DNA of 64,000 nucleotides from contig VFFE01007081.1 of assembly GCA_008921705.1 (NCBI GenBank), positions 1,727,011 through 1,791,010 on the forward strand, read 5' to 3'. The position numbers were made by a program, and so were the translations under genes. The notes under the pieces were generated by a model that was not told the origin of the DNA, did not search any database, and was given only the letters and a program-made list of their open reading frames with translations. Positions 1 to 64,000 of the stretch are shown piece by piece. This stretch comes from Burhinus oedicnemus. Its lineage: Eukaryota; Chordata; Aves; Charadriiformes; Burhinidae. The first letter of the stretch is position 1; every line of letters begins with the position of its first letter.

Positions 1-2914
1 CCATATTGACACCAATAGTGATGAAAAAAAGTAGGGAGAGCTACCTCCTACCATTTCCTTCAGGGCCTAAGAAATTGGGGTACCTATTCAGCTGGGTTAC
101 ACTTTTCGGTTTATGTGGATTTTTTTATTCTCTCCATTTATAGACTGAAGTCAGGAAATGCCTTCGTCTTACAGCCAGCCACAATCTGAGGCTCTTGGAG
201 AAGAAAGAGGAGGGACCCTGAGAACTTTTTCTTTCCTTTCCCTCTCCCCCTACCTCTTCCCCCTTGAAATCACTGGTCCAGACGGTCTCATCTCAGCCAA
301 ACACATCTTTTGAACTGCATGGATACATTCCTTTCAGATCTTTTAAAACTCATTTTTCAAGGAAAAGGAGTGGAAAATTCTCAGTCCTTAATGTGTGTGG
401 GAAAAGCCTTGAGAAAGACAGATCTAAAGACACCATGGTGAGCTTATGACAGAGGCTCCTTCCCCTGAGCACCTTCTGAGCTCCTTTACTTGAGTTTGCT
501 TGATGAGAAAACATCTCACTGGGCATTTTCACCAGTGCAGCTTTGCTAAACATTTTGCCGTGTGGTTGGTCTGCATGCTGCACCACTAGGTATGTTTGAA
601 ATCTGAGGCTGAGACAAGACAAAATCTTTTTTTCACCAGAAAACTGAAAGTTGTTTCTTATTGCTCCTTAAATAATATTTTGGTACTAAATATTTCTCTT
701 CTCTTGCTAGGTATTTGGGGATAAAAACTCTTTTGAAGCAATGGTAGAAATTATGAAAATAACATTTAGGTTTTCATAGTTCTCAAGAATGTTTGAACTT
801 TGGAAAATTCATCCTCCAAGAACAAGAAATACAGATGATGTGAGTCTAGAAAGTAATAGTAATTGTAGCTGTAAACATATGAAAATCAAGAGGATCCACT
901 AGAGGTATTCATGCAACATGATAGCTGCTATTCTTCCCTCTGTAATAGATGTCTATGGCTGAATACACGGATTCCTATATATACACTCAGTTACTGTAAA
1001 ACTGGTCCTACTGAATACAGAAATCCCGAGAACGCAGTTAAGAGGTTTTGAAAAAATCCATGAATGTTGAGTTACAGCTGTAGCAAATAAGAATTCTGCG
1101 TCTATCACCAGTGCAATAGGTTGGCAGGGGGAAATCTCATCTAGAAGCAGGTACAACAAGTATGATTTGCCCGAGTTTCTCCTTTGAACTTAGAGAAAAA
1201 TGTTCTCCACCTAGGTGAGCAAGAGCCAGCTGCTTTCTTGCATATACACGTACATGTCTGGTCCTGTAGAGTGGGCAGAAACTGAGCTGATGCACTGAGC
1301 AAGTGTAATTTAAATAACAGGTTTAATTGCAGTCCTAGAACTGGAGTGTCAAGTTTGTGACAAATGTGTAGTAATTTCCACTGCACTTCATAGAGTCAGC
1401 AAATGTTGATCAACAGGTACTGCTTACTCTGTCTTTCTGAAGTTTTGATTTGAAATAACTGAGATCAAACCAGTTCTGAGAACAAGATACTGGATTGCAT
1501 GCATTGGATTCTTAAAGTTTATTCATTTTACCAATTCAGGTTTTTTTATGGTATGTATTCTTAGTAGCAATAGACATTGCAAAACAACTGCTATGACAAG
1601 TTAATATGGTTTTAAAAGCCAATCCTGTTGAGTGCAGGAAACAGAATTAGAGAAATGAGTAGCTTTTATACAGTCTTAGAATTTATGTGTGGTGACAGTT
1701 GTTTTCCTGGATATCAGTGGTATATAAATAATCACATCCTATTCAGGGTATATGTCATCAAACCATTCTAAAGGCTACTAACTATACATTTTTTATTAGA
1801 TCAGTCAGAGCTGTATTCCCACAGCAATTGGAAAATCTTCCCTTAAATCTTCCTTTTAGTTTTTGAGTGTGAATGAAGCCCCTTATATTAAAATTATTTT
1901 GCCTCTGGTTAACAGAGGATAGTATTGTTAATGCAAAAAAAGAGTATAATATGGTGCACAAGCACTTTATTTTTAGAAGCCATTTTCTAAACACTTAATT
2001 TGTTTTATGTCCATTACGTGCACTAAAAATGAGTGCCAAAGTGGGAATGATATTTTAGAAAGAAACCTTTTTTCCTCTTTAAAACATATTTTGTGCCTTT
2101 TTATGAGGCTCTCTGGAGAATGAAAGCAAATAGTTGATTCTCAAGAGGACTTTCATTTGCTTAGAAGTGAGGATTTTTCATTTTTATTTTTTTTACAGCA
2201 GATGCTAGTTTAAAAGAAGTTATTTAAGCTGAATGGGTTATTGGTTTCCTGTTTCTTTGTTTCTCCCAGTATCTTTTGCTTTTCCAGAAGACTCCCAATA
2301 ACCACCTCTGTATATTTGAATGTTTATCTGCTACTGTTAAATCAGTGTTAGAAATAAATAAACGACTCCAGAAGATATTTTTAAATTCAAGATCTATCCA
2401 TTTTATTTTTGTCCCTTTTAATTTGGGCACACTTGCCCTGTTCCTATCAGGAATCTGGGCCCCTTCTATTTTTCTTCCCTCTCCCCCTCCCCTAAACCTT
2501 TGCAGCATTTTAGTCAAATACATTGATGACTGCAGGATTTTTGTCTTGTTTCTATGCTCCATTATTTGAATTCAAGAAATAGGTTGTATCTAATCTGTTC
2601 AATTTTGATGCTTCTGATGTCAAAACCCAAGTGGGATGCACTGAACACCACCTTGGTCTCACCATGATGAGAAGCCAATTTTATATTGTCTTTTATCTGT
2701 CCCTGTGTTCTCCATAATGCATGATTAATAGAAAACAAAAGGGCTAGTCCTCTGTAATTTTAAATTGATCAGTTCTGTTTTCAAAAAAACATTTGCTGAA
2801 CAAGAATTTTTACCATGTGTTAACTCTCTGCTCTGTATCTTTGGCAAATTTTAGATGACCTTGCCAATTTCAGTCATACTTGAAAAATAATATTTTGGTT
2901 TTATTTTTCCATTT
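1..2914. other. Single-copy non-coding DNA, no gene seen
   Basis: AT-rich sequence with short open frames on both strands, none over 112 codons and none resembling a protein family I know. Two frames on opposite strands overlap at 2224-2569, which is what chance gives in low-stop sequence. I see no CpG island, exon with convincing splice sites, RNA gene or transposon end. It could be intergenic or intronic. Confidence 0.6.
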
Positions 2915-3057
2915 ATAGAATCACAGAATCATTTAGGTTGGAAAAGACCCTTAAGATCATGGAGTCCAGCCATGAACCTAACACTACCAAGTCCACCACT
3001 AAACTATGTCCCTAAGCACCACGTTTACACGTCTTTTAAATACCTCCGGGGAGGTAT
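2915..3057 (-). mobile_element. CR1 LINE 3'-end fragment
   Basis: The segment opens with the inverted CR1 terminus (ATAGAATCACAGAATC) and continues with the usual CR1 3' region: a 'ttggaaaagaccctt-aagatcatggagtcca' type stretch, then 'ctaagcaccacgtttacacg'. The element therefore reads on the minus strand and only its last ~140 bp remain, which is the normal outcome of 5'-truncated LINE insertion. The match breaks off near 'aaatacctccggggaggta'. The related copy at 20.55 kb has the same order of blocks. It carries no coding capacity. Confidence 0.9.
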
Positions 3058-6000
3058 TGTAAAGACCTATGAAATAACTGAATAGAAAACATATCCCATT
3101 TATATATGAGCAGATTTTTACTTTCCTGTTTACAACATGAGGATAAGCAATTCCATTAATCAGCTATTGAATACAGGGCCAGATAGCGAGACAGATAATG
3201 GGAGCTCCATTAACCCTACTGGATGTGAGCCATTCTAGGTAACGGCGATGAAAGAGCTGTGGGTCCCATTATGCAGTTCCCCTGCCTGGTCCCCTTGTCT
3301 TTATACCTTTCCATCCAAAAATTCCTATCCTCAGAAAGTGTCTTGGCATCCATAACTGGCAAAATTGTGCACTATCTTGCAGTGCATTGGTTCCAACCAT
3401 CCCCTACTCCAGCCTCCTGACAGGACCACCCTAAGAAGATTTATGTAAATTCTGCCCAAGAGTATCCTGTGTGAAAATGATGCTTGAATTTTTCCCCACA
3501 CACAAAATGTTGTGAACATGTCAAAGACTTGAATTGACCATTGCTGTTCCTTATGACACCTTGACTCCATGAACAGGGCCCCCCTCAAGTCCTCCTCAGG
3601 ACACCTCCAGAAAGAGAAGTAGTTCACGTCACTCCACCACAGGGAGAAGGGAATGATGCACATTCTCTCCGGGCTTTCTGCTTTTCCTTAAGGCATTAAT
3701 GAAAAAGCTGCCTTGGAACAAGAAGACTTGGGGGATGACACTATAGAGGTGTTTATGACTTCTTGTTGCAAAGTGGAGTAAAAATCTTCAACAGTCACAG
3801 CAGAACTAACTGTGCTGGTTTTGCACGCTAGTAATATTCATGTTCCTCCTCAAGTGCTGATGAAAGCAATAACTCCATTAGATACCAGTGGTCTCTTTCT
3901 GTTATTTATATCAATCCTGCTAGGTGCTATTGTTCATCCAGAAGCAATCCAAAGAAAGACAGGCTGGTTAAGAAAGAGACAGTTGTCTGGTGTTATAAAT
4001 ACTGGCCCATGGCTTTGCCCTTAGTGACCTAAGAGGTACCATAGATTGAATTTTTATTAGCAGTACTTCCCCAATAAAGCTATTTTCCCTCAAACATCAC
4101 ATATTAAATTGATTATGCATAATGTCATTTTAAAAGTATGCAGTTGCTGTTTGATTTATATGGTCAGACTGCCTGCCAACTCAGCAATTTCCATCCTAAA
4201 ATGACAGATCCAAAAAAAACCCCAAGCCCCGCAGTCGGCTGCTTTATGTTGTAATGAGTCAGCTGCAGATCTGTGCAACCACTAATTTCAGCCCATTTGT
4301 CCAAAGGGACAAGGAAAAACATGCAATTTTCTAGCAATTACAATCAGTGAAGAACTCTACGTAGAAATGGTCGGCAGAAATATCAAGAAAAGAATTTTGA
4401 CCAGGAAGCATTTTCTGCTGTTTTCTGTGCTCGCTCTCTCTTTCTCTATACATATATATGTTTCCAGTAAACAATTAAATGACAATCATAGACCTTGTTG
4501 GCCGGTTCTAGGAAAAGAAAAAGAAGGGGGGGAAAAACCAAACCAAAACCAAATGGAAAACCCCAAACCTGGTGAAGTCAATGAAGTTGCTAGAGGCTTG
4601 CAACTAAGTTCCTGCTTAAGTGAATGGATGCTGGCAAGGCAGTGCAAGCTTTAATAATGTCTCTTAATGCCATAACAAAATGAATGAAAAATTTTATTGG
4701 CAGCTCTTCCATGTGTGGTTATTTCAAATGGAAACCCCACAGGCCCCTGTGTGTCACGTATGTGCTACACTGCCATTGCACAGCACACAGAGAGAGCAGT
4801 AGTAGGTGCAGAGAATACAAATGTACGGTCATATCTAAAAGCAAGAAAAAATAGGGAGGCAGCCCCCAAAGCTAAATAATGCTGATACAGTCTTCATGTG
4901 TATAATATGCATCTTGGTATTAATTAGAAAGGAGTAAGAGAAGAAATGAGTCTACTATTACTTCTGGTAGATCAAGATACAGAGCTTGCTGATCTCTTCA
5001 GGATATTGTGATAAAAATACCTTGTGTTGACCACTTAAAACCCACTGCACCATAGTGCTACAGTCCTTTCTTTGTGACTGGAACATGAAAAGCTGCAGAG
5101 TAAATTCAGGGTAAGAAATGGCATTCTCAGAGTTCTCTAGTCATAACAGGAAACAAAAAAAAAATCAACCTGTGCAGTATAGCATCTGGGAAACAGGCAG
5201 CCCATCTCCATTATCTTCCCTTTTGGCACTACAAAGGTCACCGAAAATTCAGATATCCTTTTTAATGTGAAAGAGCCAACGAGCATCTGACAATCACTGC
5301 AGATGCCAGCTCTTATCAGTCCAATCACTTATGACCATAATCATGTGTGACTTTGTCGTTTTAAGGTGATCTATAGAGCCTCATGCTTAACTTGTATATT
5401 GTTTCTGCTAATGATGCATAGTTAAGCCCAGAGCAATAATGTAATGAGATGAATCCAATAGAGTTCATTTGTGGGGCCTGTGAAAAGAACATCTTTTACA
5501 GACCTTGCATTTAATGAGAATATGGTATTGATTAAATTAGATCCACAATGGCATAAACAATAACACTGAATTTCAAAAGTGTGTTCTGATTGAGCTACTC
5601 TTTCAGATTTAGGCTCTAGGGTTAGAAATGGGGTGAATGCATACCCATAAATAGTGTTTGCATGGCATCAGTACTAATTAGTATAATTATATCCCAATGT
5701 CATTTGCTTAATTTATGAGTTGGCAGCATGGCTGAAAGTAGGGGTTTTTTCTTGCCTTTTCTGTTTAGAATTTGGTTATTAGGATGAGGTCGTTAGTTTA
5801 CAATTAAGTCACTTTATTTCCTCTAGCGCTAATATTAATGGAACACTTCATCACTGGAGACCATATCTTGCCTTTCTGGTAAATAGAGGGAGGAACTCCT
5901 ATGGGGTTTAGCTTCCCACTCCATCATTAAAGCTGCAGGAGGAATTTCTTACATGTGTTATATGAGACAATGAGGCAATTTCTTATGAAGTCATTTTTGT

Positions 6001-8984
6001 ACACACATTCCCATCTTCATGCCTCCAGTGGGCTCTTTGGATCTTCCCCCTATCCCTCTGCCAGCACAATCCATCAGTTTGGATGTGGAAGAGGGCTTTG
6101 CTTTGCAGGCGGAAAAAATGTGAAACCTAACTTTAATTACAGATTTTTACCAGAGTTTTATCAACCCAAATCAGCCCTAAATATTCAATTCTAGGATATG
6201 TATCTGGCAGCAGTTGACATCAGATTCCTCTGATGAAGGCTTTTTCTCCTTGGTGTGGAAGGGGAATAAGGGAGGAGACCTGTCCTTTGGACCACTCTAG
6301 ACTGTCAGTGTGCCACATAAATACAACCCTATTGTTGTCACCATGTGATGCTTAAAAACAAAACAACAGAACATAAAAAGGAACAAAAGGGGAGGAGAGA
6401 TTCCTTATTTCCCACCTGTATTTAAAAAAAAAAAAAAAAAAAAGAAAAGAAAAATTGGCTCAGGGCTTTTTATTATTTGTCCCAGCGTGATCTGTTTTAC
6501 CAGTCCGTCTCTGTCTTTATACCGTTCCCCTCTAGCGGTGGATCAGAGGAGGAGTGCTGCTGCGTACCCGCAGAAGCTGCTGCAGAGCTGAGCGAGCTCC
6601 TTGCTCATGCAACAGGGCAGCAAATATTTGAGTCACATTTTAGGATGCAAGTTAATAAGCAGTTGTTCCTGTTGTTTTAAATACTGTATTTTCCAGTCAC
6701 GCAGTCATATCCTTTCATAGGTTTTCTTTTTTTTCCCAGAAACTTAATGCCCTACAGCTACATACCACCACCATAAAGCACATGCTTCCCTTTTACAGCC
6801 CTCTTTGGCCAGTACTATCTGCTCAGAGCACGAGGCATACTGTTATAATAAAACACCCTATTTTAATCCCAATTCACTAGTCTGTCTTTTATCCTTCTAA
6901 GTCATTCAAGACATGTTTTAAAAGAACGCCAAATCTAAACACACCTGAGAATGTGTGCTATGGCTTTTTAACAGTGTAGCAGTGTTTCATGTACACTCAG
7001 GGATAGACGTCCCTGCATAGAAACTATGCGCCTGAACCTTCTGAATTGGGCATCGTGAGTTCATTGAAAAACTCCCCTCTGGGTTTTGTAATGGAGGCCT
7101 TGGGTGGTTGCTTTGCAGTGGGTGACCATGTGAGGATGTGTCAGAGCGAGGGCTCTTGCCAAGGCTGGCCTCCTTCCACCCTCTGTTTTTGCCCATCCGC
7201 CTCTGGAGGAAGGTGCGCACTGAAGAGCTCTGTGCCTTGACAGGAGGATTAACTGTTATTCCCAATTTGCTGTGGTGGGGATGTGTATAGAAGGGCCGAG
7301 GCTGAGCAGCTGGCAGGGCTGTGAAAGCTGTTAAATGGAGAGCTGGGGGTATGGCCTGAGAGTGGAAGTCTTGTCCTGGCGTTCCTTCATCCATCCCACA
7401 TTCCAGCCTTCTGCATTCATCTCGGATGTCTTCCAGAAACCTTCCCAGGAGAAACAGCTGCCTCATGCTTAAGAGAGGAAATACTGAAAGCTCCTGAGGT
7501 TTTAAATCTGGGGGATTGATGCAATTTCTCCCCTTTGGCAACACAAACGGTGTTTAACTCATCTCTTGCCACAATCGGGGGCTGAAGAACTACCCTAGCA
7601 TTTTTTGTTTGCTTGAGTAAAGGATGGTACCTTGTGCAGGCTCTCAGTGGCCTTAAGAGTGGACGGCTCTTTGATATTAAATCATATAGCTTAACAGGAT
7701 TTGAAAAGCTATGTTGAGAAAAGGATGGAAGCGATGTGATACTGGCGCATGGGCTCAGATTTTCATATCTAAGGTACCTTAAGCTTCTTCACCTTGAGGT
7801 GGCCATTTAGTGGGGGTTTTGGAAGTGTTTGCTAATAGTTAGGAGACGGGATAGATCATTTAGCAAATCTCATCCCTTTGAGATCCTAAATAGCTATAAA
7901 AATAAGAAGAGTGGGGTTTTCTTTACTACAATGCCTGAAGTTCTTACTATAATCCCTTTGGAAGGGACAGTCAAAAACTAGTCTGGTATAGGGCTGACTC
8001 CTAGTGATTACTCAAAAAACAGAAGCAGCAGCCGTATAGGAGTCTGGCAGAGAGGCTGAAGTCTGAATGTCCACATGCATGGATATGTTCGTGCATGTAT
8101 TGATGTAAACAGGCAACTTCTGAGTTGGACTTGCAGCAGACTAATGTTAATTGTTAAATAAATTATGGGGTAAGTATTTTGAGTCATAGATATATTCTCC
8201 CATTCCTCTAAGAGTTCAGCTTCTGTTAACACTTGCAGTGCTGTAAATCCAGAGTAACTCCCTTGAGACAGTGGGTTTAGCATAGATTTTACCAGAGTGT
8301 AAAAGGGAAAAGGTACCTGAAGAAGGGTGGTTAAGACATGGAAGAAAAATTAATTGCTGTGATATACGTGGTAATTTTGCTGGGTAAATAGAGGAAGTAG
8401 AGATGATATTCATACTCTCTAGAAAAAGAAACAACAATTCTTCATAAAAATAGAAGCCAAAGTTCCTGTAACTAAATGCATATGAAGTACATTTTCTTCT
8501 ATTCATTTCTTCCAGCTTGCTTGCTTCACACATTTGACAGCATTTTGAGGATAGCTGTGTTTGCTGTATCCCCTAGCATATCATTTAATCAGTTTTCAGT
8601 GTTGTGCCCGGGTTGCTACTAGTAAGTATTTGCAGGAGTGCCAGCTGTATACTTGGCACTGTATAAGCACTTGAGGATGGCAGCTTGGAGAACTGGTAAG
8701 GCAAAAAGAAATAATATTACCCTGCACAGCTTAAAAATCAATGTATTTTCATATGCAGCATGTCACAAATGTATCTGCCAGGTTCAGGTAAAGCAAGGCT
8801 TTCGGGCAAATTTGAACAGAAGAGGTGATATGGGGCAAAAGACAAGGAAACTTTGAAAACCTGGCAGGCAGGGGGACTGGGGAGAACTGGAGGAAAGGGG
8901 CAGGGGGTAAGAAGTTAAGATGAAGCTTAACAAGGGGAAGATAAATTAAAAGGACCCAGAATTACATTGAACTTGGAAGGCACT
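3058..8984. other. Single-copy non-coding DNA with possible conserved AT-rich blocks
   Basis: No gene is recognisable. The longest frame (minus strand, 6987-7544, 185 codons) is proline- and serine-rich without any known domain and is probably chance. The stretch 5340-5760 is AT-rich, free of transposon signatures and dense in homeodomain-type ATTA/TAAT cores (for example two around 5675-5692). This is the texture of conserved enhancers, but conservation cannot be judged from one sequence. A perfect poly-A run lies at 6424-6443. Confidence 0.5.
6424..6443. repeat. Poly-A run (20 A)
   Basis: Uninterrupted run of 20 A followed by an A-rich tail with G interruptions (aaagaaaagaaaaa). No LINE or SINE body is visible on either side, so it is a simple homopolymer microsatellite, not a retroposon tail that can be assigned. 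Confidence 0.9.
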
Positions 8985-9395
8985 GACATCTGTTATGATT
9001 TTGGAGGGAAGCCAACGGTGAAACTAAGAGAGGGATGGGGGAGAGGAAGGAAAAGAGGTGATCAAACTTCTAGGCAAGAAACACATGTTTATTTGGCAGC
9101 GCTTTGATTTGTATGCCTTTGTGCACACGGGAAGCCAGAAAGGAGGAATGGAGGCTGCAGTAATCAAAATAGGATACGTGTAAGAGTTGGAGCAGAGGAT
9201 TGCAGTCGAAGGATGGAAATAAAAGGGTGGATTTTGAAGATGCTGAAGAGATAAGTCTCATGACTTGGAGATGGTTTGGATGTGTCTAAGGGGGAAGGAA
9301 TCAAACACAACCCCCAAATGTGGGCTGGAGTGATAGAAAGAAGAGTGCTATTGTCAACAGCACTAAACAAAAAGATTTGTGAGAATGCGAAAAGG
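8985..9395. repeat. Diverged ancient amniote dispersed repeat (family not named)
   Basis: The order of blocks follows a widespread, old interspersed repeat seen in several amniote genomes: 'gaagccaacggtgaaac', then 'aaaagaggtgatcaaactt', 'aggcaagaaacac', 'gaagccagaaaggagga', 'gctgcagtaatcaaaata', 'gtaagagttgg', 'gggtggattttgaagatg', 'atggtttggatgtgtc' and 'ctattgtcaacag'. I recognise the pattern from general knowledge but cannot assign a library name. It has no open frame of note and is too diverged to be active. A chance purine-rich stretch is the alternative, but the long collinear order argues against that. Confidence 0.45.
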
Positions 9396-12300
9396 TGAAT
9401 TTGTTTCAGCCACAATCCATCAAAAATTACAAAGAATTACAGATTTTCTTGGATAGCTAATACATACTTAAACAATGATTTTTTTCATGGGATTAATACA
9501 GTGTTAACTCCCAGCAACTGAAACAGTTGCCAGCTAATTTAATCCACTCTTCCATAGGTCTGTAAAAGGCCTCATATTTTATGACATAGTCCTGTTGAAA
9601 TGGTTGTTAGTTCTTGGATTATGTAGGTCTTTCACAGAACAGTGGGGTAGGAGAAGTACATATATTTTTAAAGGAAAGTGTAATTGGAAGATTCCAGAAA
9701 TGAGCAAGGAAATGTAAGGCAAAATGTTAGTACCTTAAGTAGGTAGTTTGTGTGTGGATATGCCTGTGCTCCCTCTTTGGGGCGCTAGATTTCATGATAG
9801 CTGTATCTCTTGAATTTCCACAGATGTCAATCTTTCTCTCTGTCTTGCTCTTTTATTTTTTTTTTTTTTTAACTAGCACAAATAAACGTAGTATCAACTT
9901 GTAACTAATCAAATATGACGGCTAGTATTACTTTTGATTCTTTCCTGGACCACAGTTTAGGAAAAAGCTGTTTCTCAGCCACTATTGATATAGCTACATA
10001 GAGCTGTTTATTCCAGTTTTAGTTGACACAGCTGAAAGTCATTGCTGTTTCTTTTAGGACTGACAACAACGTTTGTTTCTCTGGGAGCTGTGAGGTCCAG
10101 GGCACCCGTGAGAAGTTGCCTCCTAATGAATTGTTATGAACTACCCACATGGGAGATTCCGACAGTTGTTTGGCAGACACGCATCCATATCATGGCAATA
10201 TCATGACTTAGTTGGTAGACAGCATTGAAACTAGGAGTTGCCAATATTATTGTGGCATTCATAAAGCTAAAAACTCAGTTAATTACGCATTTCTCTCCCT
10301 CTCTGTACCTCTTCTTTTGCCTTCCTCTGCTCCCAAAGTGGGATGGTGCTACTGATGCCAACATGGCTGTTCCTTCTGGGGAGGTGACCACAGCCCCTGC
10401 TCTGGGGGGAGGCTTGAGGGCACCCAGACTTTCCTTCCATTCCCTATGGCCAGGAGCAACCCTTTCTGTTCCCAGTAAAATGCTGGAGCACACCCATATC
10501 AGTGAGTTTAGCGGCACAGATCCTGAGAAGCTGCAGGGAGGTGAAATAGGAGGCTCCAGCATCGTTCCGCATTTCAGGCCCCACGCAGAGTCGGGGGGCC
10601 ACTTTGTTGCTGACAAGTCCTCAGGGACACACCTGGGCTCCCAGCGAAAGCACATCATTTAAGAAGCAGAGGGGTTAGCACAAGAAAGAGATTCCTGTTG
10701 CCAGTGGGATATCCATAGAAACTAGTCTGCCGTGTGACAGTACAGGTCTGAATTCTTGAGCAATGTGGTGTCTTTTGTCTTATTTTAACATAGAGATGAA
10801 TGTACTGCTTCCCTTCAGTGTCTTGGTGCAAAAGAGAGGCTGTGGTGCAGTTGAGTTTAAAATGCTAAAGCATATTTATAAACTTAATGCTTCCTCCAGC
10901 TGAGAGCTGGAACAATTCCTGCAGTTCCTTGTTAGCTACCCAAGGACAGTTGTGGCTGGTCTGTGGTAAGAGAAAATTATTCATGGGATCTGTCTGGAAT
11001 ACAGATTGCATCCTTTATTTTTAAACTATTAGAGGAAGACGTGCACATGAGAGGTGGAAGGAAATAAAAATGTCAAAGTTTTAGGGGAGTCAGCCCACCT
11101 CCTGCCCCTCCCCTCAGCAAGTGCTTCCTTGTGCAACATCAGGAGTTTTGCTTTCCTTGACATTACTACGTGCTATCATCATCTTACAGCACTCATTATT
11201 ATTACTGAAGAAAATTGAGCCGGAAAACCCTCATTTTTAAACTGAGCATTGTTTGCTAATCAGACTATTATATTTCATTTAAGGAAATCACAGTCTAATT
11301 TCCTGCTAAGCAATCTATTATATTGGGGTGGGGAGGGAGCTGTAACCGCTGCTGCTGCCACTGTTGTTTTGAAGTGCTTGTCTGCATTTGCTATAAAGTT
11401 TGCGGCTGCCTGTTTCATATGTATGTAGTGATTAGGGAAAAGGAGCTTCAGCAAGTTTGGACGACTTTCCTCCTAAACCAGACTGTGCTGTCGCACCCCT
11501 TGCTGGCCACTTTCTGGGATACTGTGCGGGATTTGTGGCGGTCAAAAACCCAGAGAGCAAAGAAAAGTGGCAGCTGTGGAGAAGCACCAGCAGCGAAGCT
11601 CTGCCCTTATCACTTCAGCCCCAGACCGAAAGTTACTCAGACCATGATAGCTGAACACTTCCTTTGTAGCAATTACTCTCAACATAAGTTTCCTCTAGGA
11701 TATAATTGGGTCACTTGCAGTGGGTTTTGCTATCAGTCTGCTATGATGTCTTCAAGAATGTTAAAGTGCTGTGGGGAACGGTTTTGAGGTTTAGATCAGG
11801 ATTTGTGTGTATATCCTCACAGAGGCAGGGCTTAAGGCAGGTAGCCCTGTGTGCATAGACTGCCTGCTGGCAGAAGGGAGGTCTGTGCATACTAAGACAG
11901 ATTGATTTCTTTCCACTTGGATGCTAACAAGAATACAGGAGCACGCAAGGGTAGCCAGAATAAATTGAAACTAGATTACTCTATACTTGCTGCTGAGAAA
12001 TGCAGAACAAGAACATCTCCATTCATAAAACATTTCTCCACTTAGGCATTCATCTAGGGAGGCATGAGGGAGTGCAGCTTTACTCTTGCTAGAAATAAAA
12101 CAGCCCTAGCCCGCATCTTCTGATTTGAAAACAGTGCTCTGTGGCATTACTGCTGCTTGGCTGCAGCAATAGCTCCCATCTTGTTTCCTTCCAGTTTTAG
12201 TATTACTCTCCTAAATATAGCTTTGCTTATCACAGTCATCTAATCCTTTACAAGAATAAGGCTGGTATTTTTTAAGGAATATTATTACCTAAAGCGGTTC

Positions 12301-15300
12301 TATTTCAAAGCTCAAACCATCAGCTCAGATTTCTTCTCTTGCTGCATTTCCAGGTTGACTTGTCAGATCCCTTCCAAACAGTGTGTTGGGGGATATTTGG
12401 GAACCAGAGCTTACTTTGCACCTGCAGTGTCCAGGACCAGAGATGAATGATTCAGTCATGTCTTAACCACTACCTCTGTCTCCAGGGTACCTATCTCTAC
12501 CCTTAGCTGTCACACTGCAGCCTGCACTGCTATGATTGCCTCCGCTGTTCAGCTCCGTGTTGTCCTCTCATTGCAGTGACTCAGCTTCCAGCATGGTTCT
12601 ACAGCACAGATTTTAATGGCAGGTGATCACTGGTATCACCTGCACAATACAGTGCCAGGGATTTCGTCTTGGAGCTCATTCAACCTATCAGTTATGTTGG
12701 ACCAATGCTAGGGATCCCAGATGCAGTCTGGTGGAAAGGGTTCACCTTTGTCTGTCCCGTAAGTTATGGAGGGACAATTGTGAAACCATGAATAGCAGCA
12801 TTTTGATTGCATTGGTTAGTAAAGTCTGAAACAGACAAAGGTGAAGAGGAAGGCTAAAGGGAAGGCAGCACATTCATCATCCTCCAGGCAGAATCCATCA
12901 AGAATTACATTTAAGATGCCTTAGCAATACTGGCTTCCTTAGCCAGCTCTGTCTCTTTCCTGTATGCATGCACACATTTGTATATGCACGCACATACACA
13001 CACGCATGCACCCCCACACCCACACACTCAGTCTTTGATACAATAGAATTTCTGATGTTTGCTGGGCTCCTTTACCTATGTGGTAGGCCTTCCAGGTATA
13101 ACATATGCTTCTGGGGAGCACAGTAACATCACTGTGCCAGCTGAGATCTGTGAGCAGTTGTCCTCCTCTGCTAAAGTAAACATGCTTTTTGTTCTGATGA
13201 GATGGCATTTCTCATTTACATCAGCCCTCTTTCAGTACTGCGTCCCTCAGTCTGGGGTCCTGGGAGGGCAAAGGAAGAAGGATGGCTTCAGAGGAGGTTA
13301 TGGCTCATTTGAAATTGGCTTCTGAATGCCCAGGTGTTATCTCAGTAGAAATGTAACCCGTTCTGGTATCCACATCTGGCAGTATAGATCCCATTACTCA
13401 GGATATGCCTGCAAATTTTGTGTGTATTTGCTATAAAAGCAAGAGATGCTTTAAAAAAAGAGAAAAAACATGTGACTTCCTTGTGTGATTTGTATAGTGA
13501 AGTCAGTGAACATGAGCACTAATGAGCAAAATGTGAAGCATGGCTTGGAAAGCATGCAAATCCAATGAAAAGTATGTCGGATTTCAGACGAGACAAAGAA
13601 GAGGGAACATAGATGTGAGAGAGTTTTCCCTCAAGCCAATATTGTTACTGTGCTTGGTGAAAAGGAGGAACTGCTCTGAAATGCTGAAGCCGTCCAGACC
13701 CAAATGCATTAATTCCAAGCTCAAAGACTATCAAAAACCAATCCAGGGTTGGTGGTGTTTGGTTTTATTTTTTGTGATCCACCTGCACATCAGGGGTAGA
13801 TCCTTCTTGCATTCTTAAAAGTTGCTCCTTCTCTCACTGGCGATGCCACGGAGAAGCAGAAGGCTGTGCTTGGGTTCACTGAGCTGGAACAGCATATTGA
13901 TATAAACAGACCTGGGACCTGCTGCAAGAGATGCCTGCTTGGCAGTAACACCACCTTGAGTTCAGACGGGATGTACATCTGTGCCTCATTGATAATGTAA
14001 TAACCTTCATTACATTTTTGGCTGAGAGCACCTGTGCACAGCCCGAGACATCAGCCCAGGGCAACCGTTTTGATTGAGGTGATATTAACAGCAGTCATTA
14101 AAACTGATGACTATAGCAGTGCCCGATAGCACTGCTGTACTAAAGCGTCTGTCAGCATTTCTATTACAGAGCTCTATTTTCAGAAGTTAATAACTAGGCC
14201 ATAAAAGTTTGCCTACCTCTGAGCTGAAACTTGAATACAAAATATCAGACTGGGATGTCTTCAAAGCAACGTAACTACTACAGGTCTAACTTTCACTTTT
14301 TTCTGAGGCTATCTTGTGCTTTGTTAACAGTGCAATAGCATTTGTATAGCAATCGTTAAGATGCCAAAGAAGTCACGTGTCTTCCTAGGCTGGAACGGGA
14401 GAGCTAGAAATGCCTGAAAAGTCTTGGGAGTCCACTGGAGGAAGCATCCTCCATCTGCCCTGAGTGGAACCGAAGCAGACTATTAACCTTTAAAATTGGG
14501 CATTGTTCTAAAATATAGTAATATGATTATCTTACTAATAATTGAACTTTGGCTTTTTTTGCTTGAATTTCATTTATAGGCTACACAGTCTTTCTGGATA
14601 ATAATAATGTCTCAGTAATAACGAAGGAATAATTATTTCAGATAAAATATTCCTGGTTAACTTTCTACAGGTAGACATGCTTATTTCAAAGTAAGAATAT
14701 CATCTTCGTACTAAGTTTTCATACTTTGCAGAGTGTGTTTAACTAATTTCCAAAACATTGGAATAGGCATTCTGATTTTGGAATATAAATTTTTCTACTG
14801 AGTTATTCCTGAATCATGTTCAATTTAAATATACTTGCCAGTGGGGACAGGCCCTAAAAGATGCTTAGATTCATTTAAACATGTAAAGCTAGTGCATAAA
14901 TACATACCCTGAAAATGTCATCTTTCCAATGCTTGACTTTACTGGCAAGTAACATTAATGTGTTTGAAGGGTTTAAATCACAATATTTAATTATACAATT
15001 CCTTACAGACACAAAATGACCAGCTAAATAGTGGGACCGCAAGACTGCAAATACATGTCAGCAAAGAAGAATGTGGATAAACAGCAATTATGACACAGAT
15101 CTGACAAGTAAAAAATCCAGCTGAGCTCTAGAAGTTTATATTTTGGCATCTGGCTCTTTGCCAACACCAATGTTTCATACTTGACACCTTACATGGACAG
15201 TGTGTACTTTTCAGAATATTCTTAGACAATTATGTGCATCTTGGTGAGCCAATGTCCCCCTTAGGGAAAGGAGGGGGTGGGAGAGAGAGAGGAGAGAGCA

Positions 15301-15342
15301 AGTAATGAGAACATTAATGATGCCTCTTATTAGTCATAAATT
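9396..15342. other. Single-copy non-coding DNA
   Basis: No recognisable gene. Open frames of 145 and 127 codons overlap on opposite strands at 10225-10662, and a 154-codon cysteine-rich frame lies at 11323-11787. None shows domain motifs or splice structure. A poly-T run lies at 9856-9870 (15 T), a degenerate CA/CG-rich stretch at 12969-13028 and a GA-rich stretch at about 15270-15300. Confidence 0.5.
12969..13028. repeat. Degenerate CA-rich microsatellite
   Basis: Imperfect alternating purine-pyrimidine tract (CA repeats broken by GC, TA and CC steps). It looks like a decayed (CA)n microsatellite. Confidence 0.65.
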
Positions 15343-16015
15343 ATAGAATCACATAATAATTTAAGTTGAAAGGAGTTATGGGAGACCATCTAGTCCCAAC
15401 CGCCTGCTTGAAGCAGGGCTAACTTCAAAGCTAGATCAGGTCCTGCCAGCGTTTGACTGTCTTAAGGGATGCTGATTCTGCTGTCTCCCCAGGCACCCCT
15501 TCCAGTGCTGAACCACTCTCATTCTGAAGAATTTTGTCCTTGTGTCTGATCAGAATTTCTCTTATTGCTATTTGTGACTGTTGGCTATTTTCCTGTTGTC
15601 ATGCATCTCTGAGAAGAGTTTGGCTCTACCATCTCTACAACCCTGCTTTTGGTAGGTGGAGACAGGGAAAGCAAATGTGGCAGCGACTGGATTGGGTCCA
15701 GCCTCACAACTCTTTGGTCTCTGCTGCATTTCTCTCCGATTTATCAGTATTTCTCTTGTGCTGGGGGGCCAAGTTGGCCACAGTGGTTTCAGGTGATGGA
15801 GAAAAGAGGAAAAACTTTTCCCTAGACCTGCTGGTTATTATCTTGCTCGTGCAACCTGGTATACAGCTAGTCTCCAACATTGCAAGGGTGCACTGCTGGC
15901 CCATGTTCAATTTGATGTCCAACAGGAGCCCCCAGTGCTTTTCTGCAAGGCTGCTAGCTAGCCAGGCAGGTCAGGCTGTATCAGTGCCTTCTTTGGTCTC
16001 TCAGTATATTGATGG
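15343..16015 (-). mobile_element. Old CR1 LINE copy, reverse orientation
   Basis: Starts with a mutated CR1 terminus (ATAGAATCACATAATAATTT) and continues through 'accatctagtcccaaccgcc', 'gcaggg-ctaacttcaaagctagatcagg', the block matching 'gctggggggccaagttggcc' and, near 15900, 'tgctggcccatgttcaattt' followed by the 'ccccagtgcttttctgca' block. These are the reverse complement of the CR1 3' end and the C-terminal part of ORF2. Many substitutions and indels destroy the frame, so it is older than the copies at 19.7 and 20.6 kb. It probably belongs to a different CR1 subfamily from the 2.9 and 20.6 kb copies, because the 3' region differs. Confidence 0.88.
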
Positions 16016-18717
16016 GTGATTTCTTAGTTTCGGGTTGGTTTTTTTTAAAAAAAAGGAAACATTCTGAGATTTCCATCCATAAAACTTGTCTTTTAAACAG
16101 ATGAGTAAAACATGCTAAGCATCCTTTCCATTTATGTTACCTAAAGCACAGCACAGGGGTATGCTAATTAAGCATTCCTCAGAATACTTCAGCAAGGTAG
16201 GGGGATAAACATTATGACCACCATATAGGGGATAGGAAAACTGAGACACAATGGTTGAGCTTTTTCCAGAGGTCCATGCAGTAAGTCATTAAGTGAGCCA
16301 AAAGAAAAACTCTCCAATCCTTCTCCTTAGTGATGCAGCCAACTCAGTCACCTAAGCTATGCTATATGTGTATTTTAAATCGAATATCTTTACACTTTTA
16401 GTAAAAATGATTTGAAGACGGTTTGAGGAATGCATGAGTGTTTTGCATATTTAAGTTATGAGTTAACCAAATGGTTCCAATTTCTGCCTGAAAAAAACAT
16501 TTAGGACAGGATATACCTATAAATTGCCAGAAAATCAGAAAATGTTTTCCATTTCCACAAATGAAAGTAGGATTTGGCTCTCGGTGTTAGAATGACTACA
16601 ATTAACAGGAACAAAAAAACCTCAAAAGTATATTAAAAAAAAAAAAAAGGCAGAAAAATTACCAGTAAAGCTAAATTCAAAAGACAGAGAAAGTGGCTGT
16701 GATTTGAGAAATGTGGTCCTCGGAATGCAAAAACAGATCCTGAAATCTTTACTTTCTGGAGGAATCAATCTAAATAAGGCCTTTGTGATCAGTCCTTCCC
16801 AGAGCAAGTAGGCTATGCTTAGTGTATTGAGTGTTCTAGATTAATTCACAAGGGGTCTACCAGCCAAACTGGAGAGGTGGGAAAGCAGATCAGTTGTTTG
16901 GCACTCCTCTGCGGCTGAACTCGGCCAACAAGCTGTTCATGATGGCAGCAGATGTTCCTGCCTTTGCCTTATGCCAAAGTTGGCCGTATGGACTCAGTTC
17001 ATGGGCCATTCCTCCCAGCTGCAAATTCCAGTGCAGGCAAAAGCCTTTCAAAGTACAAAAATAGGACGCTGGGGCATCAAGACCTGGCACTCATCAGTGT
17101 TTTCAAAAAGGTGAAGTATAGGATAACAGTAATCTACAATGCAGATATCGGAACTGCTTTCTTTTCCAGTCTCTGGCCCAGTACTGTTCTCTTTTGTTTC
17201 AGTGCATAAAGACTGAGGTTTTCATGGCTGGACCACATTAAAATTTGCACTTTGCAAAGTCCATGTTTGCTTTGATGTAGGCTGTGAATGTTTGGGGACA
17301 AGGTTCCTCAAGGCCATGATCCAGCCCTGTGGAACAAATGCTAGCATGGATTTGCACAAGCAAATAATAATATAAGAGGATTTTTTATTTATACTTCTTT
17401 TATCCAGAGAAATCCTGGTTTCGCTAATAAAGGGCTTCACAAATAGCAAATTTAAGACTAAGGCCAGCTCTGGTGCAGAGGAGACTATCTCAAGAAGGAA
17501 GCAAACTTTGTCATGTGCATCAGTGAGGTGTAAGACACAGGTGCAAACTCTTTCCTTCTGGAAGCTCTGCATCCCCTCTGAACCTCTGAAAAACGCGCGC
17601 GCATTGAAGCCATCTGGTGAGCGTGCGCGCGTAGCCTGCTCCTGCCTTGGCCGGGGAGCCAGGCTGCGCCGGCTGCAGCAGGGCTCCACCCAGGGAGACA
17701 TGGCTCAGGGCATGGGGCTGGAGCCTGCGCTCCAGAGGGAACGGGGCTTCAAAAACCACAGTCTTAAGTAAAAAGATCAGAATTCCTTTTTAACTCAGGG
17801 GCTTGGCGGGGGGGGGGGCTTTGAGGTGTCTGGTTTTTTAAGAAAAAGAACCGGGTGGCACATTGCTCATCATTTTAGAAGAAACAGGTCGCTTTTTCAA
17901 TTACTCATGTAATCTTGCTGTAATAAGCACATTCATTGTTTTATTTTTAAGCATGGAAAGTCAATTAAATGGCTAGTTTTATAATGCTGATTTTTTACGT
18001 TAGAGAAAGATTTTATATTTGTTTTTGTGTGGCTTTTATCAGTGTATATGCTATTAGTAATTTGTCTATTTTGCTTTTAAAAATTCAGAAAGTATTATGC
18101 AACATTGCAGAAATTCTAATCACTTTTCACAAAACTTTTTTTCCCACATATTTTACCATGAGGCACGCTGACTAGTCCTATACAAGAAGAAGGCAGAAAG
18201 CACACATGGATGCTCTTGTAGAAGTATGATGTCAGTATTTCTGTATTTATTACTGCAAGGGCATTTTTAAATATATTGATGCTTTTCAGTTTTCATAAAT
18301 GGGAATTTTGGAGTCATTGGTTTTTATTCAAGCTAGAGAGAAACCTAAGAGAGGTTATCATGCTGAACAGGATTTCAGTGCCTTTGGAGCTCCGTTCCTG
18401 ATTTTCAAAACTCAAGCAGTCAGTGTTTAAATTGATTCTGAAAATAGGAACTGGGTTGCAAGACCATATAACTGCTTCAGAAATCTGTTGCCTTTCAACT
18501 ACACTACAACTGAGTCACAGCATCTGGTTAGAACATGTTTAAAACGTACAGTGTGGCTGGCACCTAATGGCAGAACTTAACATTTTGTTTATTTCTTAAG
18601 AGGGTACATTGCAAAACCCATCTTTTTTCTTTAAAATTGGTTAGTTATGTAAGCCTTAATTTTTCTGGATGCTTACTGACAGTTTGATGGAATCCTAAGT
18701 AAGCCTCAGGAACCAAA
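16016..18717. other. Single-copy non-coding DNA, with a small GC-rich patch
   Basis: No gene recognised. A poly-A run of 14 lies at 16635-16648. A GC-richer patch at about 17585-17760 holds an alternating CG hairpin and is followed by an 11-G run at 17808-17818. Frames of up to 159 codons on the minus strand here lack any known domain. Confidence 0.5.
17593..17632. repeat. Alternating-GC inverted repeat (potential hairpin/Z-DNA)
   Basis: ACGCGCGCGC at 17593-17602 is nearly the reverse complement of GTGCGCGCGT at 17623-17632, giving a 10-bp stem with one G-T mismatch around a 20-nt loop. Alternating CG tracts favour Z-DNA. CpG is otherwise scarce around here, so the cluster stands out. Confidence 0.6.
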
Positions 18718-19019
18718 TCCTCTGTTTTATACACCATGCTAAGAGTGATTTGATTATCCCTGTGGCTGCAAAAAAAATAGCCTGCATCTGTCCTGAATTG
18801 AAAACAGATCCGCACTGAAGAGCATTACATCAGTATTGCTGATATGCTAGAAATGAGTCAGTTGGGAAGTACATTTTCAAATAAAATATGATCGAATTAC
18901 AAGCAATTAACTTCTTCCTTGGAGTAACAGAGATATACAAGTTGTGCGTTCTGTTCTTTAAAAATGCTTCACGCAGTTAGAGAATAAGATAGGAATAATG
19001 TGCTTGAAGAGTAGACTAC
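18718..19019. repeat. Left copy of an exact 302-bp duplication
   Basis: This 302-bp segment recurs base for base at 19401-19702, including the same 8-A run. It ends in ...GTAGACTAC, immediately before the TG that opens the LTR at 19020. In the right copy the same last base is followed by ACAGGTAGC instead. A tandem duplication whose end coincides with a retroviral insertion point is best explained by unmerged alleles or contigs. Confidence 0.95.
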
Positions 19020-19380
19020 TGTCGTGGTTTGGGCCAGATTGGCCCAATCCGGTGGAACGACAGATGCTCTCTCTCTCCTGCTCCGCTCGGGAGGCAAGAG
19101 AGAGAGAGAAAAAGAGACTTAAGAGTTTAGAAGGATCTAAACTACTTTAATGAAATATTGATAATAAAATAATAAAAAGAAAAATAACGAAATATATACA
19201 AAACCGTATCAAGCTCCCAGGATGACAATCACGTCACCAGCAGGTTCTGGGGAAGTCCCAGACTGGACTCGGTGACGGACGGGAACTGGATTCCGGATCT
19301 GGATTCAGGATCGGGATCAAAGGCAGACGCAGAGACAGAGTCCTCCCAGGACGCCGGCCATTGAAGAAAGAGGGCTGACC
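19020..19380. mobile_element. Endogenous retrovirus LTR, cut by an assembly gap
   Basis: Begins TGTCGTGGTTTG, the type of terminus found on many avian ERV LTRs, at a sharp junction with flanking DNA. Just inside is a perfect inverted repeat, TTGGGCC-AGATT-GGCCCAA (19029-19047), then a CT-rich/GA-rich complementary pair (about 19067-19110), an AT-rich stretch with TAATAAAATAATAAAA, and a GC-richer 3' part. The layout resembles avian LTRs displayed in antisense, so the provirus may read on the minus strand; this is uncertain. The other end, the target-site duplication and any internal gag/pol/env sequence are hidden by the gap. Whether it is a solo LTR or a full provirus cannot be told. Confidence 0.72.
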
Positions 19381-19400
19381 NNNNNNNNNNNNNNNNNNNN
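19381..19400. other. Assembly gap (20 N)
   Basis: Twenty N, probably a placeholder of unknown true length. It joins a contig ending inside the LTR to a contig that starts 302 bp back in the flanking DNA. Open frames that run through it are meaningless. Confidence 0.99.
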
Positions 19401-19702
19401 TCCTCTGTTTTATACACCATGCTAAGAGTGATTTGATTATCCCTGTGGCTGCAAAAAAAATAGCCTGCATCTGTCCTGAATTGAAAACAGATCCGCACTG
19501 AAGAGCATTACATCAGTATTGCTGATATGCTAGAAATGAGTCAGTTGGGAAGTACATTTTCAAATAAAATATGATCGAATTACAAGCAATTAACTTCTTC
19601 CTTGGAGTAACAGAGATATACAAGTTGTGCGTTCTGTTCTTTAAAAATGCTTCACGCAGTTAGAGAATAAGATAGGAATAATGTGCTTGAAGAGTAGACT
19701 AC
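19401..19702. repeat. Right copy of the exact 302-bp duplication (LTR-free allele)
   Basis: Identical to 18718-19019, but it continues into ACAGGTAGCAAGG and the CR1 at 19718 with no LTR. It therefore reads as the empty (pre-insertion) site of the same locus. Confidence 0.95.
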
Positions 19703-19717
19703 ACAGGTAGCAAGGAA

Positions 19718-20440
19718 ATCACAGAATCAGAGGGGTTGGAAGGGACCTCTGGAGATCATCTAGTCCAACCCCCCTGCCAGAGCAGGATCACCTAGAGCAG
19801 GTTGCACAGGATGGCATCCAGGCAGGTTTTGAATGTCTCCAGAGTCGGAGACTCCACCACCTCTCTGGGCAGCCTGTTCCAGTGCTCTGCCACCCTCAAA
19901 GGAAAGAAGTTCCTCCTCATGTCTAGATGGAACTTCCTATGTTCAAGGTTGTGCCTGTTACCTCTTGTCCTATCACTGGGCACCACTGCAAAAAAGACTG
20001 GTGCCATCCTCCCAGCACCCTCCCATCAAGTATTTGTAAGCATTGATGAGATCCCCTCTGAGTCTTCTCTTCTCCAGACTAAAAGCACCCAAGTCCCTCA
20101 GCCTTTCCTCATAAGAAAGATGTTCCAGGCCCCTAATCATCTTTGTAGCCCTCTGCTGTACCCTATCCAGCAGTTCCCTGTCCTTCTTGAACTGGGGAGC
20201 GCAGAACTGGACACAGGACTCCAGATGCGGCCTCACCAGGGCATAGTAGAGGGGGAGGATAACCTCCCGTGACCTGCTTGCCACACACCTCTTGATGCAC
20301 CCCAGGATGCCATTGGCCTTCTTGGCCACAAGGGCACATTGGTGGCTCATGGTCATCCAGTTGTCCACCAGGACTTCCAGATCCCTTTCCACAGAGCTGC
20401 TTCCAGCAGGTCAGTCCCTAACCTGTATGTGCTGCACAGC
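19718..20440 (-). mobile_element. CR1 LINE copy, 5'-truncated
   Basis: Starts with ATCACAGAATCAGAGGGGTTGG, the inverted CR1 3' terminus of a type with 'gacctctggagatcatct-agtccaaccccc', and runs through the ORF2 C-terminal region to about 'gcaggtcagtccctaacctg'. The reverse strand encodes the typical CR1 ORF2 tail in two frames (see the ORF2 remnant entry). The 3' end differs from the neighbouring 20.55 kb copy, so the two come from different subfamilies and separate insertions. Confidence 0.93.
19792..20392 (-). pseudogene. CR1 ORF2 C-terminal remnant, frameshifted
   Basis: On the minus strand, 20392-19973 encodes a CR1 ORF2 tail segment with the hallmark stretches '[11 protein letters not shown]', '[11 protein letters not shown]', 'ALVRPHLE', '[16 protein letters not shown]' and '[11 protein letters not shown]'. 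The continuation, 20007-19792, lies in another frame and carries '[20 protein letters not shown]' and '[13 protein letters not shown]' before a stop at the expected ORF2 end. The change of frame falls at about 19973-20007, so at least one indel has broken it. The endonuclease and reverse-transcriptase domains are absent through 5' truncation. It is not a host gene. Confidence 0.9.
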
Positions 20441-20552
20441 ATCAGGGACTGTTGGCTTCAGCCTCACCCACAAAAGTGGTAGGTGTTCAGTCAGTTAAGT
20501 GGTCATCACGGCTTCCTTCTTCAGCTGAAAATACGGTCTAACATCTCTAGAA
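20441..20552. other. Spacer between two CR1 copies
   Basis: About 110 bp separates the 5'-truncated end of one CR1 from the 3' terminus of the next. Nothing else is recognisable, although the first part could be diverged CR1. Confidence 0.5.
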
Positions 20553-21345
20553 CAGAATCGCAGAATCATAGAATCGTTTAGGTTGGAAAAGACCTTTAAG
20601 ATCATCTAGTCCAACCATTGACCCTACATTACCAGATCTGCAACTAAACCATGTCTCTAAGCACCACATCTACACAGCTTTTAAACACATCTAGGGATGG
20701 TGACTCAACCACCTCCCTGGGCAGCCTGTCCCAGTGTTTGATAACTCTTTCAGTGAAAAATTTTTTCCTCATGTCCAGCCTAAACCTCCCCTGGCACAAC
20801 TTGAACCCGTTTCCTGTTGTCCTACCGCTAGTTACTTGAGAGAAGAGACCAGCGCCCATCTCACTACAACCTCCTTTCAGGTAGTTGTAGAGAGCAATAA
20901 GGTCTCCCCTCAGCCTCCTCTTCTCCAAACTAAGCAATCCTAATTCCTTCAGATGCTCCTCATCAGACATGTTCTCCAGACCCCTCACCAGCTTTGTTGC
21001 CCTTCTCTGGACACGCTCCAGCACCTCAATGGCCCTCCTATACTGTGGCGCCCAAAACTGAACACAGTACTCAAGCTGCGGCCTCACCAGCGCTGAGTAC
21101 AGGGGCACGATCACTTCCCTACTCCTGCTGGCCACACTATTCTTGATACAGGCCAAGATGCCGTTGGCCTTCTTGGCTACCTGGGCGCACTGTTGGCTCA
21201 TGTTTAGCCGGCTGTCCACCAGAACCCCCAGATCCTTTTCTGCCAGGCGGCTTTCCAGCCACTCCTCCCCAAGCCTGTAGCGTTGCCTGGGGTTATGTGA
21301 CTGAAGTGCAGGACCCAGCAGTCATGCTTGTGCCTCGTTAGCCTT
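20553..21345 (-). mobile_element. CR1 LINE copy, relatively well preserved
   Basis: Opens with the inverted terminus CAGAATCGCAGAATCATAG followed by 'aatcgtttaggttggaaaag', then the standard 3' UTR and ORF2 C-terminal region, and fades out after 'aagtgcaggacccagcag'. The ORF2 tail is open on the minus strand for more than 190 codons, so this is the best preserved LINE in the window. It is 5'-truncated before the reverse-transcriptase core. Confidence 0.95.
20644..21219 (-). pseudogene. CR1 ORF2 C-terminal fragment, frame intact
   Basis: A 191-codon minus-strand frame matching the C-terminal part of CR1 ORF2 (the LINE polyprotein with an N-terminal endonuclease and a reverse transcriptase). 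Visible family stretches, in order, are '[19 protein letters not shown]', '[20 protein letters not shown]', '[10 protein letters not shown]', '[15 protein letters not shown]', '[20 protein letters not shown]', '[20 protein letters not shown]' and '[13 protein letters not shown]', ending at the normal stop. The frame stays open further upstream of the listed methionine ([10 protein letters not shown] precedes it), so that methionine is internal and not a real start. The catalytic RT and endonuclease domains are missing, so it cannot mobilise itself. Confidence 0.93.
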
Positions 21346-24300
21346 GTATCAGGCTCTAATATGTGTTTTAGATTCGCTCTTACTGTGCAAGAGACTACAC
21401 CTCTGTAGAGCCAACACGAATTTGTAATTCATACAGTAGAGTTCGTACACAGATTGCTATGTCTTTGGTGTGAACTGAAAAATTGCTTACATCATGGGCA
21501 TTTTTACCTCTCTCAGGTAACGAGTAGAACACAGCAATCAGTACTGCTTCTTGGCAGCCATCAAAATTTATTAAAACAATCCAGTAGCAGACTAGGTTTT
21601 TCATAACCCTTTCCATCTTAAACATATATGTGATTGACCTAAAATTTTTCCACCAGAGAAAACCTTATTTTAGCAAATCAAAATGCAATATGTCAGTATC
21701 TGAAAATTTAAGAACTATATAAAGCATACTGTAATTATTATCTAAGTCCTTTGGCTTTCCTACTTTTTCATTTATTTTGCTTCTCAGCAGTTTGATGTAT
21801 TTAAGGACCAGCTTATGCCAGAGGTGACTGAACAAAGCATGGAGTGTTTTGCTGTACCTAGTCATTTGCTTTGAAGCTGCCCTTGACTGTTTCACCTCCC
21901 TTAAAAAAAGTTAATGAATAAAGTTACACTGCTTTGCTATTTTAGTTCTGTGTTTTGGCGTTTGTGTGTAAAATGAAGTCTCTTCTTGGCATCTGGGACA
22001 ACAGTGACAAAAATTAAAATTGAGTCATCTAGATATATGTTGAGGTCAAGTAGAGGTTAGTACGAAGAGAGATGGGACAACCACTTTGTTGATTGCTTTT
22101 GGACTTTCTGCTTGGGACAGGACAAGACTGTGGGAGGCAATAAGCCTAATTTTTAGGGAAATGAGGCTGTGAATCAAAGATTGACTCCCTGCAGGAGGTA
22201 TGAGTTACATCCAGTGACTAAAACCAAGTGAAGGATAGGGAGCCAAATAACTGACAAAAGTGGGAAGAAAGATTTTTGTTGATTCATTATAAGAGAAATA
22301 ATGAAAGCTAAAAAGATTTTGGAAAGCTGGGATAAGAGTCACGGGGAAACTTTCTTCCTTTCTTTCAGAGCTGTCAGAAAAGCGAGGGCAAAATCTGATC
22401 TAGTCAGCTACCGCTTTCTTTTTTCTAAGTCCATTGATCATAAATATTGTGATGGTGTTAAGAGAATTTATGTTACACGAGATTCCCATAACTGAAATAA
22501 CGATATATTGGCCAGGAAATGATGTTTTGTTTAGAGGATCCAAAATTTTGTTGTGTTTTGAGAACCTGCCAACATCTCTTAAATGATGTCAGATTTTTGT
22601 GTCTGCCAAAAATGACTGCAGACTGGCATGGGACCATCATTGCCTTATGATCAGCCAGTTTTTTTATTTGGTTTTTTTGGTGGCTTATTTGTCTTCATCT
22701 AACACTGAAGGACCAAAAAAGTGTATTGGTAGTACTAACAGATTACCAATAGCTCAAACCATTTGAGTAATGGGTCGTTGAAGAGTCAGTTAAGGAAGTA
22801 GATTGGTGGATAACTCTTCCATCTCTGAAAACCCAGATCAATAGGAATGGAAAGTTATCTTTTGATGGTTGCATTCATCTTGCCCTTGAATTCATTTTTG
22901 ACCAAAGTTAAGAACCCATCCCTTGTTTTTGACTCCTTGGCACTACTGCTGACAATCTCGTCATGGAAGAGGAGCACAAAGGACAGAGAGATAGCGCTGT
23001 CTCGGGGTGAGATAGGGACATACTGTTTGCACTTAGATAAGTCTTTCTGCATTACTAATGTAAAAGGAAGAAAGCTGTTACTTGAATGTTTTACCACTGC
23101 ACAAGCTGGGGTTTTTAAGAAAATCTACTGTACCATTATTATTAGTTTGGGCTTCTGTGTATGCTATTACTGAAGAAACATGACAAAATTTGTGAGAAGA
23201 AAATGAACTAATCTCTCTACAGTTATTTAGTTTGTTTTCTCTCTACAGTTAACTTGTTGTGTGTGTTTGTGTAGGATTATCTGGTATTCACAGAATTTGA
23301 CTTAAAAATATTTGTAAAATCCCCTAAATTTCACAAGTTACTCCTGGCCTTGCATGCTTTGCAGATTGTCATCAGGCATTAGTCACCTCTATTCTGTAAT
23401 CAAAGAGCAGGAGAAATAGTCAGCAGAAGAATAGCCAAAAGTGTAAGTATTATTTTACTAAATTATTCAGGTATGAATTATTAACATGAAGTATGTTATC
23501 ATTAACAGACCAAATGAAGGTGCCGTATAGATTAGTGGAGGAAGAAAGAACAATGCAACAATGTGGGTGCTGTGCCGTCACGTGAACCAGTGTAACTGGG
23601 TATCTGTAGGATCAGGGAAGGGCACAGCCTCCTTCGCTTCTCCGTGAGAAATCTACATTTGTCATCTATCAGATTAGATAATTAAGCTTTCACAGAATTT
23701 TTGCTTAGTGGTAGTGAGCTGGCTGCACTGATTGTGCCCAGGGCGCAGTGGTGAACTGCGTATTGCGAGCCCTGACAGATTGCCCATGGATGCTGCCAGC
23801 TGATTTGCTCAGATTGTTACATCACATACTCAAGTGACTCTTCTTTCCTGTTCTAACATAACTAGAGCACAATCTTGCAAGATACGGCATTTAAGCATGA
23901 GTTTAATTGTAATCACCTAAATAGTTGAATTGAGATGACCCACATTTTTGTTCTTAAATACGTGTAGAATTGCCCTGTTGGACTGACACCACAGCACTTT
24001 CCAGCATCTTGTCAGAACAAGACATTGTTTTATTATTCAGCAAAATGAAGTAACACAAACCATATACAGGTATGTCTACGCTACACTTGTAAACATATCG
24101 GGACATCCAGCCTTAAGACTACTGGTTTTGTCCACCATTATGGGGTTTTTATTCCTCATTTGGTTGGTTGGCAGGTTGAAGGCATTTTTGTTTCACACAT
24201 GTTGAACCACCATTACGGTGACTGAGGAATATCCCTGATGTTTAATTCTGTTTGTAACCATCCTCAATGATGGGGTTCTTTCCACAGCTGAAGGTAGCAT

Positions 24301-27300
24301 TGCTAGTACTAACAATGTACTTTCTCTCAACTTTTCAAAAAGTTGCTACTCAACAAAGAGTAGCTTTCTAGTTTTGACGGGGGGACGTAACATAGAAGAA
24401 TAAGGATAAAAAAAACAGATACTGATTTTATTATCAAAGTTTTTTTATGAAAAAATAAGATTCTTATTTTCAATGGGAAATATTCATTTTATATTAAGAC
24501 ATATGATCTGTGTGCTTATTTTTTCATGTATTAACTTCAGGAACAGACATTTATTTATAATTTTTGAAGGATTTCGATCATCTCAGCATTTCTAAAGGGA
24601 AATGGATGATGTGTATTATTACTCTGTATGTTTTTATTAGTTAGCAGCCATGCCAAATGATTTGCAAGCAAGTTAGTACCCTAGAGGCAGCTAACGAAAA
24701 GGTTTCCTTCATTTCTTCAGTTATAGACCATATGATATAAAGGACAAATAAGTGCGAAGAACTCAGGTGTAAATTATACACTATTGTATTCTGCAATGCT
24801 TTAAGAGTCTTTTATTTTAAACCTCTGCTTGATTGGCAATACACCATTTTTTTAAAGTTCAGAATGTATGTACATTTGGGCATGCACATAGAAGATAATA
24901 AGTTACACTCATTCTCTCTCTTACCGTTATCGTGAGCATCATTGCAATTACTGCTTTGTCAAAACCAAAAATTCTCTGGTCTGCAAGAGATGTAATCTTT
25001 TTCAGACTATCAAACCCAAGGGGAATTTAAATTTGAGAGCTTTCAAAGGAATTACTGGTGACATTTTAAAGTTTATGACAGAAAGACAGATACTAAAATG
25101 CTGTCTAAAGGGAAGGCACCAAAAATGAGGCATTGTGTTTGCCTTTTCACAATCTCTGGAATGCCAGCCTCGGCTCAGGAGGGTCCAGCGGCATCGCTAA
25201 CAACATTGAGATCGCTTCAGACAATTCTCTGGCTTCCTTAGGGTAAATTTCAACCTGAACTAGCCTCTTTGAAAACATGCAATTTATCTAAGTAGTCTGT
25301 AACCTCTTTCCTAATCTGACCTGAATTCTCACCCCTTTGTCACTCATCTTAATGGTGTTAGACACCTGATAACAGTTAACGTGGTTAGTGAAACAGAAAC
25401 AACAAAATCTTTAAATGCGTTAGCGGTCTCTGTAGTGCCTGTTTGCTTTACATTTCTCTCGAACTGTTGATCAAAGCATTTCCTGGTCCCTACAGTTTAT
25501 CTACTGTACTTACTTGTTGGGCCTCCAAACACAGGAAGTTTACAGCTCAGGTTGCACTTTGATTCAAGTGTAAGAGATTTAAGTACAGGGAAGGTGTTTG
25601 CCCAGTCTTAAGCCAGTAATTATTCCATAAAGTAATTTATGTTTTGACTGATGTATCTCTAAATCTTTCTTAAAAAAAAATATAGCTTGTCACTTTCTCC
25701 TGGTGTACATGATTATTTAATATTATTCTTCACATGTCAGTGTTCATCTGGCAAGATGATTTTATAAATGTATTCTGTAAGGAACCAGGAAAAAACATGG
25801 TCTCTTTTTGAAATCGTTCATACTCCCCTTTATTCTTAGGGGACTGGAAATTACATCCCTAAGAAAAAAAATCCCTGTTTGAAAGTTTTTTCTACCTGTT
25901 GTGCAAAAATGCAGTGCACTAACTTGGCTACTGCAGTAGTTTTCTAAGCCAGCAGATCTTCTGTCAGTCACATAAGGTTGTGCAAGCACCCAGAGCAAAC
26001 CTCACTGGAGAAGCACTGCCCCACACTGTCAGGAAAATATTGCTGAATTCCATTATATGAAAAGTTAAGTGTTCTTCATGCATGAAGACCTCTTTGCAAA
26101 TGTTTTCCATTATCTAAACTGTTGGCCCAGATCCACTGGCAAGAGCAATAGTGGGAGTGTAGAACAAGTGGTGAATATTGTCTCTTTTCGTTTTATTAGT
26201 TTTCTCATGATATTTGGTATTTTTGATAATCCCTAGTTACTGAATATAGCACTTACATGAGAAAGACAGCTTTCATTAAAATAAAATACATGAGAAGTTG
26301 CTTCAGTAGTAAAATTCAGCCCTTGCTGTTGCGAACTTTTAAACATACACTCTGGAGGTGCAAAACTCAGAATGAAAAAAGAGCCCTGAAATCTGCTTCT
26401 TAGACATTAATTTAAGCCACGTTAAGACATTGGGGAGTGCAAGCTACAGCATTTGAGAGTGGGATGTCCACAATCTAGGGTATATGCATTACAGACCGGT
26501 TGTTCCTCGCTGGCTTCTGAAAGTAGCACATAAAACAGTAGTAGCCAACTGGCCACGTCTATGCAAAACCTCTTTTGCCCAGTGAGGCAGGAACAGATGA
26601 AGTCTCTGGGGGACCAGGCACTTCCAGATAACACCAGATGCATGTTAAAAGTGATATGCAGCATCCTCCTGCTCTTTTAAAATAGTTTTGAAAATCAGAA
26701 GGTGGTAGCATTTTCAGAAAGAGAAGAATTCAAACTTTTAAATGTTAAGCCGGTAAGATTTAGTTGGGAAGATAACGTAGCTGAGGGTGTATCTGTTTGC
26801 ATTGCTAGGACCAAAACAAGACCAAAAAAATAAATCTTAAAATGCAGGCTCAGTGTAGTGAGCGGTGCGGGTGAGCACGGCCAGTTTGTGAGCAAGGCAA
26901 TTTCAAAAATCCAGCTGAATCCTTTAAGAAACGGTGTTGATGTGAACCGGAGCAGGAATTACCGGCCCGCAGCGGGGAGCAGGAATCCCCCTGGGCAGCG
27001 ATATTCCTCTGTCCCAATTCTGAACCCGTGCTCCAGGGGGCCCTGCGCGGCCGAAAGTGATGCTCCCTCCCGCTCCCTGCCTGCAAGCCGGGGGGTTGTG
27101 CTGCTGCAAGCGCTGTGAAACCACACTCTGCTGCCCTGCATTAAATAAAATATGGCAGGGGTAGCTACCTCCTGCCCAAGTCCTGCACGCTTCCGAGCAG
27201 TCGCTGCTTGCTTTTACCTCCATGCTTATCGAGCCTGGCGTGATGCTGCTCCGGCTGGGAAAGAGTTGCCGCGTTCTGCCCCGGCAAGGATTAGTTTTCA

Positions 27301-30300
27301 GTGCTGAACACAGCGGTCTCACTTTATCATACATAAATGTCAGTTTACACGTCATCTTTAAACTCCTTCAGAAGTCCTTAAATGCTACAACAAATCAAAG
27401 ATTATTGTAGGAGTGATGGTTTATTTAGAGAGAAGTATTTTATTTCCAAATAAGAAGAGAACCAACACGTGAAGAGCAATGCATTTTATGTGCATTGTGT
27501 TTGCATGCTTGTGATTGTTTCCGGACTAAAGAAAAATCAAGTTAAAAATGACCCAGAAGGAGCTTGCAGTGCTTGCGAATTGACTTCTGTTTGTGAACTG
27601 GAGGAGGAGGAGGAAAGCACCTATTTAGTTCTTTGGTTTTATATGGTCTTGTTGCTTAGCAGGTTTCAAACCAGTTGTAGCACACCTCTTAGGAGGACTC
27701 CTGATCTCCGTCACTGAGGGTGCGTGTTCTGCAGCTCTCCTCTTCCCGTAGTCTTACAGGTCCCATCTGCAAAACTGATACGTGTTGCAAAGGGTGAGAC
27801 CCGCCGATTCAGTTAGTCCTGGAACGCTTGGACTGTCTAACACCTCTTGCTTCCTTTAAATAAAGTGTGTTTCCATGTCACAAATGAACGGAAGTTCGGA
27901 CTTCCGCCTTTTCTTTTTGTTGCTTAGGTTTCAGCTGTACTTGGCCATGTGGCCTCTGACCCTGTACAAGAAAAGCACCCCGTCCTTTTAATAGTTCCTG
28001 CCATTGAGACAGCCCTTCTTCGAGGAGATACCGGGAATTTTTAGCCAGCAGTATTCCCCATGACAGGAGAAGAGGCTTGAAATGAAGTGTCTTGGAGCTT
28101 GGCTAACCTTGGGAGTCACAGGCAGCCTTATTCCTGATAAGCGTTAGTTATTTCAAAAACCAGTGATTCAGAAGTTGAGGTTTTAGGGGTGGAGGTAAAG
28201 ATTTTTTCTTTCTTCAGCAGTCTCCAGCTCCAGTTTCTCTGTACGTAACAGTAGACACAAGACAGTTTTCTGGAGTAAAGGGAGGGAATGCTATGAGTCA
28301 GGCTTGCCTGTTACATGTAGTTGGTTTTGTGTATTAAGATTAATAGTAACTGTGATAGGTCACGGAGCAAGCCTCAACTTCTTCAGTTTCCTGCAGATTT
28401 CCATGAAATGCTTACCGAGTTTTGTCTCATTGACGGCTGGAGTTTAAAAGATACAAAACTGCCTAGTCTTAACAACAGTGATCATTCTTGCTTCAAAGCC
28501 CTTCAAAAATATCAGTGTGACAGACTTGGGACGCCACTTAAAGATGCAGTTAGAGACTGCCATGGTTGTAATCATGGTCTGTTTCCACAGGGCACTATTA
28601 CCAAGCTTATAAAAATGGTGCCTAGCTTTATTTAGCTTTACAAGGCTTTAACTTCATTCTAGCAGAACCACATGAGCCTGTTTCCCCCTGCACTCCTGTG
28701 AGATGGAGGGAAAGTTTGAAAAGGGGGCCCAGCCATTACTAATGAATGTCTGAAGTGTGCACACAAATCCCACTTCTCAGGGACATAGCGGAGTGCTTTG
28801 GCTTTGGCTCCGCATCCAGGAGCAGCGCTGTTTGAATAACACCTCCCATACAGCAGCCTTCCCTCTTCCCTCTCTCCCATCCCCAGGCTATGCCAACAAA
28901 AGCGTTCATGTGGCTTCCTGATGTACCTGATCACAGAAGTGATCTGGCTGGAAAAATAGCCTAGAATTTTATCTCGGGTTTCTTTTCTCCCCACCCGGAT
29001 CAGCTCCTCGATACATTTCACCACACAGCTGCATAAATAGTTGGCTTTGGCAGAGTACAGGGAGAGCAGTGGGGTGGGCACCAATATCCGAAGGAGAAGG
29101 GGAGCCAGGGCTGTTTAAACTGTCCTTGCCATCAGAGAAGTGCTCCAAGAACCACAGTCCCAGCTGCATGAAGTGCAAAAGCACAGGTCTGGATTGCCAG
29201 CTGCTTTCTGTGCGGGCATGAAGAACCTCTACAAAATTGGGAAGCCATTGCATAAAAATATGAGACTCGCCCTGACCTGTTTCTTTTGTGCGGGCTGTTC
29301 TCAGTGTGCCATTGCTATGAACCACGCTGGTTATGGTTGTTCGACATCACGTTGTTGGATACCATCCAGAAGTAGCTTCATGCCTCTAAAAAAAGCAACC
29401 TCCAGATGTAAATAAAACTGACCATCAGAATGGGTGGTGCTAGCACTGTGGTCCCGCAGACATCCATCCTGCTTACCTTCCCATTAAGATCAGGTCTGGG
29501 CAACACCAGATCAACTGGCAACATGGATGTGTCCCAAATCACACTTGGGCGCATGGTTACTCAGTTAGCCCAAGCCTGCAAAACAGCATGTGTCTCAGAC
29601 TTGTGTTTATGCTGGATTCAGAGGGCAGACAGTTCCTAGTCAGGAGTAACGTCTGCCAGTACAAAAGTTATCCTTCAGAAATACTTTAAAACAAATTAGA
29701 ACCAGAAATGTAGGTTTGGGCAGGTTCAGTGTTTTATGCCAAATAGCTAGATTTTATTTTATTTGGTACTATGTGCCCTAGAACCAGAGTTACCACATCA
29801 CGTGACAACAAGCTGATACTCTGCACAAGAGCTACAAAAGGAATGAAAAAAAAAAAAGAATTATAGAATCTCCCCAGCTAAATCCAGTTGGTTAAAATCC
29901 AGCTAACAAACTCTAAACCACCAGTAGCTCACGAAGTCTAGCACGCAGTTTTCTCTACTCCTTTTAATGCCTCAGACTTGCAAAACTGTTCCAAGGCAGC
30001 TGAATGAAAAGTAGTAAGAGCTTCTTGTTTTGTTTTCATGGTGGTCCTCTTTTACGGAGGGGAAGATGGTTAATTTTGGTAGCTGAGAGCAGCACCCCTA
30101 TATCTTAATGAGTCGGTGGGGGAATGTATTTTTTTTAGGTACCCAAGAAAAAGCTTTATACACAATGAATTAAGCTGTTTGCAATTTGAGGTTTTTGAAG
30201 CCATCTATGGAGGTGGTTGTACTGCAGTCTGTGTGGACCTATTACTGGACTGAATACCTGCCAAGTGCCTGCATCCGACTGAACGGGGCATTTTGCAGAA

Positions 30301-31859
30301 TCCATCTGGAAGGAATACTGGCTACAGAGGTCTGTTTGAACTCTTGGGCTGATGGCAGAAAGGAACAGACTAAATTTTTATGGAGTACCATCCTACGGGT
30401 CACACAAAGTGATTTGCAAACATGGGAGAAATGTCAGGGAAAGGAGAGGCAACAAGGTCCATCCAGCTCTGAAAGCATCTGTGAAAAATTACATAGCCCA
30501 GATGGCTGAAATGGCTTTCACATTCATTGCACATGTAGTCTGGTTTTAGCCTTCTCCAGTGCAGTCGTTCTGCTGATCTATGGTAGTTATTTTCCCCTCA
30601 GTGCATGAGCATGTTTCCCATTCACATAAATAAGAGTTATGTCTTTGTATCCAGAGAGAAGGGATTTTATTTGTCTAGTGCCGAAGCAGCTTCTCACAGG
30701 ACTGTTTTCCTCCCACACTCGGTTTTGTTCAGCTCTCCTGACCTGTGTTTTCTTTGTTTTGAACTGTTTGGACTTTTATATTTTAGGTAATAAATGTTAG
30801 CAAACTATTGGAGAAGGTGACATGACTAGAAATGGAGTCCTTAGTGGGTTCAGCCATCTCAGTAACGCAACCTAAAATATGAGAGGTAGCTGGAAAGAGA
30901 GAAAAAAATCTTGAAAGTTTTGCAGCGTAGAAGTAATTTTATTTTATGTGATGATATCAACACGTTTTTCCTTCTCCTTTCCCCCAGTACCTATCAGTGA
31001 GAGTCTTGCTTTGCTATATGTGGGAAAGCTTGCTCTTATTTACAGGACTTTTGTGTTGCTTAGCTATTTTTTGTCAATTACTTTTAAAAATCTCTGTCAC
31101 AAGGTACTATTCAAGCAGTGCCAGTGATGACTATGGCTATCATTGCTAAAAAACTTCTTTCTAAACCTTGGAGCATCAGTTTCTTTTGTATATGAGTTTA
31201 GGTTGTTTAATTAATGGAGTACTGATGACCAGGGTACCTTGGGTCGTACAGATACTGGTGCTGTACCAGCAATCATAAGTTGTCCTTTGACACTTCCCAT
31301 TTATTGTCCAAGACTGTTGCTGGGAGGGCGGAGCCAGTGATGTTCACTCACTGTTAGGTTTGATGTACCAGGGTTCTCTGGAGCAAGGGTTCCTCAAGTT
31401 GGAATAGTCAATATTTGCCATTTGTTCTCCCCCCTGTGCAGTTCACTTCGTTACAGCTGTGCTGTGACGAGGCAGTTAGGTGCGCTCTCCTCTGTGAGCT
31501 TCTGGAAGCGTTGCATTGCTGATGTGTGTGTTTCTCACTCCCTCATTTTTTCTGGAGGAAGAGGTGAGAGATGGGAGAAGAGGAGAGGCAGCAAGAAAAC
31601 TTACATTTGTTAAAATTTAATTTTATTTTTTAAATTTTTTTAATTTCTTCTCATTCCTCTGCTACTGTTAGGGACCAGGCCCTCCGCCCACTCCAACCTG
31701 CCTCCTTTGCGTGACAGAAGCTGTCATCCGACTTTCTGACGATGCCATTTCTCTTTACCTTTTCTGTCTCTTCTCCTTGCAGTCCACGATTTTCCTAGCC
31801 TGCTCACTGCCTGGTTAATCAAACAAATTGGCACACAGCCACCTTGCGAAACAATTGTA
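21346..31859. other. Long single-copy non-coding stretch
   Basis: About 10.5 kb without a recognisable gene or transposon. Frames of 104 (28321-28635), 107 (30186-30509) and 141-143 codons (minus strand) were read and match no protein family I know. There is a modestly GC- and CpG-richer block at about 26860-27290, without clear exon structure. Homopolymer and AT-rich tracts occur, for example at 31614-31650. Intergenic or intronic status cannot be decided. Confidence 0.5.
26860..27290. other. Small GC-rich, CpG-containing block
   Basis: Local rise in GC with scattered CpG (for example 'ccggcccgcagcgggg' and 'ctgcgcggccgaaag') in AT-rich surroundings. Frames on both strands are open through it, as usual for GC-rich sequence. 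There is no TATA box, clear donor site or recognisable peptide. A weak promoter or enhancer is possible, but simple compositional fluctuation is equally likely. Confidence 0.3.
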
Positions 31860-33040
31860 TAACTGAAGATGCCAGGGAGGAGGCGGGGGAGGTTTCAGCA
31901 GCGTGAAGTCAGTGGCGATGTGGGAGGAATGAGCCCCGGAATACCACTCCACGCCTGCTGGCGTCCCCTGCGCTGGCTCCTGCCTAAGTCAGGGTCAGCT
32001 AAAACCACGGAGGGGGTTTGTACTTGTACTTTAAGCGAGTGCTCCACAGGGTGCTCGGACACCGTAACTCTAGAATAACTTTGCATTGGGCTATGGATCG
32101 ATCCTGCTCTTTTGCATCCTCCGTGCTGGTGAAAGGCGGTTTTGCCTCAGCTCCCCGAGGCGCTGGGTGAGTGTGCTGTTGGCCCGGCCGCTCCCCGGGT
32201 TATCAGGGGCTGCAGGAGAAGCAGATTAGGGCCATTCACACCGGCAGTTTCCTTAGTGCCTTTGCAAGACTGATAACTTCTGTCGGAGAGGCAGTGACGC
32301 CAGCGGGCAGTAATCTTTTCCCCCGGGAGAGCTGCCTGCCCTGCGTGCATGTTTATCCCCGCAGGTGTGGCTCCCGGCTCCTGGAAACCCTGTCTCTGCT
32401 TCTGGCGCCTGCAGTAGTATCCCAGGCCAGTCACCGCAGCTTGTCCAGCTCCAGCAGTCCTCCCCGAGGAGCCGCTTCTGGACAAGATCTCAGGGAAGCG
32501 TTACTCAACAGCAGCCTGGTCCTTCGTAGGTGCCGTTATGGCCCTGCGAGGGGGCAAGTGCTGAGCCAGCCCGGCAGCGGCCGATCACGGCCTTCACCCC
32601 TGTTTCCTCCCTCTGCTGCCTGGCAGCGTGTGGGGAAAGATGTCGGCTTGCGAAAATGTGACAGGCTAGGTGAGGAAACAAGAAGAGGCCTGAGAACAGC
32701 TCGGTTTGATTCCAGGTCTTCGCGTTTCAGTGCTGCCAGTCGAACGGCAGGGCGCAGCCTGAACGGCCCGGGATGGGTGGCAGGGGAGCATGCCCGCCCC
32801 AGGTGTGCGGCTAGCGTGCAACGCGCTGCCGCAGGAATGTGCTGCGAGCACAACCGCAGCCGTGCGAGGCAACAGCACGGTACGGGCGGGCTGCCGGCCC
32901 AAAGTGCTGCACCTTGCTGGGTTCCTGTACACGAAGGCAGTGCTAAGTACGGGCATGCCTTTAATCTTTGTTTCCTGTCCTCATCTTCGGGGGAGTTACG
33001 AAAGCGAAGTCCTACTGTGTTTGAGGATTTTTAAACACGG
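31860..33040. promoter_or_regulatory. CpG-rich block, possible CpG island or alternative promoter
   Basis: GC-rich stretch of roughly 1.1 kb with many CpGs, strongest at 32140-32930, inside AT-rich DNA. A good splice-donor-like site on the + strand (CTGG|GTGAGT, GT at 32167-32168) follows a stretch that could be an untranslated exon. A 287-codon + strand frame (32171-33034) begins just after it, but its Arg/Ser/Pro/Ala-rich product with no domain, and open frames on the other strand, look like a by-product of GC content. Orphan CpG islands of this kind often mark alternative promoters or enhancers; no transcript evidence is available. Confidence 0.45.
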
Positions 33041-36000
33041 CTGTGAATGTATATTAGCTTGCTTGGCCCAGAATATAGTGAGCTACTGAAAAGGAGTGTT
33101 TACTGAAGTGTACCCTGGCATCCTTATCCTTCCTTTGCAGCTGCTATTTACCAGACAGCATTTGTGGTGAATGTAGCTGGCAGGAAACATCGTCTAGGAA
33201 TGAACTGGATGAGTTAAAGAAATTTTCACACTAACATTGTCACAGGCATTTGAAAATACTTCATATGAAGGCGTATTTTTCTAACACTGAATTGAAATAA
33301 TATTGCGTGAAGCTGGTTCAGCTAGATCGAATTTACCATCAAAATGTTTGGTGTTTTTGTTTCGGGTCCCTGCCTTGTTTACAGCTCCACTGTGTTATGC
33401 TCTGTGGTGCAGAGAGCATCTCCATCCACTCTATTGACGCGTTGTTTCACAAACGTGGCAGCAGCACAGCTAATTCATCAGCCCTGGGGGCGGGGTGGGG
33501 AGAGATTTAGACTTTTTCTTGGCAATTAAAGAAACTGATTATGAAAATGCACTTACTCCTGTTTTAGTCAAAAAGGCCTGCTACGACGCTCTTTCTTTAA
33601 GAAGCTCAGACTGCTTAACTAGAATGAGAATGTCGTCTTTAAAAATTATCAGAATAAAGTTAACAGGACTGTTTCTTCCATAGGCTGTTCTGAGATTGGG
33701 AAATCGCTTTCTGCATTCTGGGATTTAACTTGCCAGTCAGATGTAATTATTCTTCTTGTAGTTTTGTAACCCATGACTGGAACTTTTTTTTTTTTAATCA
33801 TTATTCCAGAAACTGAGAAAACTGCTTAAAAACAGATTTTAGAAGAGATCAGAACCCACAAAAACAAAAATACTCAGCCATTAATATGCATGTCAGTCCA
33901 CCGTGCTGATTCCTTCTTTGTAGGTTGTACAATCTACCCTTTCCTTTACTTGTTGTCTTTGTTTTCTTATTTAGATCCTTGTTTAGATTTCTTGTAGGAC
34001 TGTAACTCTCTATTTTGTTTAGAAAGTTCCTAGCAGATTGTGGTTGCTATAGCTGTATGAGAACAGACTATTTTTGTTGAGATATTTATTTGAATTGGGA
34101 CTCTCTAAAAGCCCCTCCTTATCATCAATCTAATAGAGACATTTCGACAGTGTATTAGTCACTACTGGGGTGACATGAAGCAAAGTAGGGTGTTTGGAGA
34201 CACCCTTCCAGTGACAGACACCCAGGTTTAAGCCTCCTCACAGATGTGCAGGGCTGTGCTAGCCATGCCTAACTCCCTTGCGTGCTTAATAGGCTTTTTG
34301 CCTATAAATCCCCAGGTGCCGTTGAGGGATTGGATCTTTGTAGAAGGGCTGGATTTAATGGGAAGACTGAATGTCTTTGATTTATCTCACAGCTCCCGTC
34401 CTCAGCATTGCTCATGGGGGTAAGATGAGTGTGCTGCTCCGACACTGACTTCTGTTGCCAGAAGCAGCAGAGGGGGAAGATCTCCCTGCCCAGCACCCAG
34501 AGCAGGCTCAGAGCTGGGGCTTTGTCTCCAGAGCTCTGACAGCAGCATGGCCATGAAACAGCTGAAGTAAACAAACCAACAATACAGGCATTTTTGTACA
34601 GAATAGATCCATTATTCTTCCTGACAGCATGACTTGGATTTTGAGTTCTCATTCTTTGTATTGTTCCTTATTTAAAAAGAAAGAGAAAGCAGAACAAGGA
34701 CTAATACAAATGAGCCAGCCTAGGGCTTGTGCTTGCCTATAGGATACTACTACGGTCCTGTCGGCACTACAAATTGGACCCATTTTGTAACCAGGTCCCT
34801 TAACCCAGCTGTATTTTTAAAGCAGTCGGGCCCTCAAGTTTTACATGCTTGCGTGATTGATTTGCCCAGGACTTCTATGCGGAGGACAGACTAATAACCA
34901 AGAGGCAATAAGCAATCACCCACTGTGGTTCATTGATCATTCAACATGCAGACAACAGAGTTTTTCTTAGCTGAACAACACGGCTTACATGGTCATATAG
35001 AGCAGCACATGTGTGTGCGTGCGTGTATTTACTGCCCTCTCCATCTCAGCTCTAGGCAGGATTTAGGCCAGAGGATGCTCGGTGGGGTTTAGCTGGGATG
35101 CACACCGCTGCGCCTGGGCACGCTGAGCGGCGAGCCCCGTCTGTGGTGGGTGGCCAGGACGGGTTCTGCCCCGGCCACCCCAGCCAGGCAGGGGGACTGG
35201 AGGGAAATGGCAGCCAGAGAGCGGCTGGAAAAGTGCACAAAGATGTCAGGGCTTTCGGACAGCAGTTTGTTGCAAGGCTTACGCTCAGTAAGGCTTCAAA
35301 AAGTTTGCATTATATAAATTTTGAGCCCTTTCTGGTCATTTGGACTGGAAGTCCGTACTGTCCGCTGGACACAGAAAAGCCAGCATGGATTCTGGGAAAC
35401 AACCTTTGTTTTTTCCTTACTGCAACAGAGGCTGGCTGTGCCAGAGAAACAGCCCTTGTGCTTGCTGAAGCATCGAGGATGGAGGCATTTCCCACCTACA
35501 TCAAGAGAATCCAGATTCACATGCTCCCAAAAGCACAGGGACTCCCCACCGAGGGGTGATGGGCCTGTCTGTCTGGTCTGTGTGGTAACCTGTGACTTCT
35601 GGGGCCCTTCTCCATCTGGGGGAGGTATGGCTGTGGGGAAGGCCTGCCTGTGGGAGAGCGGAGGGAGGGTCTGTTGAAACCCTCATGCTCTCTGCACACT
35701 GCTGTTTTCCGATGTGGGCAGCCATAGCAAAGGACAAGCAATAAAGCCGTCGTTGCTGAAATGAGCTGCACTGTTACCATAATCAGATTAGCTATCCTGA
35801 GCCCGCTCCTGGAAAAAACACATCAAGAACATTACGTAGAAAATTGCTGTATGTTTAAAAATCATTAAAGTTACTGACTGCCTGTGTTAGAGACATAATT
35901 TCTTGGGTTGTTCCATGCCATTTTTGTTTTAATTTCTGCACATGTGATTTTTCAGGGAGGGACATGGAGTAAATCCTTATTCCACTTTGAAGACTCTGTG

Positions 36001-36076
36001 TAAACTTCATTTTAACTGGGCGGTCTGGAAGATCTTTCATTGAACTAGATGCCATTTCTCTTTACACATCTGCAGC

Positions 36077-36200
36077 ATTTAAACATTGGAGGACTGTTTA
36101 AACGCAACGTTTAAAAGCATTTAACATTTAATGCATTTATGTTTATGTTTAAATGCATAAACAATGCATAAATTTATGTTTAAATGCATAAACATTGCGT
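36077..36200. repeat. AT-rich short direct and inverted repeats (ATGCATAAA/TTTAAATGCAT type)
   Basis: A 22-bp unit starting TTTATGTTTAAATGCATAAA occurs perfectly at 36142-36163 and 36173-36194 (31-bp period), separated by a further ATGCATAAA. Upstream variants (catttaaacattgg, gtttaaacgcaacgtttaaa, atttaatgcatttatg) share the same words in both orientations, so the block can fold back on itself. It looks like local replication-slippage expansion rather than a transposon. Confidence 0.8.
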
Positions 36201-37442
36201 GACCACCTCAGTTCATGGTCTTAAACATAAATAATTGGGGGTTTTGGCCTGAAGCAAGCAAACTGACAGTGGAAGAATTAAAGGAAACCACAGAACATCT
36301 CTCCATTATTGACAGATAATAGATAACAGAATAACTTTATTGACAGATAAATAAATAAGTGGCTGAGCGTCATATCCATTAATGGTGACCAACAAACCAG
36401 CTTCCTCATCTACTCTCCTGATGCAGTTTGAGAAGCTGATGCCAGGACACCCGGGAGTGCTGTTCTCTTGCAGCAGGACGTGGGAAAATGGAGAGGACAA
36501 GCAGCAAGGAGGACAGGGTGCATGAGGGAAGGAGGAAGCATGAGGAAGTCTGGTAGGCGAGTCAGATGCATTAGAAAATATTTGGCTGAGAGACATAGAA
36601 AAATGTGGAAGAAAGAGCCGACAGGCATCTAATGAGAAGTAAATGGGAAGAAATGAAGGTCCTGGTACAGGAGGCCATTAAGGCATCCTGGTCGGGAGAC
36701 ACAGAGGGGGAAGGTGAGAGGGCACAAATGTTATATCTGGAACAGGCTGTGTCATCCAGTGAGGATCAAGGGATGGAGGCACAAGGGAGGGAAAAGGGTC
36801 ACACATGGGTTAATGTCCATGATTACTTGAAGGATCCAGGTAGCTGGGACAAAGGGACGCTGATGGCATGGAGGGATTAGAGAAGCCCACACTGGGAAGA
36901 CATGGGGTACACACAGAATTGCTGGCACGAGGACACTATGGTCAGCTGCAGGAATGTCCTGTGTGGTCCTGGGAGAAGTTCAGGCCCTTTCTCCCCACAC
37001 CTTTATTGTTCAACACACGGCAGAGGCAGCATATGCAGTGAGACTGTCCTCAGCAGTGCACTTCACAGGATTGACAGCAATAAAATTTCCTCAGGAAATA
37101 TATTGTGCATCTGTTATTTTCAACGGGTGTAAGGTGGGAGAAACAGCCAAAGGTAATACACTGGCTTACTTCCTGCTCATACTTTAAATTTCAAAGGTTA
37201 AGCCTTCTTTTTTGGCACTGCGGCTGTTCAGCAGAGGTTGTAAAGCTCTATTTTCAGTGGGGAAATTGATCAACTTGAAACCCAAAACTTCTCTCTGTCT
37301 GACACTGTCTTACGAAATCTGTAGTTTATACTGTCCTTTTGTCCTTTTTCTGCTTTTGATTTTGGAGTATGAGGTCGTTGTACCATGTTTTTGAATGCAT
37401 GCATATGTCTAATTGGGAATTTGTCATTAGACATATAAAATT

Positions 37443-37462
37443 CACACACACACACACACACA
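37443..37462. repeat. (CA)10 microsatellite
   Basis: Pure dinucleotide run of about ten CA units, likely length-polymorphic. Confidence 0.95.
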
Positions 37463-40400
37463 TTAAGCATATGGAGGTCATGTTAAGAAGGATTTATTCC
37501 CTCTGTGGCCATATACAAACATTTGAAATCCTGAATCAGACTGAATCATGAGGTTAAAAATAGATCGGTAAAGTCTTTGTATTTACTTTCTAAATTTTAA
37601 ACCCTGTGGAAGCATAAGGAAGCATTTAAAGTTTTCTCACTTTAATCTTTTCTCTGATACCAGAAGGAGTAAACAGGGGGGTTTCTTTCCTTTTCTTTTA
37701 ATGAAAACAGGAGATCCTCAAGACTTGAAATAAAATCCTGAGAATAGGCGACAGCACGTTTCCTGCTTCCTTCCCATGTTGTTCCTGCCAGGGATCCTCA
37801 GCTGTGGGGCACAGCCCCTGACCCTCCTACACCCCCTCCAGCCCACCCGCTGCCCGTGCCCTCGGTGCTCCTGCCTGTCACCCACCTTGGACAGTCGGTG
37901 GTGTGCTCGGATGGGCTAAGGCTGCTCCCACGCGCTTTGGTCCCCGGGCCAGTGTCACTGGGTGTGAATGTGGGTGTAAAACCCTGTTCCAGAGCCTGAG
38001 GACGGTGGCTGTTTGTTACCTGGATCTCACGTAATCTCAGCCCTTGTTCCTCTTTGCACAGGAGCAGGGATGGTTGGTGGGTCAGGAGGGTGTGCAGCTC
38101 TAGCCCATGCTGTTTGTCCCTGTAATACTGAGGTCAGGCCCTGTTTCTCCTCCTGGAAGCGTAGGAGAACCAGACCCTCCAGGAACTGCCTGATTTAATA
38201 GCTGCAGATGGAAATGCCACCTATAGCGACTGTGAAGAGCTGCTGCTGCTGCCAGAGCGCCACTTTGCTTTGCAAATATAGGAATTGCCGAGCTGCAAAG
38301 TGAGCTAATGAAAGTAATGGAGTATGGGGAAATCATGTAAAATCACGACAACCACTATCGTCTGTAGAAAATTGTTTTCTCCTCTTCCAGTCCTCTGAAA
38401 CAGCAATGCTCATATGAGAAAGAAATCGAGACATTTTCAACATGAAAAGGGAAAGTCTAAGAACATCAGTGACTTACAACAGCATGGAGGGACTTGATGT
38501 ATGGCACTCCATCTCAGAATCATTTTACCCCTTTTTAACTCATAGTGATATATGTCTTTGATAAGAGTATTTTATTTTTTAATTTGATTCCAAATAGAAC
38601 TAGAAAGGTATTTTAGAAAATTATATGCAGGGACCTTTCTAAAGGCCTAACCAAAGCTTTTTCTGTATTTAGTCCTAGATAAGATTCAGAGGGCCACAAC
38701 AAATTGGCTGTACAATCCTTATCAGCGGTTTTCATAACCGGCAAGGCTCGGGTTGGTCCAGGCTGGTGGGGAAGCTGCCAAGGGACCAGCCTGGGCTGGG
38801 CGCCGGGGCTGAGACATGCATGTGAGGGGCACCCTCGGGGCAATGCTGGGGAGCAGGGCTGGTCGCTTCCCTCGTACGCCGGAGACCCCTGCGTTCCAGG
38901 TACAGCCCCGCCACGCCGGTGCTTGGGCAGTCAGCGCTAGTGGGTAGCCGGCACGCAGGGGTGGAAATGACACACGTCTAAGCAGAAAGGGAAAAAGGTG
39001 TTTGTCAAAGGAAGGCCAGCAGCTGGACAAACTGCAGCTGGGCGGCTCTGCCTTTGTGTGAAATGTAGTGCCGGGGAGTCAGCAAGGCCTTTGGCTCAGC
39101 TCCTCTGAGCCTTTGTGTCTACCTGGCAGTATACGTTTTCATCTTCTAGGGAGTGGCTGCCCAGCATTTTTAGGAGGCACGGCTCTTCTTCAGGAATGGG
39201 ACTGTTCGGCTTGCTGATGCTCTTCATTCGGAGTATGAAGTGCTGTTTTGATGGCTGATGGGGTTTTTTTTCCCCTTGCTGGGTCTGGAAGTTGGTGAAG
39301 TGAGTGGCACAGATGCTTTGGAGAATAGCCTAGGCTACAAAGAAGAATTATTTTAATAATCCCTATTGAGACAATTGCTATTCATTGGTGTCACATGGTA
39401 AGTCATTGGATCGCTCCATCCTCATCTATTTCTATGGCTATTTACCTGTATTTCCAAACTCCATTCATATTATAGTGATGATTTTTACAAAGCCATCATA
39501 TGATTAATTGTGGCTGAATTTAATAGTTATTGGCATTGCATATTTGACTGAAAATAAATAGTTACTTTCAAACTGGTTTCACCCTGAGAAACAGAAGCAT
39601 TACTTCTGATATTACTGTTTGTGAACAGTTCTGCTGCTCGCTCTCTTCCTATCACAGGAAGGTAAGAAATGAAATTAGACTGTTACTTGTAAGTACAGGT
39701 AAGATTTTAGTGTCGGTTTATATTTTTTATTTCTCCCTTTCAATAAAATTTGTGGATAAATATAAAGGTGAGGAGTGTTTAAGTTGAAAGGAATGAGACC
39801 AATAAATACAGTTGAGGAGCAGCAGGATGTGGATAAAGGGTAGTCGGGGGGGGTCGGGGTGTCTCTTTCTCTGCTTGAAATATTAGTGAAAACTCGCTTC
39901 TTGAACTTAGCTTGAATTCAGATTCTCACTTGCTACATTTTCTAATTACTCACCTATTCATGCTGGTTTTGAGCCAAAAGAAACTGAATGTTGCTCCTAT
40001 GTATTCACTTGGTGTAGACAGAATTTTCTGTTCAGGGCACCTGTATCGGAGAACGTAAAACTTCAGTGATTCATTGGGTGACTGAAGCTGTTAGTACTTC
40101 CCAGGGATGGCACAAGAAATGAAATCTCAATTAAGAGTGACTTTCCTTTACAAAGTAAAGCCTTTGAATCAGAGCGTACCTCTGAGCCTTTTGTCTGCCA
40201 AATGGGTGGGGGTAATTCACTTGAGAAAATGCAGTCAAGATGTGAAAGAAAAGCGCCTGGGGGCATGCAGGGCCTGTTTCCAGTGATGCACGGATGTCAG
40301 CAGCATGCTGAGCTTTAAGATCTCACAGCACAATAAGGCAGAATATTCCCTTCTCACCCTCTGGGAATTAAATTAGGTGTCAAACCAAAGGGCTTTAAGA

Positions 40401-42853
40401 AAAAATCAGAAACTGTTTGGTTTTCAGTTGGAAATTTTATGTGACTTACAAAATTTCTGCGGGTGAAAGCTTGCAGAAATATGGTTCTTTGTTGGCACTG
40501 AAATGGGGAGTTGTCACTTTTTTGGTGTCAATGCATTTTAAATAAGCGAGTTGTATCATTAACTCAGAAGCTGTTCAGTTATATGCCTAGTTTCCAAAAA
40601 AATTGCAGACTATGCTTCAGCAAAATGAATTCTAAAATTTTTAAAGGTATAAAGCATGCTTTATATTATATAGTACTTTACAGTATATACACTTCATAAT
40701 AGATGGTATAAAATCAAGCTTAAGATTCTTAATTCCTAGAATTATGTGTAGAAGTGAGCCAAGTTATTTTAAAAGTTCCAGTAGAGACTCTTGTTCCAAC
40801 TAAATAAGCAGGTTTCCAGAAGTGTAATCATCTCACATATTGTCGTATTATACTAATACATAAGAATTTTAAATGAAAGAAAAAAAAATTTGGAGTGCTC
40901 AGTTTCACTGTTCCTTCATTGGTGATAAATACAGAACACATCCCCGTTGAGAAGTACTGAAAATATATTTTAAAAGTCAGTACACTTTCAGAAGACTCAT
41001 TAGGGAAAACGATGTTGACAAAAATAGGACTTGAGTCATTCTGGTTGGTGAAGACTTGGCTATCTGCATCCCTGGCTGTATCAGTGGGAACCGCTTTGCC
41101 CTGAAGGGACTGAAGCTAAGGGTGTATTTCTCTGAACAGCGAAAGTAGACAAAGTAAATAAAAAGGTAATACAATGTAGTGGTGCTATACATTCGGTTTA
41201 AATGAATTTGAAAGATATCATTTGAACACTGTATGAAGATATCACTATAGAGGGAGGGTTATAAGTGCAGATTGTCTATTTTAATAGAAAATAATAAAAA
41301 TTTAAAGAAACTGGGCTTTATTCTCTTTTCTTCATAAAATATGAAGAACATCTTTTTTTAATACTGTCAATTTTCTTCCTTTTATTGTCTGTTGTAAATA
41401 GACAGTATTCTTGATCTTAGCTGCTCAAGCTCAGGTTAGGCTTCCTGAATAATGAGAATTCTTCTTTAAGCAATTCTCCCCAATATATTTTTGGTATCTT
41501 TTTATGCCAGATGGGTTTTTTCAGTATTTGAAATACGCTGAAATTGTATTTTCATGCACTGTAAAATCAAGAGCATTAAAAAATCCCTGCTTTCTTTTCC
41601 TAATCTCCATTTCCATTAAAAAAAAATACTTTGTGTCCACATAACTTCATGTGTGTGTAGAGGAGCAAGGAAATGCCAGCTGACATAAATTCTTGGGTTG
41701 AAGATCTTCCAACTGAGCTAGCACTAACTCCCAGGCAGTTGTGTTTTTTTGAAGGACATGTTTTGTAGACCTAATAACTAGGCCACTAGGTTATTTAAGG
41801 TGTTCTCCTCTGGACTCTTCTTAATTGATTCAGATCATTTTTGAAGTGCAGTGTCAGCAATGAGTCTCATAGCCCAGCTGATGGAAGTCTTGCAATGCCA
41901 AGGAGAGCAAAAGATTTATTTTCCATGCCGTCTGTTAGTAAATCTTTATATAATGGTTGCTTTCCTATGACAACAAGAAAGAAGTTGACTCATGCTCAGC
42001 CTGCAGATCCTTTTGTGAGAACTGCCGCAGGGCCAGCTGTCTCCCATCTCCTGCTCATCCTCCTAACTTATTTCTTCCCAAGTGAAGTATTTTGCAACAA
42101 TATGTCCTTTTTGCATACTGCCTCCTGTTTGTCATAGCCCATTTCTCCAGTTTCCATATCCATCTGTGTATCTAATCATGCTCTCCAATACGCCTGCATC
42201 TCCTTTTAGCTCTGTGCAATCTGAAAACTTGGAAATCAGGTTGCATTACTCGCATCAGAGGCTAGCCTACGATATGGTCCTCTCTTACTCACTCATGGTT
42301 TTCAGCGCTTTCTGTTGGCCTCTGCAGGCTCAGGCACTTCTTGCAGGTTGCTGCTGAGTATTGTGATCTGGAGAGGCCCTGGAAGAGCCTCAAAATGGAC
42401 ATCTTGGTCACAACTCTCAAAATGTGAACAGCCCCTAAACGAGTATGCTGTAAGAATATTGAATAGTGTCAAAATGTCTTGATGCATCTTTCCAATTTGA
42501 TGAGGAACTACTGATAAATACTCTTTGACATAGTTTACCTGTCATGACCTGGCATGCACTGACAATTTCATGTAGACCATTCTCTTCATGAATATGCCAT
42601 GTGAAGCAGCGTGCTTAAAAATAGCATGTGTTCCTGAGCATTTTTTCATGTAAGTTGAAGTGAGACTGAAATGCCAGTGGGGCCCCTGTGAAACCTACTT
42701 TCGGCCCATAAAGGTGGGCATTGACTTGCCTTTTTTCTGTCTCCTGCAACATTAACCATCTGTACCGTTGTGCCTGGATCTATGCTACTGGCCTCGCCAG
42801 ACCTGTGCCAGGAAGATTTCAGTGTCCATGACTGAGGCAGCCAGAGGGCAGAG

Positions 42854-42925
42854 GTGGTGCGGGGCAGGGCTGTGGTGCGGGGCAGGGCTGTGGCATGGGG
42901 CAGAGCGGTGGCGTGGGGCAGCCCT
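42854..42925. repeat. 18-bp GC-rich minisatellite, four copies
   Basis: Four head-to-tail 18-bp units: 42854-42871 and 42872-42889 are identical (GTGGTGCGGGGCAGGGCT), while 42890-42907 and 42908-42925 differ by a few bases. The period is a multiple of three, so open frames crossing it on either strand carry a six-residue repeat and look coding. The G-rich strand contains runs of GGGG and GGG. Confidence 0.9.
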
Positions 42926-43289
42926 GCGAGGGGCTGGTGGGCCAGCGGGGACCCAGACCACTCAAGTGACCTCTCTGGGGGTGGGTAGGGCTCAGTTTCT
43001 CTCCCTGTTGCCCGCCAAGCCTGCATCTGCCGTGACCACCTCCAGCCACTTCCTCTCACCTGTGTACCAAAGATACGCTTAGTGGCCTGTGGGTTTTGTG
43101 TCCCGGCAGCGTTTGGGTAGTTAGGTCTTTCTGCTTACCAGCAGGTTCACTTTTGTGTGATACTATTCAGGAAGAATTCTTATTCACCCTGCTTTATACC
43201 TGATTTAGTCATCTAGAGTAGGTGTTCAACAGTACCAGACCTTTTGTTATTTTTCCCTCTTATTAATGCCCCAAAGCTCTCAGCAGGGC

Positions 43290-43545
43290 TTTCTGCTTTG
43301 TCTTTCCAGAGTCTGGGACAAGTGAAATTTTGAAATACAAATGCAGGCCTGTGCCCTGCCTATCAGTCCCAAACAAGCTGTACCTTTTCTATATTAATAT
43401 TTCAGTTGTGTGAATTCTCAGCAAGTTTCTGTTATGCCAGTTAAATCCCATACTTTATTATGCATTAAGACTTCCAGTTCCTCCTGTTTTATTCCTCGTA
43501 GCTCTTTTGTTAGCACACAGGCTTTTAATACGTTCGCCAGACTGA
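43290..43545 (-). mobile_element. Decayed CR1-like LINE fragment, endonuclease region
   Basis: Read on the minus strand, 43500-43424 gives 'KQEELEVLM', then several diverged residues, then 'GITET', the signature order of the CR1 ORF2 N-terminal apurinic-like endonuclease (the Glu of ITET lies in the catalytic region). Downstream on the same strand, in a shifted frame, comes 'ENSHN', stop, 'NINIE', which fits the segment that normally follows. Stops and frameshifts are frequent, so the copy is old. Extent beyond 43416-43540 is uncertain. It differs from the other copies in preserving the 5' part of ORF2 instead of the 3' end. Confidence 0.55.
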
Positions 43546-46500
43546 GCTGCTATTTGTACCTCTCCCTCTTGTGACCTTACAGTGAACCCCAGTATCTCTT
43601 TTCCCTTCTTCCCTCTTCAGAGTTTGTGCTCTTTTCTTTCCTCCTCTCCATCACTTCCCTGGGTTTTGACCATTGACTGCATTGTTTTGGTTGAGAGGGG
43701 AGAATTTAGTTCACTTTGTTGTTTTCTGTCTTTTTTCACTAGATGGATAACAGCAGAATAGCAGGGAATCTGTCGTGGACCCATTATCCCGTGATCAAAG
43801 AAGGCAAAGCACTCTTGGCAGTATCCTCTGCACAGCCTCTGCATCCAGCCCCAACATGTGCGTGTGCGTGTAAGCACGCGTGTCCATGGGTGCCCCTCTC
43901 CTCTGCCTGATCTTTTACACTAGTTTGGTAGGGTCTAAGGTGATGCTTAGGGACCTCCTGCACCTCCTCCCTTACCCCGATTATTGCCTAAATCTGTCCT
44001 GCTTTCCCTAGGAATCCCTGGGTTTGTTTCTGTGCATTTTCTGCTACTGTTTTTGAAGTAAGAGAAGCTTTTTAACCCTCCTGAAAGAGGCCAGATGGAG
44101 GGAGACCACTGAGGTGCCTTAACACCTGGAGAGGAGCAGGAGCGCTTCCCACTCGGGCTGGGGGTGCCTGGGCTCCTGATAAATTGAAGGGCAAACAACA
44201 GGTCCTTACCTTAGGCTCAAGAACCTAACAAAGGGAAACAAAAATTCTAAATAGTTTTTTAAAAAAAAACTTGTGAGAAAAATCCTGCATACCTAAGAGC
44301 TTAGATGTCTTAGAAGAGAGTTTGCCATTTCCTCGAAAACATCGTGGCCACCTCCTTCTCTTGATTGCTTCTTCCTCCTTCCTTCGAAGACCATGCAGTT
44401 CAGTGCAGTGTACGTGTATTTGAAGGCATCTATGCTACTTAGTCACCTAACTGCTAGGGCTTTGCCATGTTGAACTGACTACTAAGCTGCCCCAGAATAA
44501 CTCATTATCCCACATACTTTTTGCTTGCAACAGTTGCTACACATTAACTGTGGTTTCCATTAGCACATACCATCATTTAATGGTATATTCTGCATGTTTA
44601 ACCATTGATCTGGTACTGAACTTACCTAGTTAGTTTCAGACTCTGGTTGAAACTCTGCAAAAGTGATTTGCAACCTTTATGCATTCCTAAAGATGTCTAG
44701 GCATAGATGCAAATTGGTGTGGTGAATTTAAGGCTATTAAAAACTAAGAAATTTTCTTAATTACTTTATAAGGACTTCATTAAGGTACTTAGTAAGGCCT
44801 CAGAAGTCCATGAACCACAAGCTGAAAACCACAGCTTCAGAAACAGTGTATTAGGAATTAATGGTGAATTCACAGTGTTTTTTACCTGCATTGCTGCTAG
44901 TAAATAAGGGGAAGGCATCTGCTATCTGTTTAAGCAGTGAAGATTGGCAGTAGAAGTTTCAAAAGCAATTAGTTTACTCCACTGACACCAATATGGAAAG
45001 GACTTCAGGAGCTAGATTATTCCAAATGTCTCATTTCTCTTTCTCCCCTTTCATCATATCGGCATATAGTTTTCAATATGGGGAGGTAACGTGAAATCCA
45101 GAAAGATGCAAGAGCCTGAAATGAAGAGAGATAAAACTCTATCACTATGATTCTTATAAACCTAGATTAGTGCAGTTGTAGTTGACTACTCCATGATTCT
45201 TCATCTTTAGTACTGTGTCAGCAAATGATGACCATAGGTCACTATGATATAGTGTCCGCTACTTCTATAATTATCATGAATATAATTTTACATGGAAAAT
45301 ACAATTGAAATATGACTGCCTGTCACTGTGCTACCTTCCAGAAAGATCACGGAGCTGATCAAGTTCTCCAGATGACTGTAATGCTTTTAGGTCTAAGATA
45401 CCAAGTTTCCTTGCAGAAAGACTTTACTTTAAAAATACTTGATATTTCTGTTCAGTTTCTTGTGAAACTCTGCATTTTGCATGCACTTTGTAGTATGGAA
45501 GTATTACTTTCCAGCAAACACTCCCACGTCTTCGCATTGTTTGGGACTACAGAGCATTTCCTCTTCTCAGTTACAAGAGTAAGTGCCCGCTTACAGCTGC
45601 GTATTTTCTGTGGTTGTTGCTGTAATGTTTGTAACAGGTTTATTTCTGTTATGCTTCATTGTATAAAAGGTGTCCAGCAAAACAGATCATTTCCTAAGAT
45701 ACCTTTGCTTTCTTAGAGTCGTGGAGCATGTGATGTGCAGCCTGGACTGCTGCATGGTTATTTACAGCACAAGGCGTACGGCGCAGTCCAGTCGGCACTG
45801 CCCTGGACCGCAACTCAGGAAGACCCTGATTTCCTTTTTGGCTCTGTTACTTATTTGCTGTGTTTCCCTGTGCAAATAACTTCCATCTTTGTGCATCTTC
45901 ACCCTCTATTTCTGACTCAGATGTAGAGTGAAAACACCCTTAATCTGTATGCAGTGTTTAGAGCAATAAGAAAGACCTTGTTCTTTAGATGAGGTGTCCA
46001 GATGCTTCTGTAATAAACACTAAATACATGCTAAGTGCTAAATAATATTTGAAGAAGTAACAAAACATGTTCAGAAACTTGAATACCATAAGAGATCTAT
46101 TTGGGCAAACACTTGTCAGGAAAGTTTTCATCATGGTCCCACTACCTGTCATTTCCTGGTCCTGAATTTATTCCTGTATTATTCATTTCTAAACTTTCCA
46201 GAACCTTATGTATAGACAAAAGCTCCTATTTTACTTCATACGTTCCTCTGACTTTGGTAACTGTAGCTTTGGTAATATTGTCACTCATTATTACTGCAAG
46301 AATTATAATATCTTGAATTATGGATGTCTGGTGTCGTGGCAGTTCAGGCAGCAATAGCAAGTTGTTTAGAAGAGGGAGCTCCCTTTCACAGGTGCCAAGG
46401 GAATTGTCAGATATGATGAAGTCCAAGCACTGATGATTTTAGATTGAATTTGGTTTTTAACACAGAAGATAGTCATACCAAGGAAAAAAAGCTCTTTTCA

Positions 46501-48676
46501 GAAGCTGTGGTTATTGCTTTATATCCCTGTCAACTTTCATTTTCTGGATTTTGTGCAAATTGGATTGGTTTTCAGACATTTTAAAGCAAGCGTAAGTGGC
46601 TAATGCAGAGAGGCTGCAGAAAGGGAGTGCTGGGGTTTCAGGGGAGACCTTGTCCTGTTCAGTGCAACGGGGAGAGCAGACTGGCTCTCCCTGGTCCTGC
46701 CTGGATTATGAAGGAGGAAAGAAACTTCTTGCTGCTCCTTTGCAGAAACAGCTCTTGTTCCAGGGGGAGTGAGTGGGAGATTTATGACTGGCATTGTACC
46801 TTTTGCAACGTGCAAACCTAGAATTTACTAGGAATGGGTTTGGACTCTTCTGGCAGGGAAATGAGATACTTAAAGTGTAAGTTGCCAAGTTCTATTCCTC
46901 TTTGAACATTTGTATTTGAGGGGAGAGAGTGTTTTCCTACCAGTGGAGTATTTAGCTACAGTTATTGCACCTTCAAAGTTACAACAAAACTCACTCTGAC
47001 TTTTGTGGTAAAGCATTTAGTGTGGAAAGGGTATGTATACGTTTTCTCTTTTTTTGACCTCTGATATAAAATACTACTGCAAGAAATATTCCAAACTTTT
47101 CCAAAGGGCTTTTGCAGTGGAAAGCACTAGTACAAAAAGTCCTTTGTTTCACAGGAGTATCCAAACCTGTGGTAAACTCTTGCTCATTTTCCCCGCCTCC
47201 CCCAGACAGGTGCGATGAAGCTCTTTGACATTTGTAGAGCAGATGGGATGCCATTTTACTGTTGTATCTAGTTGACAAAACCTTACTAACTCTCTCCATG
47301 CATCCTGCCTCGGAAAGTGTGGGCTGTGGAGTCTTAGAGAGCACTTTTTCCTCATCAGCAACTTGCTTAACTCACTTACTGTCGGATGAAGAGTGAGCGC
47401 GATAACTTGCTAACTGGCCTGTGATGCCTTTTGGGAGTTCATACCCCAGGGAAATGATGTCTTGCTGCTGGATTTGCCATTTTGGGTGGTTGGTCACTTG
47501 CTGTTGACTTGGCTACCGTACATTGTATTATGTGTATCTGCAGCCACAGATGTTATTGTGTGCATATATTTTAATGTAAATAGCAGTGTTGTCTGTCTAT
47601 GCAATCACATCATCACATACATAATTGAATACATGTAGAATACGTGAAGATGTCTGGGGATGTGTGAATGCACATGTCTCTCTATGCCTCCTCCCCCTCT
47701 CAGGCTCCCAAAGGAGGGATTTTGCAGAATTTTGTCCGGTTTGGGGATTCCAGACATGGTGAGGGTTTGATTTCCAAAAGGCTGGTGTCTGTGAAGGTCT
47801 CAGAGAAGAACGTAGCTGTCCCAGTCGTTTGTGCTAATCTTGGCACGCCACCATCATGCTCAGTTCTTGCACATATGTATGTCTCAGATGAAAAACACAG
47901 AATAACTGTTTTGACTGTAACTTCTGCTAAAGGTTGTACACTCCTTGGCAGGTCTGGTTTACACAAGAAAACCACATTTGCAATGTGCTTCCAGCATTTA
48001 AATCCCAATAGACACATCTGCTTCCCCAGAAGTTGTTTCTTTGAAGAAAGCAGGCGATAATTTCACTTTTGGAAAGGTAGCTAGACTGTATTTTATGGTG
48101 ACTGTCATTGGATATGTCCAAGAGGGGTAGGAATACCCAAACAAATATTTAATGCATTTCAGTTGGAGTATAAATGAACTAACAAACCCCTTGCCCTTGA
48201 GCAGCTGTAATTTTTAGGATTATTCTTATGAAGCGTATTGAGTTTGAGATTCTTGGCTTCTTTGTGCAGCGGCCTGTCCCTCTGGCAACTGTCATCCTCA
48301 GTCATATCAGTTACATGCTGCCACAGCCACTCAAACATCTTGTGCAAATGTTAATATTAAAAGCAGGCCAGGTGGTAGCAAACTCTGGGTTAGACCGTCA
48401 GGTCCCTGTCGAAATCACGGGATTTACAAATAACCTGTGTAAAAATTCTCCAGCTCACCAGGTGTCAATAGTTGTTCCTGTGGCACTGGCATACAAAGCA
48501 TTTCAGTGCCCTTTGTGATATCCTTGATACCTGTAAGCTCTAATTCTAACTTGCGGCATTGTATGTTGGCCTTTTGGCATGAATGCCATTCAGATAGTCT
48601 TTTGAATAAAAGCTGGCTGCTGTACATAGAGCTTTCACAGTCTAGTTTTAAAGAATTAAAACACAAAAAAAGTATT
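43546..48676. other. Single-copy non-coding DNA
   Basis: No recognisable gene. Frames of 134 codons (45312-45716) and 130 codons (47668-48060) have no family resemblance. A short GT/CG-rich stretch (about 43856-43885) contains imperfect dinucleotide repeats. The text near 44790-44840 vaguely resembles termini of old hAT-type repeats, but too weakly to call. Confidence 0.5.
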
Positions 48677-48690
48677 AAAAAAAAAAAAAA
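48677..48690. repeat. Poly-A run beside a CR1 terminus
   Basis: Fourteen A immediately before the 3' end of the decayed CR1 at 48695. CR1 elements normally lack a poly-A tail, so this is either a chance homopolymer or the target sequence. Confidence 0.75.
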
Positions 48691-48694
48691 GACT

Positions 48695-49668
48695 GGAGAG
48701 AATCTTAAGACTTTATTTAGCCAACCCCAAGCCCCAGAGCAAAATCAGTTGTACCAAAGTAATGGGATGTTGGGAGGCTCTCAAGAACAGGTTAGACAGT
48801 GATGAAGGCACCACACTGACCCCAGACAATCAATTCCACCACTTTCACAAACCTTGCAGTTAGAAAGCTTTTTCTGGTGTTTAACCCAACATCAACCCTG
48901 CTGCAATTAAACCTGTTCATTCTTGCCCTATCCCCAATAGATAGAGAAGTTTAGTTTTCTTAGCGAAGCAAAGCTTTTACATATTTGAAAATTATTATCC
49001 TATTCTCTGGCAATCTTCTTTTGTCTTAGGTAAAGCATCCTCATCCTTTCAGCCTTTGCTTATAAACATCTCATTCATGGCATTGTCTTCTACTTTTTTT
49101 CCCCATTAGTCCATGTCTGTCTTGAGGTCTAGGACACGCTGGGTCAAAACACAACACAGTACTCCAGCTGAGGGCTTGGGCTTGGTAAGCAGCATAGAGA
49201 TTGCTACGCGTCTTGCATGTGGTTGTGTATCCTACTGGCTGTACAGGATATGTCCTACTATGAGACTTGTTGCTCTGCAACAAGATGACTTGTTTGATTC
49301 ATGATCAGTGGTTATTTTCAAGCTCTCTGAGCTTTCTGTCATCTGTAAATTTAGTGAGCGTATTCTCTATTCTACCAGACAAGCTGTTAATTAAAATATT
49401 GAAGAACAGATCCCTGCAAAACCCCACTCAATATATTCTTTCACTTTGGCCGCCAAACACTGAAAACTAATCTCCGAAAGTGTTTTTTTCAACCAGTTGT
49501 GTACCACTTTATAATGGTATCAGCTGACTGTGTTGAATAAGGTAGAAACCTTATTAAATTCAATATGTATTCCATCTGCTGCTACTTCTTATCCAGTACC
49601 AATTATCCTCCAAGGAAGGAAATTAGATTGATTTGACACAATTAATTCTTGACAAATCCATTTGGCTG
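48695..49668 (-). mobile_element. Long, decayed CR1 LINE copy with RT-domain relic
   Basis: About 970 bp follow the CR1 order in reverse: a degenerate 3' end ('gagaatcttaagactttatt' then 'tagccaacccc'), 'tgaccccagacaatcaattccacc', 'cagcctttgcttataaacatctc', 'aacacagtactccagctgagg', and then part of the reverse-transcriptase coding region. On the minus strand around 49335-49352 'LTKFTDDR' corresponds to the family's F/Y-A-D-D catalytic box with Ala replaced by Thr. Further on are the counterpart of the 'SVLGP' block and 'ttaattcttgacaaatccat', where the similarity ends. Many stops show it is ancient and inactive. Confidence 0.82.
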
Positions 49669-50068
49669 TTTTAAACTCTTACAGGATAATAGGGTGGAAA
49701 AAGAAATGTTATATAACTCATCTGTGTATCTTTCCAGCCCCGTACTTGCCCTCCCTTTGCCTTCCTGAACTCTCCTCTTCATGGGTCCTCATTTGTAATT
49801 ACCATGGTGCAGGAGTGAGAACAAGAGACGAAGGCAGCAGTCATTATTACTGCCAAAATCTTTGTATCTTAAAGCCAAGCCTGGGCATTCTTGGATGAAC
49901 ATGAACAGGTTAAGCTTATTTGGAACCACCAGGCACACTAAGTAGCCTCTAATACTGTTCAGCCCTTTGACACGGACAGGAATCATCTGCCGTACGTGGA
50001 GCCTGTTACAGTCATTTTTCACACATCCATATAAAAACAATTTAGCTATTTAACCTCTGTTACCTATA

Positions 50069-50099
50069 TACACACACACACACACACGCACACACACAC
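50069..50099. repeat. (CA)n microsatellite with one CG interruption
   Basis: Alternating TA/CA tract of about 31 bp interrupted by a single CG step. A typical vertebrate dinucleotide microsatellite. Confidence 0.93.
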
Positions 50100-53000
50100 T
50101 TCTTTGGGAAATAGTGGGTGCTAAAATATTTTAAAACTGTTTCTCCCTTGCCAGAATTTTTGGATGCATTTGAACTCATTAGAGATCAGGATAATATTGT
50201 GCATGTTTGGGGGCACTATGAATAACTAGGTCCTTTGAATTCCTTTCTGGTTGCAGACAAACTTGAACAATAGCTGGGCAAGTACAGGCAATAGAAGGCA
50301 TAAGTTTAAATCATGTTTGATATGTTGAAAACTGCTTGAGCTACCCAAGAGAACAATTGTATTTCCTTTCTAAGCTAAAAGTCCATGTCTGTTAGTATAA
50401 CGTTACTTGGAAAATGCTAGGAGATAAAAAGGTATTGCAACATTTGGAGAATTCTTTTAGGAGGTAAGGAATTTGTCTTTTTGACAAGTCGAAATGCAGT
50501 CTTTTCTTAGCTGTATCTGCTCATGCAGTTTTCAAATACAAATATAATAAATAAACAATAATAAACAATAAGTATAATAATGATTTTTATCTCCAGGAGT
50601 TTTAAATTTCTATATAAAAACCTGACAGTTGTTGAGGAATGAAAATCTTCTAAATGAGGCCCAATACCTTGCTGGCATCTTACCACATGCTTATGTATTC
50701 CCTAGATACCACATGTGTAATCATGGGAAACCTAAGGGCCACATAGGCTTTTCAGACTGCTTAGGGAATCGCCCAGGTAGCGTACCCGTTAGAATTATCC
50801 ATTAAAACCACCCAAAATAATTCATGTGGCTGCAAGCCATGTGAAATTAAGTCATGGATTGTATCTAGCCTAGAGCCTTGTGGGCTGACCGCCTGCCCTT
50901 GCTGCTGCCTCCTCAGTGGTGGAGATGGCAGATAATATAAAGTGACTCCAGAAGGTCAGCTGGCTTGCCCCCAAGATACAGAGTTACTGCTGCTATTTCT
51001 TATACTCCCCTCACCAATATAGCAAATTTCTTTCGTTCCTTTTAGTCCACTTTCACATATTTTGTCCTCAATGACAAATAGCTATGACTTCTGAAATAAC
51101 CAGAACTTCTTTTGTATACACAAATAATGTCATTGTTTTAGCAGCCAATATTTCAGGGCTTAAAAACACATAGATTTATATCATTGCCCTGAGTTACACC
51201 CTCTTGAGCTTTCTTTAGCAATCTGACTTTCCCCTTGGTGTTTACACACCCTTCGTGCTTTCAGATAATCACTGCATCCTTTCCAGACCCTTTACCCTTC
51301 ATCTCACCAAGCAACAGTTGTTTGTTTAAATTTATTCTTATAAATCAAGTCTTCCCACAGAAGTCAAAAGGAACATGTGATGCTCCTTGGGGATCAAGTG
51401 TACGAGTAACTTTCAAAACCCCAAATCTCAATTACTTTTTGTTAGACATATGTTGCTACAGGATACACACTGTACTGAAGAAGCGTATTTGGCCATCTTC
51501 AAACAGAATTGCCTAATTATTAAATACTTGCAAATGAAGATTCATTTTTCTGAGAACTAGAGATACCAGCCTACTCTACATGTACTTAAACAAAATTACT
51601 TCCTTACAAAACTTCATCAACATGGAGCCAATGCAGTTAGCTCATTGCCCTCAAGGGCTGTTGTATCAGCGATGCAGTTGGTTGAGTTGTGGAGGGTAAA
51701 TTCCTCCCACTCACACCACCACAGTCACAATAATCCTTCTGTTCACAAACTACCCAAAATATTTATTGAGAGACTAGCTTGGAGGTATGTTTTCAGCAAT
51801 GCTTAAGCCTGTTTTCACTTGTCTTTCTTGCTTGCCTTTTTTATTTCTTTTTTTTTTTTTTAAATTACATTTTGGGAGTGGGTTTGCCAGTGCATAAAAG
51901 CTGTAGTTTCAGATAGAGGGCTTCTCTTTGCTTTAATTAGTTTGACAGGCACCTCTGCTTTCCAGCTGAGTTGCCCTAACTGGAAGCAGCTGCTCTTTGG
52001 AATTACTCCCCCTCCTTGCTGTGTTACAGAAGTACTAAGTGTCTCGTGCCTCTTCAATGAATTTATGGATGTAAGATGCACCATTCCAGGGCTTCATGTG
52101 TGCCTGGCTGTGGAGAGATGTTTCTCTCCTTTCTCTATTACTTAATGAAGTTTTATGAAGTGAAACATGTCATTAACAATATAGGGAAAGTGAAATGTAC
52201 AGGTTGGATATGATTCTCCACTTCCCTGTTAACTCTTGTTAGTAAGCGTCCAGCAGGTTTTAATATATTTTTCCATGGCAATTTGAAACTCTGATTTCAG
52301 AGAGAAAATCTTGAATGCCTGCACAGCTTGCAAGGTAGTGAAGAGTAAGGCTTCTCCAGAAGAGCACAAGGCTCTGTGAATCAAGCTCATGCCTGTGTTT
52401 ACAGCCACAGCTGAAATGAATACTTATCATCTTGACTACATTGTCACACTCTTGTGAATGCTCCTGATTTCATCACTGGCTTGATGATTTATTTAACATC
52501 CTACCACCTGGAGCCAAGTGATGTAAAAATCTCAATTTGCTGCTGTTTTTTTAATAGTGGAAATGTAAATTCTGGCTTTTATTTTCCAATAAAAGTATGA
52601 AAATGTGACCTAAGTGCACCCTGATGACTCAGGCAATTGAAGCTGAAGCACCGCAGAAGTCTTACTTTAAGAATTCCATTATATTTAAATGCAAGTGTAA
52701 TTTTCAGGTGCCTGACATCTGTGAGTTTTGAATACTTATCATTACAGCAGAAATTGCAACACCACGTGTAACAACAGCTTGCCTACTGCTTGCTAGTCAA
52801 CTGCTGTTTGTTTTTCCATAAATTATCTCTTAATGTACATGTCTGAGCTTGCTGGGCTGTGCACAGGTCAGCTAACCCAGGGGCGCAACTCCAAGACGGG
52901 GAGGACACCCGTGTTTTGGTCTGATCTGGTACTCCAGGGAATGGGCAGGAAGCATTTAAAAGGAAAGGCAGGGCAGCTGTTTGAAAAGTGAGAGAAGACT

Positions 53001-56000
53001 GGGTGCTCTGCATCCATCAGATCCTGCTGATGAGAGCTGTTTCCAGAGATGGAGGCAAGAGGAGAAGCCCTGGTGATGGAGCAGGAGTTATCCCAGCAGA
53101 AACTGATCTGAAAGAAGAGATTGAAGACAGTACATTCTTCCCAAGTTGCTGCAGTAGGGATAACTGACTCTAGACTGACATGATCTGCAAGCAGACATCA
53201 GATAGTCACATCTGGTCTATTATCTTCACCTGTGGCTAGATGAGATCATCAGGCAGGTTTCTTTGTTTGGTTGGCTTCTGCATTAAGTAGACTCACCTAC
53301 TCCTTCACTAATAATAGATCTGGGTGACTTGGGACACAGCCTTAAAAAGTGCAAAGTCTGAGCTCAGTACTGAGTCCTTGTGGGACTGAAAGTCAGGCTT
53401 TGGTAGGGTCTGGTTGCTGCTTGTTCAGAAGGGTGGTGTCTTAACTTTTAAAGAAACAGTTGAGGAAATAATTTGCATTCTGTTATGGTTTTGGGACAAT
53501 ATTTAATTTGTAAATTGGGGAGTGGGTGTTAGGTGGAGTGTGGAGGAGGTGACTTTTGGGTGGAAGTGGTCTGTTCTGGAAGAAAACTCTTCCTCTTCTG
53601 TTTTCTTGCAAGTCTCTACCATTGGCATGTTTGTGTTACATGTACTTTGCTGTAATATTTTGCCAAGGGCAGCTCTGTAAATTTTTTTTCTCTCCATTGA
53701 TAGCAAGAAGATAATTTTTTTTTTTTGAGATCTACATTTGCATTTCATAATTGGCTGCTTTTGCAAAGACATTAATGTAAGCTCTTGGGTTTCTTTTTCC
53801 AGAAAGCATTACTTTTAGGAAAGATATCTTCCTTTTCAAAGGGAGATGTAATAAACATCTTCTCTGAGGTGTATCCATTCTTATTTTAAAAATTTGAGCT
53901 GGTCACGAAGTGAGTAGTAATAAAACAGTCACTGTGTGAGCTTGGCCATCTGTCTTGGTGCTCCTCCCGCCTTACTACAGCCAGCTTGATGTGATGTTTA
54001 CATCAGCACTGAGTGTGTCTGAAATACATGGCTCTCACACGCTACTAGGTTGTACCTTATTCTTGGCTGGTTTTATGATGCGCTTTGGGATGAGATCATC
54101 AGACTCCTTTTCATTAGTAATTCACTAAAAGTTTCAACAGAGGAATCAAAGGACACCGTGTTTGGAAAAAGGAGAGGCTGAAAGTTCTATTCCCAGTTCT
54201 GAGGCTTGCTTTTTCTCCTCTTTCACTTCCTCAGTTCTAAAATTGTTTGGGATAAGAGCAGCCAAAGGACATTGAGCTAAATAGTTCTGTCTCTGTGCAT
54301 TTTGTAAGTCTCTTACAAAAAAGATTTGTATGCATCCTTTCTAGCAGACGCTTATGAAAAGAATATAAGAAGCTGAGCAAGCTCCTGTGAACGACAGTCT
54401 AGAGACTACCTCTAGACACCCCAAAGGATGCTGAACTCCTGCCTGAAAAAATAATTAAGGTTTATAAAATATTTTGTAAAAAGTGCTGCAGAAAACTAAT
54501 AGAAAATGATTGCTAACTATTTAAATGTTGACAGGAAATAACAAAGCATCAAAGCTGGCTTTGCCATGGAGCTAGAGAGGAGGGGATGCTGAGTTTGAGT
54601 GGAGAAGGCAGAAGTAGTAACATGAGGAAGCCAGAGTCTTAGTAAATTTTGGAAATTGTCCAGACAGTGCCTGACATTGCAGCAGGCAGATGGAGTCCTG
54701 ATCTGTGGGCAGTTTTGGAGTGGCGTGCTCTGCACCTAAGCAGGATTGTGGCTATAGTGTCCCTGGGAAAGTGTGTTCCTTGCTGGTCACGCTCTGGCTC
54801 CCGGACCCCCTCCGTTGGCTGAGCCAGTGCTGTTGCCTCCCGGTTAAGAAACACAGTGCTGTGCTCCACAGTGGGGAGGGGAACTGGGCAGGATATGAGA
54901 GGCCTTTGTGGAGGACATCTGCAGGCAGGAAGGGAGGCTACAAACCTTTCCTTTCTCCTTATGAGTTAAAAGGTATCCTTCCAGAAGGGCTGTGATACTC
55001 GCTGTGTTTAGATTTCTTTTCCTTATATGATCTGTCATGCAAAATCACAGCCACCGTATTTTAACTGAAGCCTGCCGAGCTTAGCAGTATTTGCATGTCT
55101 ACCGAGCGTGGTGCTAGCCCGGAGCATTAAGACTACTGGAATGATTTTCCTGGGCATGTGTCTCTCCCTCCTTTTTATTTTTTAATCTAGTAGGTTACTG
55201 ATATATAGGGGAATGATAGATCGGGTGTAGTGTGGAGAGTTCAGACTTTTATCAGAAAAAAGCAATTCATTCTTCCTAACTGCTTTCTGCTGATAGAATT
55301 AAACAGACTTAACTCCATCTGGTTCGTATTGGGTGTATCAGTGTACTGCTCTCGCTGTGATGTGGTACTGTAGTCACGAGGCTGGCAATAAGGCTGGGAG
55401 CTGACAGCTAAGCCTCTAAAAGAATAAATGATTTCTGACTGTACAGCAAAGAGCGTTTGGTCTAAATACTGTCTATTTTAAAGCCACTGGATAAGTATTG
55501 TTTACACCGCTTTTTAAATGAGGAATATTTTCTGTAGTTACCTAACTGGAAGAGGATGCTGAAACTTCATCATTTCAGGAATATGTAGCAGTCTGATGTG
55601 CAAATGCACATGATGGATCTAGCGCTTCTGATAGTTTATGACTGTACGTACTAAGAGTGTCTGAGACAGAAGCACAGCGTGTTTGGCAGAACGGCTGATG
55701 GGTTGGGTGTGTGGGTCCCCATCCTGCCCCACGCAAGAGGCTTTCTGGAGCAGCCGCTGGCATGTCTGCTTCCTGCTGGAGAGCAGCTGCCAGCTCCTTT
55801 GGCTGATACAGGTGATGCAGAGAATCCCACTCCGAGGGACCTCGCTACCAGAAATAATAATCATACTTAAATAATTCTTAAGGAAAATGCTTTAAAATTT
55901 AACTATCAGGTGAGAATTAAAAGAAACGATAATTCAGAAGGACTTTCAAAAAAATGTAGCAAGGACAATGAGATAAAATTGTTCCAAGATGGATCATGGT

Positions 56001-58375
56001 AAGTTGATGGGATCGAGCCTGCAACCAGTGAGGGTTGCAGTTCCAAAGGCTGTGATGTGAACTGCACCAAGTGGAAAGAGGGAGAGAGCTGAAAGGAGAT
56101 ACAATCACTGCTAATAATGTGTTGCATTGTAATTTGCTTGTGTTAAGAGTTTTAGTGCTTTTGCAGGTCACCTGTAGGGGCTAGCTGGAATTTTTATTTC
56201 TCCCTTCCCTTGCACCCTCTGTGCATACAATGGCTTGCTTATTTATTCCTCTGAAGCTTTGATGTTCCGATTTAAACTTGTTATACTGGGCAGGGTGTTG
56301 TTAGTGATGTTGAGAAACCTCATGTGTTTTGTTCACGCATGCAGAGTTAATTGCCAGGCCTCTGAGCAGGAAGCCATTTCCCTCAGGTCATCTCTCAGGA
56401 ACCCATGAAGTTTGGTGTCCATTACACTGTGGGGCACGATCCACTTTCCAAGGCAACCTGATCTCTCCTGGCCTCTTGCATGTAGTTTAAAATTGATATC
56501 AAAGTGCTCAGGGTTGCTTGTGGTATGGATTTCTAGGATTAAATACCTTTTACGTGGTTGCCAGCAGTTGTGATAGTCTGGTTCTGATGGCGCACGTCGA
56601 CTTTTCCACTTTATTTTGATGAATGTTTCAGTTTTCTGGTATTAAATGCTTTGTTGAAACCATTGTGTCACTTTTGTGTGACACTGTGGTGAGATGATAC
56701 ACACTGCTTTGGGACAGAAAGATTGTCATCTTTTGTCTTAACGACTCAGAGGTTTGCATTTCAGGCTTGTACTTTTCAAAGAGAAAGAGTTTCACCTGGT
56801 GAAGGCGATGTCCCTAGACCCTCAGTAAAGAAAGGAGAAAGATGAGGCTCTCTGCGCCCACCTTAACCTGGAGCTAGGATCCTGCTCTGAGTATCCCTCT
56901 AGAAGAAAATCCATCTCTCTTGAATACAGAAGAGTGCTCTCCAAGTTGGTTAATCCTGCCTGATGTGTAGATGTGGGAAACTCTTATTAACTGCACGCCC
57001 ACATGTAGCTGATGGTGTGATAACAGGATACACTCACATGCACAGTGCATCTGCCATAACTGGGCGAAACTAGACTCACCGCATATGTGTTGATCGTTTC
57101 CATCTCCTGTGTAGAGATTTGGAGGAAAACAACTGCGGGGAGCTTTGTAGCTGCTCTGTGGAGGGACTTTCCATCCGGAGTGCACTGGCGTGTATGTGAG
57201 AGCAACCGTGATCCCATGCACTGCGGGTGGGACACAGTAGGGATTGGTATCAGGATCGCCGCCCCACTGCCTAGTGCTGCCCTGTAGGTGCAGAGTGACC
57301 ATTTTCCAAGATTTCTAAATGTTAAGTGCCTGGTCAGAGTTCCTGTGAGATGTCCCAAAAAATCTCAGAATATTGACCTGATTTATTTCTTACCAGTAGT
57401 GTGCAGAGGTCTAGTACAACACGCTTCTAGAAAGCGGCCTTTTGTGGATGATTGAGTTATCCTCTCATATAAATGCAAATGTGATAAAAATGCAAAGAAA
57501 AACTGTATTCTAACATGCTAAATTTCAATTAATTTGTAGTTCTATAGTAGCAGTTGTAACACAAACTGAATACTGCAGTCGTAGCTGGGCTTCAAAACCC
57601 TTGTAAGGTCTGAGTTTCTGGTTATTCTAAAACTCACATACTCTTGTCGCAGCTGTTTTTGGTAAAGTACCCCTGGGATTTATTACAGTGGGACACTGGC
57701 ATCATTAAAATAGAGGAACCCTGTGATATCTAGAAGGAGGGGGGGGGTGTCTATCTGAGGGGAGGAGAGCAGGGAATACCTTAGCATGTCATAATCATTG
57801 AATGTCTTGGGAAAATGGCGTCTTGTGAATGTCTGAAGACCATAGAAGATGGTAGCTCTTCTTAACTGCCATGGATTTGTTGCAGTTCATATCAATTTCT
57901 TTCTTAAAGGAACTGCTCCTAGTCTCAGTTGATTTTGCAAGGTCTTTTTTTCCTTATCTCCCTTTTTTAAAATCAAAGGCTCTGTATCTCAGATAAATTA
58001 AAGTCAACTGGCTGAGGGGAAGACTGCTGCAGCCATGCGTCATGTTCCTCCGATGAAAGTTGCTGCCTCCACAGAAGGGATGACATAATGGCTCAGGAAG
58101 CAGCTCTTGGACCACCGCAATTTATAATCTAGTTTCTGTTACCTGTACTGCACAGCTGAAAAGTGTGGGTATTCAGGACCTGCTTCTGGAAGTAGCCTAG
58201 TCATCACTGCTCAGGAGCAATGACCTCCATCGGCAGGGAGGGGCAAGGCAAGTGGGAGTGCTGCCCCTTGCACCTATTTGATCTTAATCTATTGCTGCCT
58301 GAGTCAGAACAATGAGGGTTTTTTAGACTTTGTGCTGCAGAGTTGTTGGGTGGTTTTGTTGTGTGGGTTTTTTTT

Positions 58376-58395
58376 GTTTTGTTTTGTTTTGTTTT
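58376..58395. repeat. (GTTTT)4 pentanucleotide repeat
   Basis: Four perfect GTTTT units followed directly by seven A. Confidence 0.93.
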
Positions 58396-60274
58396 AAAAA
58401 AACATGCCTCCAAACTGTAAAAAAGACAATGTACAGAAGACAGTGTGCACAAGAGGAGCCCGGAATATTTAAATCCGGAAGTCAATATTGTGCCTTGTTC
58501 AGATATTTTGAAAGTAGGTTGACATTACTATTTTAAGTGGTTCAACATGGATTTCAGAGGGTCACTAAGTAAATTACCCGACTAATTAAACCAGTTTTGA
58601 GTTATGCAAGCCATCTCAGAGTATTGAGAGACTTCACTGGCACGCCTTTAGCCTCATACTTCATAGGCTTGTAGTTGCATACAATGTAAAGGTCAATTAG
58701 TAGAAATTTTATACCTGGTTTGGGCCTCTCATTTCTCATTACTAGTCAATAATATGATGAATTACATAGCGTGTATCCTACACGTGCATCCTAAAGAAGG
58801 GTCAATAAAAATGTGCGTATTTCTACATCATCGGTGGTTTCTTTACCACTTTCTCTCAGCAAAATTCTCTTTTAGTTTTTTACCTGTGCCCCCCTCTTTC
58901 TCTGTTGTGTGTGTATTCACCGCTCCAGCAAAAGCTGCAGTAACACAGCGCTTAGAAAAGTCTCGTCCCTTTCTTTGCGTGCCCGTTGCTGAGAAAGAAA
59001 GCATTTCGACCAGCTTTTCTCTCTGGTGCTAGCCTACAAAGTAAAATAAGCAGTCTTAGCTTTGAGGACAGCACAAGGGCATCGCTGGGAATGTGGAGAG
59101 AAGATGAGGAGCGCATAGCCACCCCACTTCTGCTTTATGCCTTCTCCAGAAACTATTTTTAGCCCTGTTGTGGCAAATGGTGTCATTTGTTGCTCGGCTG
59201 TTGGTGCCGTGCAGTGGGTGCGAGCCGGGTCAGCTGTGGGGCCGGCTGCAGGGCTGGGGGGAGCCCGGTGCCGGGAGACCCCGGGGCTGAACAGGGAGCC
59301 TGGGAGGGTGGCGCAGGTGGCAGGCCAGGCCCTGGGCTGTGTTTGGGTGGTGCGGGGCAGGTAACATCCAGCCTGGCAGCCGGAGGGGCCGGTGGCGTGC
59401 TGGAGAAGCTACTGACTGCTTGGAGATGTGAGCTCTTAAAAGGCTTGGCCAGTGCATGACAGCTGCGTGTCCATTAAATATGTCACTTTTTTACCCCCCT
59501 GCATGAACAGGTGCGTCCAATAAACAAGAGCTTGAAACAGTAGCTTTGCAAGACGCATCTAACCATTTCAAAGCTTCGGGATGAGCACTAAGAGTAGAGG
59601 CTTTCCTTGCTGCTGGTCCCAGCAGAAGCTGGGAGCGAGGTGTGGGGTGGTGGGGAGGTCTTGGGGTTGCCCTCCCGCCCCGGCCCCCCCAGACCTCTCC
59701 CACAGCGGGGTTTGCCCACTGCCGTGTGTGGGCACTCAGCTGTTTCCTAAGAAGGATGCGGGAGCATCCCTACTGCTGTCTGTAATTAGTGATTATTTAA
59801 TTTTATTGTACGGGGGGGGGGCAGTAATAGGGAGCAGGAGGCATAGATGGAGGCAGCGTTTCCACAGTCCCTCCCCAAGGAGAGCTTCGCCTTCTACGAG
59901 GCGATCGGTGACAGATCTCTCCTCGGGAGAACGATGCGGTCCCGGTACTTAAACTAAAAATCGGGATTTAACAGGGCGCCTCTTCCCTCGCCGGCCACGT
60001 ACCGAGCGCGGCGGGGAAGCACCGTTTCCCAGCCCATCTTCCCGCGGAGTTAAGAGAGCGCTGTTGACTTTGCCGCCGGAGCTGCCGGCAGTCAGGTGAG
60101 GCGCCGGCACTGGGGGACCGGCCCCCGCCGGCACCGGCTGTTGTGGAGGGGGGAGGCCGCCGGGGCCGGGACCCCGCCGGGGCGGCGCTGGGGCAGCCAC
60201 GTGCGCCGGGCGAGCCCACGGGCGGGCGGGGGGTGGCGGGCCGGCCGGCGGCGGCTCGGGGCAGAGAGAGGAGG

Positions 60275-60294
60275 NNNNNNNNNNNNNNNNNNNN
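60275..60294. other. Assembly gap (20 N) inside the CpG island
   Basis: Twenty N in the most GC-rich part, a common sequencing drop-out. The missing DNA is immediately upstream of the candidate start codon and could contain 5' UTR or coding sequence. The real length is unknown, so frames on the two sides cannot be connected. A 320-codon minus-strand frame that appears to span it is unsupported. Confidence 0.99.
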
Positions 60295-60322
60295 GCTGTG
60301 GGCCGACGTGATGGGCATCCTG
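60295..60322 (+). CDS. Candidate first coding exon (partial), gene not identified
   Basis: The short stretch after the gap reads GCTGTGGGCCGACGTG, then ATGGGCATCCTG, then the splice-donor consensus GTGAGT. The ATG at 60311-60313 has G at -3 and G at +4, a fair Kozak context, and would give Met-Gly-Ile-Leu before the intron, with the junction between codons. The frame is also open upstream to the gap, so the true start could lie in missing sequence. I considered vertebrate genes starting Met-Gly-Ile-Leu (ARL5A, DRG2, DIO2), but no matching continuation is present and the donor position does not fit. The exon may equally be untranslated. Downstream exons are not convincingly present within the window. 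Confidence 0.3.
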
Positions 60323-60367
60323 GTGAGTGGGGCCGGGGCAGCGCCGGGCTCGGGGGCAGCCGGCCGT

Positions 60368-60405
60368 GGGACGGGACGGGACGGGACGGGACGGGAGGGG
60401 GCGGG
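60368..60405 (+). repeat. (GGGAC)n tandem repeat, strong G-quadruplex motif
   Basis: Six GGG tracts spaced by AC, then GGGG and a final GGG, on the + strand, 46 bp after the candidate splice donor. This exceeds the minimum four-tract rule for intramolecular G-quadruplexes several times over. Located at the start of the presumed first intron, it could affect transcription or polymerase progress; that is inference. Confidence 0.92.
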
Positions 60406-60824
60406 CGGTGGAGCCCTCGGCGGGACGGCGGGTCTCCCTGACCGGCACCTGCTGCGGAGTGTGCCCGAGATGGAGAGGGGTGTCCGCGCCGTGCGGGCTG
60501 GCGCGTCCCAGGAAAACTTCTGCCGTGTGCTGTGGCACCGACCGCTCTAACCCCAGCTCGGGAGCGAGCTCTCCGTAACCTTCCCTGGGCTGTCAGGGCA
60601 GGCGAGGCGGCGGCGCAGCCCCGAGCGCCCCTGGAGAGCCGGGTCGGGGCTGTTTGCCGGAGCCGACGGACCCGCGTCTGTTTACGCACCCAGCGGCGCG
60701 GGTGTAGGCCCATCCGTGGGCGCTTTGTTTCCTGTTGCTCCGGCGTGCCGGCGGATTCAGTTAAATTTGGGCGAAAGGCTGGTTTGTTGCCGCCTTTGCC
60801 TTCCACGCACGTGTTTCGGCGACA

Positions 60825-60844
60825 CCCCCCCCCCCCCCCCCCCC
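60825..60844. repeat. Poly-C run (20 C)
   Basis: Uninterrupted run of 20 C in the CpG island, so the opposite strand is a 20-G tract. Its exact length is likely unreliable in sequencing and would shift any reading frame passing through it. Confidence 0.9.
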
Positions 60845-60970
60845 GCGCCGGGCGCGGGCGAAGCCTCGCGCGTGGGGTCGCTGCCGCGGGGCGCAGCCGG
60901 CCCGTGGGCACCGTCGCGGTGCCCGGCTACGCTCCCGGGTGCTGTTTTGGGAGCTCTTATTCCCGGTAGT

Positions 60971-62842
60971 TTTTTGGAAACGAGTTGCTCGGTGACGGCC
61001 CGTGGAGTTTCTGGGCTGGCGATCATCTGAGGAGGGACTAATCCTCGTAATTCACTGGTTGCAAACAAAAGAGACGGCCCCAGTAACGAGGGCTCAAGGA
61101 ATTGTATTTACTGGGCACGCAGCGTACCGACAGGACGGGCTGGATGGCAAACAGTAAAAATCCAGGAAGAGTCAATTCTTTATTTCTACTCGTAGCGAGA
61201 GAATAATATTTACTTTAGGTGCAAGATGATAATTGCCGCAGAGGACTGCCACTCAGCAAAAAAAAAACCAGTTACTAATGTTATATACGTACTGGAGCTG
61301 GCAATTTTCCAGTGGTACAGGAATGTGATAATCAACAGTGGAGTGCCTGTTTATTCGTTTTAAAAGCAAATGAATAGGCTTGATGCGTATTAATTTTTGT
61401 TGGTAACACTTAACTGACAGACATCAAAGAATATTATGAGAAATACCTTTTGGAAAACTACCGCGGAATGTAACAAATGGTAAACCTGTAGGATCTAATT
61501 CAGAAGCGTTATAGCATAGAATTTAATTAGCATCATGGACTTTATTGTTAATATTCAAAGTAAGATTAAAAAAATGCGCCTCATTCCTTTTCTTCATAGA
61601 AATTCTCCATTGACATGACATTGTTTAATAGCACCCAGCTGTGTACACTCTTTCACTGTTAATGATTTTAATCTAAGAATGCAAGCAGAGTCAGTTCTGC
61701 CAGTTTGTAGGGAGCACACAGTTGGTACTTTATGAACAGTCTCTTTCTCTCCTTTTCTGGCAGGTTTCGGTACTGCATTTAGTAAAAGCAAAGTGCTATT
61801 GGATGCCTGGGAAGGAGTGTTGGAGGAGGCCAAACCAACAGCCTAGCATGCTGGAGCTCAGTGCAGAAAAAGATCTCATTCTCACACAACTAATAATTTG
61901 AAAAGGTTTCTTCTGGCTGTACAAGCCAGTTTCCTTCCTGGGAAAACGGAGCTATTTAATTATTATTTGTCTTCTAAAAAACTAAGCTAAAGTCATTTGT
62001 CTTACAGTCGGTCTTCTTTACAGGAAGGACTCATCTTGTAACTGTGAAGCTGCTGGTTTGTATTGGTTGCAAACACCGCCCAGCTCGATTACCTTTCCTT
62101 ACTGCAGTGTTTTGTGTTGCAACACAATTACAAATATGAAAAGATACCCTTGTGGGTCTCAAATAATAACGTATCTGAGGGAAGACGGAAGCTCTTCTCG
62201 CTGCAAGCTGTCAGCTTTCTTCATATTTAAGGCTTTTAAAGAGTTTCTAGTCTTTGCGGCTGCAAAATATATTTTAATATGAACAGAGTATAAACTTACT
62301 TAGTGCTCTGTCCTTGTCTGAAGGCAAGGAAGAGGTAGCTCCGGTGCCTTTTTCACTGCTCGTCTTTTCGGTACGTAGAGCTTTGTCCTTTTCAAACATA
62401 CGTTGCAAAAGGCAAAACAGTAAACTAGATCAGTGGTTTTCAAAGGGAAGTCTGTAGATGGTTGGTCGTTGTCCGTGAGGCCGTGACAGTGGCCTGCAGA
62501 GCCAGCTTACTTCTTTCGTGTTGTCAGGTGAGAGTATAGGTCTTAAATTCCTGGGATTTACAGTAATTCATGATCCAAAACGTTTAGGGAGCACAGAGCT
62601 AGACACTGGAGTGATTCACTGGAAACAGCTCTATGAAGCAAGAAGTTTTTGCCGTGATACAGTGGTAGGTTGGCCCTGCAATAGCTTGAAAGCTACCGAA
62701 GGAATGCTCTAGCAGGGGCGAAGAGGCAAGAGAGAAGAGCCAGGATCTTTGGAGGGGAAAACTAGAATGAAAGGAAGAAAGAAGGTGATTGTCAAAAGTT
62801 TGTTGATCAAATGAGAGAGAGAAAATTACATTCTTAAACAAT
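60971..62842. other. Presumed first-intron DNA with one acceptor-like site
   Basis: Composition falls back to AT-rich. At 61740-61763 a pyrimidine tract ending TTTTCTGGCAG makes a good splice acceptor. If joined to the donor at 60323, the frame starting at 61764 stays open for 46 codons and then stops, with no recognisable product, so this is only a possible alternative or non-coding exon. The words 'gatcagtggttttcaaa' near 62430 resemble the ends of ancient hAT-type repeats, but the rest does not support a call. Confidence 0.4.
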
Positions 62843-63055
62843 GATCATAGGATGATGCAGGTTAGAAAGGACCTCAGGTGGCATCTAGCCTGACCTTGAG
62901 CTGAGGCAGGGAGAGCTCTGAGGCCAGGTGAGGTTGCTTGGGGCTTTATCCAGTTGGGTCTTGAAAACCTCCAGGGACAGAAACTGCACAGCCTCTCTGT
63001 GCAGCCTGTTCCACCACTTTGCTGTCCTTATGGTGAAAAAGTTGTTCTTCATAAA
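62843..63055 (-). mobile_element. CR1 LINE 3'-end fragment
   Basis: Begins ATCATAGGATGATGCAGGTTAG, a diverged inverted CR1 terminus, and runs through 'gacctcaggtggcatctagcc', 'ttgaaaacctccaggg', 'cctctctgtgcagcctgtt' and 'ccaccactttgctgtcc-ttatggtgaaaaag', the reverse complement of the CR1 3' region. Similarity fades after about 63055. About 210 bp, with no coding capacity left. Confidence 0.88.
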
Positions 63056-64000
63056 AATGATGAAATGCCTGATTCAGTCCTCCTCATGCTAAGGAGTTAC
63101 TGCGGTGAGGAGGAGGAGGGGGAAGGTGTCACCTTCCTCCCACTGGCCCTGCTGGAAGCCTTGTGCGGGCATGGTGGTGGCCATGGTGGTGTCTCCTCTA
63201 GATGCAAGTTTAGGAGAACAGGCCGTGCAGGTCAGCCCAGGTGGTGGATTTGGTATTACAGTTACTTAAAGTACAAATTGAGCCCCTCACACTCAATGGA
63301 TAAATATGTTTCGTTGTTTGTGTACGTTTAGTTAGGTTCCTTAAAATAGGACCTCATTAGCAGGAACCTGTAATGGCAGATCCCAGGTCCGGAGGGGAAG
63401 CAAATACTTTTTCAGGTGCTGCTTGTAAGCGACGTATTTTATGGACTTTGAAGTCCCATAATGACTCTCTCTATACTTGACAAATACTGAGCGTACTTGC
63501 AGCTGTACTGGGATTCTTCTGAAGCAAATGCAACTTTTCCCTTTTGCACTTACTCTAATGAAATATTCCATAGTTGCAGCTGTGGTATAAGCACCTCAAA
63601 GCTATTTGTGCTGTTAATGGAGCTCACTAGATAACATAATTACACTTAAAAGCTTTTCCTTAGTCTGTAGCAAGCACATGTTGGAATGTACTGGTTAATT
63701 ATAATTTGCAATGTCTCAGAATAACAATGGATGGTGGAAGTGTATTAAGGTTTTGGAGAGAGATTGCAGTGGGTGGATCGTGAGTAGTAACATAGAAATT
63801 CTCTGCATCCCCAAAACTCGACACCTTAAAAAGGGGTATTTTTGGCATAGAATCACCTATTGATGTGGTGATAGCAAACTCTTTGTTGCTAAGATTCTGA
63901 AGGCTTGTGTGTGGTCAGATCTGAGAACAAATCCTAATATGAAGTGAAAATCATTAAATTTAATCTTTTGAAGATGTGCTTTCAAAACATGGGCTGTTGA
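63056..64000. other. Single-copy non-coding DNA at the window end
   Basis: No gene recognised. The 125-codon frame that covers the CR1 edge (62954-63331) is partly LINE-derived and spurious. Confidence 0.5.

Follow-up and report, generated by a model that had tools for sequence, protein, structure and literature searches.

The window, by which we mean the whole 64,000-nucleotide stretch of Burhinus oedicnemus DNA that was analyzed, contains a block of 302 bp that occurs twice, on either side of a partial LTR and a scaffold gap. When the sequences were compared, positions 18718-19019 and 19401-19702 were identical at 302 of 302 bases, with no extension of the match on either side, and a rough estimate of 4e-168 excludes a chance origin of this identity. 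The left copy ends at 19019; TGTCGTGG... begins at 19020 and runs for 361 bp to 19380. It is followed by 20 N at 19381-19400, and the second block copy starts directly after these, at 19401. Both copies end in ...GTAGACTAC, from which the left contig passes into TGTCGTGG and the right contig into ACAGGTAGC; past 19702, the right-hand copy thus runs on into ACAGGTAGC... and then into a CR1-like element. The features are as follows.

18718..19019, plus strand: left-flank block on the left contig (very probably the occupied allele); 302/302 identical to 19401-19702, with two places in the assembly
19015..19019, plus strand: predicted target-site duplication ACTAC, in a single copy left of the LTR; 5-bp length taken from 21/32 other copies
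19020..19380, minus strand: part of an ERV LTR (U5, R, and the end of U3; 361 of ~728 bp), identified from family copies; the start of U3 is lost in the gap
19381..19400, no strand: 20-N scaffold gap; judging from gap sizes elsewhere, its length is probably nominal and not measured
19401..19702, plus strand: identical 302 bp opening the right contig (very probably the empty allele), a probable false duplicate according to its identity and the assembly search
19698..19707, plus strand: putative empty site as it was before integration, ACTAC^ACAGG, with no interruption; one match to ACTACACAGGTAGCAAGGAAATCACAG in the assembly

To place these features in the genome, we searched the 1.17-Gb assembly (1,169,565,922 bases in 1,504 contigs, with the window lying within G000:C890). 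Two places matched the 302-bp block, both of them in the window, and the 600 bp to the left of the block (18118-18717) were found once, with no second copy. The empty-site pattern ACTACACAGGTAGCAAGGAAATCACAG, a 27-base exact pattern that spans the junction, had one match in the assembly, located in the right contig. DNA searches of this type skip very common words, which makes the evidence for uniqueness strong rather than absolute. Besides the pair itself, a search for further LTR or block copies within the window returned only short, chance-level matches, and the opening 400 bp of the right contig gave no match to a full LTR copy. An earlier reading made from the sequence only had described the block as present twice with full identity, and its second copy as continuing without an LTR; both descriptions were confirmed. 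The block's extent of 302 bp needs rewording: the copies are exact, but the left edge marks where the right contig begins, so the figure is a minimum for the shared stretch and not a natural boundary. The right edge of the block, in contrast, is a real LTR boundary.

The right flank was also characterized. CR1-like sequence occupies window positions 19720-21321 on the minus strand, beginning ~17 bp right of the integration site, and ATTCTRTG, described as the CR1 3'-end motif (PMC6523648), is found on the minus strand at 19720-19727. A 225-aa frame (20644-21321, minus strand) matched bird proteins, many of them named reverse transcriptase; among the 120 listed of 8,000 scored matches, the best was from Mycteria americana, with 86% identity over 93% of the query. 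Pfam returned no match for two right-flank ORFs at E 0.001, and Rfam returned none at the gathering threshold.

An LTR family with 5-bp target-site duplications

Using the 361-bp LTR piece as the query against the bird's own genome, we obtained 3,599 first-look candidates and scored the best 40, with the window's own copy included. All 40 of these best candidates aligned over query positions 1-361 at 98-100%; the window copy accordingly has at least 39 close copies besides itself, and possibly far more, since the best 40 of 3,599 were scored. We then fetched 32 of those 39 copies in two sets; the 12 of the first set carried 60 bp of flanking sequence on the left, and the 20 of the second carried 400 bp. 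Homology began at the same TG in 32/32, and the left flanks were unrelated to each other and to that of the window (the best ungapped match of the last 40 bases was 20/40, and BLAST gave no match at 1e-5). These results bear out the claim, made from the window's letters, that the block's right edge coincides with the TG start of an LTR. Complete copies are ~728 bp long and end in ...CCAGGACA, so that TG...CA-type ends are found across the family; the window copy shows the TG edge only, and the remainder of the ~728 bp is missing.

Three copies (L026, L042, and L044) run into shared sequence and carry an identical purine-rich tract directly before U3 on the element strand, and they appear to be provirus ends. 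In one family copy, TATAAAAG and a later ATTAAA are present on the minus strand. Because the polypurine tract lies next to U3 in three copies and TATAAAAG is accompanied by the later ATTAAA in one, we place the element on the minus strand, and the window piece therefore comprises U5, R, and the end of U3. The plus strand of this piece carries two AATAAA, counter to the minus-strand orientation; we take them as chance occurrences within an A/T-rich stretch. Hence, the earlier description of the block as followed by an LTR was right about a genuine LTR edge, and is refined here in that the piece is the U5-side 361 of ~728 bp of a minus-strand element. A search of viral contigs with the LTR pattern gave 0 matches.

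Target-site duplications were next evaluated in the fetched copies. As many as 21 of the 32 other copies had an exact 5-bp duplication (6/12 in the first set and 15/20 in the second set). One further copy, L035, showed a 5-bp duplication with one mismatch, L027 had a 4-bp repeat instead of the 5-bp duplication, and L048 was a complete solo LTR with no target-site duplication. The other 8 of the 32 were not assessable for duplication, comprising the 3 provirus ends, 1 truncated copy (L034, which lacks the LTR's last bases), and 4 interrupted copies (L029, L033, L041, and L049). A 5-bp target-site duplication is a criterion for ERVL/ERV3 (PMC6523648); by that criterion alone, the LTR family is of the ERVL/ERV3 type. 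At the window locus, ACTAC is predicted to be the duplicated target sequence. An exact-pattern search of the assembly for the right-hand junction of the occupied allele (LTR end, ACTAC, and ACAGG) gave no match. Thus, of the duplication of 4 to 6 bp ending in CTAC that had been anticipated, the length is supported by the family at 5 bp, whereas ACTAC itself is a prediction, its right-hand counterpart having had no exact match in the assembly.

Over the 361 bp, the mean pairwise difference among 13 copies (the window copy and 12 others) was 0.9% (range, 0 to 1.7%), a figure biased low because 12 of the 13 compared copies had been picked as those most similar to the window copy. The window copy had one private state among the 13. 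Such low divergence would fit a young family and does not date the window insertion.

Gaps and contig breaks

A scaffold stretch of 264 kb contained two N-gaps, each of exactly 20 N. Of these, the gap in question has duplicated flanks, whereas the other (60275-60294) showed none at E 1e-5; its flanks are GC-rich and, at E up to 10, gave weak matches only, the best being 73% over 85 columns. This second 20-N gap lies in a CpG-island-like, GC-rich stretch, and it probably has a different cause, GC dropout. Exact 20-N gaps were also found inside the LTR in L033 (540-559) and L041 (769-788, on the element-oriented strand), and in L049 the scaffold ends within the LTR. Altogether, in 4 of 33 viewed copies (the window copy, L033, L041, and L049), the LTR is cut by a 20-N gap or by the end of the scaffold. 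In L026, L029, and L042, longer stretches of N extend to the limit of the fetched sequence and are not necessarily assembly gaps. This LTR family is hard to assemble across, and breaks in the LTR recur in the assembly. Two further observations concern interrupted copies: a short pol-like piece appears beside L033 in a mechanical ORF list, and L029 departs from the family sequence after 385 bp (from about 445) with no gap there, as a truncation, a rearrangement, or a misjoin.

We further asked where a left flank is repeated beyond an LTR break. Across the 20 copies fetched with 400-bp flanks, the left flank was repeated to the right of the LTR piece in 0/20 within the fetched stretch. In L041, the left flank was not repeated to the right of its 20-N gap in the fetched stretch; L033 was fetched with only 60 bp of left flank. 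Since L041 shows no duplicated flank in that stretch, an LTR break alone does not produce the pattern, although this is one example and gives no rate.

The gap size was exactly 20 in 4/4 fully seen gaps (the two in the scaffold and those in L033 and L041), which suggests that 20 N is a placeholder for small, unknown, or negative gap lengths. A floor of 20 N for negative gaps is presumably a Celera/MaSuRCA convention. In the literature searched, no source was found to say that assemblers use 20 N as a minimum when a gap is negative; ALLPATHS-LG is described as giving negative gap sizes where contigs overlap.

Probable occupied and empty alleles at a single site

Because homology begins at the same TG edge in 32/32 copies, the point at which the left contig enters the LTR is a true integration edge. 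With this edge on one contig, an uninterrupted site on the next, and an identical shared side, we consider it very likely that the block pair represents the occupied and empty alleles of one site, placed side by side by the scaffolder. The identity of the block, the LTR edge, the family with its 5-bp duplications, and the finding of no second copy of the flank or of the empty site are direct observations. Heterozygosity and the assembler's behavior are what we infer from them. The assignment of the left contig to the occupied haplotype and of the right contig to the empty one, first proposed in the sequence-only reading, thereby gained support from the true LTR edge and from the empty junction and the flank each being found once; heterozygosity would follow from that assignment.

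The likely course of events can be outlined. A young ERV would have inserted at ACTAC^ACAGG on one chromosome, on the minus strand, and the sequenced bird would carry both states, as the assembly suggests. Reads from the occupied chromosome would carry the left contig across the flank and on into the LTR; there, given many near-identical repeat copies, the assembler may have stopped after 361 bp. Reads from the empty chromosome would build the right contig, whose first base lies 302 bp ahead of the site, and the scaffolder would then line up these overlapping contigs one after the other, with a placeholder gap of 20 N between them. On the occupied chromosome, at least ~728 bp plus the 5-bp duplication would be present, half of which the assembly shows. 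The view that the extra 302 bp and the gap exist on no real chromosome therefore calls for a correction: the second block is a probable false duplicate, but the occupied chromosome should hold at least ~728 bp of LTR and 5 bp there.

Between two haplotypes, differences could be expected in the shared block, yet it contains zero SNPs; at 0.5% heterozygosity, zero would be expected ~22% of the time. If the site were Z-linked and the bird female, heterozygosity would be impossible. We also considered whether the empty allele could have arisen by precise excision of the LTR, and rejected this on general knowledge, as recombination leaves a solo LTR.

Other origins of the pair were weighed against this reading. 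One is a genuine tandem duplication, 302 bp long or more, with the LTR in one copy only. The chicken K locus offers a precedent: of its two tandem copies, one harbors ALVE21 and the other retains the empty site (PMC7325683). Moreover, the right contig begins inside the shared block, so the gap would hide the left limit and the true duplication could be longer. However, this explanation needs a second event, with the breakpoint and all nonidentical parts falling in one gap, and it has to accommodate both the complete identity of the copies and the fact that no second copy of the 600 bp on the left was found in the assembly. Because no further duplicate sequence was found, we hold a tandem duplication to be quite improbable.

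Alternatively, the two states could come from two birds or a mixed library, one occupied and the other empty, in which case the insertion would be polymorphic in the species and not heterozygous in one bird. From the assembly, one diploid and a pool look the same; nonetheless, most assemblies are made from one individual, and by that general knowledge we regard this origin with comparable skepticism. Even less credible is a chimeric left contig, in which the flank was misjoined to an LTR read that belongs elsewhere in the genome, and no chromosome carries the insertion at this site. An LTR with many near-identical copies is a usual source of misjoins, and the LTR part does end at the gap, but a chance misjoin would have to hit the very first base of the LTR, the integration edge in 32/32 other copies; we therefore give this explanation almost no weight.

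Two allelic states of one site, then, account best for the locus, which combines an ordinary artifact of a known class with an equally ordinary underlying polymorphism. It illustrates cleanly, at base resolution, how an assembly can convert a heterozygous retroelement insertion into a gap and a false duplication. The 302-bp repeat should not be taken for a segmental duplication, and the empty site ACTAC^ACAGG is a ready presence/absence marker for a young ERV family. With somewhat better than even confidence, we further propose that an ERV family, whose LTR copies may number in the thousands, continues to insert in this bird or stopped doing so only very recently; that the locus is one of many segregating insertions recorded in collapsed assemblies as gaps and falsely duplicated flanks; and that flank duplications at contig ends could be mined for polymorphic insertions from one assembly.

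Comparison with known systems

In a bird-of-paradise, LTR elements are reported among the main causes of assembly gaps (PMC7757076), and segregating LTR insertions are described as common in crows (PMC7341801). The present locus resembles the crow ERV/LTR insertions and chicken ALVE (PMC7341801, PMC7325683) in involving a young LTR element with presence and absence states, in systems in which solo LTRs occur; it differs from them in that the window insertion is known from one assembly.

As an assembly error, the locus resembles the heterotype false duplication of the Vertebrate Genomes Project, for which a gap between the copies is named among the marks (PMC9516828). In both, a gap separates copies on one scaffold, and such errors are known in bird assemblies, LTR copies included (PMC9516828): in the earlier zebra finch assembly, 18,757 LTR copies (21%) were false (PMC9516828). 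Duplicated overlapping contigs (DOC) are a further parallel; in the chicken assembly tested, 5,698 of 5,947 were misassembled (Kelley and Salzberg 2010, PMC2864568). In DOC, adjoining contig ends that overlap where haplotypes differ are set in tandem and feign a duplication (PMC2864568). The window shows what both classes describe, with near-identical copies at facing contig ends, a 20-N gap between them on one scaffold, and the LTR piece on the left contig. What sets it apart from DOC is that the haplotype difference in the window is one LTR insertion beside an identical overlap.
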